Source of the DNA: Pelagibius sp. CAU 1746
GTDB lineage: Bacteria > Pseudomonadota > Alphaproteobacteria > Kiloniellales > Kiloniellaceae
DNA length: 64,000 bases
Assembly: GCF_039839785.1 (NCBI RefSeq)
Contig: NZ_JBDOQT010000001.1
Span: 2,108,001-2,172,000, forward strand
Direction: 5' to 3'
The position numbers and the translations under genes were made by a program. The notes under the pieces are model-generated. The model searched no databases. It was given only the letters and a program-made list of their open reading frames with translations, and was not told the DNA's origin. This document shows positions 1 to 64,000 of the stretch, one piece after another (position 1 is the first letter of the stretch; every line of letters starts with the position of its first letter).

Positions 1-1
1 G

Positions 2-847
2 GAGTTCCGCTACCGCGAGGCGCCGATGCCGGACAAGGGAGTCAGCCTCTTCATCTCCCAGTCGGGCGAGACCATCGACACCCTGGAGGCGCTGCGCTAC
101 GCCAAGCGCTGCGGCCAGAAGATCCTGTCGCTGGTCAACGTGGCCGAGAGCGCCATCGCCCGCGAGTCCGACGCGATCCTGCAAACCCTGGCGGGTCCGG
201 AGATCGGCGTCGCCTCGACCAAGGCCTTCACCACCCAGCTGACGGTGCTGGCCTGCCTGGCGCTGGCCACGGCGCGGGCGCGCGGCGCGATCGACGCCGC
301 GCGTGAAGCGGCCCTGTCGCAGGCGCTGATGGAAGTGCCGGCCCGGGTCTCCGAGGTGATGAACCATGACGCCGCGATCCGCGCCATCGCGGTCGACATC
401 ATGGAGGCGCGCGACGTCCTCTATCTTGGCCGCGGCGCCCTCTATCCCATCGCCCTGGAAGGCGCCCTGAAGCTGAAGGAGATCAGCTATATCCACGCCG
501 AGGGCTATGCCGCTGGCGAGATGAAGCACGGCCCTATCGCCCTCATCGACGAGGACGTGCCCATCGTGGTCTGCGCACCGGCCGGCCCGCTGTTCGAAAA
601 GACGGCGGCCAACGTGCAGGAGGTGACCGCCCGCGGCGGCAAGGTGATCCTGCTGTCCGATGCCGAGGGCATCGCCCGGGCGGGCGACCAGGCGGCCCAC
701 GTGGTCGAATTGCCGGCGGTCGATCCCTTCGTTGCGCCGATCCTCTACAGCCTGCCGGTGCAGCTTCTGGCCTATCATACGGCTGTGCTCAAGGGCACCG
801 ACGTGGACCAGCCGCGCAACCTGGCCAAGGCGGTGACGGTCGAATAG
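2..847 (+). CDS. glmS: glutamine--fructose-6-phosphate aminotransferase (isomerizing), C-terminal part
   Basis: This is the 3' part of glucosamine-6-phosphate synthase, which makes GlcN-6-P from fructose-6-phosphate and glutamine for peptidoglycan and lipopolysaccharide. The reading frame is open from the window edge, so the start and the N-terminal glutaminase domain lie outside. The roughly 281 residues seen include the sugar-phosphate loop SQSGETIDT and the STKAFTTQ motif of the first SIS domain, then the whole second SIS domain. The end, DQPRNLAKAVTVE, is the conserved tail of the family, so the gene is intact at this side. Cytosolic enzyme. Confidence 0.97.
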   Translation, partial: EFRYREAPMPDKGVSLFISQSGETIDTLEALRYAKRCGQKILSLVNVAESAIARESDAILQTLAGPEIGVASTKAFTTQLTVLACLALATARARGAIDAAREAALSQALMEVPARVSEVMNHDAAIRAIAVDIMEARDVLYLGRGALYPIALEGALKLKEISYIHAEGYAAGEMKHGPIALIDEDVPIVVCAPAGPLFEKTAANVQEVTARGGKVILLSDAEGIARAGDQAAHVVELPAVDPFVAPILYSLPVQLLAYHTAVLKGTDVDQPRNLAKAVTVE

Positions 848-1186
848 GACTCGTTTGTACGCTAAAGTTGCCCACGCGCGATGAGTAGCCGCCTAATTCG
901 CCCCCGCGGAGAGTTTTTCTTTGTGGCTCAGCGGCTTTTTTCGCGGATTTCCTGGATTCTACGCTCTTAATCAAGGCCTTAATTGGTGAACGGTCTTGAG
1001 CGCCTGCCGCGGGGATTTTCTCCAATAGGTAGTGTGGGGTAAAGAGTCGTTCATCTTCATTTCCTAAAACTATGCGACCTTTTCAGGAAGGGCGCGCCGG
1101 GACAGGTATGCCCGGCTAACGGCCCGCCGGCTTCGTCAGCACTTTGTCGGAGCGAGGGCGGTCCGGGATCTCCAGGAGATGGAACC
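848..1186. other. gap between glmS and the FecR gene
   Basis: This 339-bp gap holds the candidate glmS terminator in its first 100 bp. The only other structure seen is a short GCCGGG...CCCGGC hairpin near 1098-1123. No RNA gene or convincing promoter hexamers were recognised. Confidence 0.5.
887..941 (+). terminator. possible glmS terminator
   Basis: A 6-bp inverted repeat, AGCCGC (887-892) and GCGGCT (931-936), ends directly in a run of T. The loop is long (38 nt), which makes it a weak intrinsic terminator, but it lies 40 bp after the glmS stop. Confidence 0.3.
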
Positions 1187-2179
1187 ATGGCATTTTCGAC
1201 CAAGCTTGCAGTGTCGGATCTTCGCCGCCAGGTCATTGTTTCGGCCGGCGTGCTCCTTATGGCCGCTGCCGCGGCGCTGATGCTGCGGCCCGACCCGGCC
1301 TCCTCGAGCGCCGAATGGTCGGTCCTTGCCACCAGCGGCAGGGCGGAATGGCGCGCCGCCGCGGGCAGCGGCGACTGGGCGGAACTGACCCTCGAGAGCC
1401 GCGTGCCGGACGGCGCGGAGCTGCGAACCGGTGGGACGGGTGCGGCCGTGGTCGCCAAGGGCCTGGACCGTATCGAACTGCGGGCCAATACCTCCCTGGT
1501 GGTGGCAGCCCGCCGGTCGACCTTTGGCAGGATGGAGATCGATCAAACCTCCGGCAGCGCGACCTATACCGTCGAGAAGCGCCCGGCGGGCACTTTCTCG
1601 GTTCACACGCCTTATGTCGTGGCCGTTGTGAAGGGCACCAAGTTCGATGTCGACATCGAGGCTGAGGAAACCAGCGTCGCCGTGCAGGAAGGCCGGGTCG
1701 GCGTGTCCGACAGGCGCGGTGGCGGGACTTCCGTGGATGTGACGCCCGGCCAAACGGCGCGGGCGTCGAGCGGAGCGCCCGGTGTCGACGTAGGCGCCAC
1801 GTCGCCCGGCAAGTCCGGTGCGAAGAACTCCGCCAAGCCGAGCGCGTCCGGCAGTTCCAGCGCACCCGGTAAGTCCGGCGATGCGCGCGGCAATGCCGGC
1901 GGTAACGGCGGCGGCAATAGTGGCGGTAACGGCGGCGGCAATAGTGGCGGCAATGGCGGCGGCAACGGTGGCGGAAATGGCGGCGGCAACGGTGGCGGCA
2001 ATGGCGGCGGCAACGGTGGCGGCAATGGCGGCGGCAACGGCGGCGGCAACGGCGGCGGCAATGGCGGCGGCAACGGCGGCGACAAAGGCGGCGGCAACGG
2101 CGGCGACAAAGGCGGCGGCAACGGTGGTGGCAATGGCGGTGACAAAGGCCGCGACAATGGCAGGGGCCAGGACAAGTAA
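1187..2179 (+). CDS. FecR-domain protein with Gly/Asn-repeat tail
   Basis: A 330-residue protein with one hydrophobic segment (residues 14-33), so it is probably anchored in or exported through the inner membrane. Residues 80-175 form a FecR-type domain, including the stretch HTPYVVAVVKGTKFDVD and the following QEGRVGV typical of that fold. From about residue 230 to the end the protein is a low-complexity tail of GGGN units broken by a few D and K. AGGAG lies 8 nt before the ATG. There is no ECF sigma factor beside it, so it is not a classical FecIR pair; the next gene, 12 nt away, is a CHASE2 sensor kinase. The family binds or senses in the periplasm; the specific role here is unknown. Confidence 0.85.
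   Translation: MAFSTKLAVSDLRRQVIVSAGVLLMAAAAALMLRPDPASSSAEWSVLATSGRAEWRAAAGSGDWAELTLESRVPDGAELRTGGTGAAVVAKGLDRIELRANTSLVVAARRSTFGRMEIDQTSGSATYTVEKRPAGTFSVHTPYVVAVVKGTKFDVDIEAEETSVAVQEGRVGVSDRRGGGTSVDVTPGQTARASSGAPGVDVGATSPGKSGAKNSAKPSASGSSSAPGKSGDARGNAGGNGGGNSGGNGGGNSGGNGGGNGGGNGGGNGGGNGGGNGGGNGGGNGGGNGGGNGGGNGGDKGGGNGGDKGGGNGGGNGGDKGRDNGRGQDK
1885..2160 (+). repeat. in-frame tandem repeat, 12-bp period, in the FecR tail
   Basis: Imperfect copies of GGCGGCAATGGC / GGCGGCAACGGT run for about 270 bp and encode the GGNG tail. Because the unit is a multiple of three, gain or loss of units would change tail length without a frameshift. The last units carry GACAAA (Asp-Lys) variants. Confidence 0.9.
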
Positions 2180-2191
2180 CCTGGGGACTGA

Positions 2192-4417
2192 ATGAGCGTC
2201 TCCACCAGGCGCTGTGCCGCCTGCCTCCTGGCTTGCCTGGTGACTTTTGCCGCTCTTGGCGGAGGCGCCCTGGAACCTCTCGAGCGGCCCCTGATCGATC
2301 TCAGGATGCGTCTGGTCGAGCGGCCGGCGCATCCCCTGCCGATCGTCATCGAGATCGACCCTCAATCGGTCAACGCTATCGGGCACTGGCCCTGGCCGCG
2401 GTCGCTGCACGCGCTGCTGCTCGACCGGCTCACGGCGGCCGGTGCCGGCGATGTCTTTCTCGATATCGATTTCAGCCTCCCCAGCGCAGAGGCGGAAGAC
2501 GCCGCCCTGGAGGGCGCCCTGGCACGCCGCGCCGGGAAAACGCTGCTTGCGGCATTCCGGCAGTGGAGCGCGACGGACCAGGCTTACATCGATACGGCGC
2601 CGTTGCCCCGCTTCGCCGCGCAGGGACGGCTTGTCTCCGCCAACCTCGTTCCCTCCAGGGACGGCTTGGTGCGCGAAGTCCAGATGTCGCTCCCCTGGCG
2701 CGGCAGCAGGCTGCCGAGCGTGGCCGCCGCCATGCTGCAGCCGCAGACGGCCGCGCGACGGAGTTTCCTTATCGATTTCGGCATTGATGCCTCCAGCATT
2801 ACACGCCTTTCCTACTTCGACGTCGCCAGCGGCAATGTCGCGGCGGATACCTTCACCGGGCGCCCGGTCTATGTCGGCGCCACGGCCATCGAACTGGGGG
2901 ACATTCTCGCGGTCCCCAATCACCGCGTAATGCCAGGCGTCATCGTGCAGATGCTGGCGCTGCAGTCCCTGATGCTGGAGCGGGCGCTCCAGCGACCGCC
3001 GCTCTGGTTCCTTGTGGTCTCGGTCTCCGCCTTTGTGCTGCTGCTGGCTTTCCTGACCAGGAACCGCAGCTACGGCACCAATTTCATCATCATCTGCGGC
3101 GCAAACGCCGTGCTGTGGGGCGGGGCGGTGACGCTGCAGGCGGCGGTGCCGCTGGTGCTGGATCTCGTGCCCTTCACCCTGGCTTCCTTCGGTGCCGGTG
3201 CGCTGTCATTCCTGATGCGTTTTCGCTCCGTCGCGGCCAGCCTCGTCTCCGAGACCCTGGCCCGCAACCGCTCGGAGAGGCTGATGGGCGCTGTGGCGCA
3301 GAACGCATTCGACGCGCTGGTCACCGCCGATGCCGAAGGCAACATCCGCTCCATCAACCAGGCCGCCAGCCGTATGTTCGGTTGGACCCCCGGCCGGGCC
3401 GAGGGGCGCTCCCTCTCCGAATTCCTGGCCCGGCCGAACGCGATTGCCCGGCAGAGCCTCGCCGAAGCCCTGCGGCGGATCAGGAGCGCCGGGCGGCCGC
3501 GCCGCCTGGTTTGCCGGCGCAGCAACGGAGAGCTGTTCTATGCCGATCTGACGGTCGGCGAGCTGACCGAGGACGGCGAGAGCGTCTTCGTTCTGCTGGT
3601 GCGCGACATCGACCGGCGGGTGAAGGCCGAGCGCCGGCTGCTGACTCGTGAGCGCGAGCTGCGGCGCGCCAAGACCGACGCGGAGATGGCCAACCAGAGC
3701 AAGACCGAGTTCCTGGCCAACATGAGCCACGAACTTAAGACGCCGCTCAACGCCATCATCGGTTTCGCCGAGATCATGGAGCAGGAGATGCTGGGACCGA
3801 TCGGCAAGCCGCAGTATCTGGCCTATGCCAAGGACATCCGCGAGAGCGGCCAGCGGCTCTACCACACGGTTTCCGATGTTCTGGAATTCTCACGCGTCGA
3901 GATCGACGACCTGATTGTGCGGGAGCAGGACTTCGACCTGGCGGAGCTCTGCCGCCGGGTGGCCTCGCGCCTGTCGCCCCGGGTCGCCGAGAAGGGGCAG
4001 CATCTGGAAGTCGTACTGCCGGACGCGGCGTTGCGCTTCAAGGGCGACGAGCGACTCCTGGGGCTGGCCCTCGCCCATGTTCTCTCGAACGCGGTGAAGT
4101 TCACGCCGGCGCGCGGGCGGGTCGACCTCACGCTGACGGACCGGCCGGGAGACGGCATCGTCATCACCGTCGCCGACAACGGCATCGGCATCGAGGCAGA
4201 GCGGATCGACTCCTGCTTCGATGCCTTTACCCAGGCCGATCGTGGATTGGACCGGTCGCATGAGGGCGCCGGCCTGGGATTGACTCTGGCCAAGCGCTTC
4301 ATCGAGCTGCAGCGGGGCACGATCTCGCTGCAGTCGGTGCTGGGTGAGGGCACGACGGTGACCATCGCTCTGCCGGCACAACAGCGCGAGGCGGGCGACC
4401 TGCTCCGTTCGGCGTGA
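2192..4417 (+). CDS. CHASE2-PAS sensor histidine kinase
   Basis: A 741-residue membrane kinase. An N-terminal hydrophobic segment (10-26) is followed by a CHASE2 extracytoplasmic sensor domain (about 30-265, with WPWPRSLHALLLDRL), then three membrane segments (about 272-342). A PAS domain covers about 360-470. The HisKA box has NMSHELKTPLN with the phosphoacceptor His at residue 513, and the HATPase domain has an N box (SNAVKFTP), VADNGIGIE and GAGLGLTLAKR. No receiver domain and no adjacent response regulator are present, so it is an orphan kinase. It lies 12 nt after the FecR gene and is probably cotranscribed with it. FecR and CHASE2 domains are known to occur together, which suggests one envelope-sensing unit; the signal is unknown. 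Confidence 0.92.
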   Translation: MSVSTRRCAACLLACLVTFAALGGGALEPLERPLIDLRMRLVERPAHPLPIVIEIDPQSVNAIGHWPWPRSLHALLLDRLTAAGAGDVFLDIDFSLPSAEAEDAALEGALARRAGKTLLAAFRQWSATDQAYIDTAPLPRFAAQGRLVSANLVPSRDGLVREVQMSLPWRGSRLPSVAAAMLQPQTAARRSFLIDFGIDASSITRLSYFDVASGNVAADTFTGRPVYVGATAIELGDILAVPNHRVMPGVIVQMLALQSLMLERALQRPPLWFLVVSVSAFVLLLAFLTRNRSYGTNFIIICGANAVLWGGAVTLQAAVPLVLDLVPFTLASFGAGALSFLMRFRSVAASLVSETLARNRSERLMGAVAQNAFDALVTADAEGNIRSINQAASRMFGWTPGRAEGRSLSEFLARPNAIARQSLAEALRRIRSAGRPRRLVCRRSNGELFYADLTVGELTEDGESVFVLLVRDIDRRVKAERRLLTRERELRRAKTDAEMANQSKTEFLANMSHELKTPLNAIIGFAEIMEQEMLGPIGKPQYLAYAKDIRESGQRLYHTVSDVLEFSRVEIDDLIVREQDFDLAELCRRVASRLSPRVAEKGQHLEVVLPDAALRFKGDERLLGLALAHVLSNAVKFTPARGRVDLTLTDRPGDGIVITVADNGIGIEAERIDSCFDAFTQADRGLDRSHEGAGLGLTLAKRFIELQRGTISLQSVLGEGTTVTIALPAQQREAGDLLRSA

Positions 4418-4451
4418 CGCGGCGCCGGCGCGCGGTGGAAACTTCCGGCGT

Positions 4452-4802
4452 CTAGCGCTGGGGCAGACCGGGCAGGCTGCAGTCGCCGGTCGTGTAGGAC
4501 TGCTGGACGACGCAGTTGCGCGTCATGTCAATGACCAGGTGACCGCTGCTGCAGGACTCGAGCCCGATCCAGGCATCCAGCCGATAGTTCGAGGCGGAGC
4601 GTGCGCCGCCGGAACGCCGCACGACCTTCACGGACTTCACCTCCGACTGCGGTACGGAGAGATCCTGCAGGGTCCGGTCGATCTGCGGCTGGCAAAGCGC
4701 GGCGGCGGTGGCGGGGCCCGCCGTGACGATGGTAGAGACGGCGAGGGGGAGGGCAAGGGCCACTGCGAGGGCGGCGGCAGGACGGGTAAGCTGCGCAATC
4801 AT
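4452..4802 (-). CDS. small secreted Cys-containing protein, paralogue 1
   Basis: A 116-residue exported protein with a signal peptide (hydrophobic core ALAVALALPLAV, likely cleavage after ATAA). Family not recognised. It shares with the next two genes four conserved Cys, a D/R-AW-I/V-R/G-L pattern, LVIDMT and the ending SYTTGDC. The start at 4802 is chosen over an upstream in-frame ATG at 4895 because AGGAG sits 9 nt before it and the signal peptide then begins at once. It is third in the tandem array of three and convergent with the CHASE2 kinase. Function unknown; a disulfide-bonded periplasmic protein is likely (inference). Confidence 0.75.
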   Translation of the reverse strand: MIAQLTRPAAALAVALALPLAVSTIVTAGPATAAALCQPQIDRTLQDLSVPQSEVKSVKVVRRSGGARSASNYRLDAWIGLESCSSGHLVIDMTRNCVVQQSYTTGDCSLPGLPQR

Positions 4803-4921
4803 GGCGAAATGCTCCTGCGGGTGTTCCATAACCAGCAGATATGCCGCACGAGACATTTCCCAAGGCCATGCGACCCTGGGATGCGAAAATGGCATGGCAG
4901 GAGGAAGGTGGCCGGCAGGTC

Positions 4922-5233
4922 TCAGTAGGCGGTCACGTCTTCCAGGCGGCAGTCGCCGCGGGTGTAGCTCTGACGCACGAAGCAGGTACGCGTCATGTCG
5001 ATCACCAGATAGCCGCTGTCGCAGGCCTTGAGGCGCACCCAGGCGCGCACTCCCAGAACGTCCGGGCCGTTTTCGTTCGGGTTGTATTTTCGAACGTAGC
5101 GGATGCTGCGGATGTCATCCTCGCCCAGTTCCAGGCGCGTTAATTCGTCCTGCGCCTTGCGGCTGCAGTCGAGGGCCTCGGCGGGCGCGCTGAGCAGGGT
5201 AAGGGCGGACAAGGCGAGCGGCAGCCATCGCAT
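4922..5233 (-). CDS. small secreted Cys-containing protein, paralogue 2
   Basis: A 103-residue exported protein; residues 1-20 form a signal peptide ending AEA. The mature part has the same four-Cys layout as its neighbours, with VRAWVRLKACDSGYLVIDM and QSYTRGDC. About half of the mature residues match paralogue 3 by eye, fewer match paralogue 1. The gaps to the neighbours are 119 and 55 bp, short enough for one operon read from paralogue 3. Function unknown. Confidence 0.78.
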   Translation of the reverse strand: MRWLPLALSALTLLSAPAEALDCSRKAQDELTRLELGEDDIRSIRYVRKYNPNENGPDVLGVRAWVRLKACDSGYLVIDMTRTCFVRQSYTRGDCRLEDVTAY

Positions 5234-5288
5234 CGACGGGGCTCCTGGAAGTCTCAGGAAAGGACGATTAAAGCAAAATGTAGGCCGC

Positions 5289-5624
5289 TCAGAAATTTGA
5301 CAAGCCCTCGACCCGGCAGTCGCCGCGCGTGTAGCTCTGGCGGACGTAGCACTTGGCGGTCATGTTGATGACCAGCCAGCCGCTGCAGGAGTTGAGGCGT
5401 ACCCAGGCGTCGACGCCGAAGATCTCCGGCCCGAAGTCGTCGGCGATGTTCACCCGCTCGATGATGCGGACGCTCTTGACCTCGCCGTCGGCCAGGGGAA
5501 GCTCCTCTAGATGCCGACCGACCTCGCCGGCGCAGCGGGTCGAATCCGCCGCTTGCGGACCGGTCGGCCAGAGACAGGCTGCCGCCAGGACGGTGGCCGT
5601 GAGAAGAGCTGAGCGCTGGGCCAT
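5289..5624 (-). CDS. small secreted Cys-containing protein, paralogue 3
   Basis: A 111-residue exported protein with an N-terminal signal peptide (cleavage probably after PQAA). It carries the shared features of the triplet: an early Cys (TRC), VDAWVRLNSC, LVINMTAKC and QSYTRGDC. It is the first gene of the array and is divergent from gabD. No known domain recognised. Confidence 0.78.
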   Translation of the reverse strand: MAQRSALLTATVLAAACLWPTGPQAADSTRCAGEVGRHLEELPLADGEVKSVRIIERVNIADDFGPEIFGVDAWVRLNSCSGWLVINMTAKCYVRQSYTRGDCRVEGLSNF

Positions 5625-5707
5625 GAAGGGTCTCCGGGTTGCGGGACGCGGCCGCGGGCGGCAGCCAGGCCGGGGGCGCCTGTCCCCATGAATGGGCGGC
5701 GGCTGGC

Positions 5708-5737
5708 CTTTCGCCGCTTCGCCTGACAGGTCTATAC
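5708..5737 (+). promoter_or_regulatory. candidate promoter of gabD
   Basis: TATACT at 5732-5737 is a good -10 element; the -35 (TTTCGC at 5708-5713, 18-bp spacer) is weak. It lies about 60 bp before the gabD ATG. Confidence 0.4.
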
Positions 5738-5794
5738 TCGCAGCCGAGATCTGACAATGTCGGTATCCTTGCCGACCACAGTGGAGGACCCTAA

Positions 5795-7282
5795 ATGACC
5801 GCGCAAGCGCAGAAAATTACGACAGCCACGCCACAACTCTCCGATCCCCGGCTGTTCCGGGAACAGTGCTACATCGATGGCCGCTGGGCCGACGCCGACA
5901 GCGGGGCGGTGATCGAAGTCACCAACCCGGCGAGCGGCGAGGTGCTGGGCACCGTCCCCAAGATGGGCGCCGCCGAGACCCGGCGCGCCATCGAGGCGGC
6001 GGAGAAGGCCTGGCCGGCGTGGCGCGGCCTGCTGGCCAAGGAGCGCGCCAACATCCTGCGCAAGTGGTACGACCTGATCCTGGAAAACCAGGAGGATCTG
6101 GCGCGGCTGATGACCCTGGAACAGGGTAAGCCGTTGACGGAGGCCAAGGGCGAAGTGGTCTACGGTGCCAGCTTCATCGAGTGGTTCGCTGAAGAGGCCA
6201 AACGCATCTACGGCGACACCATCCCGCAGCACCAGCCCGACAAGCGCATTGTCGTGGTCAAGCAGCCGGTCGGCGTGGTGGCGGCGATTACGCCGTGGAA
6301 CTTCCCCAACGCCATGATCACCCGCAAGTGCGCCCCGGCCCTGGCCGCCGGCTGCCCTGTGGTCATCAAACCGGCGACCCAGACGCCGTATTCGGCCTTC
6401 GCCCTGGCCGAGTTGGCCGAGCGCGCGGGCATCCCGGCGGGCATCGTCAACATCCTGACCGGCTCGGCCAGCGAGATCGGCGGCGAGATGACCCACAGCC
6501 CGGTCGTGCGCAAGCTATCCTTCACCGGCTCGACCGAGGTCGGCAAGCTGCTGATGCAGCAGTGCGCCTCCACCATCAAGAAGGTCTCTCTCGAACTGGG
6601 CGGCAATGCGCCTTTCCTGGTCTTCGACGACGCCGACCTGGACGCCGCGGTCGAGGGCGCCATCATCTCCAAGTTCCGCAACACCGGCCAGACCTGCGTC
6701 TGTGCCAACCGCATTCTGGTGCAGGAAGGCGTCTACGACGAGTTCGCCGCCAAGCTTGCCGAGGCGGTGAAGAAGCTGAAAGTCGGCCCGGGGCTGGAAG
6801 ACGGCGTCAGCCAGGGCCCGCTGATCGACGTGGCGGCCCTGGAGAAGGTCGAGGAGCATGTGGCCGACGCCACCGCCAAGGGCGCCAAGATCGCTTTGGG
6901 CGGCGCCCGGCACGAGCGCGGCGGCACCTTCTACCAGCCGACGGTGCTGACCGACGTGACCACGCAGATGAAGGTGACCCGCGAGGAAACCTTCGGTCCG
7001 GTGGCGCCGCTGTTCCGCTTTAAGACCGAGGAAGAGGGTGTGGCACTGGCCAACGACACCGAGTTCGGTCTGGCCTCCTACTTCTATGCCCGCGACATGG
7101 GCCGCATCTGGCGGGTCGGCGAGGCGCTGGAGACCGGCATGGTGGGCATCAACACCGGCCTCATTTCCACCGAGGTCGCCCCCTTCGGCGGCGTCAAGGA
7201 GTCGGGCATCGGCCGCGAAGGCTCCAAGTACGGCATCGACGAGTTCCTGGAGGTCAAGTACCTCTGCATGGGCGGCGTGTGA
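5795..7282 (+). CDS. gabD: NAD(P)-dependent succinate-semialdehyde dehydrogenase
   Basis: A 495-residue aldehyde dehydrogenase that fits the GabD group, which oxidises succinate semialdehyde to succinate in 4-aminobutyrate breakdown. The coenzyme motif ITPWNFPNAM (165-174), general-base Glu267 in SLELGGNAPF and nucleophile Cys301 in GQTCVCANR are all present, and length is normal. GAGGA precedes the ATG. No gabT or GABA transporter is beside it, so the substrate assignment rests on sequence likeness; a glutarate-semialdehyde role is possible. The gene ends in a region of two palindromes and a bidirectional terminator. Confidence 0.9.
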   Translation: MTAQAQKITTATPQLSDPRLFREQCYIDGRWADADSGAVIEVTNPASGEVLGTVPKMGAAETRRAIEAAEKAWPAWRGLLAKERANILRKWYDLILENQEDLARLMTLEQGKPLTEAKGEVVYGASFIEWFAEEAKRIYGDTIPQHQPDKRIVVVKQPVGVVAAITPWNFPNAMITRKCAPALAAGCPVVIKPATQTPYSAFALAELAERAGIPAGIVNILTGSASEIGGEMTHSPVVRKLSFTGSTEVGKLLMQQCASTIKKVSLELGGNAPFLVFDDADLDAAVEGAIISKFRNTGQTCVCANRILVQEGVYDEFAAKLAEAVKKLKVGPGLEDGVSQGPLIDVAALEKVEEHVADATAKGAKIALGGARHERGGTFYQPTVLTDVTTQMKVTREETFGPVAPLFRFKTEEEGVALANDTEFGLASYFYARDMGRIWRVGEALETGMVGINTGLISTEVAPFGGVKESGIGREGSKYGIDEFLEVKYLCMGGV

Positions 7283-7295
7283 TCCACGCGCCCCG

Positions 7296-7326
7296 TGTCA
7301 TGCTCGGACTTGTTCCGAGCATCCAG
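7296..7326. repeat. REP-like palindrome, copy 1
   Basis: GTCATGCTCGG-acttgtt-CCGAGCATCCAGG, an imperfect hairpin of the same type as the four near the GIY-YIG gene. It faces copy 2 in inverted orientation. Confidence 0.75.
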
Positions 7327-7347
7327 GGCGGGTAGTAGAGCGTTTGC

Positions 7348-7381
7348 TCCTGGACTCTCGGGACAAGCCCGAGGGTGACGG
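7348..7381. repeat. REP-like palindrome, copy 2
   Basis: TCCTGGACTCTCGGG-aca-AGCCCGAGGGTGACG. On the opposite strand it matches the consensus of copy 1 (GTCA..CTCGG..CTTG..CCGAG..TCCAGG). No GIY-YIG gene lies here, so this is a gene-less pair. Confidence 0.75.
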
Positions 7382-7399
7382 ACAGCGAAAACGAAGAAA

Positions 7400-7437
7400 G
7401 GGGCCGGTCCCTCCGAGCGCTTGGCGGGACCGGCCCC
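7400..7437. terminator. bidirectional terminator between gabD and cfa
   Basis: Perfect 12-bp stem GGGGCCGGTCCC (7400-7411) with GGGACCGGCCCC (7426-7437), with A-rich DNA on the left and TTCCTTT on the right. It serves the convergent gabD and cfa genes. Confidence 0.85.
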
Positions 7438-7460
7438 TTCCTTTGTCCGCAGGAGGCGGA

Positions 7461-8693
7461 TTACTCCGCCGCCTGGCTGGCCTCCTCGGCGCGCTTGTGT
7501 TCCCACTCGTAGATGTAGTCCCGCGTCAGCGGCACGGCGTCGATCTTCTTGGCGATCTGGATCTGGAACACCATGAGCCCCTGATAGCGGAAGCCCATCT
7601 CGCAACCGATCAGGTAAGTCTCCCACATGCGGCAGAAGCGCTCGTCGTAGAGTTCCTTGATCTTGTCGCGGTTGGCCTGAAAGCGCTCTTCCCAGATGCG
7701 CAAGGTCTCGGCGTAGTGGATACGCAGGACTTCCACGTCGGTGACGATCATCATGGCGTCTTCGATCGCCGGCAGCACCTCGCCCAGGGTCGGAACGTCG
7801 GTGCCGGGGAAGATATACTTGCGGATGAAGGGATTGACCGGGCCCGGCTCGTTCACGCGGCCGACCGAGTGCAGGACGAAGATGCCGTCGTCCTCCAGCA
7901 GGTCCTTCACCTTCTCGAAGAACTCGCGGTAGTTCCTCTTGCCGACGTGCTCGAACATGCCGACCGAGACGATGCGGTCGTATTTGTTGGAGTCCTCGCG
8001 GTAGTCGCGCAGGTGGAACTGTACCCGGTCGTCCAATCCGGCCATCTTGGCGCGTTCCTGGCTGACCTTGTGCTGTTCGGTCGAGAGGGTGACGCCGGTC
8101 ACCTCGCAGTCGCCGGCCTGGGCCAGGTAGAGGCCCAGCCCGCCCCAGCCGGAGCCGATGTCCAGCAGCTTCATGTCCGGACGGTCGAACAGCAGCTTGG
8201 CGGCGAGGTGGCGCTTCTTGTCGGTCTGGGCCTGCTCCAGGGTCTCGTCGCCGTTGCGGAAGTAGGCGCAGGAGTACTGGCGGTCGGCGTCCAGGAAGAG
8301 GTCGTAGAGCTGGCCCGAGAGGTCGTAGTGGTGGGCCACGTTCTTCCGGGCCTTGCCGATGGGGTTGTACTGCTTCATGCGGCGGACGTGGCCGCCCAGC
8401 GCGAAGCCGAACTTCACCAGCTTGTTATTTTCGAGATGATGGTAGTTGCGCGCGAGCTGGCCGATGAAGTCACGCAGGGTGCCTTCCGTGAGGTCGACTC
8501 CTCCGTTCATGTAGGCTTCGCCGAGAAAGAGCGGGGGATTCAAGACCAGCTTGTACTCGAGGTGGCGCTTGTGAATTTGCATCGTGCAGCGCGGCCCCGT
8601 GCCGTCGCCGCAGTCGTGGGCCTTACCGCTGGCGTCGATGATGCGCAGATTACCGGACTTAATGACCTTCTGCAGAAGCTTCTGGAAAAACAT
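7461..8693 (-). CDS. cfa: cyclopropane-fatty-acyl-phospholipid synthase
   Basis: A 410-residue SAM-dependent enzyme that adds a methylene bridge across double bonds of membrane phospholipid acyl chains. The SAM site reads LLDIGSGWGGLGLYLA, preceded by the acyl-side N-terminal domain typical of the family, and the C-terminal part has IFPGTDVPTLGEV and the FRYQGLMVFQIQ ending. The first residues (MFFQKLLQKVIKSGNL) are a plausible start. Monocistronic, convergent with gabD and divergent from gor. Membrane-associated in the cytosol; usually induced on entry to stationary phase, but nothing here shows that directly. Confidence 0.93.
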   Translation of the reverse strand: MFFQKLLQKVIKSGNLRIIDASGKAHDCGDGTGPRCTMQIHKRHLEYKLVLNPPLFLGEAYMNGGVDLTEGTLRDFIGQLARNYHHLENNKLVKFGFALGGHVRRMKQYNPIGKARKNVAHHYDLSGQLYDLFLDADRQYSCAYFRNGDETLEQAQTDKKRHLAAKLLFDRPDMKLLDIGSGWGGLGLYLAQAGDCEVTGVTLSTEQHKVSQERAKMAGLDDRVQFHLRDYREDSNKYDRIVSVGMFEHVGKRNYREFFEKVKDLLEDDGIFVLHSVGRVNEPGPVNPFIRKYIFPGTDVPTLGEVLPAIEDAMMIVTDVEVLRIHYAETLRIWEERFQANRDKIKELYDERFCRMWETYLIGCEMGFRYQGLMVFQIQIAKKIDAVPLTRDYIYEWEHKRAEEASQAAE

Positions 8694-9049
8694 GGTTCAA
8701 CTCCGGATGTTCTTCCCCTCATTCGCCTATAGGGGCTTACCGTTCGTTATGCCTTTATTTGTTGCATCCCTATCAGTATCTTGGCGCGATCTTTTGAACC
8801 GTGCAACTGTCTGAGACTTCGGCCCTATCTTCCGAGGGTTGCGCTCTTCCCGGAGTCGGCAAACCCTCTCGTTTTCTATGGTTAAAGGGCCCCTCCGCCG
8901 TGCCGAAGCCTCCCGTGCGGTTGCGGTGCAGCGTAGGCCTGCCTAGATTGATCTCTAGGCAGGCGCGGACTCGACCCGGCCTTCCGGCGGATGGTTGCCT
9001 GGCGGGCCCAGGCTCAGTCAGGGGCGGCGGACAGACCGAAGGATAAATT
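8694..9049. other. divergent control region between cfa and gor
   Basis: A 356-bp gap that must hold promoters for both cfa (minus) and gor (plus). Its most visible element is the perfect inverted repeat at 8937-8964. The cfa-proximal 120 bp is AT-richer than the surroundings. No RNA gene seen. Confidence 0.5.
8937..8964. promoter_or_regulatory. perfect 11-bp inverted repeat upstream of gor
   Basis: GCCTGCCTAGA (8937-8947), a 6-nt spacer, then TCTAGGCAGGC (8954-8964). There is no T run, so it looks more like an operator or structured leader than a terminator. It lies about 85 bp before the gor ATG. Confidence 0.5.
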
Positions 9050-10426
9050 ATGGCCGGGCACGACTACGATCTCTTTGTCATTGGCGGTGGCTCCGGCGGG
9101 GTCCGGGGCGCGCGCATGGCTGCGGCGACCGGGGCGAAGGTGGCCATCGCGGAATCCTACCGCTACGGCGGGACCTGCGTGATCCGCGGCTGCGTACCCA
9201 AGAAGCTGCTGTCCTACGCCAGCCACTTCCACGAGGACTTCGAGGATGCCGCCGGCTTCGGCTGGAGCGTGCCCGAGCCGTCTTTCGACTGGACGCGGCT
9301 GATCGCCAACAAGGACCAGGAGATCGACCGCCTGGAAGGTATTTATGAGAAGTTGCTAAAGACCGCCGGCGTCGAGTTCTTCCACGGCCACGCCCGTCTG
9401 CTGGACGCCCATACCGTGGAGGTGGGCGACAAGTCCTTCACCGCCGAGACCATCCTCATCGCCACCGGCGGCACCCCGACCTTCCCCATGGAGCCGGGCT
9501 GGGAGCACGGCATCTCCTCCAACGAGGCCTTTCACCTGGAAGCACTGCCGAAGCGCGTGGTGATCAACGGCGGCGGCTTCATCGCCGTGGAGTTCGCCGG
9601 CATCTTCAACGGCCTGGGCAGCGAGGTGACACAAATCTACCGCGGCCCGCAGATCCTGCGCGGCTTCGACGACGACATCCGCAACACCCTGGCCGGCGAG
9701 ATCGTCAAGAAGGGCATCAACCTTATCGTCGAGACCACAATCGAGCGCATCGAGAAGCGCGAGAAGGACCTGTTGGTCCACCTCTCCGACGGCTCGGAGA
9801 TCGAGTGCGACCTGGTCATGGCGGCGACCGGGCGCAGCCCCAACGTGCACAACCTGGGCCTGGAGGAGGTCGGCGTGGCGCTGGCCAAGAACGGCGCCAT
9901 CAAGGTCGACGAATTCTCCAAAACCTCGGTCGACAACATCTACGCCGTTGGCGACGTGACCGACCGCATCAACCTCACCCCCGTCGCGATCCAGGAGGCC
10001 ATGGCCTTCGTCGACACGGTCTACCGCGGCACGCCGCGCGCCATGGACCACGCCGACGTGCCCTCGGCCGTCTTCAGCCATCCGCCGGTCGGCACCGTCG
10101 GCCTCACCGAGCTGCAGGCGCGCGAACGGCATGGAGAGCTGGACATCTACCGCTCGACCTTTCGCCCCCTCAAACACACCCTCTCGGGCCGCGACGAGAA
10201 GACCATGATGAAGCTGATCGTCGCCAAGGACAGCCAGCGCGTGGTCGGCGTCCACATGGTGGGCCTCGACGCACCGGAGATCGTCCAGGGCATGGCCGTC
10301 GCCATCAAGGCCGGCGCCACCAAGCAGATCTTCGACGCCACCGTCGGCATCCACCCCACGGCGGCCGAAGAGTTCGTCACCATGCGCGAGCCCATCCCCG
10401 GCGACCAGGCCAAGGCGGCGGAGTAG
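9050..10426 (+). CDS. gor: glutathione-disulfide reductase
   Basis: A 458-residue FAD flavoenzyme that reduces glutathione disulfide with NADPH. The FAD-binding GGGSGGVRGAR motif is at residues 12-22, the redox-active disulfide is Cys43/Cys48 in GTCVIRGCVPKK, a second Rossmann motif is at NGGGFIAVEFAGI, and the C-terminal base is in GIHPTAAEE. AAGGA sits 7 nt before the ATG. It is followed after 5 nt by a small membrane-protein gene, probably cotranscribed. In this genome glutathione also serves the grxD and GFA proteins further along. Confidence 0.95.
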   Translation: MAGHDYDLFVIGGGSGGVRGARMAAATGAKVAIAESYRYGGTCVIRGCVPKKLLSYASHFHEDFEDAAGFGWSVPEPSFDWTRLIANKDQEIDRLEGIYEKLLKTAGVEFFHGHARLLDAHTVEVGDKSFTAETILIATGGTPTFPMEPGWEHGISSNEAFHLEALPKRVVINGGGFIAVEFAGIFNGLGSEVTQIYRGPQILRGFDDDIRNTLAGEIVKKGINLIVETTIERIEKREKDLLVHLSDGSEIECDLVMAATGRSPNVHNLGLEEVGVALAKNGAIKVDEFSKTSVDNIYAVGDVTDRINLTPVAIQEAMAFVDTVYRGTPRAMDHADVPSAVFSHPPVGTVGLTELQARERHGELDIYRSTFRPLKHTLSGRDEKTMMKLIVAKDSQRVVGVHMVGLDAPEIVQGMAVAIKAGATKQIFDATVGIHPTAAEEFVTMREPIPGDQAKAAE

Positions 10427-10431
10427 GGGGC

Positions 10432-10932
10432 ATGGCGATTGTTTCCAGGAGCGTCTTTCTGGGAGCAGCCATTTTCGCGGGCGCTGCAGTGATTGCGGTT
10501 TTGGCCGCCATGGTGCTTCATGGGATCCCTCACTCGGGCAGATCGTTCTCCGAAGCTCTCGCGATCCGACTAACTTTCAGCCTGGCCGCCGGCATTGCGG
10601 CTGCCATCTCCTATGTCGTGGTTTGGAGCTTCGGCTGGCGCTTGCGCTGTGAGCCATTGTTGGGCCGCGCACTTGTTGCTGGTTGCTCGACGGTTGTGAT
10701 CGAGCACCTGCTTATCGGTGGGTCCTACGGCTTCCTGCTGCTGATTGTGAATATCGTTCTGCCCAACCCGCCTTTCTGGGCCAGAGGGCTCAATTTTTCT
10801 GTATTGGGGATGGGCATCCTGGTGGCCGCTTATGGGTGGTATCTGACGCTGCCCCTCGGAATTGCAGCGGCAGCGATCGTGGAATGGCTGGAGCGGCGTC
10901 GGGAGGCGGCAGCGGCCAAGGCTGCCGGCTAG
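10432..10932 (+). CDS. unknown small integral membrane protein
   Basis: A 166-residue protein with four hydrophobic segments (about 7-28, 44-68, 80-105 and 115-140) and a basic, Ala-rich cytosolic tail (EWLERRREAAAAKAAG). Family not recognised. It starts 5 nt after gor, with GTAGGGGG just before the ATG, so it is probably translated from the same mRNA. It is the last gene before the palindrome/GIY-YIG unit. Confidence 0.7.
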   Translation: MAIVSRSVFLGAAIFAGAAVIAVLAAMVLHGIPHSGRSFSEALAIRLTFSLAAGIAAAISYVVVWSFGWRLRCEPLLGRALVAGCSTVVIEHLLIGGSYGFLLLIVNIVLPNPPFWARGLNFSVLGMGILVAAYGWYLTLPLGIAAAAIVEWLERRREAAAAKAAG

Positions 10933-10948
10933 GGAGCGCTTCATCGGA

Positions 10949-10985
10949 ATGGATGCTCGGGTCAAGCCCGAGCATGACGGTGGTG
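10949..10985. repeat. REP-like palindrome A (left pair)
   Basis: ATGGATGCTCGGG-tca-AGCCCGAGCATGACGGTGG: a strong hairpin with GATGCTCGGG / CCCGAGCAT arms. Nearly identical to palindrome C at 11363-11399. Confidence 0.9.
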
Positions 10986-11020
10986 GTAGGCGAGGTGCAG
11001 ATGCGTGTCCCACACCCAAT

Positions 11021-11053
11021 CGTCACCCTCGGGCTTGACCCGAGGGTCCATTC
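11021..11053. repeat. REP-like palindrome B (left pair)
   Basis: CGTCACCCTCGGGcttgaCCCGAGGGTCCAT, inverted relative to A, ending right at the 3' end of the GIY-YIG gene (stop at 11055). Nearly identical to palindrome D. Confidence 0.9.
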
Positions 11054-11054
11054 G

Positions 11055-11363
11055 TCAGCCGCTCAGGCCGTCCCAGAGATCGACCCACTGCGGGTTGTCG
11101 CGCTCGATCAGAGCGATCTTCCAGTCACGGTTCCAGCGTTTCAGGGCCTTCTCTCTTCGGATTGCCTGCTCCGGGCTGTCGTGGATCTCGTAGTAGACCA
11201 GAGTTTTCACGCCGTGCCGTTTGGTGAAGCCGTGGGCCAGCGCCTCGCGGTGTTCGTAGACACGGCGCACCAAGTCGTTCGTCACTCCGATGTAGAGGGT
11301 TCCGTTGGGCGCACTGGCCAGGATGTAGACGTAGTACTGCACGTCCAGGAGTTGGCGGCACAA
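11055..11363 (-). CDS. GIY-YIG nuclease superfamily protein
   Basis: A single GIY-YIG domain of up to 102 residues. Seen in order: YYVYIL (the GIY equivalent, residues 10-15), LYIGVT (YIG, 23-28), RRVYEHR with the conserved Arg, and REKALKRWNRDWKIALIE near the C-terminus. Homologues of this short type are multicopy in alphaproteobacterial genomes. The start is uncertain: TTG at 11363 lies at the inner edge of palindrome C, and GTG at 11342 would give MQYYVYILAS; neither has a clear ribosome site. The gene is exactly filled in between two nearly identical palindrome pairs, so gene plus pairs look like one unit. Likely a DNA endonuclease (family), target unknown. Confidence 0.88.
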   Translation of the reverse strand: MCRQLLDVQYYVYILASAPNGTLYIGVTNDLVRRVYEHREALAHGFTKRHGVKTLVYYEIHDSPEQAIRREKALKRWNRDWKIALIERDNPQWVDLWDGLSG

Positions 11364-11399
11364 TGGATGCTCGGGTCAAGCCCGAGCATGACGGTGGGG
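11363..11399. repeat. REP-like palindrome C (right pair)
   Basis: ATGGATGCTCGGG-tca-AGCCCGAGCATGACGGTGG, matching palindrome A over about 34 bases. It abuts the start of the GIY-YIG gene. Confidence 0.9.
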
Positions 11400-11453
11400 G
11401 AGGAAGGGGCGCCAGTGCGTACCCTCAATCCAGGCAGTGCGCCCAAGACCGGG

Positions 11454-11487
11454 TCGTCACCCTCGGGCTTGACCCGAGGGTTCATGG
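11454..11487. repeat. REP-like palindrome D (right pair)
   Basis: CGTCACCCTCGGGcttgaCCCGAGGGTTCATG, matching palindrome B. The DNA between C and D (about 55 bp) differs from that between A and B (about 35 bp), so only the hairpins are conserved. Confidence 0.9.
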
Positions 11488-11503
11488 GACGGTTAGGTCC
11501 GGT

Positions 11504-12895
<1,392 letters not shown>

Positions 12896-13086
12896 TGGGG
12901 GAAGAAGTCCGGATCGTCTGGGAAGGGGTGGCCGGGCTTATCCGGGCCACGCGAAGGGGTCTGCCGGCGGCTTCAGGCCGGGCAGGGCAGACATCGCGCG
13001 GGACAGAGGGCGATCCGGATCGTCATGGGGCGGACTTTACGGCGCTCAGGGCCCAGGTCAAGAGCATTGGGGTCAAGTGCAACGGA

Positions 13087-14415
13087 TCAGGCCGTCTTGC
13101 CGGCCAGCCGGGCCTCGGCCCGCTCGCGGCCGATGAGCGGCAGCAGGGCCTTCAGCTCGGGGCCGTGGTCGAGCCCGGTCAGCGCCAGGCGCAGCGGCAG
13201 GAAGAGGGCCTTGCCCTTGCGCCCCGTGGCCGCCTTCACCGCCCCGGTCCAGGCGCCCCAGGTGGTCTCGTCCCAGGGCTCCGGCGGCAGCAGCTCGGCG
13301 GCCTGGCGGGCGAAGCCGGCGTCCTCGACCTGCGGGATCACCGGGCCGCGGCAGATGTTCTGCCACACCGCGGCTTCGGCGAGGCGGGTGAGGTTGGGAC
13401 GGATCGCGGCCCAGAGACCGGTATCGAAGCCCTCGGGCAGGCGTTCGGCGACGGCTTCGAAGGGCGTGACGTGCAGCAGGCGGGCGTTCAGGTGCTCCAG
13501 CTCGGCGGGGTCGAACTTGGGGGTCGCCCGGCCGAAGCGCGAGAGGTCGAAGCCCTCGGCCAGGCTTGCGAGGTCCGGCAGGGGCTCCACCGGGTCGGGC
13601 GTGCCCAGACGCGCCAGGTAGCAGTTGAGGGTCATGGCCTCCAGGCCGCTCTCCCGCAGCGAGGCGAGGGAGAGGCTGCCGAGGCGCTTGGAGAGGGACT
13701 CGCCGCCGGCCCCGGCGATGAGGGAGAGGTGGCCGAAGGTCGGCACGGCACCCCCCAGCGCCTGGAAGAGCTGGACCTGCACGGCGGTGTTGGCGACATG
13801 GTCCTCGCCGCGCAGCACGTGGGTGACCGCCAGTTCGACGTCGTCGACCACGGAGGTCAGGGTGTAGAGCGGCCGGCCGTCCTCGCGGATCAGCACCGGG
13901 TCGCTGAGGTTCTCGCCCTGGAAGGAGACGGGGCCGCGCACCAGGTCGTCCCAGGCGATCTCGCCCGGTTCCAGCTTGAAGCGCCAGTGCGGGCGGCGGC
14001 CTTCGGCCTCCAGCTTCGCCCTGTCCTCGTCGCTCAGGCCCAGGGCGGCGCGGTCGTAGATCGGCGGACGGCCTGCGGCCAGCGCCACCTTGCGCTTCAG
14101 GCCCAGTTCCTCCGGCGTCTCGTAGCAGGGGTAGAGCCGCCCGGCGGCCTCCAGGCGCTGGGCGGCGGCGCTGTAGCGCTCCAGCCGCTCGGACTGCACC
14201 GCCTTCTCGTCCCAGGTCAGGCCCAGCCACAGCAGGTCCCGCTCGATGGCGGCGGCGAACTCGGGCGTCGAGCGCTCCGTATCGGTGTCGTCGATGCGCA
14301 GCAGATAGCGTCCGCCGCCCGCGCGGGCGAAGAGCCAGTTGATCAGCGCCTGGCGCACGTTGCCGACGTGCAGCAGACCGGTGGGACTGGGGGCGAAACG
14401 GACTTTCAGCGTCAA
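13087..14415 (-). CDS. gltX: glutamate--tRNA ligase
   Basis: A 442-residue class I synthetase. The ATP motif is [14 protein letters not shown] (HIGH equivalent HVGN) and the second motif is LSKR in [12 protein letters not shown]. The C-terminal domain is the short bacterial anticodon-binding type. Alphaproteobacteria usually carry two GltX enzymes, one of which can charge tRNA-Gln for transamidation; the sequence alone does not say which one this is. Start at the ATG of [13 protein letters not shown], the usual N-terminus. Confidence 0.94.
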
Positions 14416-14886
14416 CCAGGGCCTCGGGCGAGACGGGAGCGGCGGGGCCGCGGTGCTGCGAATTCATGGTGCCGGTCTGACCGTCCGGCCGGCCGGCGGG
14501 AAAGAGCCGCCGCCCCACAAGCGGCGGGCGGCCCGGACGGTCCCTAGGTATCACTCCCGGCGGTCACCGCAAAGACCTCTCCGTCGAACGGGGGCTTTCT
14601 GGCCGGCGTGGGCAACTGCCGGAAGGAGTACTTCCCGCAGAGAACATCTACCTATAGTTAGTTGGTTTATATAACTAAACAAGACAATTAAGAAGTTTTT
14701 TAGGAAATGACCCAAAGATTGCAAAGTGATCCGAAATACACGCAACTCAATCGTCGGTGGAGTGCTGCCAATGGTTGAGTCGATGCGGGATTGAAAGGGC
14801 GGAAGCCTCCGCCGAGTGGCTGAGAGCCTGTTTGCCGGAAAGACGGATTTAGACGGCGGTCGCCGATATTTTGCCAGGAGAATGAT
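14416..14886. other. AT-richer divergent region between gltX and the chemoreceptor
   Basis: The first 140 bp is GC-rich and unremarkable. Positions 14640-14710 form an AT-rich island containing TTAGTTGGTTTATATAACTAA, with the short inverted repeat TTAGTT / AACTAA, a likely site of promoters for gltX (minus) and/or the chemoreceptor (plus). No RNA gene was recognised. Confidence 0.45.
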
Positions 14887-16551
14887 ATGTCCGAGTCCCA
14901 GTCGCGCGCCAAGAAGCTTGAGTACCTTCGTATCGACCAAGAGGCGCGCAGCTTGCTGAGTGAATTCCGTCCGACGGTCGAAAAGCTGATTCCGCAGATC
15001 CTCGACGACTTCTACCGCCACATCGGCGAGGAAGACGAACTACGGTCCATGTTCGTCAACGAAGCCCACGCCGCCCACGCCCGCGAGGCCCAGGCGAAAC
15101 ACTGGATGCGCATGTTCTCCGGAAAGTTCGACGACGAGTACTTCGACTCCGTCGCGCGCATCGGCAAGGCGCACTGCCAACTGGGCCTGCAGCCGGGCTG
15201 GTACATCGGCGGCTACGGCCTGATCAAGCAGGCCCTGATCGCCGCGGTCCTCAAGGAGGCGGCGGCGGGCGCGGTGAGCTTCAACGGCAAAGGGCGGCTG
15301 GCGAAGGCGAGCAAGCTGATCCAGTCGATCGACAAGGCGATCTCCTTGGACATGGACCTTGCCATCTCCGTCTACCTGGCCGAGAAGGACGCCGACTTCT
15401 CCAGCCGCCTCAACGACCTGGCCGATCAGTTCGGCGACGTGATCGCGGGCATCATCGGCGCTCTGTCGCAGTCCTCCGCCGGCCTTTCGGCGGAAGCCGA
15501 GGGGCTGCAAAGCAACTCCGAAGGAACCGCGCAGCAGGCGGATACCGCCAAGAACGGCGCCGAGGAGGCCAACTCCAATGCCCAGACCGTGGCCGCTGCC
15601 GTGGAAGAGCTTTCCGCCTCGATCGGGGAGATCGCGTCCCAGGTGAGCGACGCCGCAAGGGTGACCGATGCCGCCGTGACCAAGGCGGCGACCATGACCG
15701 ACAGTGTCGGCGGGCTCAACGAGGCGGCGGAGAAGGTCGGCGGCATCGTCCGGCTGATTGAGGAGATTGCCGAGCAGACCAACCTGCTGGCCCTCAACGC
15801 CACCATTGAGGCCGCTCGGGCCGGAGAGGCCGGGAAGGGTTTCGCGGTCGTCGCCGGCGAGGTGAAGTCCTTGGCCCAGCAGACGGCCAACGCCACGGGA
15901 GAGATCGCGGGCCATGTCCGGGCCATCCAGGAAGCGACCTCCGGCGTCGGCAATCAGATCGACGATATTTCCAGGGCCATCGGGCAGATGGGGGAGGCCT
16001 CCGGCGCCATCGCTTCGGCCATCGAGGAACAGACCTCCGTGACCCAGGAGATTTCGCGCAGCGTTGCCGAGACCTCGACGGGCGTTGGAGCGGTGCTGGA
16101 AGCCATGCAATCGGTCTCCGCGGCGGCGGCGGAAACCCGGCAGAGCGCCGGCAAGGTGACTTCCGCTTCCGAAGACGTGCGCGGCAAGGCGCAGGAACTG
16201 GATGAACAGTCCAAGGTCTTCATCGATCGCATCCGCCACGCCGACCGCCGCAAGGAAGTGCGCGAGGAAACCGACGCTTCTTGCATGCTGACTATCGACG
16301 GAAAAACCATTAGCGCTCGCATGGTGGACATCTCGCCTTCGGGCGCGGCGATCCGCGCCAATGGCTGCGACTTCCAGATCGGCGCTGCCGCCGTGCTGCA
16401 GATCGACGGACACGGCAACCGCCTGGAAGGCGAAGTGGTGAGCGCCACGACGAATCGTATCTCTTTGAAGTTTCGCCCGAAGCTGGCCGAAGACGTGGCC
16501 GATAAGCTACGAGGCGTCCGCCGCACCGCTCAGGCGTCCGAAGCCGCCTGA
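14887..16551 (+). CDS. globin-coupled methyl-accepting chemotaxis protein with PilZ domain
   Basis: A 554-residue soluble chemoreceptor without membrane segments. Residues 1-170 form a protoglobin-type heme domain of the HemAT kind; His96 in [10 protein letters not shown] is the expected proximal heme ligand. Residues 190-450 form the coiled-coil signalling domain, with the conserved tip [19 protein letters not shown] at 296-314. Residues 453-550 form a PilZ domain with the c-di-GMP motifs RRKEVR and DISPSGA. The architecture suggests an oxygen or NO sensor for taxis whose output is also tuned by cyclic di-GMP (inference). CAGGAG lies before the ATG, and a strong terminator follows. No che genes are nearby. 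Confidence 0.94.
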
Positions 16552-16640
16552 GCGGATGCTCCAGTGACCGGGAGTTCCAGGGTTCCCCCAAGTCTCTAGG
16601 CTCCAGGCAACGGTCACGTCGTCACATCCCCCTTACCTCA

Positions 16641-16675
16641 GCCCCGGCAGTCTCCGACTTGCCGGGGCCTTTTTT
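16641..16675 (+). terminator. intrinsic terminator of the chemoreceptor gene
   Basis: Perfect 8-bp stem GCCCCGGC (16641-16648) with GCCGGGGC (16661-16668), followed by CTTTTTT. Confidence 0.9.
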
Positions 16676-16761
16676 CGCGCAGGGAAGCGCCCCCGCTTCG
16701 CCCTTGCGGGCGAGCGGCAAGGGGGCTCCCGTAAGGTCGCGGTGCCGCTGCGCAGCTCGCG

Positions 16762-18459
16762 TTACGCGGGGCCGCGGAAGGCGTTGGTGATCGGATAGCG
16801 GCGGTCCTTGCCGAAGGCGCGGCGGGTGATCTTCACGCCGGGGCAGGCCTGGCGGCGCTTGTACTCCGCCAGCTCCAGCATGTGCCAGACGCGGTTCACC
16901 AGTTCACGGTCGTGGCCGCGCGCGGCGATGACGTCGACGCTTTCCTCGCCCTCGATCAGCCCCTTCAGGATGTCGTCCAGTATCGGATAGGGCGGCAGGC
17001 TGTCCTCGTCCTTCTGGTCGGGCTTCAGCTCGGCCGAGGGCGGCTTGGTGATGATGCGCTCCGGGATGACTCGCCCGGCCGGGCCCAGCGCGCCCGGCGG
17101 CAGCGCCTGGTTGCGCCAGCGCGCCAGCTCGAAGACCATGGTCTTGTAGAGGTCCTTCATGGGATTGAAGCCGCCGACCATGTCGCCGTAGAGCGTGGCG
17201 TAGCCGACCGAGACCTCGGACTTGTTGCCCGTCGACAGCACCATGTAGCCGAGCTTGTTGGAGACAGCCATCAGGGTCAGGCCGCGCGAGCGCGCCTGGA
17301 TGTTCTCTTCCGTCGTATCGGCAGCATAGCCGTTGAGGATCGGTTGCAGCATCTCGTCGAAGGCCTTCATGGCCGGCTCGATCGAGACGCTGTCGATCTC
17401 GATGCCCATCAACTGCGCGGCTTCCGCGGCATCGTCCAGGCTTTCCTGGCTGGTGTAGGGCGAGGGCATCATCACGCTGTGCACGCGCTCCGGCCCCAGT
17501 GCGTCGACCGCCACGGCGGCGGTCAGCGCCGAGTCTATGCCGCCGGAAAGTCCCAGGATGACGCCCGGAAAGCGGTTCTTGTTCACGTAGTCGCGCAGGC
17601 CCAGGATCAGCGCGCGATAGGCCAGTTCCAAATCGCTGTCCGGCGCCACCTGGCGTCCCGCCGCCGCCGCCCAGCCCCCGCCATTGCTATCGTCGCCGCG
17701 CCGCCACTCGACCACCTCCAGCGCCTCCTCGAAGGCGGGGAGTTGGACCGGCAGGCCGTGGTCGGCGTTGAGGGCGAAGGAGGCGCCGTCGAAGACCAGC
17801 TCGTCCTGGCCGCCGACCTGGTTCACGTAGATCAGCGGCAGGCCGGTTTCCGTGACGCGCTGAACGGCGAGCTGCATGCGCTCTTCGATCTTGTCCATCT
17901 CGAAGGGCGAGCCGTTGATGACCACCAGGATCTCCGCGCCGGACTCCTCCAGGCACTCGCTGACGTCGGGGAGCCACATGTCCTCGCAGACCATGACGCC
18001 CAGGCGCACGCCGCGGTAGTTCACCGGGCCCGGCAGGGGGCCGGCGCCGAAGACACGCTTCTCGTCGAAGACGCCATAGTTCGGCAGCTCGTGCTTGGTG
18101 CGGTGAGTGACCACCTTGCCGCCGTCCAGCACATAGGCGGTGTTGAAGACCTTGCCGAACAGCGGCGGTTTGGCGTTCGGGTCCTGGCGCCAGGGGCCGC
18201 CGACGATCATGCCGGGGCCGCCGTCGGCGGTGTCCTGCGCCAGGGCCTCGATGGCGCTGAGGGCGGCGTCGAGGAACATCGGCTTCAGCACCAGGTCCTC
18301 GGTGGGGTAGCCGGTGATGACCATCTCCGAGGCGACCACCAGATCGGCGCCTGCCGCCGCGGCCTCGGCCCGCGCCTTGCGCAGCAGGGCCAGGTTGCCG
18401 GCGATATCGCCCATGGTGGGGTTGCACTGCGCGAGCGCGATCTTCAGAGCGTCAGCCAT
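16762..18459 (-). CDS. nadE: glutamine-dependent NAD+ synthetase
   Basis: A 565-residue two-domain enzyme that amidates nicotinate adenine dinucleotide to NAD+. The N-terminal nitrilase-type glutaminase (about 1-270) has the Lys in TKHELPNYGVFDEKR and the Cys in GVMVCEDMWLPDV. The C-terminal synthetase (about 290-565) has the pyrophosphatase loop LGLSGGIDSALTAA, STGNKSEVSVGY and GDMVGGFNP. First residues MADALKIALAQCNPTMGDI are typical. It stands with a nicotinate phosphoribosyltransferase two genes upstream, so this is an NAD synthesis and salvage block. Confidence 0.96.
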   Translation of the reverse strand: MADALKIALAQCNPTMGDIAGNLALLRKARAEAAAAGADLVVASEMVITGYPTEDLVLKPMFLDAALSAIEALAQDTADGGPGMIVGGPWRQDPNAKPPLFGKVFNTAYVLDGGKVVTHRTKHELPNYGVFDEKRVFGAGPLPGPVNYRGVRLGVMVCEDMWLPDVSECLEESGAEILVVINGSPFEMDKIEERMQLAVQRVTETGLPLIYVNQVGGQDELVFDGASFALNADHGLPVQLPAFEEALEVVEWRRGDDSNGGGWAAAAGRQVAPDSDLELAYRALILGLRDYVNKNRFPGVILGLSGGIDSALTAAVAVDALGPERVHSVMMPSPYTSQESLDDAAEAAQLMGIEIDSVSIEPAMKAFDEMLQPILNGYAADTTEENIQARSRGLTLMAVSNKLGYMVLSTGNKSEVSVGYATLYGDMVGGFNPMKDLYKTMVFELARWRNQALPPGALGPAGRVIPERIITKPPSAELKPDQKDEDSLPPYPILDDILKGLIEGEESVDVIAARGHDRELVNRVWHMLELAEYKRRQACPGVKITRRAFGKDRRYPITNAFRGPA

Positions 18460-18542
18460 GGCAGATACTTACCCTGCCCCGAGGGGGAGCGGCAAGACGG
18501 CGCGCAGCAACCCAGCTTTGCGCCGGGCGCCGGCGGCGGCTT

Positions 18543-18989
18543 TCAGGCCTTCCCTTGAGCTTCCTTGGCGGCCAGGGCGCGGATGCGCTCGACCATGGAG
18601 AACAGGCCGTTGGCCCGGTTGGGGCTCAGGTGCTGCTCGAAACCGAGCTGGCCGATGGCCCCCTTGATGTCCACCGCCAGGATTTCCTCCGGCGTGCGGC
18701 CGTCGTAGATCTCCATCAGCACGGCGATGAGCCCCTTGACGATGTGGGCGTCGCTGTCGGCGATGAAGTGCAGGGTGGGAGGCGTGCCGGGGCGGACCTC
18801 GTCGACGATCCAGACCTGGCTGGTGCAGCCGCGCACCTTGGTCTCCTCCGTCTTCAGGGCCTCGTCCATGGGCTCCAGCTTGCGCCCCAGGTCGATGACG
18901 TAGCGGAAGCGGTCTTCCCAGTCGTCCAGGAAGGAGAAGTTGCCGATCAGTTCCTCGACGCGAGAGTCGTTGGCGGTGGTGTGCGTCAT
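18543..18989 (-). CDS. SufE-family cysteine-desulfurase accessory protein
   Basis: A 148-residue SufE protein. The acceptor Cys is in KVRGCTSQVW, and the N-terminus has the typical NFSFLDDWEDRFRYVIDLGRK. SufE takes persulfide sulfur from the SufS desulfurase for Fe-S assembly. No other suf gene is beside it. It lies between the two NAD genes on the same strand, 24 nt after the phosphoribosyltransferase stop and 83 bp before nadE. Confidence 0.92.
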   Translation of the reverse strand: MTHTTANDSRVEELIGNFSFLDDWEDRFRYVIDLGRKLEPMDEALKTEETKVRGCTSQVWIVDEVRPGTPPTLHFIADSDAHIVKGLIAVLMEIYDGRTPEEILAVDIKGAIGQLGFEQHLSPNRANGLFSMVERIRALAAKEAQGKA

Positions 18990-19013
18990 GGGCCGGGTTA
19001 TGCGGGATGCGGC

Positions 19014-20204
19014 CTAGCGGCGCAACAGGAACTCGCGCCCGACCTTCACCCGCGGCACGCCGTCGTAGTCCACGACATCCGCGGTGGCGTAGGTTTCCGA
19101 CCACTTCGAAGGCAGGTAGGAGCCGGTGCCGATGACGTCGACCGGAGCCTTGGCCTCGGCCATGAGGCGGCACTTGGCTGGCCCGAAGCCGGAGGAGGCG
19201 ACGATCTTCACCTTGTTGAAGCCCTCGCGGTCCAGGCATTCGCGCATGCGCCAGACGGCGGCGGCGGAGACGCCGGGGCCGACCAGGTAGCGCAACTCGT
19301 CGTCGGAGCGGTAGCCGCGCAGGGCGCCGGGGGCGTTGCGCTCCAGCACCGCATAGGATTCCGGCGGGTCCAGGCCCTCGATGAAGCGGCCGCCGGGGGT
19401 GTCGATGCGCACTGCCAGGCTGCCGGCTGCGGCGCGGCGCGGGAAGCGCCGGCAGCAGGTGAGGGCGTCGGTCACCTCGCGCGCGAAGTAGTCGACCAGC
19501 ACAGTCATGGGCTCGTCGGGGAAGGTCTCGTCGTACATTTCCGCGGCGCGCAGGGTCGAGCCGGCGTAGCCGATGAAGGCGTGGGGCATGGTCCCGCGCC
19601 CGGCGTCGAGGCCGAAGTAGTGGGCGGTGGCGTCGGTGGCGTTGCCGATGAAGCCGACCGCGCCGACCTTGCGGCGCGCCCGCTCCGAGCCCACGGAGGC
19701 GGCATAGGCCATCAACTCGGCCATCTCCGTGCCCGCGCAGTGCCGCGCGTCCATGGCCAGGAAGGCCACCTTGGGCAGGTCCGCGCACATGGCATAGGCG
19801 TTGTAGGCGGCCACGCAGGCCGGCCCCAGCTTCTGCAGCAGCAGGGTCTCCAGGTCCGAGAGCTGCGACAGCGGGCCGGTGACGTAGAACATGGGCTCGC
19901 CGGCGCCGACCCACTTGCCCTCGGGATAGCGCAGGTCGATCTCGAAGCTGACGCCGCGGCGCCGGCCGATGTCGGCCAGCCAGTCGAGGGCCAGGCGCGG
20001 CGCGGAGATGACCGGGCGGCGCATGAAGATGGCGTAGGTGGCCTGGATATCGCCGAAGCGCTCGACCGCCTTGCGGGTGCGCTTGAAGTAGACGTCGGTC
20101 CAGGCGGAGATGTCGGCTTCGGCGGTCGGCCAGCCGACGCCGCAGGCGGTCAACCCCTCCGCCTCGGTTTCAGGGGATTTGGGCCGGCTGGGGCCTTCGG
20201 GCAT
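19014..20204 (-). CDS. pncB: nicotinate phosphoribosyltransferase
   Basis: A 396-residue member of the NAPRTase family, which joins nicotinate to phosphoribosyl pyrophosphate to feed the Preiss-Handler route to NAD. Seen: DVYFKRT near residue 37, the YNAYAMCADLPK and DARHCAGTEM stretches, and IVASSGFGPAKC in the phosphate-binding barrel part. The close neighbour nadE performs the last step of the same route. Substrate could in principle be another pyridine base, since the whole family looks alike; context favours nicotinate. Confidence 0.85.
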   Translation of the reverse strand: MPEGPSRPKSPETEAEGLTACGVGWPTAEADISAWTDVYFKRTRKAVERFGDIQATYAIFMRRPVISAPRLALDWLADIGRRRGVSFEIDLRYPEGKWVGAGEPMFYVTGPLSQLSDLETLLLQKLGPACVAAYNAYAMCADLPKVAFLAMDARHCAGTEMAELMAYAASVGSERARRKVGAVGFIGNATDATAHYFGLDAGRGTMPHAFIGYAGSTLRAAEMYDETFPDEPMTVLVDYFAREVTDALTCCRRFPRRAAAGSLAVRIDTPGGRFIEGLDPPESYAVLERNAPGALRGYRSDDELRYLVGPGVSAAAVWRMRECLDREGFNKVKIVASSGFGPAKCRLMAEAKAPVDVIGTGSYLPSKWSETYATADVVDYDGVPRVKVGREFLLRR

Positions 20205-20455
20205 GGCTCTTCCTTCCGAAAGCTGCAGCCTCCGTCATCTTTCGCCGGGCTGCTTGACGAAGTCTAGCGCGAAGGCGCCCGCTGGGACCAGAGCGCAGGG
20301 CGACTGGCAGGTCTGCAAATATCAACCAGCAAGGCAATCCGGGCTCCGCCGTACCGGCCGCTAGTGCCGGCGAGGCGCCTGGGCGGTGCCGGCGAAGCGG
20401 CTGCCCGGCGGCCGCAGGGCGGGCCGCCGGGGATGACGCTTAGCCGGGGTGACGC

Positions 20456-21850
20456 TCAGGAGGCCGCGGCGACCTTGTCGCTGTCGCCGTTCTGGCGGGC
20501 GATGCGCTCGTCCTTCAGGGCCTCGGAGATGAGGAAGGCCAGCTCCAGCGACTGCTTGGCGTTGAGGCGCGGGTCGCAGTGGGTGTGGTAGCGGTCGCCC
20601 AGCGTCTCGTCGCTGATCGCCTGGGCGCCGCCGATGCACTCGGTGACGTCCTGGCCGGTCATCTCGAAGTGGACGCCGCCGGCGTAGCTGCCCTCGGCGC
20701 GGTGCACGGCGAAGAAGTTCTTCACCTCGGCCAGCACCCGGTCGAAGGGCCGCGTCTTGTAGCCGCTGGCCGACTTAATGGTGTTGCCGTGCATGGGATC
20801 GCAGGACCACACCACCTTCTTGCCCTCGCGTTCGACGGCGCGGATCAGCGCCGGCAGGTGCTCGGCCACCTTGTCGTGGCCCATGCGGGCGATGAGGGTC
20901 AGGCGGCCGGCCTCGTTCTTCGGATTGAGCGTGTCGAGCAGGCGGATCAGATCGTCCGGGTCCGTGGTCGGGCCGCACTTCATGCCGATGGGGTTGCAGA
21001 TGCCGCGCATGAACTCGACGTGCGCCTCCGCCGGGTCGCGGGTGCGGTCGCCGATCCACAGCATGTGGGCCGAGCAGTCGTACCACTGGCCGGTCAGGCT
21101 GTCGGTGCGGGTCAGCGCCTGCTCGTACCACAGCAGCAGCGCCTCGTGGCTGGTGTAGAAGTCGGTCTCGCGCAGCTCCGGCACCGTCGCCGGCTCGATG
21201 CCGCAGGCGCGCATGAAGTTCAGCGCCTCGTCGATGCGTCCGGCCAGTTCGTCGTAACGCTGGCCCTGGGCGCCGTCGGAGACGAACTCCAGGTTCCACT
21301 GGTGCACCTTGTGCAGGTCGGCGAAGCCGCCCTGGGCGAAGGCGCGCAGCAGGTTCAGCGTTGCGGCGGCCTGGTTGTAGGCGCGCACCAGGCGCTCGGG
21401 GTCCGGCTCGCGGGCGTCCTTGGTGAACTCGATGCCGTTGATGATGTCGCCGCGGTAGCTCGGCAGCTCGACGCCGTCGATGGTCTCCGTCGGCGCCGAG
21501 CGCGGCTTGGCGAACTGGCCGGCCATGCGGCCCACCTTCACGATGGGACAGCCGGCGCCGAAGGTCAGCACCACCGCCATCTGCAGCATCACCCGGAAGG
21601 TGTCGCGGATGTTGTTCGGGTGGAACTCGGCGAAGCTTTCCGCGCAGTCGCCGCCCTGGAGCAGAAAAGCCTTGCCTTCCGCCACCTGGGCCAGCTGCGC
21701 GCGCAGCCGGCGGGCCTCGCCGGCAAAAACCAGCGGCGGATAGTTGGAGAGCTGCTGCTCCACACGCTCCAGCGCGGCTTTGTCGGCGTAGTCCGGCACC
21801 TGCCGGATCGGCTTGCTGCGCCAGCTATCGGGCGCCCAGGGGGTGGCCAT
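20456..21850 (-). CDS. 3-deoxy-7-phosphoheptulonate synthase, class II
   Basis: A 464-residue plant-like (class II) DAHP synthase, the first enzyme of the shikimate pathway, joining erythrose-4-phosphate and phosphoenolpyruvate. Family marks include [12 protein letters not shown] with the metal Cys, [26 protein letters not shown] and [15 protein letters not shown]. It starts [18 protein letters not shown], as in other class II enzymes. It stands alone, with gaps of about 250 bp on both sides. Bacterial class II enzymes are inhibited by aromatic end products; no RNA control element was seen. Confidence 0.95.
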
Positions 21851-22118
21851 GACGGTCCTCTTTCTTAACTCTCAGGTATCGTTGATGTTGTCGGACCGCC
21901 GGTTTTACGCGCTTAGGCCCGGTTTTTCCACAGGAAAAGCCGCCTCATACCCCCTCAAGAAGCGCGGTTAACCTTGGAGTCGCGCGCGGGGGGCGCTGTT
22001 CCGCGGCGGTTAACCGCACCCACCGGGCAAGAGTAGCTTGCCGTCCCGGAGGGGCGCTTGACCGCCGCCGGGCAAACCGGGAAGCTGCGCCCTCCCAAAG
22101 GGCAGCGACCGAACATTC

Positions 22119-22709
22119 ATGACTCCTTCCGATGATTCCCTGGCTGCGGCCCGCGCCCTCTTGGCGCCGGGCGAGACCCTGGTCTGGGCCGACCGCCCGG
22201 ACCCGCAGGTGCTGGCGCGCTCCAGGCTGCCGCAGGTGATCCGCGGGGCCTTGGGCCTGGTGGTCATCGCCGGCTTCTTCTGGCTGAGTTTTCTGCCGAA
22301 CTGGCCGGCAGGCGGCCGCGGGCTGCTGCTGACGTTTTTTCTGCTGGCGGCGGTGCTCTATTGCCTCTGGCTGCTCGCCGCGCAGGTCACGGCGCGCAAG
22401 GCTGCTGTGGGGACGCTTTACGCCGTCACCGACCGCCGGGTTCTGGTGCAGGAAACCTGGCCCTTGCGGCGGCTGCGCAGCTTCGCGCCCGGCGATCTGG
22501 ACGCGCCCATGGTGAGCGCGGCGGGGCCCGGCTTCGGCACCGTCGTCTTTCACGACCGCAAGCTGCCCTGGTGGCAGCGCAGCGCCGGCGGCGGCACCCG
22601 CATCGAGGCCTTCTACGGTATTGCCGGCGCCCAGCGGGTGGCCGAGGAGATCGCCCGGCTGCGCGGCGCGCCGCAGACCGGGTCCGAGTTTCCCGACGAA
22701 GACACCTGA
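22119..22709 (+). CDS. PH-domain-like membrane protein of unknown function
   Basis: A 196-residue protein with ALLAPGETLVWADRPDP at the N-terminus, two membrane segments (about 40-60 and 67-90), and a later TLYAVTDRRVLV. This order is typical of bacterial PH-like membrane proteins. The C-terminal part has a beta-rich segment followed by a helix (FYGIAGAQRVAEEIARL). It is 70 bp before a TetR gene on the same strand, but the operator-like palindrome in between suggests a separate transcription unit. Function unknown. Confidence 0.7.
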   Translation: MTPSDDSLAAARALLAPGETLVWADRPDPQVLARSRLPQVIRGALGLVVIAGFFWLSFLPNWPAGGRGLLLTFFLLAAVLYCLWLLAAQVTARKAAVGTLYAVTDRRVLVQETWPLRRLRSFAPGDLDAPMVSAAGPGFGTVVFHDRKLPWWQRSAGGGTRIEAFYGIAGAQRVAEEIARLRGAPQTGSEFPDEDT

Positions 22710-22748
22710 CCCCGCCGGGGCCGCCGCTCGCATCCGCCGCCGCTCTTT

Positions 22749-22772
22749 ACTATACCGTCCAGACGGTATAGT
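22749..22772. promoter_or_regulatory. perfect operator-like palindrome before the TetR gene
   Basis: ACTATACCGTC (22749-22759), 2-nt centre, GACGGTATAGT (22762-22772): an 11-bp arm perfect palindrome ending 7 bp before the TetR start codon. The TATAC part could double as a -10 element. It is the obvious autoregulatory site for the TetR repressor. Confidence 0.85.
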
Positions 22773-22779
22773 TTGAAGC

Positions 22780-23337
22780 ATGATCAGACGCGACAGACGG
22801 CAGGAAATCCTTCAGGCGGCCGGGCGGGTCGTGCTGGACCAGGGCGTCGGCGCCTTCACCCTGGAGGCGGTGGCCGCCGCGGCCGGCGTCAGTAAGGGCG
22901 GGCTGCTCTACCACTTCGCCACCAAGGAAGAGCTGCTGAGCGGCATGGTCGACCAGTTGATCGAGATGACCGAGGCGCGCATCGAGCGCGCCATGGCCAA
23001 GGACGAAGGACCGGGCCGCTGGACCCGCGCCTACCTGGCCGCCTGCGCGGTCGACCCTTCGGGGCAAGACCCGCTGGACCGGCTCGCCACCGCCCTGCTG
23101 GCCGCCGGGGCTACCGACCCCGGCCTGCTGGACAGCCTGCGGCGGCATGAAACGGCGTGGAACGACCTCAGCCGTGCCGATGGCCTGGATGCGACGACCG
23201 CCAGCATCGTGCGCCTGGCCGCCGACGGCCTGTGGATGAACGATCTCTTCGGTATCGAGGTGCTCTCGGCGCGGGAGCGCAAGGCGGTGCTCAAGCGCCT
23301 CGGGGAGATGACCCGGAGCGGGGAGAGCGGATCATGA
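22780..23337 (+). CDS. TetR/AcrR-family transcriptional regulator
   Basis: A 185-residue regulator. The N-terminal helix-turn-helix reads FTLEAVAAAAGVSKGGLLYHF (first 20 residues of it span about 28-47), followed by the KEELL linker and an all-helical ligand domain. A perfect palindrome sits directly before the start codon and its stop codon overlaps the SMR pump start (ATGA), so it almost surely controls its own operon and the pump (inference). Ligand unknown; cationic drugs are the likely class. Confidence 0.92.
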   Translation: MIRRDRRQEILQAAGRVVLDQGVGAFTLEAVAAAAGVSKGGLLYHFATKEELLSGMVDQLIEMTEARIERAMAKDEGPGRWTRAYLAACAVDPSGQDPLDRLATALLAAGATDPGLLDSLRRHETAWNDLSRADGLDATTASIVRLAADGLWMNDLFGIEVLSARERKAVLKRLGEMTRSGESGS

Positions 23338-23666
23338 CCGCGCCCGTTATCCCCTACCTGCTGCTGGTCCTGGCCATTGTGACGGAGGTGATCGCCACCT
23401 CGGCGCTGAAGGCCTCCGACGGCATGACGCGCCTCTGGCCTGCGGGCATCGTCGTCGTCGGCTACGCCGTCGCCTTCCTGCTGCTGGCCCAGACCCTGAA
23501 GACGCTGCCGGTCGGCCTGACCTACGCCATCTGGGCAGGGGTCGGGGTGGTCGGCGTCGCCCTGGTCGGCATCTTCTATTTCGGCGAGACCATGACCCTG
23601 GCCAAGGCGGCGGGCATCGCGCTGATCATCGTCGGCGTGATCCTGGTGCAGACCAACTCCGCCTAG
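23334..23666 (+). CDS. SMR-family multidrug efflux protein (EmrE/QacE type)
   Basis: A 110-residue protein with four membrane helices. The essential helix-1 Glu is in VTEVIATSALKASDGMTR, and helix 3 has GLTYAIWAGVGVV, both typical of the drug-exporting EmrE/Qac branch rather than SugE/Gdx. Such proteins act as antiparallel dimers that exchange protons for quaternary ammonium compounds. The start overlaps the TetR stop by four bases, giving translational coupling. Confidence 0.93.
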   Translation: MTAPVIPYLLLVLAIVTEVIATSALKASDGMTRLWPAGIVVVGYAVAFLLLAQTLKTLPVGLTYAIWAGVGVVGVALVGIFYFGETMTLAKAAGIALIIVGVILVQTNSA

Positions 23667-23676
23667 CGCGACTTGA

Positions 23677-24372
23677 CTACTCCGGAGCCCGTTCATCCCT
23701 GGCAAGCTCGAGCGGCAGCCAGCGGTAGTGACCGGTCATCGGCCAGTCGAAGAGCACGTCCTCCAGGCGCGGCCCGGCGCCGATGTTGTGCACCACCTTG
23801 GGCCGCCCGGTGATCCCCCTGCGGTCCGTCACGATGCCGATGTGCGGCAGGAAGCCCGAACTTCCCCTTAGGTTCCAGGCCGCCAGGTCGCCGGGCCGGT
23901 AGTCCGCCGGGTCGCCGCTGGCCGGCAGGGCGGCGCCCTGGCGTCTCAAGAAGGTCTCCAGGTTGGGCACCCGGCGGTGGTCGATGTTGCTGTCGGGCCG
24001 GCTGAGGCCCCAGTGCCTGGGGTAGGCATCGAAGGCGGTGCGCATGTCCTCGTGCACAAGCTGCTGCAGGTCGATGCCGAGGGCGCGGTAGCTGCGGATC
24101 ACCACGTCGGAGCAGACGCCGCGATCCGCAGGCACGTCGCCGCCGGGGTAGGCGAGGCGCACATAGGCGGGGTCGTAGACCACCTTTGCCCGGGTGCGCG
24201 CCAGGGCGGCGGCGTTGAGCCGCGCCGCCAGGCGCCGGGCCGGATTCCGGGAGGCGAGTGCGGCGGCGGCAGGCCGGGCGGGCGGCAGCGCGCCCAGCAT
24301 CAGGCCACCGGCCAAGCTACCGGCCAGGGTGCCGAGGCAGCGGCGGCGGGTCGGCAAGGTCGAAGCGGGCAT
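23677..24372 (-). CDS. DUF1287-family exported protein
   Basis: A 231-residue exported protein. The N-terminus (LPTRRRCLGTLAGSLAGG) has a twin-Arg-like region followed by a hydrophobic stretch; a Tat signal is possible. The mature part matches the DUF1287 (YijF) family: KVVYDPAYVRLAYPGGDVP, DRGVCSDVVIRSYRALGIDL with the conserved Cys, and IVTDR with an upstream His. The Cys/His arrangement resembles papain-like NlpC/P60 folds, so a cell-wall amidase role is possible but untested. Convergent with the SMR gene. Confidence 0.85.
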   Translation of the reverse strand: MPASTLPTRRRCLGTLAGSLAGGLMLGALPPARPAAAALASRNPARRLAARLNAAALARTRAKVVYDPAYVRLAYPGGDVPADRGVCSDVVIRSYRALGIDLQQLVHEDMRTAFDAYPRHWGLSRPDSNIDHRRVPNLETFLRRQGAALPASGDPADYRPGDLAAWNLRGSSGFLPHIGIVTDRRGITGRPKVVHNIGAGPRLEDVLFDWPMTGHYRWLPLELARDERAPE

Positions 24373-24546
24373 GGGCTCCCTTTCGCTGGTGTCGAGGTAG
24401 GTCGGCGCGAGCCTGCGTCAGGTTCACCCGGCGGTGCGGCGGCTTTATGGCGGCCCTTGGGGGCAATTAGGGCAAAAAAAACGGCGGAGAGCCGGGTGGC
24501 CTCCGCCGCTTGTGAGTCTGCAGGTGAGGGTTCTGGCGTATTCGAT

Positions 24547-24840
24547 CTAGGCCCGCCAGAAAGGCTTTCTCGTTTCCTCACGCACCTCGGCGGGGTGAAG
24601 GCCGATGTCACGCAGGATGTAGTCGGGCAAGCGTTCCAGGGCATTGCGCTCGCGCAGGCGGTGCTGCCAGAGAACCAGCGGGGCCGCGGCGGCGAAAAAG
24701 GCCCAGAGCAGGACGCGGGTCAAGGGGGAGCCCCTGCGCTGCCAGCGCAGCTCCGGCCGGCCGAGGTCGGCGCCCGGAGATTTGGGGAGACGGGGAGTGT
24801 CGGGGACCCTTCGGGAGGCCCCGGTCGTAAGGCTCGTCAT
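24547..24840 (-). CDS. DUF1127-type small protein
   Basis: A 97-residue protein. A hydrophobic segment (LLWAFFAAAAPLVLW) precedes the C-terminal motif RNALERLPDYILRDIGLHPAEV, which is the DUF1127 (YjiS-like) signature. Longer than the usual 45-70 residue members because of its N-terminal part. DUF1127 proteins in alphaproteobacteria affect RNA turnover and phosphate or carbon responses in some species (family knowledge); no evidence of that here. Divergent from the LysR gene, which may control it. Confidence 0.75.
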   Translation of the reverse strand: MTSLTTGASRRVPDTPRLPKSPGADLGRPELRWQRRGSPLTRVLLWAFFAAAAPLVLWQHRLRERNALERLPDYILRDIGLHPAEVREETRKPFWRA

Positions 24841-24953
24841 TAGGTCACCTGATTGGCTGAGGTTGACGGAGGCGTTGACAGAAGGAGTGGCTTCTGTCCT
24901 GAAATATCGTGCGATTGCTCAAAACTCGCAAACGACGATTAATAATGCTGAAT

Positions 24954-24968
24954 ATTAGCTGCACTAAT
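24954..24968. promoter_or_regulatory. candidate LysR-type binding site
   Basis: ATTAGCTGCACTAAT fits the T-N11-A rule with 5-bp inverted arms, in an AT-rich divergent gap, 27 bp before the LysR start. Confidence 0.5.
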
Positions 24969-24994
24969 GTAAGGACAATCGGGGAGATGTGCTG

Positions 24995-25945
24995 ATGGCG
25001 GTGCCGCCGCTGCCGGCCCTGCGCACCTTCGAGGTCGCGGCCCGGCACCTCAGTTTCACCAAGGCAGCCGCCGAGTTGCACGTCACCCAAGGCGCTGTCA
25101 GCCAGCAGATCAAGCAGTTGGAGGCCAGCCTCGGCTTCGCTCTCTTCAACCGTGGAGCGCGTGGCCTGACGCTGACCGACAAGGGTGAAGCCCTGGCCGA
25201 GACGGCGCAGCGCGCCTTCCGCCGCCTCTTCGACAAGATCGAGGAACTGCGCCAGCCGGAGGAGGGCGGCATCCTGACAGTTTCTGCCAGTCCCTCCCTG
25301 GCGGTGAAGTGGCTGATTCCCCGCCTGGGACGCTTCTATCAGCGCCACCCGGAAGTCGATCTGCGTATTCGTCCCGATCCCATGGTGATCGATCTGCTGG
25401 CCCAGTCGGACAGCGTCGACATGGCGATCCGCTTCGGCCAGGGACCGTTTCCCGAGCTGACGGCGGTGCCCTTCATGCACGAGACGGTTTTTGCCGTGGC
25501 CAGCCCGGAGTTGCTGGCCAAGGGGCCGCCGCTGCGCCGGCCCCGCGACCTGAAGCACCACACCCTCTTGCACAGCGATTCGGTACGCCTGGAGGTGAAT
25601 TCCATGGCCAATTGGGAAGTCTGGCTGACGCTTCTGAACGTCACCGGCGTCGACGCCAATGCGGGGCCGACCTTTCCCAGCAGCTACATGCTGCTGCAGG
25701 CGGCGATGCACGGCCAGGGCGTGGCGCTGACCTGGGCGGCGCTGGCCGACGACGACCTGCGCGCGGGGCGCCTGGTGCGCCTTTTCGACCGGGCGCTGGA
25801 GGGCTCCATGAGCTACTTCGCCCTCACCACCCGGGCCGCCGCGCGCAAGCCGAAGGTCATCGCTTTCCGCGACTGGCTGCTGGAGGAGGGACGCAGTTTC
25901 ACCCATGGCGCCGCGCCGCCGCCGCAGGACGTGCCGCTGAAGTGA
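24995..25945 (+). CDS. LysR-family transcriptional regulator (GcvA-like)
   Basis: A 316-residue LysR regulator. The winged helix-turn-helix is in LSFTKAAAELHVTQGAVSQQ, a pattern close to GcvA, followed by a linker helix and the substrate-binding domain from about residue 90 (LTVSASPSLAVKWLIPRL). The ATG at 24995 is preferred over the GTG at 24989 because GGGGAG lies 8 nt before it. It is divergent from the DUF1127 gene with a T-N11-A box between. Effector unknown. Confidence 0.92.
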   Translation: MAVPPLPALRTFEVAARHLSFTKAAAELHVTQGAVSQQIKQLEASLGFALFNRGARGLTLTDKGEALAETAQRAFRRLFDKIEELRQPEEGGILTVSASPSLAVKWLIPRLGRFYQRHPEVDLRIRPDPMVIDLLAQSDSVDMAIRFGQGPFPELTAVPFMHETVFAVASPELLAKGPPLRRPRDLKHHTLLHSDSVRLEVNSMANWEVWLTLLNVTGVDANAGPTFPSSYMLLQAAMHGQGVALTWAALADDDLRAGRLVRLFDRALEGSMSYFALTTRAAARKPKVIAFRDWLLEEGRSFTHGAAPPPQDVPLK

Positions 25946-26121
25946 AGTGAGCCGCGAAGCGGTTTTGGCAGGTGTTGTCATGACGTCTACGCTAAGCGGG
26001 GCGGAGGATGCGCTCTATCCGCATCTTGTGCCCGGATCTTGCGGCGCTTCGGGCAGGCGGTCTTGCACAGGATTGCGCCGAGCGGCGGCGGACATCGCCG
26101 CGGGCGCCGGGCCGCCCCAAG

Positions 26122-26150
26122 TTGACGTACCCCCCGGCCTGTGCTGAATA
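26122..26150 (+). promoter_or_regulatory. candidate promoter of cimA
   Basis: TTGACG (26122-26127), 17-bp spacer, TGAATA (26145-26150), about 60 bp before the cimA ATG. Confidence 0.4.
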
Positions 26151-26208
26151 GCGCCCCTGGGGTTTTCGAGGGGAAGAAGCCCCGGCGCGAGCAGGTCAGG
26201 ACGGGATC

Positions 26209-27822
26209 ATGGTAAACGACAAGCGGGTCTATCTTTTCGATTCGACCCTGCGCGACGGGGCGCAGTGCCAGGGCGTGGACTTCACGGTGCCCGACAAGGG
26301 CGCCATCGCGCGCGCCCTGGACAAGCTGGGCCTCGACTACGTCGAAGGCGGCTGGCCGGGGGCCAATCCGACCGACGACGCCTTCTTCGCCGATCCGCCG
26401 GACTTCAAGACCAGCCGCTTCGTCGCCTTCGGCATGACCCGCCGGCCCGGTCGCAGCGCCGACAACGATCCGGGTCTGGCCGCGCTGTTGAACTCCAAGG
26501 CCGACGCCATCTGTATGGTCGGCAAGTCCTGGGATTTCCATGTCGACGTGGCGCTGGAGATTCCCCGCGCCGAGAACGTCGCCATGATCGCCGACTCCGT
26601 CGCCCATGCCCTGACCCGCAAGGACGAGGTGATGTTCGACGCCGAGCATTTCTTCGACGGCTACAAATCCAATCCGCAATATGCGCTGGAGTGCATCGAG
26701 GCGGCCCACAAGGCCGGCGCCCGCTGGGTGGTGCTCTGCGACACCAACGGCGGCACCCTGCCGGACGAGGTCGAGCGCATCGTGGCGCAGGTCTGCGAGA
26801 AGATCCCCGGCAGCCACGTCGGCATCCACTGCCACAACGACACCGAGAACGCTGTGGCCAACTCCCTGGCCGCGATCAAATCCGGCGCGCGCCAGGTACA
26901 GGGCACGCTCAACGGCCTGGGCGAGCGCTGCGGCAATGCCAACATCATCTCGCTCATCGCCTCGCTGAAATTGAAGAGCGACTACGACATCGGGATCGAC
27001 GATCACGGCGTGTCGCAGCTTACCCATGTGTCGCGGCTGCTCGACGAGCGGCTCAACCGTCAGCCGGCGCGCAACGCCGCCTACGTCGGGGAGTCGGCCT
27101 TCGCGCACAAGGGCGGCCTGCACGTCTCCGCCGTCGCCAAGGATCCGCGTACCTACGAGCACATCGACCCGGCCCTGGTCGGCAACCGCCGCCATATCGT
27201 GGTCTCCGACCAGGCGGGGCGCTCCAACATCCTGGCGCGCCTCAGCGAGGTCGGCATCGAGCTCGACCCCAAGGATCCCGGCGTCAACAAGCTGGTGGAA
27301 GAGGTGAAGTCGCGCGAGTTCGAGGGCTATGCCTACGATGGCGCCGAGGCCTCTTTCGAGCTGCTGGCCCGCCGGGCGCGCGGCGAGGTGCCGGGCTACT
27401 TCTCGCTGACCCGCTTCCGCATCATGGACGACCGGCGCTGGAACGCGAAGGGCGAGTTGGTGACCGAGTCGGAGGCCACGGTGACTCTCGAAGTCGCCGG
27501 TCACGCTAAGATGGAGGTGGCCGACGGCAACGGCCCGGTCAACGCGCTGGACACCGCCCTGCGCAAAGCCCTGGTGCCGGTCTACCCGCAGCTCCAGGAC
27601 ATGCGCCTGGTGGACTACAAGGTGCGCATCCTCACGCCGCAGGCCGGCACCCGCGCGGTGACGCGCGTGATGATCGAGAGCGCCGACGCCAGCGGCCGGC
27701 GCTGGACCACCATCGGCGTCTCGACCAATATCATCGACGCTTCTTTCAACGCCCTGCACGACGGCATCACCTGGAAGCTTTTCCAGGATGGAGCGTCGAT
27801 TCCGCAGGAGGTTGCCGAATGA
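26209..27822 (+). CDS. cimA: citramalate synthase
   Basis: A 537-residue enzyme of the HMGL/isopropylmalate-synthase family. It condenses pyruvate and acetyl-CoA to citramalate, a threonine-independent start of isoleucine synthesis. The barrel has FDSTLRDGAQCQG near residue 10 and the metal motif IHCHNDTENAVANSL at about 205; the C-terminal part (about 400-530) is the LeuA-type dimerisation/regulatory domain. The YVEGGWPGANPTD motif and the length favour CimA over LeuA. The stop overlaps the next gene (ATGA). Confidence 0.92.
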   Translation: MVNDKRVYLFDSTLRDGAQCQGVDFTVPDKGAIARALDKLGLDYVEGGWPGANPTDDAFFADPPDFKTSRFVAFGMTRRPGRSADNDPGLAALLNSKADAICMVGKSWDFHVDVALEIPRAENVAMIADSVAHALTRKDEVMFDAEHFFDGYKSNPQYALECIEAAHKAGARWVVLCDTNGGTLPDEVERIVAQVCEKIPGSHVGIHCHNDTENAVANSLAAIKSGARQVQGTLNGLGERCGNANIISLIASLKLKSDYDIGIDDHGVSQLTHVSRLLDERLNRQPARNAAYVGESAFAHKGGLHVSAVAKDPRTYEHIDPALVGNRRHIVVSDQAGRSNILARLSEVGIELDPKDPGVNKLVEEVKSREFEGYAYDGAEASFELLARRARGEVPGYFSLTRFRIMDDRRWNAKGELVTESEATVTLEVAGHAKMEVADGNGPVNALDTALRKALVPVYPQLQDMRLVDYKVRILTPQAGTRAVTRVMIESADASGRRWTTIGVSTNIIDASFNALHDGITWKLFQDGASIPQEVAE

Positions 27823-28616
27823 GACGTGCCGCCTGGACGTTCCACGCCCTGCTGATCGCCCCCGTCCTGCTGCTGGGCCCGCTGCCGCTGGCCGCCCAGA
27901 CGGAGAGCCCTTCCGACGCGCCCTCCGCGGTGGAGGCCAGCGAGGGCGAGACGGCGGCGCCGGCGGAGGTGCTGGCCGCCTTCACCCGGCTGGTCGACCG
28001 CGGCGAGGCGCGCAACCTCTTCGGCTTGCCGCGGGAGTCCTTCTGGCGCCGTTCCGGCGCCTTGGAGATCGCGATCTTCGCGCAAGACGCGGCAGCGCTG
28101 CGGCCCGTGCTGGAAGGCGTGGCGGCGCCCTTCGCCGAGGTGTCCGGGCTGGAGATATCTCTTTTGGAGACCGGGCCGGCGGTGACGCCTGCGCAGGACC
28201 TGGGCGTGCTCGCACCGGAAGCGGAACTGGTCATCATCGTCGGCTCGCGCCTCGATCTGGCCGAGATCGCCGCCGCCGGCGGTTTCAACAAGGGCATGTT
28301 GGCGAACTTCGAGATGGGCCGCTGGCCCTTCATGTTCGTCTTCGAAAAGGACCAGCGCCGCCGCGGCGTCATGCTGCTGGCCGACGACGAGCCGGCCCGT
28401 GCGCGCGAAGCCGCCTTCATCCTGGCGACCGTTTGGGGGTTGGGCGGGGTCACGCTGGGGCCGGAGCTGACCGGCCTGGTGCGTGATTCCGACAGCGGCC
28501 CGGGGCTGACTCCCTTGGGGCAGGCGGTTTTCCGCCTGTTCTTCCATCAGGACCTGAAGAGCGGCATGCCGCTAGGCGATGCGGTGCGGCGCGCCGAAAC
28601 CCTGCTGCCGCAATAG
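27819..28616 (+). CDS. exported protein, probably DUF2927 family
   Basis: A 265-residue protein with a signal peptide (residues 1-26, cut likely after PLAAQ). The mature part ends in an alpha-helical section with LTPLGQAVFRLFFHQDLKSG, which resembles the DUF2927 family of alphaproteobacterial exported proteins; this assignment is moderate. Its start overlaps the cimA stop by four bases, so the two are translationally coupled, although no functional link is known. Role unknown. Confidence 0.7.
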   Translation: MRRAAWTFHALLIAPVLLLGPLPLAAQTESPSDAPSAVEASEGETAAPAEVLAAFTRLVDRGEARNLFGLPRESFWRRSGALEIAIFAQDAAALRPVLEGVAAPFAEVSGLEISLLETGPAVTPAQDLGVLAPEAELVIIVGSRLDLAEIAAAGGFNKGMLANFEMGRWPFMFVFEKDQRRRGVMLLADDEPARAREAAFILATVWGLGGVTLGPELTGLVRDSDSGPGLTPLGQAVFRLFFHQDLKSGMPLGDAVRRAETLLPQ

Positions 28617-28632
28617 AACGCGCGATAGACTC

Positions 28633-29409
28633 TTGTCCGGCACCGACCGCACCCGCGAAGCAGACCTGGCACCCGGCCCGGCGGTTATCCTGATCGATCC
28701 GCAGTTGGGCGAGAACATCGGCATGGTGGCCCGCGCCATGCTGAACTGCGGCCTCACCGAGTTGCGCCTGGTGCGTCCGCGCGACGGTTGGCCCAGCGAG
28801 AAGGCGGAGGCGGCAGCCTCCGGCGCCCGGCAGGTCATCGAGGGGGTGCGTCTCTTCGACACGACGCAGGAGGCGGTCGCAGACCTGCAGCGGGTCTACG
28901 CCACCACGGCGCGCCCGCGCGGCATGGTGAAGCCGGTGGTGACGCCCGCTCAGGCGGCGGCGGAGCTGCGCGCCGAGGCCGCGGCGGGGCACAGGGCCGG
29001 GCTGCTGTTCGGGCCCGAGCGCTCCGGCCTGGTGAACGACGATATCGCGCTGGCCGATGCTGCGCTCACCGTGCCGCTCAATCCGGCCTTCTCCTCCCTG
29101 AACCTGGCGCAGGCGGTGCTGCTGGTCGGCCATGCGTGGTTCCTGGCCGCCGACGCGACGGCGCCGCGCAAGCTGGAGACCGGGCCCGGCGAACCGGCGA
29201 GCAAGGCGGAGATCGTCAACTTCTTCGAGCGCCTGGAAGCGGCGCTCGACGAGACCGGGTTTCTCTGGCCGCCGGAGAAACGTCCGACCATGGTGCGCAA
29301 CCTGCGCAACCTCTTCCACCGCATCGCCCCGACAGAGGGCGAGGTGAACACCCTGCACGGAATCATCTCGGCGCTGCGCGGCGGCAAGAAGGGCGGCGGA
29401 GGTACTTAG
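28633..29409 (+). CDS. trmJ: tRNA (cytidine/uridine-2'-O-)-methyltransferase, TrmJ type
   Basis: A SPOUT-family RNA methyltransferase that modifies position 32 of the tRNA anticodon loop. Seen: AVILIDPQLGENIGMVARAM, LRLVRPRDGWP, the knot motif ALLFGPERSGL in slightly different form (GLLFGPERSGLVNDD), and NLAQAVLLVGHAW. The start is uncertain. TTG at 28633 gives SGTDRTR, the usual N-terminus of alphaproteobacterial homologues, in 258 residues. An upstream ATG at 28579 would overlap the preceding gene by 38 bp. Neither has a strong ribosome site. Confidence 0.9.
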   Translation: MSGTDRTREADLAPGPAVILIDPQLGENIGMVARAMLNCGLTELRLVRPRDGWPSEKAEAAASGARQVIEGVRLFDTTQEAVADLQRVYATTARPRGMVKPVVTPAQAAAELRAEAAAGHRAGLLFGPERSGLVNDDIALADAALTVPLNPAFSSLNLAQAVLLVGHAWFLAADATAPRKLETGPGEPASKAEIVNFFERLEAALDETGFLWPPEKRPTMVRNLRNLFHRIAPTEGEVNTLHGIISALRGGKKGGGGT

Positions 29410-29712
29410 CCGCCGCCGGCGGAGCCAAACCCCCGGTGCAATTGAGTCTCCACTCATGAAAGTCCGCGGCGCGAAGGTTGCAGGTGCCGGCGATTCCGCG
29501 CCGCCTTCCCCACAAATTTAACACATCGCCTAGTCCTCTGCGCCGTTGCGCGCGAGGGCCGGAAGCTGTTGCCATCAGCGGGCACAGAAAGGCAGCGAAG
29601 CGGCACGGGGACAGGTGCCTGCCTTCAAAGCTTGCTGTCAGGAAGGCGCAGCTTCGTGCCGCCGGACCTACCTCTCTGCATCCGCCACCCCGGTTAAGGA
29701 ACGGAGAGACTT
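29410..29712. other. leader region of the Trp-rich protein gene
   Basis: A 303-bp gap. In its right half GCGGCACG (29600-29607) and CGTGCCGC (29655-29662) can pair, with the smaller hairpin CAGGTGCCTG between them, so a structured leader is possible. No known riboswitch or RNA gene was recognised. GGAGAG precedes the next ATG. Confidence 0.45.
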
Positions 29713-31920
29713 ATGGCCGAAGAAAAGAAGAAGCCGTCGAGGAAGACCTACACTCTCGTCGTGCCGCTCGATGCCAGCGGCATCGACGACCGCGATGGCG
29801 GCGCCCTACTGAAGGTCGTCGCGCGCGACAGCGACGGGAAGATCGTTTCCGACAGGGTGAAGTTGGGGCGCGAAGGCAAGGGCCAGGCGAGCCTCACCCT
29901 GGCGGCCCTGCCCAAGAAGCTGCGCGTCGCGGTGGGGCCGGTCGACGCCTCCGACGACGAGTTGCTGGCGCTGCAGACCGTGACCCTGGACGTCAGCGGC
30001 CGTCAGTGGGCCGGCAAGCCGGAGCTGAAAGTCGCGCCGGTGGTGATCTCTCCCTACTACTGGCATTGGTGGCTGCGCTGGTGCCGCACTTTCACCATCC
30101 GCGGCGTGCTGCGCTGCCCCGACGGCCGGCCGGTGCCCGGCGCCAAGGTCTGCGCCTACGACGTCGACTGGTTCTGGTGGTGGAGCAATCGCCAGCTCAT
30201 CGCCTGCGACACGACAGACGCCAACGGCGCCTTCGAGATCAAGTTCCGTTGGTGCTGCGGCTGGTGGCCCTGGTGGTGGTGGCGCCACCGCTTCTGGCGG
30301 TTGGAGCCCGATCTCGTCAAACGCATTCAGCCCGAGCTGCTGCGCGAGCCGAACCTGCCGCGTCTCGGCGATCCTTCGCCGCAGCCCTCGCTGGAAGTGT
30401 TTCAGACCCTGCTGTCCGACGACGGCATGCCGGCCAACCCCGGCGTGACCGCCATCGATCCGGAACGGCTGCCGAAACTGGCCGACCGCCTGATCAAGCG
30501 CCTGCCGCGCCTGCCCGAGCTGGAGCGGCTGCGGGTCTGGCCGTGGCGCCCCTGGCTGCCGTGGTGGGACTGCCACCCGGATGTCGTCTTCGAGGCGACG
30601 CAGACCTGCGACGGCCAGGAGCATGTGGTGCTCGAGGAGTCGATCTGGGATACGCGCTGGAACATCCCGACCACTCTCGACGTCTCGCTGGTGTCCAACG
30701 ACGAGGCCTGCTGCCTCGGCGACTTCGACGAACCGGAAGGCGATTGCCTGGTCATCGACAGCATCTGTAACGACCTCATCGCCAACATCGGCGGCAACCC
30801 GCCGGCTGCCCCTGGCGTCGCCCTGCCGACGGACGGCTTCCGCAATCCGGCCGGCGGCGGCACCTGGAGCGATCGACCTTACGCCGGTAACGTGCCGATC
30901 AGCGGCCGCTTCGGCTTGGCCGCCGATGTCGACTACTACGAGTTCGAGTACTCCGACGACGATGGGATGACCTGGAACGCCATGCCGACCGGCGCGGCCG
31001 GCGGCTTCACCAGGCTCTATTGGGGACCCAAGCTGGGCACCGCCGATCCGCCCGCCTGGCATTCGGTTCCCTTCGGATTCAACCTGGTCGAGGACACCGG
31101 CGGCACGGACCACTACGTGATCAAGAGCCGCCAGCGCTTCGAAAAGGACAACGACCTGCCGAGCTGGGGCACCTCGCGGTTCTGGTGGAGCATCACCATG
31201 TACCGCCTGATGACCTGGAAGACCGCGGGGCTCTTCACCGACGGGCGCTATCGCCTGCGCTTGCGGAGCTGGACGCTGAGCGGCAATAAGCTGGGGGCAT
31301 CGGAGCTGCTGCCGCTCTGCGGCACGCAGGACGACAACGGCCTGGTCGTTGCGCTCGACAATCGCACGACCACCGGCGGTCCGACCAACGCCAACGGCCA
31401 GGCCTGCGGCGCCGGGACGGTGCACGTCTGCACGACGGAACCCGACACCGACATTATCTCGGTCCGGATCATCCATCCCGACAGCAGCTTCACCAACGTG
31501 GCGCCCTGCGGCAACGTGCCGGTGACGCCGAACGATCAAGTGCAGATCGACTTCGCCGCCTACGATCCCGACGGACACCTGGCGCGCATCTCCCTGGATG
31601 CGCACTGGGGCGAGGACCAGGTGCACAGCCTGCTGCCCTTCGGATCCTTGACGCCGCTGGGGCCGTCACCGGTGCCCTGGTCGCCGCCGGCGGTCCAGGC
31701 TGCGGCGACCTATGCGGCCGCGCAGGGCCTGGGGGCCGTGCCCCCGGTCTGGCATGGTGGGACCATGCGGCTGACCATCCCGGTGGCGACGGACGCTTTC
31801 CCGACGAGCTGCTGCTACCTGCTGCGGCTCATCGCGCGCAAGCGGACCATCGTCAACTGCGACGACGATACCTGGACCCACGTGAACGTCAGCGAACGCA
31901 GCTTCATGATCCAGGTCTAG
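29713..31920 (+). CDS. 735-residue Trp-rich protein with a carboxypeptidase-regulatory-like domain
   Basis: Family not recognised as a whole. There is no signal peptide; the N-terminus is charged ([13 protein letters not shown]). Residues 115-200 are strikingly rich in Trp and Cys (for example [13 protein letters not shown]) and enclose a carboxypeptidase-regulatory-like/transthyretin-type beta sandwich ([29 protein letters not shown]). Residues 350-735 are beta-rich, with paired Cys ([29 protein letters not shown]) and [13 protein letters not shown] like Ig-type repeats. It looks like a structural or surface/extracellular protein exported without a classical signal (inference). Followed by a terminator, so monocistronic. 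Confidence 0.75.
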
Positions 31921-31934
31921 CTTCAATCCCGCAA

Positions 31935-31980
31935 CCGGCGGTCCCGACTCACGAAGGGCGGGGCCGCCGGGCTTTCTTCT
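31935..31980 (+). terminator. terminator after the Trp-rich gene
   Basis: Stem CCGGCGGTCCCG (31935-31946) with CGGGGCCGCCGG (31959-31970), with one mismatch, followed by GCTTTCTTCT. Confidence 0.65.
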
Positions 31981-32090
31981 CTCAAGTTTCCCGTAGGACT
32001 GTTCGGTCCAAGTCTCTAAACTGCCGCGCGCCCGGGCCGGCGTCAGCGGTCCGGCGAAGAATCCGGAACAGAAGTCTTGGAGAGAAAGTC

Positions 32091-32843
32091 ATGGCGAAGA
32101 CGGCATTGGTGACGGGGGCCAGCTCGGGTGTCGGAAAGGCGGCGGCGCTGGCGCTGGCCAAGGCAGGTTACAAGGTCGCCATCTGCGCGCGCCGCGAAGA
32201 GGCGCTGAGGGAGACCGCCGCCGAGGCCAGCGACCAAGGGGCAGGCGCCATGCTGGTCATCACCTGCGACGTTTCCGATCCCGACTCGGTGGTGGCGATG
32301 TTCGCCAAGATCGACGGAGAGTTCGGCCGCCTGGACGTGATCTTCAACAACGCCGGGACCAACGTGCCCGCGACCAACTTCGGCGATCTGGAATGGAGCG
32401 CCTGGAAGAAGGTCATCGACGTCAACCTGAACGGCATGTTCCTCTGCGCCAGCGCGGCCTTCAAGCTGATGCAGCGCCAGCAGCCGCAGGGCGGGCGCAT
32501 CATCAACAACGGCTCCATCTCCGCCCATGTGCCGCGGCCGGGTTCGGCACCCTACACCTCCTCCAAGCACGCAATCACCGGGCTCACGCGATCGATCTCC
32601 CTCGACGGGCGGCCCTACGACATTGCTTGCGGGCAGATCGACATCGGCAACGCCGCTTCGCATATGACCGAACGCATGGGCCAAGGCGTGCCGCAGGCCG
32701 ACGGCTCCATCAAGCCGGAGCCGACCATGGATGCGGCCCACGTGGCCAACGCCGTCGTCCATATGGCCGACCTGCCGCTGGAGGCCAACGTGCAGTTCAT
32801 GACCATCATGTCCACCAAGATGCCCTTCATCGGGCGCGGCTAG
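32091..32843 (+). CDS. SDR-family NAD(P)-dependent oxidoreductase
   Basis: A 250-residue short-chain dehydrogenase. The coenzyme motif [13 protein letters not shown] is at residues 8-20, NNAG is present, and the catalytic Ser-Tyr-Lys set is in NGSISAHV and APYTSSKHA. The C-terminus lacks the common hydrophobic dimer tail and instead reads [14 protein letters not shown]. Substrate cannot be told. Convergent with the MarR gene, 30 bp away. Confidence 0.9.
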
Positions 32844-32873
32844 GGGGCTCTCTGCGCAGGCGACGGGGCTTGA

Positions 32874-33419
32874 TTAGCGCTCCCGCTTTGCCGAGGCGCC
32901 GCTGTCCAGCAGCGGCGCGGCGTCCAGGCCGGACGCCCCCATCATCGCCGCGACTTCGTCCAGGGTCTCGATGATCCCGCGCTGGCGCGCCGCCGGCAGG
33001 TCCCCGAAGGCCTCGATGAAGCGTTCGTGCAGCAGGGGCGGGGCCTGGCGCAGCAGGTCGCTGCCCTGGCGCGTCAGGCGGCTGTGCACCACCCGGCGGT
33101 CGCTGGCGCTGCGGTAGCGCTCGATCAGCCCGCGGTTTTCCAACCTGTCGAGAATCGTCGTCACGGTGCCCTGGCTGAGGCTGACGTGGCGCGACAGTTC
33201 TCCGCTGGTCACCTCTCCCAGATCGCGTACCGCCTGCAGGACCACGACCTGCGGAGTCGTCAGGCCAACCTCTCGGGTCAGCCGCTTGGAATGCAGGTCG
33301 GTGGCGCGGATGATACGCCTGAGCGCGGTCAAGACCTCCTGCGAAGGATCCTCCCGGTTGGTCCCCGAATCCGATTGAACCTTGCGCCGACCTGTAGCGG
33401 CACCTTCTGCTAACGCCAT
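32874..33419 (-). CDS. MarR-family transcriptional regulator
   Basis: A 181-residue winged-helix regulator. The DNA-binding part has VTSGELSRHVSLSQGTVTTI followed by LENRGLIERYRSASDRRV, the recognition helix and wing of the family. The N-terminal 30 residues (ATGRRKVQSDSGTNRED) are an unstructured extension. It is divergent from two small genes with a short AT-rich promoter region between, so it probably controls itself and them (inference). Ligand unknown. Confidence 0.92.
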   Translation of the reverse strand: MALAEGAATGRRKVQSDSGTNREDPSQEVLTALRRIIRATDLHSKRLTREVGLTTPQVVVLQAVRDLGEVTSGELSRHVSLSQGTVTTILDRLENRGLIERYRSASDRRVVHSRLTRQGSDLLRQAPPLLHERFIEAFGDLPAARQRGIIETLDEVAAMMGASGLDAAPLLDSGASAKRER

Positions 33420-33462
33420 GACAAGCTTGAATCCTTCTCCGGCGGCTCCAGAGTCCTTTGAC

Positions 33463-33490
33463 TTGAAAACTTTTGAGTTGAAAATATATT
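33463..33490 (+). promoter_or_regulatory. candidate promoter of the small gene pair, with repeated TTGAAAA boxes
   Basis: TTGAAA (33463-33468), 16-bp spacer, TATATT (33485-33490). The near-direct repeats CTTGAAAAC and GTTGAAAAT lie here and could be MarR contact sites. Confidence 0.5.
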
Positions 33491-33587
33491 AGAGGGACCC
33501 GAGACAACGCTCAAGCAGCGACGCGCCCGCCGAGAGTTCTTCCGGCAGAGCGAGCGTCCCCTCCAAGAAAATCGAAAGGTAGTGAAG

Positions 33588-33878
33588 ATGCGGCTAAGCG
33601 AATTGCAGACTCAGAGGGTGCAGGAGCATACCGGCGCCAGCGTCGTGCCGGACGACAACCCCTCTATGCCGCTGTTGAAGCAGAACTTCGGAGATCACAC
33701 CTTCTTCCTCGACAACGAAGGCCTACATGTCTGGGAGGCCGTCGACGACGACCCTTCCGACGGCGCCAAGTTGGTCGGTGTGCGCATCGCGTCGTGGAGC
33801 GAAGGCGAGGACAAAGCACTGGTACCCCACGATCCGGCGCCGAGCCACGTTCTCGAGGCGCCGGACGCGGAGTCCTGA
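33588..33878 (+). CDS. small acidic protein of unknown function
   Basis: A 96-residue protein, soluble and acidic, with the core QNFGDHTFFLDNEGLHVWE and KLVGVRIASW. Family not recognised. The ATG at 33588 is preferred to the GTG at 33582 because AAAGGT then has normal spacing. It is transcribed away from the MarR gene and followed after 17 bp by a Pro-rich gene, probably in one operon. The last 30 residues are Pro/Asp/Glu rich and likely disordered. Confidence 0.72.
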   Translation: MRLSELQTQRVQEHTGASVVPDDNPSMPLLKQNFGDHTFFLDNEGLHVWEAVDDDPSDGAKLVGVRIASWSEGEDKALVPHDPAPSHVLEAPDAES

Positions 33879-33895
33879 GAGCTAGGGAGGCGGTG

Positions 33896-34156
33896 ATGCG
33901 GCGAGCCGTTCCGGTTTTGCGGGATAGTCCCGAAACGGGAACACCCAGGCCCCCGCCCGAGCGGCCGCCGGAACCGGTGCCGCCGCCGATGCCCGACCCG
34001 GATGAGCCCGAAGAGCCGCCGGTGGAGATTCCACCGGATTATCCGGATCGGCCGGAGCCGGAGGTCCCGCCGGATTGGCCGGATCAGCCGGAAATTCCAC
34101 CGCGGGAACCGCCGGACAGTCCAGCTCGGCAGTCGGCATGCCCCTCATCGCCGTAA
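33896..34156 (+). CDS. small proline-rich acidic protein
   Basis: An 86-residue protein of which more than a third is Pro, arranged as PPDxPxxPE-like units (for example PPDYPDRPEPEVPPDWPDQP). No membrane segment or signal peptide. The start codon is backed by a strong AGGGAGG 6 nt upstream and the gene ends just before a terminator, which supports it being real despite the low complexity. Function unknown; extended or disordered protein. Confidence 0.6.
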   Translation: MRRAVPVLRDSPETGTPRPPPERPPEPVPPPMPDPDEPEEPPVEIPPDYPDRPEPEVPPDWPDQPEIPPREPPDSPARQSACPSSP

Positions 34157-34161
34157 CGAAT

Positions 34162-34192
34162 CACCCCCTTCCGTCCGGGAGGGGGTGTTTCC
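34162..34192 (+). terminator. terminator after the Pro-rich gene
   Basis: CACCCCCT (34162-34169) pairs with AGGGGGTG (34180-34187), followed by TTTCC. Confidence 0.75.
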
Positions 34193-34216
34193 TTTCTGCG
34201 CCGTCGGCAGGGTGCT

Positions 34217-34639
34217 TCAGTCCTCGCGGGGCGGTCCGCGGCGCAGCTTCTTGATCTGGCCGCGCTGGGTCTTGGCCTCCAAGCGCTTCTTCTTGGCCGC
34301 CTTGGACGGGCGCGTCGGGCGGCGCGGGGTCGGCGGGATGGCGGCCTCGCGCAGCAGCTCGACGAGGCGCTCCAGCGCGTCCTCGCGGTTGCGCTCCTGG
34401 CTGCGGAAACGGTTGGCCGTGATCACCAGCGCGCCCTCCTTGGTCAGGCGCTTGCCGGCCAGGCGCTCGGCGCGGGCGCGCAGAGCCGGCGGCAGGGAGG
34501 GCGAGTGGCGCAGGTCGAAGCGCAGTTGCACCGCGGTGGCGACCTTGTTGACGTTCTGGCCGCCGGGGCCGCCGGCGCGCAGGAAGGTCTCCTCGATCTC
34601 GCCGGGATCGAGCTCCACCGAGTTGGTGATCCTGATCAT
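34217..34639 (-). CDS. arfB: alternative ribosome-rescue factor ArfB (peptidyl-tRNA hydrolase)
   Basis: A 140-residue release-factor-like protein. The catalytic GGQ is in RAGGPGGQNVNKVATAV, and the C-terminal tail is very basic (RPTRPSKAAKKKRLEAKTQR), which in this family enters the empty mRNA channel of stalled ribosomes. It lacks the codon-recognition domains of RF1/RF2. 25 bp downstream of a DMT transporter on the same strand. Confidence 0.94.
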   Translation of the reverse strand: MIRITNSVELDPGEIEETFLRAGGPGGQNVNKVATAVQLRFDLRHSPSLPPALRARAERLAGKRLTKEGALVITANRFRSQERNREDALERLVELLREAAIPPTPRRPTRPSKAAKKKRLEAKTQRGQIKKLRRGPPRED

Positions 34640-34664
34640 GCCCCGGGCTGCTTCTCTCGGAGAA

Positions 34665-35567
34665 TCACGGAAGGGCGGCGCGCCGCCGCCGGTTGCCCGC
34701 CAGGGCGTGGCCGGCCAGGGTCGCGATCACGATGGCGCCGCCCGCGATGGCCAGGTTTCCGGGATACTCGCCGATCACCAGCCAGACCCACAGCGGACCC
34801 AGCACGGTCTCCAGCAGCATCAGCAGGCCGACTTCGGCTGCCGGCAGGTAGCGTGGCCCCGCGGTGATGAGGGCGAAGGAGACCGGAGCGACGACGAGGC
34901 CCATGAGCAGCACGGCGAGGAGGTGGGACCCGGCCGGCATCATGTTGCCCGGCTCCAGCCACAGTGCCAGGGGTAGGGCGGCCAGGGCGGTGAGGACACC
35001 GGCCAGGGACATGGCGGGGATCATGCTGACGGCGCGTCCGTGGCGGGTGATGGTCAGGCTGGCACCGATGCAGATGGCGCAGCAGAGGGCGGCGAAGTCG
35101 CCCCACAGCGAGCCGCTGCCCAGATCCTCGGAGACCAGCAGGCCGATGCCCAGCAGGGTGGAGGCGATGGCCAGCCAGGTGCGCAGAGGTACCGCCTCGC
35201 CCAGGAAGCTGCGGCTCAGCAGGGCGGCAACCAGGGGCGCGACGGCGATGATGATCAGCACGTCGGCCACCGTGGTATGGCTCAGGGCCAGGATGAAGAA
35301 CAGCGTGCTGCCGGTGAAAACCACGGCCAGCAGGATGCCGCAGCGGCCGATCGAGCGGATCTGCGCCAGGATCCCGCCCCGGTGCAGGACCGCCAGGATC
35401 GCCAGGATGCCGATCGCCTGCAGCACGCCGCGCCAAACCAGCAGCGAGAAGGGCTCCATCCCGGCCAGGCGCACCAACAGGCTGTCCGGGGTCAGCACCA
35501 CGACCCCCAAGGTGGTGAGGAGCAGGCCTTTCTGATGGTCGGGCAGGTGGAGTTCTGAGACGGACAT
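34665..35567 (-). CDS. DMT-superfamily (EamA) transporter
   Basis: A 300-residue integral membrane protein with about ten hydrophobic helices in two EamA repeats (about 10-140 and 150-285). Features such as FTGSTLFFILALSHTTVADVL and the Pro/Gly-rich helix 9 region are typical of drug/metabolite exporters. Substrate cannot be predicted. The gene is divergent from rpsD and shares the gap with the rpsD promoter. Confidence 0.9.
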   Translation of the reverse strand: MSVSELHLPDHQKGLLLTTLGVVVLTPDSLLVRLAGMEPFSLLVWRGVLQAIGILAILAVLHRGGILAQIRSIGRCGILLAVVFTGSTLFFILALSHTTVADVLIIIAVAPLVAALLSRSFLGEAVPLRTWLAIASTLLGIGLLVSEDLGSGSLWGDFAALCCAICIGASLTITRHGRAVSMIPAMSLAGVLTALAALPLALWLEPGNMMPAGSHLLAVLLMGLVVAPVSFALITAGPRYLPAAEVGLLMLLETVLGPLWVWLVIGEYPGNLAIAGGAIVIATLAGHALAGNRRRRAALP

Positions 35568-35909
35568 CAGGGGATAAATCCGGGCTTTTCTCTGCTCTGG
35601 GGCCGGGGTGGTGGGGTGACGATTATAGGCAATCTAAGGTTGTTTGGGCGCGGATGCCAGCCTAATTGACTTTCCTGCGGCTCTGCGTATAGTCCCCGCT
35701 TCCTTTCCGGGAAAGTGGGAGGGCCAGAGGGCCTCGACCCCGCCCAGAAGCTCCTGAAGGTTAGCCCGTTTTGGCGGACCTTCGCAAAGGCTGGAAACCT
35801 CCGGCCGGCCTTGTGGACAGGTTTCCGCAGGCTGCTTCCTGGGACTACCGGAACAATAAGGCCGACCCCGGAACGGGGCGGCATCGTGAAAGAAAGGAGC
35901 CGCTCGGCC
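35568..35909. other. rpsD promoter and long leader
   Basis: A 342-bp gap between the divergent DMT and rpsD genes. The rpsD promoter lies at 35666-35693, leaving a leader of roughly 210 nt before the rpsD start. S4 regulates its own mRNA in other bacteria by binding structured leaders, so a similar site is possible here, but I saw no known fold. Confidence 0.5.
35666..35693 (+). promoter_or_regulatory. strong sigma-70-type promoter of rpsD
   Basis: TTGACT (35666-35671), 16-bp spacer, TATAGT (35688-35693): the best promoter match in the window. Confidence 0.75.
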
Positions 35910-36524
35910 ATGTCCAAGCGCGTTGCGTCGAAGTACAAGATCAACCGCCGCCTCGGGGTCAACCTCTGGGGCCGTCCCAAGAGCCCCGTCAACAAGCGCG
36001 AATACGGCCCCGGCCAGCACGGTCAGCGCCGCCGCAAGCCGACCGATTTCGGCATCCAGCTCGCCGCCAAGCAGAAGCTGAAGGGCTACTACGGCAACAT
36101 CGGCGAGAAGCAGTTCCGCCGCTATTACGCCGAGGCCAACCGGCGCCGCGGCGATACGGGTGAGAACCTGATCGGCCTGCTGGAGCGCCGCCTCGACGCC
36201 GTCGTCTACCGCGCCAAGTTCGTGCCGACCGTTTTCGCGGCCCGCCAGTTCGTCAACCACGGCCATGTCACCGTGAACGGCAAGCGCGTCAACATTCCCT
36301 CCTACCAGGTGAAGGAAGGCGACGTGATCCAGGTGAAGGCCAAGAGCCGCGAGCTGCCGCTGGTCCTCCAGGGCGTCGAGTCGGTGGAGCGCGACCTGCC
36401 GGATTACCTGAACGTCGACCACAACCAGATGAAGGCCACCTTCGTGCGCGAGCCCAAGCTGGCCGACGTGCCCTATCCGGTCTCCATGGAGCCGAACCTG
36501 GTCATCGAGTTCTACTCGCGCTAA
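35910..36524 (+). CDS. rpsD: 30S ribosomal protein S4
   Basis: A 204-residue S4 protein, which nucleates small-subunit assembly on 16S rRNA. It begins [16 protein letters not shown], carries the S4 RNA-binding domain ([20 protein letters not shown] and [20 protein letters not shown]) and ends VIEFYSR. AAGGAG lies 10 nt before the ATG. It is alone here, away from the alpha operon, as is usual in alphaproteobacteria, and is closed by its own terminator. The N-terminal zinc Cys cluster of some S4 proteins is absent. Confidence 0.98.
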
Positions 36525-36546
36525 GCCGCGAGCCAGACCCCGCAAG

Positions 36547-36590
36547 AGGGCCGGCAGCGACCGTCAGGGTCGCGCCGGCCCTTTTCTTTT
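36547..36590 (+). terminator. rpsD terminator
   Basis: A long hairpin, GGGCCGGC-a-GCGACC paired with GGTCGC-GCCGGCCC (36548-36581), followed by TTTTCTTTTT. Confidence 0.92.
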
Positions 36591-36683
36591 TCCGATCAAA
36601 AGCTTGCGTTAGAATGCCGCTGTGACGATTGAAGCGCCGCCGGGGACGGCCCCGAGGCGGCGGCAGAGGAGGAACCGCAGGAC

Positions 36684-37058
36684 ATGGCCAAGCTACGTAT
36701 CACCGCCGGCAGCGCCGCCATCGAGGTGGAGACCCGGGACACGCCTACCGCGGAGGCGATCCTGGCGGCCTTGCCGCTCCGCTCGACGGCGCGGACCTGG
36801 GGCGAGGAGGTCTACTTCGACACCCCCGTCAGCCTGCCGCGCGAGCCGGACGCCAAGGCGGTGGTGGAGCCAGGGGAGATCGCCTTCTGGACCGACGGCG
36901 ACGCCATCGCCATCGGCTTCGGCCCGACGCCGGTCTCCCAGGGCGGCGAGATCCGCCTGGCCTCGCCGGCCAACGTCTGGGCCGATGCCCTGGGCGACGT
37001 GACCGCCCTGGCGGCGGCACGCGACGGCGATCCGGTGACGGTCGAGGAGGTCGGCTGA
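36684..37058 (+). CDS. cyclophilin-like fold protein
   Basis: A 124-residue protein. TAEAILAALPLRSTARTWGEEVYF followed by PGEIAFWTDGDAIAIGFGPTP is the pattern of the cyclophilin-like domain family (first 20 residues quoted are representative). Members have the cyclophilin beta barrel but usually lack proline-isomerase residues; their role is not known. AGGAGG lies close upstream of the ATG. It faces the CARDB-like gene tail to tail. Confidence 0.8.
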   Translation: MAKLRITAGSAAIEVETRDTPTAEAILAALPLRSTARTWGEEVYFDTPVSLPREPDAKAVVEPGEIAFWTDGDAIAIGFGPTPVSQGGEIRLASPANVWADALGDVTALAAARDGDPVTVEEVG

Positions 37059-37083
37059 CCGGACGCCGCCGACCGGCTCCCGG

Positions 37084-37650
37084 TCAGTTGGGGTCCGTGC
37101 AGAAGCTGTGGAAGGAGTTGTTGCCCTCGTTGGACTCCCCGATGCTGTTGGTCGGGTCGATGCTGATGTGGAATTGGGCCTTGCCGTTCTTCCAGGCGCT
37201 ATCGGGGATGGCCACGGCGGAGCCCTTCGCGGCGCCGGCCTGGATCATCGGGATCGTATGGGTCAGGAACTGGCCCGTCGCGAAGGTGAAGGAGACCTGA
37301 ACCGGCGTAGCAAAGGTGTTGCCCTTATTGCGGACAACGATCTGGACGTAGCGCGAGCGCCCGTTCCCGGGCTCGCTGGAGCAGTAGTGGCTGCCGGCCT
37401 TACCTTCCTGAATCACCGGGTTCATGTACTCGCCGGCGAGGTCGATGAACCTGCTGCCGAGGCCGTCCATCGGCTTGACCGGGCCGGGGGCCGGCTTGAC
37501 CGGACGCTTCGCCGGCGCCTTGAGTTGGCCGGACTGGGCGCTGTGCTGCGCCGAGCGTGCTTGCGCGGTGGAACCGCCGGCGAAGTCGGGCGCAGTCAGA
37601 GGAACGGCGATGGCGGCGGCAGTGGCGGCCAGAACCAGGTTCTTGAACAT
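37084..37650 (-). CDS. exported CARDB-like protein
   Basis: A 188-residue protein with a signal peptide (residues 1-20 or slightly longer, AIAVPLTAPDFAGG). After a Pro/Lys-rich linker (KAPAKRPVKPAPGPVKP), the C-terminal 110 residues look like a CARDB adhesion-type beta sandwich: VQIVVRNKGNTFATPVQVSF and the closing IDPTNSIGESNEGNN. Two Cys (in HYCSSEPG and FHSFCTD) may form a disulfide. Likely a periplasmic or surface protein; ligand unknown. Confidence 0.78.
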   Translation of the reverse strand: MFKNLVLAATAAAIAVPLTAPDFAGGSTAQARSAQHSAQSGQLKAPAKRPVKPAPGPVKPMDGLGSRFIDLAGEYMNPVIQEGKAGSHYCSSEPGNGRSRYVQIVVRNKGNTFATPVQVSFTFATGQFLTHTIPMIQAGAAKGSAVAIPDSAWKNGKAQFHISIDPTNSIGESNEGNNSFHSFCTDPN

Positions 37651-38302
37651 GTGATGGTTCCTTGCTCAGGGTTGAATCTCCCTGGTAGTCGGTTCTACCC
37701 GCCGTAAGGTTCAAACGCACAAGTGTCTTCAAGACATTGGTCTAATCCTCTGGTCTGTAATGGAAAAATAAGAGAGATGATCTGTCGGGCGAGGTTGTGG
37801 CCAGCGGACCCAGGGCCATGCCGCCTGGTCACGCCACGCCGGCGGCCGGGGCCTTTCGAAGGTGCCGCTGCCCAGCCGGAGGGCCGGGAAGGCGCCCCTC
37901 GACCGGCTGGAGAAGACGGTCCCGAACGGCGTGGCCATGGGCTATGGGCTGGGGGCCATGGACCGGGGGCTGGAGGTTGGCGGGGCGGCCCGGTTCGCCG
38001 AAATCTCCCCGCCGGGAACCTCATGTAGGAGGTGAGGTCCGGCCGAAGCGGAATGCCGGCGCGGCATTGCGATTGCAGATCAGGCTTCAAGAGTATCGCT
38101 TTAGATGTTCAAAAATATTAATCTAAAACAAGTAATTACGAAGCTTTTCTCGACTTAAGATTCGACTTTAAGAGGGGCCGCGCGGGACTGGGCCGAGGCG
38201 ACGGCCGCGGCCCCCGGGGCGCATTGATCTGGCGCATGGGGGCGGCCGCCGGCGCGGGCGAAGATGGCGGATCGCATCGACAGCAGAGGGGGAGGCCCCG
38301 CC
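37651..38302. other. 650-bp gap with an AT-rich inverted repeat
   Basis: Upstream DNA of both the CARDB-like gene (minus) and the CBS gene (plus). Open frames exist at 37700-38130 on both strands, but none has a ribosome site, normal composition or a recognisable product. Around 38095-38175 the DNA turns AT-rich and contains TTTAGAT (38100-38106) facing ATCTAAA (38121-38127), probably promoter or operator DNA. No RNA gene recognised. Confidence 0.45.
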
Positions 38303-38722
38303 GTGAACATCAAGATTGCCGACCTCATGGCCAAGCGGGTGATCTCCGCTCAGCCGCATCACAGCGTCGATCATCTGCGCGGTCTCATGGAGCGCAACCG
38401 CATCCACGCGGTGCCGGTCGTCGGGCCGGAGGGCGAGGCGGCGGGCATCGTCACCACGGCGGACGTAGCGCGCAAGCTGAAGGGCGAGACCCCGGTCAAG
38501 CGGATCATGACCACCAGGGTTTATTGCGTGCCGGCCTACAACGACGTCAGCGCGGCGGCGCGCGTCATGCGCAAGCACCGCATCCATCACGTCGTGGTGA
38601 CGCACGAGAAACGCGTCGTCGGCATCCTCAGCTCGCTCGACCTGTTGAAGCTGGTCGAGGGCCACCGCTTCACCGCCAAGAACGCCCCGGCGCCGGGCAA
38701 GAAGGCGCGCAAGTCCGCCTGA
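38303..38722 (+). CDS. CBS-domain protein
   Basis: A protein of about 139 residues made of two CBS motifs (IADLMAKRVISAQPHHSVDHL and the second repeat from VKRIMTTRVYCVPAYNDV; representative parts only), the adenosyl-ligand-binding Bateman module, with a basic tail. The GTG at 38303 is preferred because AGGGGGAGG lies 8 nt upstream; an in-frame ATG at 38264 would add 13 residues. Ligand and partner are unknown. A weak terminator follows. Confidence 0.87.
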   Translation: MNIKIADLMAKRVISAQPHHSVDHLRGLMERNRIHAVPVVGPEGEAAGIVTTADVARKLKGETPVKRIMTTRVYCVPAYNDVSAAARVMRKHRIHHVVVTHEKRVVGILSSLDLLKLVEGHRFTAKNAPAPGKKARKSA

Positions 38723-38748
38723 GCCTAGGCGCGGGACCAACCAAGGAG

Positions 38749-38780
38749 AGGGCCGCGGCCCGGAGGCAGCGGCCCATTTC
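38749..38780 (+). terminator. probable terminator after the CBS gene
   Basis: GGGCCGC (38749-38755) pairs with GCGGCCC (38768-38774), followed by ATTTCT. Confidence 0.5.
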
Positions 38781-38914
38781 TGTCGCTCTGGCATAGCGGC
38801 AGTGGTAAGGGCCGTCTCACGGCAAAGTGATGGTCGCTTGCAAGCGGTGGCGCTTTGCCGGGTAGCGGCCTCAAGTACACTTCCGGCAGGTCCCATCACT
38901 GGAGGAAAGATGCA

Positions 38915-39778
38915 ATGGCTTGGCGGATATGTGCAGTCTTTCTAACGCTGGCTCTTGGGCTTGCGGTCCATCCGGCGTCAGCGCAGCAGAGCGCCCCGCA
39001 ACGCGCGATCACCCAGATCGCCGGCGACCTCTATCGCTTTCAGAACAACTTCCATTTCTCGGTGTTCCTGGTCACCGAAGAAGGCGTCATCGCCAGCGAT
39101 CCGATCAATGCCGAGGCCGCGCGCTGGCTGAACGACGAAGTGCAGCGGCGCTTCGGGCAGCCGATCCGTTACGTGGTCTACAGCCACGACCACGCTGACC
39201 ACATCGCCGGCGGCGAGGTCTTCGCCGAAGCCGGCGCAACCATCATCGCTCACGAGCGGGCAAAGGCGGCGATCCTCGGCGAGGGGCGGCCGACCGCGGT
39301 GCCGGACATCACCTTCACCGATCGCATGAGCCTCAACCTCGGCGGCAAGACGGTCGAACTCGTCCACGTCGGGCCGAACCACTCCGACAACATGATCGTC
39401 ATGCACTTCCCTGCCGAGCGGGTGGTCTTCGCGGTTGATTTCATCTCGGTGAAGCGGCTGCCCTTCCGCACGCTCTCCGACGCCTACTTCCCGCAGTGGA
39501 TGGACGCCATCGCGCGGGTCGAGGAGATCGACTTCGACATCTTGGCGCCGGGCCACGGCGATATGGGCACCAAGGCCGACGCCGCCGACCACCGCCGTTA
39601 TTTGGAGACCCTCTACGACCAGGTGCTGGCGGCGGCGCGCGCGGGCAAGTCCGTCGAGGAGATGAAGGCCGAGATCACCCTGGATGCCTACAGTGGCTGG
39701 CAGCAGTACGAGGCATGGCGCGGCGAGAACATTGAGGGCATGGCCGCCCACATCGCCCTGCACCGGCGCGGCAACTGA
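38915..39778 (+). CDS. exported metallo-beta-lactamase-fold hydrolase
   Basis: A 287-residue protein with a signal peptide (residues 1-23, cut after ASA). The zinc-binding motif is HDHADHIAGG, followed by later metal ligands in HVGPNHSDNMIV (His), FAVDFISV (Asp) and APGHGDMG (His), so both metal sites look complete. The likely role is periplasmic hydrolysis of an ester or thioester; such proteins are often named quinoprotein-relay or SoxH-like, but the substrate is open. The ATG at 38915 is chosen because GGAGG lies 9 nt before it. Confidence 0.9.
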   Translation: MAWRICAVFLTLALGLAVHPASAQQSAPQRAITQIAGDLYRFQNNFHFSVFLVTEEGVIASDPINAEAARWLNDEVQRRFGQPIRYVVYSHDHADHIAGGEVFAEAGATIIAHERAKAAILGEGRPTAVPDITFTDRMSLNLGGKTVELVHVGPNHSDNMIVMHFPAERVVFAVDFISVKRLPFRTLSDAYFPQWMDAIARVEEIDFDILAPGHGDMGTKADAADHRRYLETLYDQVLAAARAGKSVEEMKAEITLDAYSGWQQYEAWRGENIEGMAAHIALHRRGN

Positions 39779-39797
39779 CAAAGGCCGGAGACGCCGA

Positions 39798-39833
39798 AAG
39801 GGCCGCTGTCCTTCACGGAGCAGCGGCCCTTTC
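39798..39833. terminator. bidirectional terminator between the MBL and grxD genes
   Basis: GGGCCGCTG (39800-39808) pairs with CAGCGGCCC (39821-39829), with AAA before and TTTCT after. Confidence 0.85.
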
Positions 39834-39855
39834 TAAGGAAGGCTTTGTCGGTTGA

Positions 39856-40194
39856 TCAGGCGGCCGGCTTGGCGTCGACGCCGTTGGTGGCGAGGAATTC
39901 CTGCAACTCACCGCTCTGGAACATCTCGCGGATGATGTCGCAGCCGCCGACGAACTCCCCCTTCACGTAGAGCTGGGGGATGGTCGGCCAGTTGGAGAAG
40001 TCCTTGATGCCCTGGCGGATGCCCGGATCCTGCAGCACGTCGATGCCTTTGAACTTCACGTTGAGGTGCGAGAGGATCTGCACCACCGCGGCCGAGAAAC
40101 CGCACTGCGGAAACACCGGCGTGCCCTTCATGAACAGCACGACCTGGTTGTCGTCGATCTCCTGTTTGATCCGCGCGGCTACCGTATCATCCAC
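39856..40194 (-). CDS. grxD: monothiol glutaredoxin, Grx4 family
   Basis: A 112-residue monothiol glutaredoxin with the CGFS active site in FPQCGFSAAVVQIL and the glutathione-site residues in WPTIPQLYVKGEFVGGCDI. These proteins bind a [2Fe-2S] cluster with glutathione and pass it on, together with BolA. The bolA gene is just upstream, and the purL-bolA-grxD order is conserved in alphaproteobacteria. Mature-length protein, start supported by GGAG before the ATG. Confidence 0.96.
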   Translation of the reverse strand: MDDTVAARIKQEIDDNQVVLFMKGTPVFPQCGFSAAVVQILSHLNVKFKGIDVLQDPGIRQGIKDFSNWPTIPQLYVKGEFVGGCDIIREMFQSGELQEFLATNGVDAKPAA

Positions 40195-40292
40195 AACCTG
40201 AACTCCTTTCCCGTTTGGCGGCGTGCCTACAGCCTTGCCGCCCGGCCTCCCAGAGGGCCGCTGTTGATGTGTGTGGTCTCGGGCCTCGGCCT

Positions 40293-40532
40293 TTAGCCTT
40301 CTGCCGGCGCCGATGTCTGCAGCGCCAGGGCGTGAAGCTCGTTGCCCATGCGGCCCTGCAGGGCCTCATAGACCATTTGATGCTGCTGCACCCGGGTCTT
40401 GCCGCGGAAAGCCTCGGACACGATGTAGGCCGCGTAGTGGTCGCCGTCGCCGCGCAGATCCTCGATCCGCACCTGTGCGTCCGGCATCGCCGCCTTGATC
40501 ATGCCTTCGATATCCCCGGGGTTCATCGGCAT
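40293..40532 (-). CDS. bolA: BolA-family protein
   Basis: A 79-residue BolA protein of the short alphaproteobacterial type. The class-II-KH-like fold shows MIKAAMPDAQVRIEDL, DGDHYAAYIVSEAFRGKTRVQQHQMVY and a final ELHALAL, with the conserved metal-ligand His in HALAL. It partners monothiol glutaredoxin in Fe-S handling, and grxD follows 98 bp downstream. Confidence 0.95.
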   Translation of the reverse strand: MPMNPGDIEGMIKAAMPDAQVRIEDLRGDGDHYAAYIVSEAFRGKTRVQQHQMVYEALQGRMGNELHALALQTSAPAEG

Positions 40533-40620
40533 AGTGTCGATCCCAATCTCTCGTTCGTTCCGGACTCCGCCAGGAGCCCCTCGTTCTCGGGCCGTGGTGT
40601 TGTCCTTTGGGGGACCGCGC

Positions 40621-42857
<2,237 letters not shown>

Positions 42858-42861
<4 letters not shown>

Positions 42862-43547
42862 GACAGTGCCTCCACGAGGCCGTCAAACAAGGCGCGCCCG
42901 TCGGTGCCGCCCAGCTTGGGATCGGCCAGGCGCTCCGGGTGCGGCATGAGGCCCAGCACCGTCTTGGTCTCGTTGTAGATCCCGGCGATGTTGCGCTGGG
43001 AGCCGTTGGGGTTAGCCGCCTCGGAGAGATTGCCCTCGGTATCGCAGTAGCGGAAGGCGATCTGGCCGCGGTCTTCCATGGCCGAGAGGGTATCGTCGTC
43101 GGCGTAGTAGTTGCCGTCGTGGTGAGCGACGGGAACGCGGATCGCCTGGCCCTGCTCGTACTTGGCGGTGAAGAGGCTCTGGCTGGTTTCGACCTTGATG
43201 GTCACGTCGCGGCAGACGAAGCGCAGGTTGGCGTTGCGCATCAGCACGCCCGGCACCAGGCCGGTCTCGGCCAGCACCTGGAAGCCGTTGCAGATGCCGA
43301 GCACCGCCACGCCTTTCCGGGCGCGGGCGACGACTTCCTTCATCACCGGGGAGTTGGCGGCCATGGCGCCGCAGCGCAGGTAGTCGCCGTAGGAGAAGCC
43401 GCCGGGCAGCACGATGAGGTCGACTTTGTCGAAGTCGCTGTCCTTGTGCCAGACCATCAGGGGCTCGCGGCCCATCGATCGTCGGAGAGCGACCTGCACG
43501 TCCCGGTCGCAGTTGGAGCCCGGAAACACGATGACCGCGGCCTTCAT
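42858..43547 (-). CDS. purQ: phosphoribosylformylglycinamidine synthase, PurQ glutaminase subunit
   Basis: A 229-residue class I glutamine amidotransferase that delivers ammonia to PurL. Catalytic Cys86 is in VLGICNGFQ and the His-Glu pair in LMPHPER. It overlaps the upstream glycolipid-binding-domain gene by four bases (ATGA) and the downstream purL by four (GTGA), so three genes in a row are coupled. GAGGAG lies 9 nt before the ATG. Confidence 0.96.
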
Positions 43548-44131
43548 AGGGGCCAGCTCCTCTTGAAGGTTTCGGGGTAGTCGAGGACCAGTCCGTCGGC
43601 GTCCACCGGCAAGTCGGCGGTGAAGCTGCGGAACAGGCCCTCGTAACGGTAAAGCCCGCCTTGGGCCCCCAGCTTCCGCAGGCAGGTGTAGCGCTGATCG
43701 GCGGGGCGGGGCGTCAGCTCCGGCACCGGCAGGTAGACGACGCGGATGTCCGCGCTGTCGCCCTCGGCCAGATCCAGGCGGCGGATCGGCAGGGTGTTGG
43801 TGAAGGGGGTGACCTGGATGTCGACGTCCAGGCAGCCCTCCAGGTCCGGTGCTTCCTGGCCGTCGACCCGCCAGTGGCCGGCGCCGTCGCTTTCCAGCAG
43901 CAGGCGCCGCGGCGCCGTCTCGTCGCCGGCGTTGACCGCGAAGCTGACCCGTCTCACGCGCCAGCGGTCGTCGGTCTCCAGCTCGTAGCGGCAACGAAAG
44001 TGCCGCTCGTCGCGCATCCTCAGGATCATGCCCAAGGCGTGGGTTTCCCCGGTCGACCCGCGCAGGCTCAGGTGCTCGCAGCCCGGTTCTTCCCAGGGTA
44101 TCCAGTAGATATCGCGGGCGATCTGGGACAC
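43544..44131 (-). CDS. putative glycolipid-binding domain protein (DUF1089 type)
   Basis: A 195-residue cytosolic protein. The stretch [20 protein letters not shown] and the later YRYEG and [13 protein letters not shown] match the putative glycolipid-binding family, whose ligand was proposed from a crystal structure but not proven. No signal peptide or membrane segment. It sits between purS (7-bp gap) and purQ (ATGA overlap), a place usually empty in purS-purQ-purL operons, so it must be translated together with the FGAM synthase subunits. Function unknown. Confidence 0.82.
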
Positions 44132-44138
44132 TTGGCGG

Positions 44139-44381
44139 CTAGCCGTTCAACTCGATGGTGTAGTTTTCGATGACTGTGTTGGCGAGCAGCTTCTCGCACA
44201 TCGCTTCGACTTCGGCGCGGGCCTTGGCCGGATCGCTCTCGCTCAGGGAGAACTCGATGACCTTGCCTTGGCGGACGTCGTTGACGCCGTCGAACCCGAG
44301 GGAGGAGAGGGCATGCTCGATGGCCTTGCCCTGGGGGTCCAGAACACCGTTTTTCAGTGTGACATGAACCCTTGCTTTCAT
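44139..44381 (-). CDS. purS: phosphoribosylformylglycinamidine synthase, PurS subunit
   Basis: An 80-residue PurS, the small protein that bridges PurQ and PurL. It reads MKARVHVTLKNGVLDPQGKA, then GVNDVRQGKVIEFSL and a C-terminal IENYTIEL, as usual. It is the first of the tightly packed purS-X-purQ-purL set. Confidence 0.95.
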   Translation of the reverse strand: MKARVHVTLKNGVLDPQGKAIEHALSSLGFDGVNDVRQGKVIEFSLSESDPAKARAEVEAMCEKLLANTVIENYTIELNG

Positions 44382-44544
44382 AGGGGGGCCTTCATGGGCA
44401 AATCGCTCCGACTCGCGGGGGTGAAAGTTGGCCGGACATTAGCCGCGCCGGCCCGGCAAGACAACCGGGAAGACCGGCCGCGCAGGGTGGAAAAGCCGCC
44501 CTCCGGCGGGCTGCACCGGCGGCGGGGCGGACGCCCTTGACGGT

Positions 44545-45018
44545 CTAGAGCCAGCGCCTGACGCGGGCCTTGTAGTCCAGGTAGTCGCGGCCGAACCTGC
44601 GCTCCAGGTAACGCTCCTCGCGGCGGATGACGCCGAATTCCATGACCAGGATCACCAGCGGGAAGGAAACCAGGATCCCCAGGCTCGCAGTTGCGCAGAC
44701 CACGCCGAGATAGATCAGAGCGAGGCCCAGATAGATGGGGTTGCGGCTGCGGCGGTAGGGCCCTTCGGTCACCAGCGCGGTGGCCGGACGGTGCGGCGGC
44801 AGGGGCGTCCCCGCGCGGAAGAAGCGGCCGCCGGCCCAAAGGATCAGCAGCAGCCCGAGACCGCCGAAGGCGAGGCCCAGCCACAGCCCGCCGCCGGCGC
44901 TGCGCTCCGGCAGGGCCGGCAGATCCAGCAGCCAGTCGGCGCCACGGCCCAACACCAGCCCGGCAAGGTAGATCAGCGGCGGCGGCGCGATCACGCCGGC
45001 AGTGTCTCGAGAGACCAT
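44545..45018 (-). CDS. isoprenylcysteine carboxyl methyltransferase-like membrane protein
   Basis: A 157-residue membrane protein with three or four hydrophobic helices. The C-terminal half has the family pattern GPYRRSRNPIYLG, then EERYLERRFGRDYLDYK and RRWL, which forms the SAM site in ICMT-like methyltransferases. Bacterial members methylate unknown lipids or small molecules. It lies between purS and two SYLF genes on the same strand, 5 nt after the first SYLF stop. Confidence 0.85.
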   Translation of the reverse strand: MVSRDTAGVIAPPPLIYLAGLVLGRGADWLLDLPALPERSAGGGLWLGLAFGGLGLLLILWAGGRFFRAGTPLPPHRPATALVTEGPYRRSRNPIYLGLALIYLGVVCATASLGILVSFPLVILVMEFGVIRREERYLERRFGRDYLDYKARVRRWL

Positions 45019-45023
45019 CCGGG

Positions 45024-45572
45024 CTATTCGGGTTTGAATTCAGAGATCTTGGTGCCTTCGATCCCGAGGCCCGCCATCAGGCCCTTTTGGTCGAAGAAGA
45101 ACACATAGATGCGCTCGCGGGCCGAGGTCGTCGTCAGCTTGCCGGCGGCCCCTGAGTCCACCACCACCACCGAGGGCGCCGTGCCGATCTCCCAGCCGTC
45201 GCTGCGGTCCAGATAGCCCAGGGAGCCCTGATCCAGAAAGAACACCGCATAGCCGAACTTCTGGATGCCGGCTTGCAAGCCGATGGAGGCGGCGACGGTT
45301 TCGTAGTAGCCCGTCACCTTGTGGCTCTCCAGCAGCGCGCCTTCCCCGTAGAGGCCACCGATGATAAGGCCGCCTTTGACGACTTCCGGGAATACGAGAG
45401 TGCCAACGGATTCCTTGGCGATCGCAGCCGCCCCTGGGGACTGCTTCAGTAGGGATGCCAATGCCGCGCGAGACTTTTGCTCGATGGTTGCGGCGTCCTC
45501 GGCGGCGGAGGTGTCGCTGAAGGCGACGACAGCGGCACAGAAGGCCAAGGTGACCAGTACGCGAATGGACAT
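45024..45572 (-). CDS. SYLF-domain lipid-binding protein, copy 1
   Basis: A 182-residue exported protein (signal peptide 1-23, cut after TSA). The remainder is one SYLF/Ysc84 domain: LVFPEVVKGGLIIGGLYGEG, QKFGYAVFFLDQ and VYFFFDQKGLMAGL in the form IYVFFFDQKGLMAGL. Such domains bind phosphoinositides or other lipids in eukaryotes; bacterial members are periplasmic and poorly known. It is a tandem copy of the next gene, with about half the residues identical by eye. Confidence 0.9.
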   Translation of the reverse strand: MSIRVLVTLAFCAAVVAFSDTSAAEDAATIEQKSRAALASLLKQSPGAAAIAKESVGTLVFPEVVKGGLIIGGLYGEGALLESHKVTGYYETVAASIGLQAGIQKFGYAVFFLDQGSLGYLDRSDGWEIGTAPSVVVVDSGAAGKLTTTSARERIYVFFFDQKGLMAGLGIEGTKISEFKPE

Positions 45573-45669
45573 CGTTCATTCCTCCCCTGCACCGGCTACG
45601 CGTGCTGATGCAACTCTACAGCGTATAGGCGGCGGCTGTGAAGGAGGAAGGTGGTGCTGCCGGCGGAGC

Positions 45670-46245
45670 TCAGTCGGGGTTGATCTCGGTGATCTTGGTG
45701 CCTTCGATGGTCAGGCCCGCCATCAGGCCCTTCTGATCGAAAAAGAAGACATAGATGTCTTTGCGCCCCGAGGTCGTGGTGAGCGAGGCGGCGGCGCCGG
45801 ATTCAACAACCACCACGTTCGGGGCGGTGCCGATTTCCCAGCCGTCGCTGTTGTCGAGGTAGCCGAGGGCCTGATCGTTCATGAAGTAGACGGCGTAACC
45901 GAAGGTCGTCAGCCCGGCCTGCAGACCGAAGGAGGCGGCGGCGGTGCTGTAGTACTGCTTCACCGCGTCGTTCTGGAACAGCGCGCCCTCGCCGTATTGG
46001 CCGCCGATGATCAGGCCGCCCTTCACGATCTTCGGGAAGACCAGGATCCCGACGGCATCCTCGGCGATCTTGTCGGCAGGCGCGGAGTTCTTCCTGAGCA
46101 GAGCCAGGGCCTCGCGGGAGTGCTGCTCGATGGTTGCCGCCTTCTCGGCGCGGGCCGGAGCCGCCGTGAAGGCGGCTACGACGGTCAGCACCGCCAGGGC
46201 AACCAGAATCGCCGAAGCGCGACTCACCGGAATGCGGAAGGGCAT
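45670..46245 (-). CDS. SYLF-domain lipid-binding protein, copy 2
   Basis: A 191-residue exported protein (signal peptide about 1-33, ending APARA). The SYLF domain has LVFPKIVKGGLIIGGQYGEG, FGYAVYFMNDQALGYL and FFFDQKGLMAGLTIEGTKI. GAGGAG lies 6-8 nt before the ATG at 46245; a longer frame reaching 46542 runs into purC and is not used. 97 bp upstream of copy 1 and 134 bp after purC. Confidence 0.9.
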   Translation of the reverse strand: MPFRIPVSRASAILVALAVLTVVAAFTAAPARAEKAATIEQHSREALALLRKNSAPADKIAEDAVGILVFPKIVKGGLIIGGQYGEGALFQNDAVKQYYSTAAASFGLQAGLTTFGYAVYFMNDQALGYLDNSDGWEIGTAPNVVVVESGAAASLTTTSGRKDIYVFFFDQKGLMAGLTIEGTKITEINPD

Positions 46246-46379
46246 CGAATTCTCCTCGTCAGATTCGCAACCTCTATGGCTCCATTCTACTGCGCTTCCG
46301 CCGCCGGGGCGTAGCGCAAAGAAGGCGGCGGCATCCGCCGGCCGCCGCGGTCCGGCAGTGCCGGCTTGCCAGGAGGATT

Positions 46380-47150
46380 CTACTGGAGGAGCCGGGGCCC
46401 CTTTATGTCGACCGGGCCGGCTTCCGGCAGCACGCCGAGACGGCGGGCGACTTCCTGGTAAGCCTCCTCGACGCCGCCCATGTCGCGGCGGAAGCGGTCC
46501 TTGTCCAGCTTCTCGTTGGTGGCGACATCCCACAGGCGGCAAGAGTCAGGGCTGATCTCATCGGCCAGGACGATGCGCATCTCCTCTTCCTCCCACAGGC
46601 GGCCGAACTCCAGCTTGAAGTCGACGAGGCGCAGGCCGACGCCGAGGAAGAGACCGCAGAGGAAGTCGTTCACGCGCAAGGCGTACTGCAGCATCTCGTC
46701 CAGGTCCTGGGTGTTGGCCCAGCCGAAGGCGGTGACGTGCTCTTCGGAGACCATGGGATCGCCCAACTCGTCGTTCTTGTAGTAGTACTCGACGATGGAG
46801 CGCGGCAGCGGCGCGCCTTCCTCCAGCCCCAGGCGCTTGACCATGGAGCCGGCGGCGACGTTGCGCACCACGATCTCGAGAGGGATGATCTCGACCTCAC
46901 GGACCAACTGCTCGCGCATGTTGAGGCGGCGCACGAAGTGCGTCGGCACGCCGATACTCTCCAGCCGCGTCATCAGGTACTCCGAGATGCGGTTGTTGAG
47001 CACGCCCTTGCCGGTAATGACGCCCTTTTTCTGGTTGTTGAAGGCGGTGGCGTCGTCCTTGAAGTATTGGACGAGCGTGCCCGGCTCCGGCCCTTCGAAA
47101 AGGACCTTGGCCTTTCCTTCGTAGATCTGTCTGCGTCGCATCTCTTGCAC
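46380..47150 (-). CDS. purC: phosphoribosylaminoimidazole-succinocarboxamide synthase
   Basis: A 256-residue SAICAR synthetase, joining aspartate to CAIR in purine synthesis. It begins [20 protein letters not shown] and has the typical [23 protein letters not shown]-like [11 protein letters not shown], and [12 protein letters not shown]. First gene of the purine block, with its own promoter region upstream. It is separated from purS by three unrelated genes, whereas most alphaproteobacteria have purC-purS side by side. Confidence 0.97.
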
Positions 47151-47293
47151 CTGAAAGTAAGGCCGTCCGGCTGGGCGGCGTGCATCGGGGTTGGGTTTAT
47201 GTTCCCATCGCGCAGTCCTCGGTCCGCCGCCTGCGCGTTCGTTTCCCTGTGGCTTTGGGCGGATTGCGGCCCCCGAAGTCTTTGGGACTACGT

Positions 47294-47322
47294 CATATAG
47301 CAGGAGAAGGGGGGCAAAACAA
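47294..47322 (-). promoter_or_regulatory. candidate purC promoter
   Basis: On the minus strand, TTGTTT (47322-47317), 17-bp spacer, TATATG (47299-47294), about 145 bp before the purC ATG. Confidence 0.5.
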
Positions 47323-47344
47323 TGACGCCTGCCGGCACAACGAG

Positions 47345-47365
47345 TATCAATATAACTTATTGATA
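47345..47365. promoter_or_regulatory. AT-only perfect inverted repeat upstream of purC
   Basis: TATCAATA (47345-47352), 5-nt spacer, TATTGATA (47358-47365), in a short AT-rich island just upstream of the candidate purC promoter. An operator or an UP-like element is possible. Confidence 0.45.
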
Positions 47366-47376
47366 TTTATGTATTT

Positions 47377-48171
47377 TTATAATTCTTTCAGAGACGGCGC
47401 GAGGCCTTCAAGAGGCGTGTAGGCGTTGCGGTCGGGGCGCCCGGGTGCGAAGAGCCAAAGCGGTGCGGCCGGGCACGCGCCGGGCGCCTGCGCCGCCGCC
47501 GGGAGCGCCAGCAGCGAGGAAGAGACGGTCTGGAATCCGCCCCGTTCGACGGTCATGGCGGTCTCGGAATTGACGGCGCCGCGGGCCAGGATTTCCTGCC
47601 AGGCGGCCCAGTCGCCGCCCGGCGCGCCGGGCGCGTCCGGGTCGGGGGCGGCGGCGGCCTGGAAGGCCGGCAGGTGTTGGGCGATGCGCGGGCTCGCGCG
47701 GTCGTTGAGGTCGTCGGCGGTGAGCATGGAGAGGCCCTCGGGCAAGGGGCGCACCTCGATGACCTTGGCCTCCGGCGTGCCCAGGTTGCGCAGCCAGTAG
47801 GCGTCGCGGTTGTCGGCGACCACCATGTTGAAGCTGCGGTAGGCGGCGGGGTTCAGCTCGGCCAGGGCCTCGGCGGCCTGGACGGCGTCGGCGTGGTCGA
47901 GGGCCTCCAGCACCAGCTCGCCGCGGCTGCGCTTGCCGGGCGCGGGCCCCAGGGAGGAGCGCCGGTTGAGGATGGCGGCCACCACCCCGTGGTCGTTGAG
48001 GCCCAGCCAGGAGCCGCCGGCGGTGCGGTCCAGCCCGGCGACGACTTCCGGGCGGTCCGGCCAGTGCCGGCCGGGCGCCGCCCAGGGCCGGTCGATCATT
48101 TCGTCGCGGTTGGCCGCCAGCACCAGGGGCCAGGGGTGCCGGGGGCGGCGCAGGATAACGAGGGTACACAT
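47377..48171 (-). CDS. NRDE-family protein
   Basis: A 264-residue protein with the family-naming motif in AANRDEMIDRP (residues 19-29) right after MCTLVIL. The N-terminal Cys2 exposed after Met removal and the NRDE box are typical of this Ntn-hydrolase-like/TANGO2 family, linked to haem or lipid handling in eukaryotes. Further typical motifs are GGSWLGLNDHGVVAAILN and NLGTPEAKV. Divergent from the DUF1476 gene. Confidence 0.9.
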   Translation of the reverse strand: MCTLVILRRPRHPWPLVLAANRDEMIDRPWAAPGRHWPDRPEVVAGLDRTAGGSWLGLNDHGVVAAILNRRSSLGPAPGKRSRGELVLEALDHADAVQAAEALAELNPAAYRSFNMVVADNRDAYWLRNLGTPEAKVIEVRPLPEGLSMLTADDLNDRASPRIAQHLPAFQAAAAPDPDAPGAPGGDWAAWQEILARGAVNSETAMTVERGGFQTVSSSLLALPAAAQAPGACPAAPLWLFAPGRPDRNAYTPLEGLAPSLKEL

Positions 48172-48406
48172 ATCTTGAGGGAAGATCGCTCAGAGGAAGG
48201 TGGATGGCCGCTTGGAAGCGGGGAAACCCGCAGAAATCCCCAAGGGAGAGGTTTATCGCAGCCGCGAAGGACGCTATAACCCCCTTGTTGAACCGCTACT
48301 GCCGCAGGCAGCCGAGCATAACCGCTATGTGAAGGGTCGGCTACGCCGTTCCCCGGGAGGCCTTCCCGGGGCCACGAAAGGGCCACCTCAGGAGACCTAT
48401 CGACCG

Positions 48407-48730
48407 ATGTCGACATTCAACGAACGCGAAAAGGCTTTCGAGGACAAGTACAAGCACGACCAGGACCTGCAGTTCCGCACCGAGGTCCGGCGCAACAAGC
48501 TGCTGGGCCAGTGGGTCGCGCGGGAGCTCTTCGGGCTGGAAGGCGAGGCGGTGGAAAGCTACGCCAAGGACGTCGTCGCTTCCGACCTGGACGAGCCGGG
48601 CATCGATGACGTCGTGCGCAAGGTCATGGCCGACATCGAGGCCAAGGGCGTCGATTTCAGCGAGCACCGCCTGCGTCACCGCATGGAGGAGCTGCTGACC
48701 GAGGCCAAGCAGCAGATCATGAGCGAATAG
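48407..48730 (+). CDS. DUF1476 protein, F1Fo-ATPase zeta-subunit homologue
   Basis: A 107-residue all-helical protein, MSTFNEREKAFEDKYKHDQD at the start. This family is the alphaproteobacterial zeta subunit shown in Paracoccus to inhibit ATP hydrolysis by the F1 motor; in other species it is conserved but dispensable. The core LGQWVARELFGLEGEAVESY and DIEAKG are typical. The gene sits alone between NRDE and GFA genes in the purine region, a common place in this class, and is closed by a terminator. Confidence 0.93.
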   Translation: MSTFNEREKAFEDKYKHDQDLQFRTEVRRNKLLGQWVARELFGLEGEAVESYAKDVVASDLDEPGIDDVVRKVMADIEAKGVDFSEHRLRHRMEELLTEAKQQIMSE

Positions 48731-48767
48731 GCTGCCCGGCATCACGGCCGAGCGCTGAAACGAGATA

Positions 48768-48795
48768 GGGCCGTCCCTTGGGGGCGGCCCTTTTC
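48768..48795 (+). terminator. terminator after the DUF1476 gene
   Basis: GGGCCGTCCC (48768-48777) pairs with GGGCGGCCC just after it, followed by TTTTC. Confidence 0.85.
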
Positions 48796-48829
48796 TGTTG
48801 GCCTCTCTGCGGCTCGGGAGCGGGTGCCG

Positions 48830-49222
48830 CTACTCCTCAACGCGGCCGGTGGCGTCGCGATCGCGCTCGAATCTCTTCTTCAGCGGAAAGGGCGGCAGCC
48901 AGGACTCGCGGCGGAGGGTCCAGAGTTCGTAGGTCGGCTGCAGTTGGTCGGGCGCGTCCAGGGACCCCAGGTTCACTTCGATCTCGTCGGCGCTGCGTCC
49001 GAAAACTGTGGAGCCGCAGTTGGGACAGAAGAAACGCCCGGCGTAGTCGCGGGTTTCGCCCTCGATCGTCACCGCATCCTGGGGGAAGACCGCGGAGGCG
49101 TGAAAGAGCGCGCCGTGATGCTTGCGGCAGTCGAGGCAGTGACAAAGGCCGACCCGGTAGGGCTGTCCCGTCGCAACGATGCGGACCTTGCCGCAGAGGC
49201 AGCCGCCGGTGAAGCGGTCCAT
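48830..49222 (-). CDS. GFA-family zinc protein (glutathione-dependent formaldehyde-activating type)
   Basis: A 130-residue single-domain protein. Its zinc ligands are in GGCLCGKVR, LCHCLDCRK and FCPNCGSTVF, matching the Gfa/CENP-V fold. Some relatives help glutathione and formaldehyde combine; most are untested. It follows purB on the same strand after 46 bp. Confidence 0.93.
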   Translation of the reverse strand: MDRFTGGCLCGKVRIVATGQPYRVGLCHCLDCRKHHGALFHASAVFPQDAVTIEGETRDYAGRFFCPNCGSTVFGRSADEIEVNLGSLDAPDQLQPTYELWTLRRESWLPPFPLKKRFERDRDATGRVEE

Positions 49223-49268
49223 GCTGCGTCTCCCTTGAAACCGGAGGGGTGCTCCTTCGTTCGGAGCG

Positions 49269-50588
49269 TTACTCCGCCGCCTGGGCCGCCGCGTCCTTGC
49301 CGAAGACGCGGGCGAAGATCGTGTCCACGTGCTTGGTGTGGTAGCTCGGATCGAAGCAGGCGGCGAGCTTGTCCTCGGCGATCTTGCCGGCGATCTCCGG
49401 GTCGGCCTTCAGCAGCTCCAGGAAGTCGCCTTCGTTGCCCCAGACCTTCATGGCGTTGCGCTGGACCAGGCGGTAGGCGTCCTCGCGGCTGATGCCGGCC
49501 TGGGTCAGCGCCAGCAGGACGCGCTGCGAATGCACCAGGCCGCCGAGCTGGTCGAGGTTCTTCTGCATGTTCTCCGGATAGACCAGCAGCTTCTCGATGA
49601 CGCCCGCCAGGCGGTTGAGGGCGAAGTCCAGGGTCACCGTGGCGTCGGGGCCGAACATGCGCTCCACCGAGGAATGGGAGATGTCGCGCTCGTGCCACAG
49701 GGTCACGTTCTCCAGCGCCGGCACCACGGCGGCGCGCACCACGCGGGCCAGCCCCGTCAGGTTCTCGGTCAGCACCGGGTTGCGCTTGTGCGGCATGGCC
49801 GAGGAGCCCTTCTGCCCCGGCGCGAAGTATTCCTCGGCCTCGCGCACCTCGGTGCGCTGCAGGTGGCGGATCTCGGTGGCCAGATTCTCGATGGAGGAGG
49901 CGACGATGCCCAGCGCGGCGAAGAAGGCAGCGTGGCGGTCGCGCGGGATGACCTGGGTCGAGACCGGCTCCGGCGTCAGGCCCAGCTTGCCGGCGACGTA
50001 TTCCTCGACGAAGGGATCGATGTTGGCGAAGGTGCCGACGGCGCCGGAGATGGCGCAGGTGGCGATCTCCGCGCGCGCCGCTTCCAGCCGCGCGCGGCAG
50101 CGCGCGAAGGCGGCGTAGTGGCCGGCCAGCTTCACGCCGAAGGTGGTGGGCTCGGCATGGATGCCGTGGCTGCGCCCCAAGCAGACCGCGTCCTTGAATT
50201 CGAAGGCGCGGGCCTTCAGCGCCGCCAGCACCCGGTCCAGGTCGGCCAGCAGCAGGTCGCTGGCCTGGGTGAACTGCACGGCCAGGCAGGTGTCCAGCAC
50301 GTCGGAGGAGGTCATGCCTTGATGCACGAAGCGCGCTTCCTCGCCGACATGCTCGGCCAGGTTGGTCAGGAAGGCGATGACGTCGTGCTTGGTCTCGCGC
50401 TCGATCTCGTCGATGCGGTCGACCTCGAAGGCGCCGCGCTCCCACACCGCCTTGGCCGCTTCCTTGGGGATGACCCCCAACTCCGCCTGGGCGTCGCAGG
50501 CATGGGCCTCGATCTCGAACCAGATGCGGAACTTGTTCTCCGGCTCCCAGATGGCGGTCATTTCGGGGCGGCTGTAGCGCGGGATCAT
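49269..50588 (-). CDS. purB: adenylosuccinate lyase
   Basis: A 439-residue fumarase-superfamily enzyme that acts twice in purine synthesis, cleaving SAICAR and adenylosuccinate. The signature is GSSAMPHKRNPV, with TSSDVLDTCLAVQ and RSHGIHAEPTTFG supplying the other active-site parts. Start MIPRYSRPEMTAIWEPENKF is standard. It is upstream of the GFA gene and 6.6 kb from purC on the same strand. Confidence 0.97.
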   Translation of the reverse strand: MIPRYSRPEMTAIWEPENKFRIWFEIEAHACDAQAELGVIPKEAAKAVWERGAFEVDRIDEIERETKHDVIAFLTNLAEHVGEEARFVHQGMTSSDVLDTCLAVQFTQASDLLLADLDRVLAALKARAFEFKDAVCLGRSHGIHAEPTTFGVKLAGHYAAFARCRARLEAARAEIATCAISGAVGTFANIDPFVEEYVAGKLGLTPEPVSTQVIPRDRHAAFFAALGIVASSIENLATEIRHLQRTEVREAEEYFAPGQKGSSAMPHKRNPVLTENLTGLARVVRAAVVPALENVTLWHERDISHSSVERMFGPDATVTLDFALNRLAGVIEKLLVYPENMQKNLDQLGGLVHSQRVLLALTQAGISREDAYRLVQRNAMKVWGNEGDFLELLKADPEIAGKIAEDKLAACFDPSYHTKHVDTIFARVFGKDAAAQAAE

Positions 50589-50688
50589 GCGAAAAACTTC
50601 CTGAGTCTAGAGGGGGCCGGAAAGGCCCTGTTATAGCCGCGGGGCGGGGCCGCGGCAACGCCACCGGCGGCCTGTCCGGGGACCGTTT

Positions 50689-50717
50689 TTGCGCCAATAG
50701 GGCAGAGTCCCTAGACT
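50689..50717 (+). promoter_or_regulatory. candidate promoter of the methyltransferase gene
   Basis: TTGCGC (50689-50694), 17-bp spacer, TAGACT (50712-50717), ending 17 bp before the start codon. Confidence 0.4.
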
Positions 50718-50734
50718 GGGGGCCGGAGGCGAGG

Positions 50735-51355
50735 ATGGCCAAGCAGACCAAGTTTCTGGACAAAGCCTACGAGCTGGGCGACGCCTCCCAGACGCGGGCG
50801 CTCTACGAGTCCTGGGCCGAAAGCTACGACGCGGAGCTGCAGGAGAACCGCTATGCCTCCCCCGCCCGCACCGCCGCGGCCATGGCGGAGGCCGTCGCCG
50901 ACAAGGCCGCGCCCCTGCTGGATCTCGGCTGCGGCACCGGGCTGTCGGGCGTGGCGCTTCATAAGGCCGGCTTCGCGGTGATCGACGGCACCGACTTCTC
51001 CCAGGAGATGCTGAAGGCCGCCGCCGCCAAGGGCGTCTACCGGACGCTGTTGAAAGGCGATCTGAACGCGCCCATCCCCGCAAGGCCGGGTGACTACGCG
51101 AACATTACGGCCGTCGGGGTCTTCAGCCCGGGCCACGCGCCCGCCGCGCTGATCGACGAGGTCGTGGCGCTGCTGCCGCAAGGCGGCTGCTTCGGCTTTT
51201 CCCTGAACGACCACGCCCTGGAAGACCCCAGCTACGAGGCGCGCATCAAGGTGCTGGTCGAGGCGGGCCGTATAGAGGTCGTGTCCGACGCCTACGGCGA
51301 CCACCTGCCGGGCATCGGCCTCAAGGCGAAAATCTACGTCCTGCGCAGGCTCTAG
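50735..51355 (+). CDS. class I SAM-dependent methyltransferase
   Basis: A 206-residue Rossmann methyltransferase. The SAM motif is LLDLGCGTGLSG at about residue 65, with the acidic residue in IDGTDFSQEML following. The N-terminus (ELGDASQTRALYESWAESYD) is like that of Williams-Beuren/UbiE-type small methyltransferases. Substrate unknown. It meets radC tail to tail with only 3 bp between. Confidence 0.88.
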   Translation: MAKQTKFLDKAYELGDASQTRALYESWAESYDAELQENRYASPARTAAAMAEAVADKAAPLLDLGCGTGLSGVALHKAGFAVIDGTDFSQEMLKAAAAKGVYRTLLKGDLNAPIPARPGDYANITAVGVFSPGHAPAALIDEVVALLPQGGCFGFSLNDHALEDPSYEARIKVLVEAGRIEVVSDAYGDHLPGIGLKAKIYVLRRL

Positions 51356-51358
51356 GCT

Positions 51359-52051
51359 CTATAGGAGGCCAAGCGCCCGGAAGCTGGCGTGGCCGGCGCG
51401 GCCGATCACCAGGTGGTCGTGGATGACGATGCCCAGTTTTTGCGAGGCGCTGACCAGCTCCTCGGTCATGGCGATGTCGGCGGCCGAGGGCTCGGCTTCG
51501 CCGGAGGGGTGGTTGTGCACCAGGATGAGGGCCGCCGCGCCCAGTTCCAGCGCGCGCTTCACCACCTCGCGGGTGTAGACCGGCGTGTGGTCGATGGTGC
51601 CCTGCTGCTGCACCTCGTCGGCGATGAGGCGGTTGCGCTTGTCGAGGAACAGCAGGCGGAACTGCTCGACCGGCTGGTGCGCCATGCTCAGCCGGCAGTA
51701 GGCCAGCAGCTTGTCCCAGGAGGAGATGACGTCGCCTTCCATGGCCTCTTCGCGGGCCAGGCGCTCGGCGGCCTGGGGGACGATCCTCAGGGCGGCGATG
51801 GAGGCGCGGCCCATGCCCGGCACCTGCGCCAGCGTCTCGGTCTGCGCCGTCAGCACCTTCGACAGGGTTCCGAAGCGCGCCAGCAGCGCTTTGGCCAATG
51901 GTTTGGTATCGCCGCGCGGTTTGGCGCTGAACAGCAGGAACTCCAGGATCTCGTAGTCGGAGAGGCTGTCGCCGCCGCGCGTCAGCAGGCGCTCGCGCAG
52001 GCGTTCGCGATGGCCGTGGTAGTGGGGCTTGCCGCTGCCGTCCTCGCTCAT
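51359..52051 (-). CDS. radC: RadC-family JAB/MPN protein
   Basis: A 230-residue protein. The C-terminal JAB domain has the metalloprotease-type motif ILVHNHPSGEAEPSAADI; the N-terminal part has a helix-hairpin-helix-like FGTLSKVL and VPGMGRASIAAL. It was once tied to DNA repair, but its real role is not settled. The ATG at 52051 is used because the protein then starts MSEDGSGKPHYHGHRERLR, as in relatives; the frame is open to 52126. Confidence 0.92.
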   Translation of the reverse strand: MSEDGSGKPHYHGHRERLRERLLTRGGDSLSDYEILEFLLFSAKPRGDTKPLAKALLARFGTLSKVLTAQTETLAQVPGMGRASIAALRIVPQAAERLAREEAMEGDVISSWDKLLAYCRLSMAHQPVEQFRLLFLDKRNRLIADEVQQQGTIDHTPVYTREVVKRALELGAAALILVHNHPSGEAEPSAADIAMTEELVSASQKLGIVIHDHLVIGRAGHASFRALGLL

Positions 52052-52158
52052 CTGTCGCCTGCCGCCTCTCGCCGTCGCCGGAATCCTCAGTATCGCAATT
52101 AGAGAGCAGGACGAAGAGACCTTCAACCGGAGGATCGGGCAGCCCCGGAGATAGCAAT

Positions 52159-52189
52159 TTGTTAACCAAATCGGCCGCTATAATTGGTT
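52159..52189 (+). promoter_or_regulatory. promoter-like DNA with AACCAA/TTGGTT arms
   Basis: TATAAT at 52179-52184 is a consensus -10 but no -35 at good spacing is clear. AACCAA (52164-52169) and TTGGTT (52184-52189) form an inverted repeat around it, which could be a repressor site. Confidence 0.45.
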
Positions 52190-52244
52190 TGTTGATAGTC
52201 ACCCTGGTAACTTCGTCAAGGTCTACGTCATCAAGGGATTCGTC

Positions 52245-52460
52245 ATGTCCGATGCCAATGTGATCGCTTTTCCGGTACGCGCCGCCCCCGCCACGCCGAC
52301 CGACGAGTTTAACGATTGGATGAGCTGGGCTGAGTGCGAACTGGCGATCCTCGGCTACGAGCTGACGGCCACCAGCTATAACTGGCGTGCTGCACACGAG
52401 AAGGGGTTGCGGCCCGAAGTCGCGGCCGAGCACGCGGCGCGGGGGCTGGACGTCGGCTGA
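52245..52460 (+). CDS. small protein of unknown function
   Basis: A 71-residue soluble protein: SDANVIAFPVRAA, then DWMSWAECELAILGYELTAT and a charged C-terminus with EVAAEHAARGLDVG. Family not recognised. AAGGGA sits 7 nt before the ATG and a consensus -10 element lies 60 bp upstream, which supports it as a real gene. It is divergent from radC. Confidence 0.65.
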   Translation: MSDANVIAFPVRAAPATPTDEFNDWMSWAECELAILGYELTATSYNWRAAHEKGLRPEVAAEHAARGLDVG

Positions 52461-53086
52461 GCGCTGCCGCCGCTGCTTCTTAAGGCGGTTTGTGAACCCA
52501 TGGTGCCGGTGATCCCACGACACCTCGCGGGCCTTGTGCCCGGCATTGGGCGCGAGCGGCCCGGCGGACAATTGCCGTGCTGCGGTCTTTTCGCCTCGGC
52601 TATCCCATTGCGCCGGAAAAACACCTCGATTTCGCCCAGCTTTTCAACCGGCGACCGATAGACAGGTTTTCCGCGCAGGCGTAGCGTCGGCTCAACTGCT
52701 CATGACCGCAACAGGCGTTTTGTCGGTCGTCCTCCTCGGTCGCTCCACACGCAACGGCTCGGCCCCGCCGGTTTCCGCCGCGGCGTGCGGAGTGTAAAGG
52801 CCTCGGGACGGCGATGTCCTGTCGAGCACCGCCCAGGTGTGGCGGCGGCCCGGCCGGGCGCACGCAACGGAACAGCAGGTAGCGAGCAGCAGGTAGGCGG
52901 GAGCCGCCCCCCGCGGCCCCTTCCAAGACAATGAAGCGACGCGCAGTAGCGCGGCCATGAACAGCCTCACCCCTTTGGCGTCGAGCCGGAGGCGGAGCCT
53001 TCACTGCGGCCGTTCACCGGCCATGATAGCCTGCCACAACGACCGGGCGCGGGTTGGGCCCGGCCGAGACAGCGGAGGAGATGCTC
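52461..53086. other. 600-bp gap before the protease pair
   Basis: Open frames of 80-130 codons exist on both strands, but none has a ribosome site, a coherent product or normal codon use. I saw no repeats, tRNA or terminator. It may be decayed coding DNA. Confidence 0.45.
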
Positions 53087-53308
53087 GTGGATATCGAAGC
53101 CGTGCTGAGAAAACACGAAGACGCCTTGCTGGCCTACCCCAACGTCAATGCCGTTGCGGTCGGGGAGCGTGCGGGCCGGCCGGTGATCAAGGTCATGGTC
53201 ACGAAGAAGGTTCCGGAATCCGAACTGCAGCGCGATCAGGTCCTGCCGAAGGAACTGGACGGCTGCCCGCTCGACGTCGAGGAAATCGGCGAAATCACGG
53301 CGCAGTAG
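53087..53308 (+). CDS. small protein resembling the protease N-terminal domain
   Basis: A 73-residue soluble protein. The part YPNVNAVAVGERAGRPVIKV, KKVPESEL, QVLPKELDG and DVEEIG lines up by eye with residues 33-97 of the protease encoded next (ANVVGMGYGV, PALLALVSQKV, DMIPKKIG, DVLAIGEP). It is thus a free-standing copy of that N-terminal domain. The GTG at 53087 is preferred because GGAGG is 8 nt upstream; the ATG at 53081 has the site too close. 87 bp before the protease gene, same strand. A chaperone or inhibitor acting in trans is a possibility. Confidence 0.75.
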   Translation: MDIEAVLRKHEDALLAYPNVNAVAVGERAGRPVIKVMVTKKVPESELQRDQVLPKELDGCPLDVEEIGEITAQ

Positions 53309-53395
53309 GGTCCGGCTCCACCGCGGTCCCGCCCTGCGCGGGACCCCGCGGGAGCGCCGGGGCACCACGGCCGTGCCCATTCGGGAGAAACGATC

Positions 53396-54415
53396 ATGAT
53401 GGATGTACAGAAGATGATGCTGGACCCTGAGGAAGCTCAGAAGGTCCAGAAAGCCAGTGCCTCCAAGGTCGAAGAGTTCCTCAAGCCCGACACGGCCCCC
53501 GCCAACGTGGTCGGCATGGGCTATGGCGTGAAGTGGAGCAACGGCGAGCCGACCGGCAAGCCGGCACTGCTGGCGCTGGTCTCCCAGAAAGTCGACAAGG
53601 AGGAACTGGGCCCGAACGACATGATCCCGAAGAAGATCGGCGAGATGCAGACCGACGTGCTGGCCATCGGCGAACCCTTCGCCGGCCAGGCCGAGCCCAT
53701 CGAGGTCGGCATCGAGCTGCTCGCCCGGCGCGCGCGCCCGGCCTCGGGCGGTTACAGCGTCGGCCACCGCAATATCACGGCCGGCACCATCGGCACTTGC
53801 GTCTACGACATGGTGGGCACGCCCGGCAACCCGGTGGGCATGCCGCAGCACTACTACATCCTGTCCAACAACCACGTACTGGCCAACTCCAACAACGCCA
53901 CCCCGGGAGATGCCATCCTGCAGCCGGGCCCCTTCGACGGCGGCGTCGACCCGACCGACCGCATCGCGGCGCTCAGCCGCTTCATTCCCATCACCTTCGA
54001 TCCGCCGGTACCGCGGCCCCTGCACCGCAACCTGATCGACGCGGCGGTGGCCGAAGGCCAGTTCCACGACCTGAAGCGGGAGATTCACTGGGTCGGCCAT
54101 CTGCGCGGCTGGCGCCCCCGCGCGCAGGTGCAGGTGGGCACGGTGCTGCAAAAAACCGGACGCACCACCAACTACACGACGGGGCGCATCACCGCGGTGA
54201 ACGCCACCGTCGACGTGAACTACGGCGGCGGCAAGGTCGCCCGCTTCCGCGACCAGATCCTCACCACGCCGATGTCGTCGGGCGGCGACTCCGGTTCTCT
54301 GGTGGCCGACCGCAACAACTTCGCCGTCGGTCTGCTGTTTGCCGGCTCGCCGCAGGTGACCATCCTCAACCAGATCCAGCACGTCCGCTCGCTGCTGCGA
54401 GTCGAGGTGGTGTGA
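53396..54415 (+). CDS. chymotrypsin-fold serine protease with N-terminal prodomain-like region
   Basis: A 339-residue protein without signal peptide. The trypsin-like triad can be read as His160 (ILSNNHVLA), Asp215 (IDAAVA) and Ser299 (GGDSGSL). Residues 1-105 form a separate alpha/beta domain like that of the preceding small protein. The fold resembles Nal1/trypsin-like peptidases of bacteria that are not secreted by Sec. GGAG precedes the ATG. Substrate is unknown; the intact triad suggests an active enzyme. Confidence 0.88.
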   Translation: MMDVQKMMLDPEEAQKVQKASASKVEEFLKPDTAPANVVGMGYGVKWSNGEPTGKPALLALVSQKVDKEELGPNDMIPKKIGEMQTDVLAIGEPFAGQAEPIEVGIELLARRARPASGGYSVGHRNITAGTIGTCVYDMVGTPGNPVGMPQHYYILSNNHVLANSNNATPGDAILQPGPFDGGVDPTDRIAALSRFIPITFDPPVPRPLHRNLIDAAVAEGQFHDLKREIHWVGHLRGWRPRAQVQVGTVLQKTGRTTNYTTGRITAVNATVDVNYGGGKVARFRDQILTTPMSSGGDSGSLVADRNNFAVGLLFAGSPQVTILNQIQHVRSLLRVEVV

Positions 54416-54668
54416 GGAGCCAGACCTTCTCCCCGAAACAGGAGAGGGCCGCCGGGTCTTGGCGAGGCAAGCGCGCCTAGACGCAGCGGGGTGAGGGGGC
54501 GGCGCCGGCGTGAGGCTGCTTTGCGCAGCAGGCTGCGCCGCCCCCTCTCTCCCGGCGGGCGAGGGAAAAGCGAAGGCTGGAGAAGGAGAGTCGTTTGACC
54601 TTGCCGCGGCTGCTTGCGAGACTGCCGGCCGATACCGCTGAAATCGGATTCCCGGCAGGCGCAAAGCT

Positions 54669-54959
54669 ATGATTCGTCACATCGTTTTCTTCACGGCCAA
54701 GAATCCGCAAGACCGTGAAACGATCTACGAAGGGCTGAGCCTGCTGCTGGATATTCCCGACAGACGCCACCTCGAAATCGGCCGCAACTTCGGCACCGAC
54801 CGCCTCAGCCCGGGCGGGCCGGATTTCATTGTCTATGGCGAATTCGAGGACGAAGCGCAGCTTTCCGCCTACAAGGCCCATCCCCTCTACGAGAAATCCA
54901 TAGAGGTGGTGCGCCCGCTGCGGGACAAGCGCATCGCGGCGGATTTCCTGGCCGGCTGA
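54669..54959 (+). CDS. Dabb-family (stress-responsive alpha/beta barrel) protein
   Basis: A 96-residue dimeric ferredoxin-like barrel protein: MIRHIVFFTAKNPQDRETIY at the start and EFEDEAQLSAYKAHPLYEK, both typical of the Dabb domain. Its role is unknown in most bacteria. Here the usual LKF start is replaced by VFFTAKN. 250 bp after the protease. Confidence 0.85.
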   Translation: MIRHIVFFTAKNPQDRETIYEGLSLLLDIPDRRHLEIGRNFGTDRLSPGGPDFIVYGEFEDEAQLSAYKAHPLYEKSIEVVRPLRDKRIAADFLAG

Positions 54960-55002
54960 CCGGAGGGGTATCGTCCCTTCGGCGGATCCGGCGGCAGGCT
55001 GT

Positions 55003-55827
55003 TTAGCCGTAGGGCGGCTGGTGCCAGCCGGTGGGAGAGAGGGTGAAGATCTCGTAGCCCGTGGCGGTGACGCCGATCGAATGCTCGAACTGGGCCGAGA
55101 GCTTCATGTCGCGGGTTACCGCGGTCCAGCCATCCTGCAGGATCTTCACCTCGGGGCGGCCGGCGTTGATCATCGGCTCGATGGTGAAGAACATGCCCTC
55201 GCGCAGCGGCACGCCGGTGCCCGCGCGCCCGTAGTGCAGCACGCTGGGCGCATCGTGGAAGACCTGGCCCAGGCCGTGGCCGCAGAAGTCGGTGACCACG
55301 GAGAAGCGCTGCTTCTCGGCGAAGGACTGGATGGCATGGCCGATGTCGCCCAGGGTGGCGCCGGGCTTCACCACCTCGATGCCGCGCATCATCGATTCGT
55401 AGGTCACCTCGACCAGGCGGCGCGCCTTGATCTTGGGTTCGCCGACGAAGAACATGCGGCTGGTATCGCCGTGCCAGCCGTCGACGATGACGGTGACGTC
55501 GATGTTGATGATGTCGCCGTTCTCCAGGCGCTTGTCCTCGCTGGGGATGCCGTGGCAGACGACATGGTTGACCGAGGTGCAGACCGACTTCGGGAAGCCG
55601 CGGTAGTTCAGCGGCGCCGGGATGGCGCCGGCCGCCAGGATGAAGTCATGGCACAGTCGGTTCAGGTGCTCCGTGGTGACGCCCGGCTTCACTTCCGGGG
55701 TGATCATGTCCAGGGTTTCGGCCGCCAGCCGCCCGGCGCGGCGCATGCCTTCGAAGCCGGCTTCGTCATGGATGACGTAGCCGCCCTCCGAGGGACTGAC
55801 GCGCTCTGCACTGTAACCTTGCTTCAT
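55003..55827 (-). CDS. map: type I methionine aminopeptidase
   Basis: A 274-residue pita-bread-fold metalloprotease that removes the initiator Met from nascent proteins. The metal ligands are in INIDVT, HGDTSRM, GHGLG, FFTIEPM and FEHSI. It has about 25 extra N-terminal residues (MKQGYSAERVSPSEGGYVI) compared with the E. coli enzyme. Same strand as sfsA, which lies upstream. Confidence 0.96.
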   Translation of the reverse strand: MKQGYSAERVSPSEGGYVIHDEAGFEGMRRAGRLAAETLDMITPEVKPGVTTEHLNRLCHDFILAAGAIPAPLNYRGFPKSVCTSVNHVVCHGIPSEDKRLENGDIINIDVTVIVDGWHGDTSRMFFVGEPKIKARRLVEVTYESMMRGIEVVKPGATLGDIGHAIQSFAEKQRFSVVTDFCGHGLGQVFHDAPSVLHYGRAGTGVPLREGMFFTIEPMINAGRPEVKILQDGWTAVTRDMKLSAQFEHSIGVTATGYEIFTLSPTGWHQPPYG

Positions 55828-55933
55828 TGGCTCGGCCCTTTGCCTTTACTGCCGTACTACTTAGTCATTTCAGCCCGGATTTCCAGCCGGCCCGGCGCCG
55901 GATCTCCGCCACCGTCGTCGCGAGACTGCCTGC

Positions 55934-56647
55934 TTATACCGCCAGCGGCAGGCGTCCGTCCAATGCGATGCCTGCCGGGGACAGGTTGCATTGATAGGAT
56001 AGGATTTCAACCCCAGCGGACAGGGCCCGGTCCAGGGCCTCGCCATAGGTCGGGTCGATGTCCCTGGCCGGGGCCACCCGGTCGCAGTCGCCGCGCTGGA
56101 CCAGGAAGAACAGCACCGCCCGCTGGCCCTGGCGCACCATTTCAGCCAGCTCGCCCAGGTGCTTGGTGCCGCGGGCCGTGACCGCGTCGGGGAACTCGGC
56201 CAGGCCCGGCCGCCGCTTCAGGGTGACGCTCTTGACCTCGACGTAGCAGGCGGGGCGGCCGGGGTCCTCCAGCAGGAAATCGACGCGGCTCTTGGTGCCG
56301 TAGCGCACCTCGGCGCGGCGCTGGGCGTAGCCGGCGAGCTCCGGCACCTTGCCGGCCTCCAGGCCCTCGGCGACCAGGGCGTTGGCGCGGCCGGTGTTGA
56401 TGCCCACCAGGGCGCCTTCCTTTTCGCCGGGTACCTCCACCAGCTCCCAGGAGTACTTCAGCTTGCGCGCCGGATTGCGCGAGGGGGACAGCCAGACCGG
56501 GGAACCCGGCTCGGCCAGGCCCATCATGGAGCCGGGGTTGGCGCAGTGGGCGACCACCTCGCTGCCGTCGCCCAGGGCGATATCGGCGAGAAAACGTTTG
56601 TAGCGCCGCAGCAGGCGGCCGGGGATCAGGGGATCTGGAAACTGCAT
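55934..56647 (-). CDS. sfsA: SfsA-family nuclease-like protein
   Basis: A 237-residue SfsA protein. It starts MQFPDPLIPGRLLRRYKRFL and has the nuclease-like core with DFLLEDPGRPACYVEVKSVTL in its first 20 residues, then FFLVQRGDC. In E. coli the gene was tied to maltose metabolism and the protein binds DNA; the catalytic Glu-Lys pair (EVKS) is intact. 107 bp upstream of map. Confidence 0.94.
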   Translation of the reverse strand: MQFPDPLIPGRLLRRYKRFLADIALGDGSEVVAHCANPGSMMGLAEPGSPVWLSPSRNPARKLKYSWELVEVPGEKEGALVGINTGRANALVAEGLEAGKVPELAGYAQRRAEVRYGTKSRVDFLLEDPGRPACYVEVKSVTLKRRPGLAEFPDAVTARGTKHLGELAEMVRQGQRAVLFFLVQRGDCDRVAPARDIDPTYGEALDRALSAGVEILSYQCNLSPAGIALDGRLPLAV

Positions 56648-56798
56648 GGAAGAGGGCTAATTCTAAGTCTCGAAGCGGCGGCGGCGCCGGCAGCGGAGTC
56701 GCCATAGGCTTGCAACTTGACGCGGGGAACGCCACTCTGCAATGCATTAACCTTGTTCCCAGCGCTCCGCGACGCCCGCTCGCCCAAGGAATTGCCAT

Positions 56799-57338
56799 AT
56801 GTTCGTGCCCTCCTGTTTGAAGACGTTCTCTGCCGTTGCCGCGGCGGCCCTGCTGCTGGCTGCCTGCGCGGCGGAGCCCGACAGTTCCGGCGAAACCGCA
56901 AGCCCGGCGGCGCAGACCGGCACGGCGCTGCCGCCGCCCGATCCGGATCAGCCTTCCAGCCCCGGAGTTCAGCCGGCGCCGAACGAGCGGCTGCCCGAGA
57001 CGGCGAGCAAGACCCCGGCGGGCGGCGAACCGGTGGTCATCGAGGGCCCCGACGGCACCACCTGGGCCGTGCAGTCGCCCAAGGACGAGGAGGCTTACCG
57101 CGCCGACGTCGAGGACTGCTACCGCTATGCCCAGGGCCAGACGCGCCGTGACGCTCAGTACCTCAACGACCGCAACGCGGGCATCGATACCCTGTCGAAC
57201 GAGTCGCGCTATGCGCCGCTGCAGAAGCGGGTCGACGAGTACGACCTGCGCAACCGGCGCACGTCGCTGATGTCCTCCTGCATGGAATCCAAGGGTTACG
57301 CGCGGGCCGATACCGTGCTGCCGCGCCTGGAGTTCTGA
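56799..57338 (+). CDS. lipoprotein of unknown function
   Basis: A 179-residue protein. A signal peptide ends in the lipobox LLAAC with Cys23, so it should be lipidated. The linker (24-75) is rich in Pro, Ser and Thr; the C-terminal part (YRADVEDCYRYAQGQTRRD, and SSCMESKGYARADTVLP) contains two Cys and resembles small glycine-zipper-associated or DUF4440-unrelated lipoproteins, no family firmly recognised. Probably outer-membrane bound. Its stop is 50 bp before the CinA-type gene. Confidence 0.75.
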   Translation: MFVPSCLKTFSAVAAAALLLAACAAEPDSSGETASPAAQTGTALPPPDPDQPSSPGVQPAPNERLPETASKTPAGGEPVVIEGPDGTTWAVQSPKDEEAYRADVEDCYRYAQGQTRRDAQYLNDRNAGIDTLSNESRYAPLQKRVDEYDLRNRRTSLMSSCMESKGYARADTVLPRLEF

Positions 57339-57388
57339 GGGGCATGTCCCCGACCGCTGGACCGGGGGAAGCCAGGCGGGGGAGGGCG

Positions 57389-58159
57389 GTGACGGCCTGC
57401 CTGCTCATCATCGGCAACGAGATTCTCTCCGGCCGCACCCAAGACAAGAACCTCGCCTACATCGGCCAGGGTCTGAACGATCTCGGCATCCGCCTAACGG
57501 AGGTGCGGGTCATCCCCGATGTCGAAGCGGTGATCGTCGACACCCTGAACGAGGTGCGTCGCGGCTTCGACTACGTCTTCACCACCGGGGGCATCGGCCC
57601 CACGCACGACGACATCACCGCCGACTGCGTGGCCAAGGCCTTCGGTCTGCCGCTCACCGTCAATCCCCGGGCCCGCGCGATTCTGGCGGCGCACTATCCG
57701 GCGGGAGAGCTGACCGAGGCGCGGCTGCGCATGGCGCGCACGCCGGAGGGCGCAACGCTGATCGAGAACCCGGTGAGCAAGGCGCCCGGCTTTCGTGTGG
57801 AGAACGTCTTCGTCATGGCCGGCATCCCCGCCGTCATGCAGGCCATGTTCGAGAGCCTGAAGCACAGCCTGGTGGGCGGCAAGCCGCTGCGTTCGCGCAC
57901 GGTGAAAGTGGAGATGGGCGAGAGCTTCGTCGCCGCGGGCCTGGCCGCGGTGCAGGACGGCCATCCCGGCGTCGAGATCGGCAGCTATCCCTTCAACCGC
58001 GAGGGTGTTTTCGGCACGCGCCTGGTGCTGCGCTCCACCGAGGAGGGCGAACTGGCCCAGGCCGCCGCGGCGCTGGATGCCATGCTTCTGGGGCTCGGCG
58101 TCGAGGGTGTCTGGGAGGAAGGACCTGAAAATGCGCCGCCGGGCCGGCAGTCCGCCTGA
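57389..58159 (+). CDS. CinA N-terminal (molybdopterin-binding fold) domain protein
   Basis: A 256-residue protein of the COG1058 domain alone, without the CinA amidase half. Seen: IIGNEILSGRTQDKNLAYIG, TTGGIGPTHDDITADCVAKA and VFVMAGIPAVMQAMFES. Relatives hydrolyse ADP-ribose or bind molybdopterin. The start is uncertain: GTG at 57389 gives the usual MTACLLIIGNEILSG; an ATG at 57344 adds 15 atypical residues. Confidence 0.9.
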   Translation: MTACLLIIGNEILSGRTQDKNLAYIGQGLNDLGIRLTEVRVIPDVEAVIVDTLNEVRRGFDYVFTTGGIGPTHDDITADCVAKAFGLPLTVNPRARAILAAHYPAGELTEARLRMARTPEGATLIENPVSKAPGFRVENVFVMAGIPAVMQAMFESLKHSLVGGKPLRSRTVKVEMGESFVAAGLAAVQDGHPGVEIGSYPFNREGVFGTRLVLRSTEEGELAQAAAALDAMLLGLGVEGVWEEGPENAPPGRQSA

Positions 58160-58192
58160 GCAGCGTCCGGGCCGGGCGGCGGGACCGCTGGC

Positions 58193-58525
58193 GTGAGCCA
58201 GGGCCTCGTCCCCATCGAGCTGCTGCCTTTGCTGTTCTTCACGGCCCTGATGGTCTATGCCCTGGCCATGGGTAGCGCCGACTTGGCGCGCTCCCTCATC
58301 CGCTTGGCCGCGCTGGCCGCCGGCGCGGGCTGTCTGGTGGTTTGGGGCGTGGCGGCCCTGTTCTACGAGAGCTGGGGTCAGCCGGTGATCGACGAGTTCT
58401 ACGCCACCGCGATCATCGAGCGCCGGCTGGGCGCTCTGTGGACCGGCTGGCTGCTGATCGCCCTGGCGGCGCTGCCGGCGGTTTTCGCCCTCAGGGAGGC
58501 TTGGCGGCTGAAGACCGCGCGCTGA
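58193..58525 (+). CDS. small membrane protein of unknown function
   Basis: A 110-residue protein with three hydrophobic helices (about 8-28, 34-55 and 80-100), read from a GTG at 58193. No known family. It lies between the CinA-type gene (34 bp before) and the pirin gene (30 bp after) on the same strand, probably in one operon. Its start has no strong ribosome site. Confidence 0.65.
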   Translation: MSQGLVPIELLPLLFFTALMVYALAMGSADLARSLIRLAALAAGAGCLVVWGVAALFYESWGQPVIDEFYATAIIERRLGALWTGWLLIALAALPAVFALREAWRLKTAR

Positions 58526-58555
58526 GCTCGTTGCAGACAACGCATGGAGAGCCCG

Positions 58556-59434
58556 ATGAGCGAGTCTGATCCCGTCGAACTGGTGATCGAACCGCGCAAG
58601 CGCGATCTCGGCGGCTTCGGCGTGAAGCGCATCCTGCCTTTCGCCAAGCGCCGCATGGTGGGGCCCTTTATCTTCCTCGACGAATTCGGTCCCGAGGTGC
58701 TGCCGGTGGGCGAGGGCATCGACGTGCGTCCCCATCCGCACATCGGCCTGGCCACCGTCACCTACCTTTTCGAGGGCGAGATCCTGCACCGCGATAGCCT
58801 GGGCAGCCTGCAGGCGATCCGCCCTGGCGCGGTGAACCTCATGACTGCTGGGCGCGGTATCGTCCATTCCGAGCGCAGCGGCGAGATCGAAAGGGCCAGG
58901 GAGGCGAAGCTGCACGGCATGCAGTCCTGGATCGCCCTGCCGTTGGCCGAGGAACAGGGCGCGCCGGGCTTTTCCCATCATCCGTTGGAGGACTTGCCGC
59001 TCATCGAAAGGGAGGGCAGCCGGCTGCGCCTCCTTGCCGGGCGCGCCTATGGCCAGACTTCGCCGGCTCCGGCCTTTTCCGATCTCTTTTATCTGCACGC
59101 TGAGTTGGAAGCCGGGGCGCGGCTGGACCTGCCGCAGGACCATGACGAGCGTGCGGTCTACGTGGTCAGCGGCGGTGTCAGCCTGGGCGGCCGCGAATAC
59201 GCGCCGGGCCGCCTGCTGGTTCTGAAAGAAGGGGCCGCTGCGTCGCTCACAGCCGGGCCCGCCAGCCGGCTCATGCTGCTGGGCGGTGCGCCGTTGGAGG
59301 GAAAGCGCCACATCTGGTGGAACTTCGTCGCTTCGGACCTGGACCTCATCGAAGCGGCCAAGGCGGACTGGCGCGAAGGGCGCTTTGCGCCGGTGCCCGG
59401 CGACGACGACGCCATGCCCTTGCCGGAGGAATGA
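58556..59434 (+). CDS. pirin-family protein
   Basis: A 292-residue bicupin. The metal-binding cupin is in VRPHPHIGLATVTYLFEGEI (His, His) with DSLGS and HSERSGE later; RGIVHSE is typical. Bacterial pirins have been reported as quercetinases or as modulators of metabolic enzymes; no specific assignment here. The ATG at 58556 is preferred over that at 58544 because GGAGAG lies 6 nt upstream. Confidence 0.93.
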   Translation: MSESDPVELVIEPRKRDLGGFGVKRILPFAKRRMVGPFIFLDEFGPEVLPVGEGIDVRPHPHIGLATVTYLFEGEILHRDSLGSLQAIRPGAVNLMTAGRGIVHSERSGEIERAREAKLHGMQSWIALPLAEEQGAPGFSHHPLEDLPLIEREGSRLRLLAGRAYGQTSPAPAFSDLFYLHAELEAGARLDLPQDHDERAVYVVSGGVSLGGREYAPGRLLVLKEGAAASLTAGPASRLMLLGGAPLEGKRHIWWNFVASDLDLIEAAKADWREGRFAPVPGDDDAMPLPEE

Positions 59435-59893
59435 ACGCAGCGCCGAGCGGCGCTGCGGCAGGCGGCTGCGGCGGTTTCTCTTTGAACCCTGAGTTGGGCG
59501 ATCACGACCATAAGGATGTCACCGGCGCCAAGCGGTGCCGGTGCGCTGTGGGGCGGCACGCGTTTCCTCCGTGCGGTTCCGCTGACGGGCGGCCGCAGGC
59601 GGCGACTCGGCCGCCCGTCATCCTTAGGGGGTAGCCAAGGCGCCCCGAGGAGGTACGGCCCGCGCGGCCTGCTTCTCATTTTTTATTATCTTTCAAGGGC
59701 TTGAGTGAGCAATGCGGCAAAGCTGCATTCTCCTTGTGCGCTTTCGCGGCTTCAAGGCGGCGGGCTTTGGCGGTAATTCCATGACCTATTGACCCAGCCG
59801 CATTGAACCTTGGTGGCGCGTTCCTCGACTAGAGCCTGACGCTCCGGCTCTGCGGCCGGGACTCTTCATTCTCAAGAGAACAGGAACCGAGCC
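59435..59893. other. structured gap before the secreted pair
   Basis: This 459-bp gap carries several stable hairpins, CACCGGC (59520-59526) with GCCGGTG (59537-59543) and GACGGGCGGCC (59584-59594) with GGCCGCCCGTC (59609-59619), then a T-rich stretch near 59680-59690. A small RNA or structured leader is conceivable. No tRNA or known riboswitch. Confidence 0.45.
59584..59619. repeat. perfect 11-bp inverted repeat
   Basis: GACGGGCGGCC and GGCCGCCCGTC with a 14-nt loop; not followed by T, so not a standard terminator. Confidence 0.6.
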
Positions 59894-62089
59894 ATGTCTG
59901 GTGACATTCCGTGCGCAGCCCGCTGCCGCCGAAAAAATCATTCCTTCGCACTCACATTGGGCGTTCTTCTCGCCGGCGCCCTGGGCGCCGTCTGCACGGC
60001 TGGGCCGGCGCAGGCGGATACCTGGGACGTCGAGGTCAAGTCGGTCAACAGCCCGACCGTCGTCGTCGAGTCCAACGGGAACGAGTATACCGATGCCGTG
60101 TCGGGCAGCTCGCTCCACGGGACGATCGCGCTGATGGTCGATGCCGGTTGGTCGGGCCGGGTCGAGTTCTGGAGCGCCTGGCCGCGCCTCGGTATCTCGA
60201 AGCAGCAGTCCGGCTATGTCGCCGTTTGGGGGAACTTCAAGACCAGCGGCGCCGACAAGACCTACAACTCCCCGCGGCCCAAGAAGGTCACCGAGGAGTT
60301 CGACTTCACGATTCCCCGGGCAGACTATGGCAGCACTGCAGTCGTCGCCTGCAACACGCATGCCCAGCGGCTGCAGGAGCAGGGGATGAGCAAGAGTGAG
60401 ATCCTCGGCTCCGACCGCTGGGTCCAGGTCGCGATCGGCGCGGGGATCAACTACAACACCACGGGAGCGTCGAACGATTTGCCCGCCGAGGTGGAGGCTT
60501 TCGAAAGCTTCAAGAAGCTCAATGTCATCTGCCAGGCCTCGGAGTCGCTCGAGCCCGTGGCGCAGGCGATCACCGGCGCCTACCTGAACGTCAAACCAGT
60601 GACGAAGATCGTTGCCCAGGGCACCTGCGATCTGGAGCTCTCGGGTTCTCTCGTCTCGGATCTTCCGAATACCCAGGTGAAGTTCGTCTATGTCGACGAC
60701 AAGGGCAAGAAGAGCGACGTCAAGACAGTGGTCACCGGCGGCGACGGCGAGGTCGCCTTCAAGCACGATTATCCTGCCGGAAACGGCCAAAAGAGCGGCA
60801 AGATCCGCATGGTCGGACAGAGCCACGCCTTCTTCTCGAACTGGTCGAACTACGAGACCGACTGCACCAAGAACCCCGGTGACAAGGTCAGCCTGCTGCC
60901 GCCCAAGGCGACGCACCTGGAAGGGATCGCCACCGCCGACACGGTCATGTACCGGGGCCGCATCTGTCCGACCACGGTAAAGATCTGGGGCATCCTTGAA
61001 GGCCGCGGCGAGGTATCGGGCGGCGTCGCGATCTTTGCCGGCAACCAGCTGAAGGTGCTGAAACAGTACCAGGCCGAAGACGGTAAGCAGATCGTCATCC
61101 AGGGCGAGCACACGCTGTCCTGGGAGGGCAATCAGACCGGCCAGCAGAACGTGTCCTATCGCATGAACGTCACCAATGCGGTCGGCGACCTCGTCGACCA
61201 GCTGGAGGCCGCACAGAACTTCGAGTGCAAGAAGCCGGAGGTGAATGCCCAGTTCGACAACGCGCCCGGCGGCATCGCCAGCAACGACAACCTGCCGAAG
61301 TCGGTGACCCTGTCGCTGTCGACCCTGGGCCAGAAGAAGCTGCCCGGCTGGGTCTGCCCGGCGAAGGTGCGCCTGCACGGCAACGTCATGAGCGACGACC
61401 AGCCGCTGAGCGGTACGGCCGTGCTCTATGTCGGCGAGACCTTCATCAAGGAGCACGACGTCGAGTTGGAGGCCAACTGGGGCCACAACTACGACGCCGA
61501 GCATGAGCTCTCTTGGAATGCGGCGACGCAGACAGAGCAGACGCTGGATTTCACCCTGAAGTTCGCCAACGAGCATAACTACGTGGTGAAGACGGTGAAG
61601 AAGACGGAGAGCTTCGCCTGTCAGAAGATCTCGACGACGGGCATCGCCGGCGCCGGCGGCCTGACGGGCGGCCAGAAGCCGGGCCAGGCTTCGCAGCAGG
61701 CCGCGACGGGCGTGCTGGTCCAGCCGCAGGCCCTGCCGCTTGCCATCATGGCCCCCAAGGGCACGGTGCGGAAGGGCGAGATCCGCCTGACCGGCGGCAA
61801 GCCGACGGCGACCTACAAGCTGTCCTTCTTCCGCAAGTCGGGCGGCAAGGTGACGCAGGTCAGCTCGGCGCAGTTGCCCAAGCAGATGAAGGGCATGAAC
61901 GCCAGCTTCCCGCTGGCGGCCCTGAGCGGCGGGCGTAGCTGGCAGCTTCGGGTCTGCCCGGTCGGCAAGGGACCGGCGGCCTGCGAGACCTCCGATTTCC
62001 GTATCCCGCTGATCGGCGCCAAACAGGAAAAGGCGGCGCCGGCCAAACCCAAGGCTACGGTGGTGATCGTGCCCGGCGCCTTGAACTAA
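59894..62089 (+). CDS. large exported protein of unknown function, paralogue 1
   Basis: A 731-residue protein with a signal peptide (residues 20-41, cut after AQA). The mature part is a set of beta-rich domains: first about 42-195, then one starting VAQGTCDLELSGSL, one at YRGRICPTTVKIWGILEGRG, and a like repeat at GWVCPAKVRLHGNVMS. Each begins with a Cys followed by about 25 residues to a Gly turn, which suggests disulfide-bonded Ig-like domains. The C-terminal 100 residues form another beta domain. No known family recognised. AGGAA precedes the ATG. Close relative of the next gene. Confidence 0.8.
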   Translation: MSGDIPCAARCRRKNHSFALTLGVLLAGALGAVCTAGPAQADTWDVEVKSVNSPTVVVESNGNEYTDAVSGSSLHGTIALMVDAGWSGRVEFWSAWPRLGISKQQSGYVAVWGNFKTSGADKTYNSPRPKKVTEEFDFTIPRADYGSTAVVACNTHAQRLQEQGMSKSEILGSDRWVQVAIGAGINYNTTGASNDLPAEVEAFESFKKLNVICQASESLEPVAQAITGAYLNVKPVTKIVAQGTCDLELSGSLVSDLPNTQVKFVYVDDKGKKSDVKTVVTGGDGEVAFKHDYPAGNGQKSGKIRMVGQSHAFFSNWSNYETDCTKNPGDKVSLLPPKATHLEGIATADTVMYRGRICPTTVKIWGILEGRGEVSGGVAIFAGNQLKVLKQYQAEDGKQIVIQGEHTLSWEGNQTGQQNVSYRMNVTNAVGDLVDQLEAAQNFECKKPEVNAQFDNAPGGIASNDNLPKSVTLSLSTLGQKKLPGWVCPAKVRLHGNVMSDDQPLSGTAVLYVGETFIKEHDVELEANWGHNYDAEHELSWNAATQTEQTLDFTLKFANEHNYVVKTVKKTESFACQKISTTGIAGAGGLTGGQKPGQASQQAATGVLVQPQALPLAIMAPKGTVRKGEIRLTGGKPTATYKLSFFRKSGGKVTQVSSAQLPKQMKGMNASFPLAALSGGRSWQLRVCPVGKGPAACETSDFRIPLIGAKQEKAAPAKPKATVVIVPGALN

Positions 62090-62258
62090 GGGGTGTATGG
62101 CGGGCGGCGGAAACGCCCGGCTGAACGAGGGGGAGCGGCCAATGCCGCTCCCCAACATTTTGGTCAAGTGGCCGCGGGCTCGGTTGAACCTCGCGGCCGA
62201 TCCATACGACCTACGGGAGAGAAGACGCCTAGGACCGCTTTACCCAGGACCAGAGACC

Positions 62259-63782
62259 ATGAGAATGATGCCGAATAGGACCCTTTCCCCGCTTTCTCCC
62301 GTTCCTGCTGCGCTTCTGGCCGGCCTGGCCGCCGTGCTGGCGTTGAGCGGCCCGGCCCGGGCCGACAGCTACAGCTCGGAAGTGACGCATCTTGCTTCCC
62401 CGCGCCTTGAGGTCGAGAGCAACGGCAGCAGCTACCACAGCACCAATCCGCTCGCCAAGCTGGCGGCCGATGTGCATCTGGAGATCGATACCGGTTTCGC
62501 CGGCGGGGTGAAGTCCTGGACTGCCTTTCTGGGCCTGGCCCGCGAAGACGGCGTGCGGATGTGGTTCCAGAGTTTCGGCAAATCCAAGTCCTATCCCTGG
62601 TACGACCGGCCGAACAGCGTCAATCGCACCGAGCGGCTGGAGCTGCCGGAATACGCCTGGGGGGCTTTCGTGAGGACGCAGTGCAATGAGCTGGCGGGCC
62701 GCCTGCGCGCCCAGGGGCTTCCGAACTCCGCGATCTTCGGCCAGGACCGCAAGCTGGTGCTGGGCGTGGTGAGCAGCCTCGACGTCAACAACAGCGGTCC
62801 GGGAAGCAACGGCGTGTTCGTCGCTGCTGTCCCTTGGGATAGCCAGAAGAAGGTCGAGGTCGTGTGCAAGAAGTGGCCCGGCGCGGCGATCCCGCAGGCC
62901 AGCACCACCCTGGCCGCGCCGCCGTCGAAGGTCGTGAACAAGGGTCTGTCGATTTACGAGCAGTACGGCGTCACCGGGGTCTGCAAGATCCGCCTGGACG
63001 GCTGGATCACCACCGACCAGAAGAACGCGACGGTGAAGTTCCGCTACAAGAACCAGCAGGGCAAGCAGAGCCAGGTGTGGACGGTGAATACCGGCGAGTC
63101 GAGGACCGCGACCTTCAGCCACTGGTACGACATCCAGAACACCGAATGGGCCGAAACCGGTTTCGTGCGCATGGTCGGAGTCAGCCACAACTTCCGTTCG
63201 GAGTGGGCCGAATACACCATGGACTGCACGGAAGGCGGGCCGCAGAGCCTGGCCACGGACCGGTTGGTCTATGCCACGCTGAAGGTGGTGCCGCAGGGCA
63301 AGGTGATGGTGCACGGCCGCATCTGTCCCGAGACGGTGAAGCTGATCGCCGTGCTGGAAGGCCGCGGCAACGCCAGCGGCGAGATGATGTTCTTCGGCAC
63401 CGCCTTCTTCTCGCAGAGGTACGACTTCAGCATCACGCCGGGCCAGAAGGTGTTCCAGGGCGCGGATGCACCGCTCCATTGGAACTCTGTCCCGGCACCG
63501 GGCCATGCCAATCTGCCGCTGACGCTGTCGCGCCAGTTCGGCCTGAAGCTGACCGACCGGCACGGCAGGGTCATCGCCTCGGTGCCGCAACAACCCTTCG
63601 TTTTCGGATGCAGCGCGCCGGCGGTGAACCCTGCGGTGCAGCCGGCGCCGGGCGGCCTGACCGTCGAGCCGCGCCAGCCGGGGGCCGGGGCGGCTGCGCC
63701 CAGGCAACTGCGGGTCCTGCCGCAGGCGCCGCAGCCGCAGCCGGTCCCGCCGCGGCGTCTCCAGCCCCGCGCGCCCGAGTGA
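62259..63782 (+). CDS. large exported protein of unknown function, paralogue 2
   Basis: A 507-residue relative of the preceding protein. Signal peptide with hydrophobic core ALLAGLAAVLALSG, cut after ARA. Matches to paralogue 1 include VKFRYKNQQGKQSQVWTVNT with VKFVYVDDKGKKSDVKTVVT, and GRICPETVKLIAVLEGRG with GRICPTTVKIWGILEGRG. The last 60 residues are Pro/Arg/Gln rich (PQAPQPQPVPPRRLQP). The ATG at 62259 is chosen because the signal peptide follows and AGGAC is upstream; earlier ATGs in the frame lack a site. Function unknown; likely an operon with paralogue 1. Confidence 0.8.
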   Translation: MRMMPNRTLSPLSPVPAALLAGLAAVLALSGPARADSYSSEVTHLASPRLEVESNGSSYHSTNPLAKLAADVHLEIDTGFAGGVKSWTAFLGLAREDGVRMWFQSFGKSKSYPWYDRPNSVNRTERLELPEYAWGAFVRTQCNELAGRLRAQGLPNSAIFGQDRKLVLGVVSSLDVNNSGPGSNGVFVAAVPWDSQKKVEVVCKKWPGAAIPQASTTLAAPPSKVVNKGLSIYEQYGVTGVCKIRLDGWITTDQKNATVKFRYKNQQGKQSQVWTVNTGESRTATFSHWYDIQNTEWAETGFVRMVGVSHNFRSEWAEYTMDCTEGGPQSLATDRLVYATLKVVPQGKVMVHGRICPETVKLIAVLEGRGNASGEMMFFGTAFFSQRYDFSITPGQKVFQGADAPLHWNSVPAPGHANLPLTLSRQFGLKLTDRHGRVIASVPQQPFVFGCSAPAVNPAVQPAPGGLTVEPRQPGAGAAAPRQLRVLPQAPQPQPVPPRRLQPRAPE

Positions 63783-63825
63783 CGGCCGCGCTGCCGCCAG
63801 GGGAAAGAGGAAAGGACCCAGCGGG

Positions 63826-64000
63826 ATGACCCTGCCCAGCTACGCCGGCTATGCGATCGTGCCTCTGCACCTGCTGGCCGGCGCGCTGTTCTGGCTGATC
63901 CCCGGCCCAGTCTACCACGCGGGCTACTACGCGACCTACGGCGCCATCGCCGTGCTGCTGGCGGCGACGGTGGCCGCCTACGGCTGGCTGGCGGCGGCGC
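63826..64000 (+). CDS. membrane protein, N-terminal part only
   Basis: The window ends after 58 codons. Seen are two hydrophobic helices (about 8-26 and 33-55, VPLHLLAGALFWLIPGPVYH and YGAIAVLLAATVAAYGWL). AAAGGA lies before the ATG. It starts 43 bp after paralogue 2 on the same strand and may belong to that operon. Family not recognised. Confidence 0.6.
   Translation, partial: MTLPSYAGYAIVPLHLLAGALFWLIPGPVYHAGYYATYGAIAVLLAATVAAYGWLAAA

Follow-up and report, generated by a model that had tools for sequence, protein, structure and literature searches.

Results

A GIY-YIG nuclease gene enclosed by CGTC-tagged REPs

We found that a small GIY-YIG nuclease gene is, with near certainty, associated with CGTC-tagged REPs. 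The partnership between nuclease and REPs is well supported, and it is quite probable that the GIY-YIG protein is the dedicated partner of a REP-bounded element, a nuclease-based counterpart of REP/RAYT systems, with gene-less REP pairs as its MITE-like offspring.

The window analyzed is a 64,000-nucleotide stretch of the Pelagibius sp. CAU 1746 genome (G000:C1:2108001-2172000). It contains a 102-amino-acid ORF starting at TTG (11055-11363, minus strand) that matches PF01541. Four 30-nt palindromes surround this gene: the outer REP A (10950-10979, minus strand, ATGC arm); the CGTC-tagged REP B (11021-11050, plus strand, ACCC arm), which is the inner REP on the 3' side of the gene; the CGTC-tagged REP C (11364-11393, minus strand, ATGC arm), the inner REP on its 5' side; and the outer REP D (11455-11484, plus strand, ACCC arm). 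Each consists of a CGTC head, a 9-bp stem, a 5-nt loop, and a 3-nt tail, the tail being CCA in A, B, and C and TCA in D. A sequence-only reading had described four palindromes around the gene, with A matching C, B matching D, and different DNA within each pair. This description was accurate: C repeats A exactly, D departs from B at a single base of the tail, and the A-B spacer (10980-11020) and C-D spacer (11394-11454) are dissimilar (0.49 identity). With '>' for a REP whose tag comes first on the plus strand, the locus reads A<, B>, gene, C<, D>. The gene is therefore enclosed by a tag-outward pair of unlike arm types (ACCC and ATGC), B> ... C<, and the outer REPs complete a '< >' pair on either side of it. 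The minimal REP-gene-REP unit (11021-11393, minus strand) spans 373 bp with its tags outward, resembling terminal inverted repeats. The gene had also been said to fill the B-C gap with 1-2 bp to spare at each end. However, 4 bp separate the stop from REP B, and the gap at the other end is 0 bp only if TTG starts the gene. A GTG about 21 bp inside (11340-11342, minus strand) is the likelier start, since homologues begin near YYVYI and the confidence of the structural model is low at residues 1-5; it leaves a gap of about 21 bp.

Folded as single-stranded DNA, A-D form the 9-bp stem and 5-nt loop at -10.7 to -11.2 kcal/mol (z about -5). The 17-nt core, with up to 3 mismatches, occurs six times in the window against 0.59 expected, a count reached in 0/100 shuffles. 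Genome-wide, it gave 117 matches (45 exact) versus 24 for a reversed-pattern control, and a longer tagged pattern gave 104 versus 0. An Rfam search of window positions 7000-12000 and a PADLOC search returned no match, and PHROGs returned just one weak homing-endonuclease match.

The domain score, the conserved catalytic columns, and the structural model all agree in placing the protein in the GIY-YIG nuclease superfamily. The ORF scored 63.8 bits against PF01541, and in an alignment of 31 proteins Y24, G26, R34, H38, and N90 were invariant, with Y13 and E71 nearly so; these residues make up the GIY-YIG active-site set. The AF2 model (pLDDT 88) folds as one compact domain and leaves no room for an additional DNA-binding domain. 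The closest solved sequence relatives are the UPF0213 proteins 1zg2 (E 1.4e-5) and 1ywl (E 0.015), and phage records yielded just two distant protein matches. In-frame stops were noted in five of the best 80 of at least 581 homologue matches (L040, L053, L072, L088, and L105), as expected of decaying copies of a mobile element.

The association extends across homologues and phyla

Homologue loci were taken from the best 80 of at least 581 confirmed matches; 73 were scorable, whereas in the other seven the locus ended within 260 bp of the gene. REP detection required a YGTC-like head, a 7-9 bp stem of free sequence, a loop of 4-6 nt, and a tail resembling CCA. CGTC-REPs lay on both sides of the gene at 38 of these 73 loci, on one side at 22, and on neither at 13, as compared with 0, 64, and 898 of 962 control pseudo-genes of comparable size set at other positions in these loci. 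REP density was 3.67/kb beside the gene (142 in 38,690 bp) versus 0.147/kb far from it (50 in 339,338 bp). Two other detection schemes were discarded: a scan for the CTCGGG core alone missed most homologues as well as the second copy of the window's genome (L137), later shown to be REP-bounded, and a head-blind hairpin detector was too permissive, scoring 'both' in 218/889 control placements.

The nearest REPs at the 38 two-sided loci were oriented '> gene <' in 26 cases, '< gene >' in 10, and '> gene >' in two. Among the 26 '> gene <' units, all from the best 80 of at least 581 matches, the median length was 372.5 bp and 24 fell within 351-404 bp. Copies from the window's own genus (L116, L117, L136, L137, L140, and L162) measured 372-373 bp. 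These comparisons suggest that gene and hairpins form one mobile unit of about 372 bp.

By record title, the two-sided loci include members of Rhodospirillaceae, Pelagibius, Bradyrhizobium, Rickettsiales, Polaromonas, Deltaproteobacteria, and Omnitrophota, Marinimicrobia, Chloroflexi, and Patescibacteria-type bins, although single phylum labels may be misbinned because many records are MAGs. The association reaches beyond the CTCGGG palindrome and beyond alphaproteobacteria. REP stems vary by lineage (e.g., ATTCCCGC, ATCGCCCGG, ATGCTCGGG, and GTCCCGGGG), and REP arms were more alike within a locus (0.79 identity) than between loci (0.55). For covariation, 101 loci were entered, 95 had no stop in the matched stretch, and the 56 flanked by REPs on both sides were used. 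Protein identity correlated with REP identity overall (r=0.51, n=56), in Bradyrhizobium (0.63, n=17), and in the window's genus (0.83, n=12), with 0/2000 permutations reaching each value, though linkage without recognition could give part of this covariation.

It should be noted that the 38/73 sample leans to close relatives, as the best 80 of at least 581 loci are the most similar ones. A less selected sample was the set of matches at E<=1e-10 in 61 genomes of the window's order: 41 matches were found in 18 of these genomes, and all were scored. REPs were present on both sides of 21, on one side of four, and on neither side of 16, the far density being 0.088/kb. The sequence-only reading had allowed that most homologues might prove bare, which is not what either sample returned. 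The copies that lacked a CGTC-REP by the detector (16/41 in the order panel and 13/73 among the distant copies) do count against the preferred reading. At least two of the 16 bare order-panel copies are partial matches (L173 and L175). No CGTC-REP was detected at the three order-panel matches below 50% identity, at four weaker relatives in other genomes (L264, L265, L266, and L268), or at the third GIY-YIG gene of the window's genome (L003), which had just a sub-threshold match. From these eight distant relatives and the bare copies, we conclude that CGTC-REPs are tied to one GIY-YIG subfamily and not to its every copy. At L130 (1384 and 1866), a different palindrome of the CCCGAAAGCCC-GGGCTTTCGGG type lies on both sides of a bare GIY-YIG copy of at least 50% identity, and is perhaps a further end type.

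In the plasmid set, 33 records had a protein match, and a first 10 of these were scored. REPs flanked the gene on both sides in six (L243, L246, L247, L248, L250, and L251), on one side in three (L244, L245, and L252), and on neither in L249. Three records filed as plasmids (NZ_CP119140.1, NZ_AP026896.1, and NZ_CP104135.1) are chromosome-sized (2.2-4.9 Mb). The GIY gene of Novosphingobium pNL2 has no REPs beside it, and the REPs neighboring the copies of Sinorhizobium (two records) and R. tumorigenes are CCTC-tagged. In Rhizobium sp. CIAT894 (L248:2300-2900) and Photobacterium sp. GJ3 (L252:2440-3700), the GIY gene is followed by '> <' REP pairs repeated in regular tandem.

The palindromes of the window are CGTC-tagged REPs as described by Di Nocera, De Gregorio, and Rocco in 2013 (PMC3733652). 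REPs A-D have the CGTC head, a stem of 9 bp (8-9 in the class), and a loop of 5 nt (4-5 in the class), and the genome holds many copies, mostly as inverted dimers (104 tagged matches and 16 distinct '> <' pairs). In that paper, the class is given a CGTC, TGTC, or CCTC head, a CCA tail, a dimeric arrangement, and an alphaproteobacterial bias with members in other phyla, and it includes dRS3 of Neisseria and RPE-4/-6 of Rickettsia conorii. The N. gonorrhoeae GIY gene (61% identical) is embedded in an array of dRS3-type repeats. One published trait fails, namely the lack of an associated transposase gene, since a nuclease gene is flanked on both sides at 38/73 and 21/41 loci. This is a revision of the class description and no ground for exclusion from the class.

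Genomes with the nuclease gene are mostly REP-rich

We summed the counts of two tagged REP patterns in the 61 genomes of the order, for which reversed controls gave 0 or 1 per genome and strand. At least five REPs were found in 17 of the 18 genomes with the gene versus nine of the 43 without it (Fisher 8.5e-8; several genomes are incomplete), and the median counts were 65 and 0, respectively. The difference persisted in a genus-level test (10 versus 18 genera; p=2.5e-5), which handles kinship at that level only. REPs equally frequent in genomes without the gene, the other outcome that had been named as unfavorable, were thus not observed. In g1, genomes with the gene held 104, 53, 86, 77, and 99 REPs versus 37, 26, and 17 in those without; in g21, 104 and 77 versus 15; and in g23, 11 versus 1 and 3. 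The picture was mixed in g18 (9, 17, and 47 with the gene versus 19 without) and reversed in g11 (11 versus 13) and g17 (2 versus 6), where G018, which lacks the gene, retains a 28-codon remnant resembling it. The nine of 43 genomes that have at least five REPs without the gene, among them G035 with 48, also speak against the preferred reading.

These counts bear on an alternative that we consider unlikely, in which the GIY-YIG gene is retained cargo and a different enzyme, be it a Y1/RAYT transposase or that of some other IS, moves the unit. RAYTs or other transposases are the possible movers of CGTC-REPs suggested by Di Nocera et al. (PMC3733652), and the window's genome has five Y1 matches. 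However, the presence of Y1 transposases (PF01797), the class compared and present in 29/61 genomes, is unlinked to that of REPs (14/26 REP-rich genomes versus 15/35 others, p=0.44). Of the ten genomes with at least 50 REPs, all ten have the GIY gene and five have no Y1. The unit also has little space beyond one gene (351-404 bp in 24 of the 26 loci from the best 80 of at least 581), and both REP families of the genus track their own gene clade. Four Y1 matches of the window's genome cluster in a stretch of about 11 kb (G000:C1:3506110-3517353), and two of these four contain an internal stop.

Gene-less REP pairs and differences between related genomes

From 30 exact-core sites of the window's genome, 16 gene-less '> <' pairs were parsed. 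All join unlike arms: 14 are ATGC+ACCC, the types that bound the gene, one is ATTG+ACCC, and one is ATCC+ACCC (L020). One possible explanation for such heterodimers is that they would be the two unlike ends of a parent unit. The spacers of 15 pairs (L020 having been removed by a filter) measure 3-47 bp, and TNGTGCC, which follows REP C, occurs at six of their 30 inner edges, a number reached in 0/2000 shuffles for a motif chosen post hoc. One pair lies in the window at 7296-7380 (ATGC arm at 7296-7325, ACCC arm at 7351-7380), after an ORF that we take to be aldehyde-dehydrogenase-like. It had been taken to fit a spread element that does not carry the gene. It belongs to the same REP family, but its '> <' order is that of B>/C<, unlike A-B or C-D.

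Comparison of strains revealed differences in presence and absence. At cysS-gor, the GIY gene is present in three of eight genomes of the genus. G000 and G052 share the arrangement '< > gene < >' with proteins 95% identical, and G053 has '> gene <' with a protein 77% identical and both REPs altered together (CTCGG to CGCGG). The remaining five congeners have neither gene nor CGTC-REP there, and carry other short repeats instead. The A-B spacer is homologous to the spacer on the opposite, upstream side of the gene in G052; indeed, the spacer of the downstream pair in one genome is that of the upstream pair in the other, which indicates that REP pairs were exchanged or converted. Short duplicated pieces of cysS and gor near this spot in G051 and G057 (L151:3376-3493, L153, and L147) suggest that it is rearrangement-prone. 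In Azospirillum lipoferum 4B, sufB and sufC are separated by '> < gene > <'; the five relatives compared (A. ramasamyi, A. oryzae, B510, A. argentinense, and A. brasilense) show a short spacer at this position that lacks both gene and REPs.

Ten of the 16 gene-less sites were searched in congeners, and nine of these were aligned to G052 (L018 being left out): the pair is kept at two, and the matched segment has no REP at seven. The 7296 pair is absent from G052, degenerate in G053, and replaced by a family-2 deletion derivative (see below) in G054 (L199:13004-13113), so that this site has been used by two REP families. Congener sites without CGTC-REPs hold repeats of the CATCCTTCGAGACG... and CCCTCTCCC...GGGAGAGGG types (L147-L151 at cysS-gor; L198 and L200-L202 at the 7296 site), as if small repeat families competed for the same intergenic slots. 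The empty-site comparison proposed by the sequence-only reading shows differences in presence and absence. Because the sister intergenic sequences are too diverged, the exact joints were not readable, and neither cysS-gor, sufB-sufC, the 7296 pair, nor the nine gene-less sites compared with G052 yielded a target-site duplication or a clean junction. Outside the REPs, stretches shared by several family-2 copies of G054 were seen by eye, along with a weak base preference beside the tag, and no general element end was found.

At the 14 loci with a pair on each side of the gene, the two spacers were more alike within a locus (0.70) than between loci (0.46). Nine loci, seven of them from Bradyrhizobium, reached at least 0.77. 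These similar spacers fit a duplication of the pair around the gene, and a shared family consensus can explain much of the similarity.

A second gene clade with its own REP family

The second GIY gene of the window's genome (C3:30983, L137; 60% identical) lies inside '> <' REPs of another family, GTCCCGG (family 2). Eight congeners were counted: G000 has 14 family-2 REPs, G052 30, G054 64, and G057 12, and G051, G053, G055, and G056 have none. Family-2 units were found once in G000, twice in G052, and three times, plus fragments, in G054, and in none of the other congeners. Their interiors between the 30-nt REPs measure 312, 312, 312, 312, 313, and 310 bp; the 313- and 310-bp copies, both in G054, may be damaged genes. 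The second REP family tracks the second gene clade in the genus, with one case against the preferred reading, as G057 holds its 12 REPs without a full family-2 gene.

We scored 18 gene-less pairs, hand-chosen from the family-2 list, for gene remnants. Remnants were present in 10, against a mean of 0.03 and a maximum of 1 for shuffled spacers: L176, for instance, retains 108 bp of the gene at 97%, and L193 fuses its start and end in 71 bp. The pairs with remnants are deletion derivatives of gene-bearing units. They support, in the sister family, the earlier proposal of a spread element that does not carry the gene, and were seen in family 2 only, the pairs of the window's family having at most a short shared inner edge. 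In G057, five 69-bp family-2 copies are of one kind, three on one 2.4-kb stretch and two on another. Such repeated copies of one deletion product fit a non-autonomous mobile element, and local duplication can explain part of them.

The remnants also weigh on a further alternative, which we hold to be slightly less likely still than the cargo explanation. Here, the REPs would be older and independent, and a homing-type GIY-YIG nuclease would cut REP pairs and be copied into them by gene conversion. Such a nuclease would account for how often the gene sits amid REP pairs (at 14 loci, a pair flanks it on either side) and for the spacers that switched sides between the G000 and G052 orthologues, and GIY-YIG homing endonucleases do exist (PMC1564403). 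It fits poorly with the 10/18 scored family-2 pairs that are deletion products, which show that REP pairs derive from units and not just the reverse, with the tight unit length, and with the near-zero counts of the two REP types in most genomes without the gene. The idea that the REPs are terminators of the GIY gene was dropped, as it leaves the gene-less pairs with gene remnants unexplained.

Discussion

The sequence-only reading had proposed the GIY-YIG protein as the mobiliser or maintenance enzyme of the palindromes. The partnership stands; that the nuclease mobilises the unit is what we infer as reasonably likely. Under the preferred reading of a dedicated nuclease partner, the protein would recognize the REP hairpin, either as a cruciform or in single-stranded DNA at the replication fork, and would nick it at the unpaired tag or the stem base. 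Relatives such as SLX1 and ANKLE1 are reported to cut branched DNA. Host replication and repair would then insert a copy of the REP-bounded stretch elsewhere, and neighboring REP pairs would sometimes be converted. GIY-YIG enzymes hydrolyze DNA, and we know of none that joins ends; this step would thus fall to host enzymes. Internal deletions of the gene would give rise to short REP pairs; spreading in trans, these would account for most REPs of the genome. As a guess, the '< >' pairs beside the gene would be the expected leftover of a circular or tandem intermediate. We lean slightly toward a broader reading as well, namely a class of transposable elements found in several phyla, about 372 bp long with hairpin ends, that encode nothing but a GIY-YIG nuclease, a hydrolytic enzyme of about 95 amino acids, and whose non-autonomous population is the CGTC-REPs, including dRS3 and RPE-type repeats.

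With a specific nuclease family located inside the repeats, its active site intact, there is a candidate partner for a REP class that was described without one, and the enzyme question for CGTC-REPs is now reduced to one small protein and one 30-nt hairpin. If the nuclease drives the spread, this would be a route to DNA mobility, possibly among the smallest self-contained ones, based on an enzyme class that is not known to power a transposon alone. Many genes annotated just as 'GIY-YIG nuclease family protein' would also gain a role, and the unlike arms of the gene-less pairs in the window's genome would be explained as the two ends of the parent unit. Heterodimeric CGTC REPs were reported without an obvious explanation in PMC3733652.

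According to Di Nocera et al., CGTC-tagged REPs "apparently lack a dedicated transposase"; the element encoding their enzyme was suggested in 2013 to have possibly vanished early, and the enzyme was left open (PMC3733652). 'GIY' is absent from the main text of that paper, in which one word begins with 'nuclease'. Its counts of REPs in genes excluded hypothetical proteins under 120 amino acids, which may be part of the reason why a 95-amino-acid nuclease went unnoticed. No literature joining GIY-YIG proteins to REPs was found, including in the consulted portions of PMC12306157, PMC1564403, and PMC6006769, and the link is absent from passages of PMC8049555, PMC5082802, and PMC9465073. An earlier report could exist among preprints and most subscription papers, which lay outside the search.

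The element combines features of several known systems. With GIY-YIG homing endonucleases of the I-TevI type and single-domain UPF0213/YhbQ-like proteins, it shares the GIY-YIG fold and active site; unlike these, it is REP-bounded and has no DNA-binding extension, and no intron or intein was seen. Like IS elements with MITEs, it has inverted ends around an enzyme gene (26 units) and deletion derivatives that keep these ends (10/18), but its ends are hairpins, the whole measures about 372 bp, it encodes no known transposase type, and no target duplication was found. REP/RAYT systems (REPtrons and REPINs) likewise have hairpin dimers with a short unpaired tag, a dedicated nuclease gene between the same hairpins, and an excess of gene-less dimers. 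The tag is CGTC here (in all four REPs) and GTAG there, and the gene between the REPs encodes a GIY-YIG protein instead of a Y1 (HUH) transposase. The two enzymes have unrelated folds and differ in chemistry, RAYTs acting through a covalent HUH tyrosine and GIY-YIG nucleases by hydrolysis. As for the CGTC-tagged REPs themselves, the palindromes share the head, stem, loop, tail, dimers, and alphaproteobacterial bias given in PMC3733652, and differ from the class as published there in that a GIY-YIG gene lies inside the dimers.
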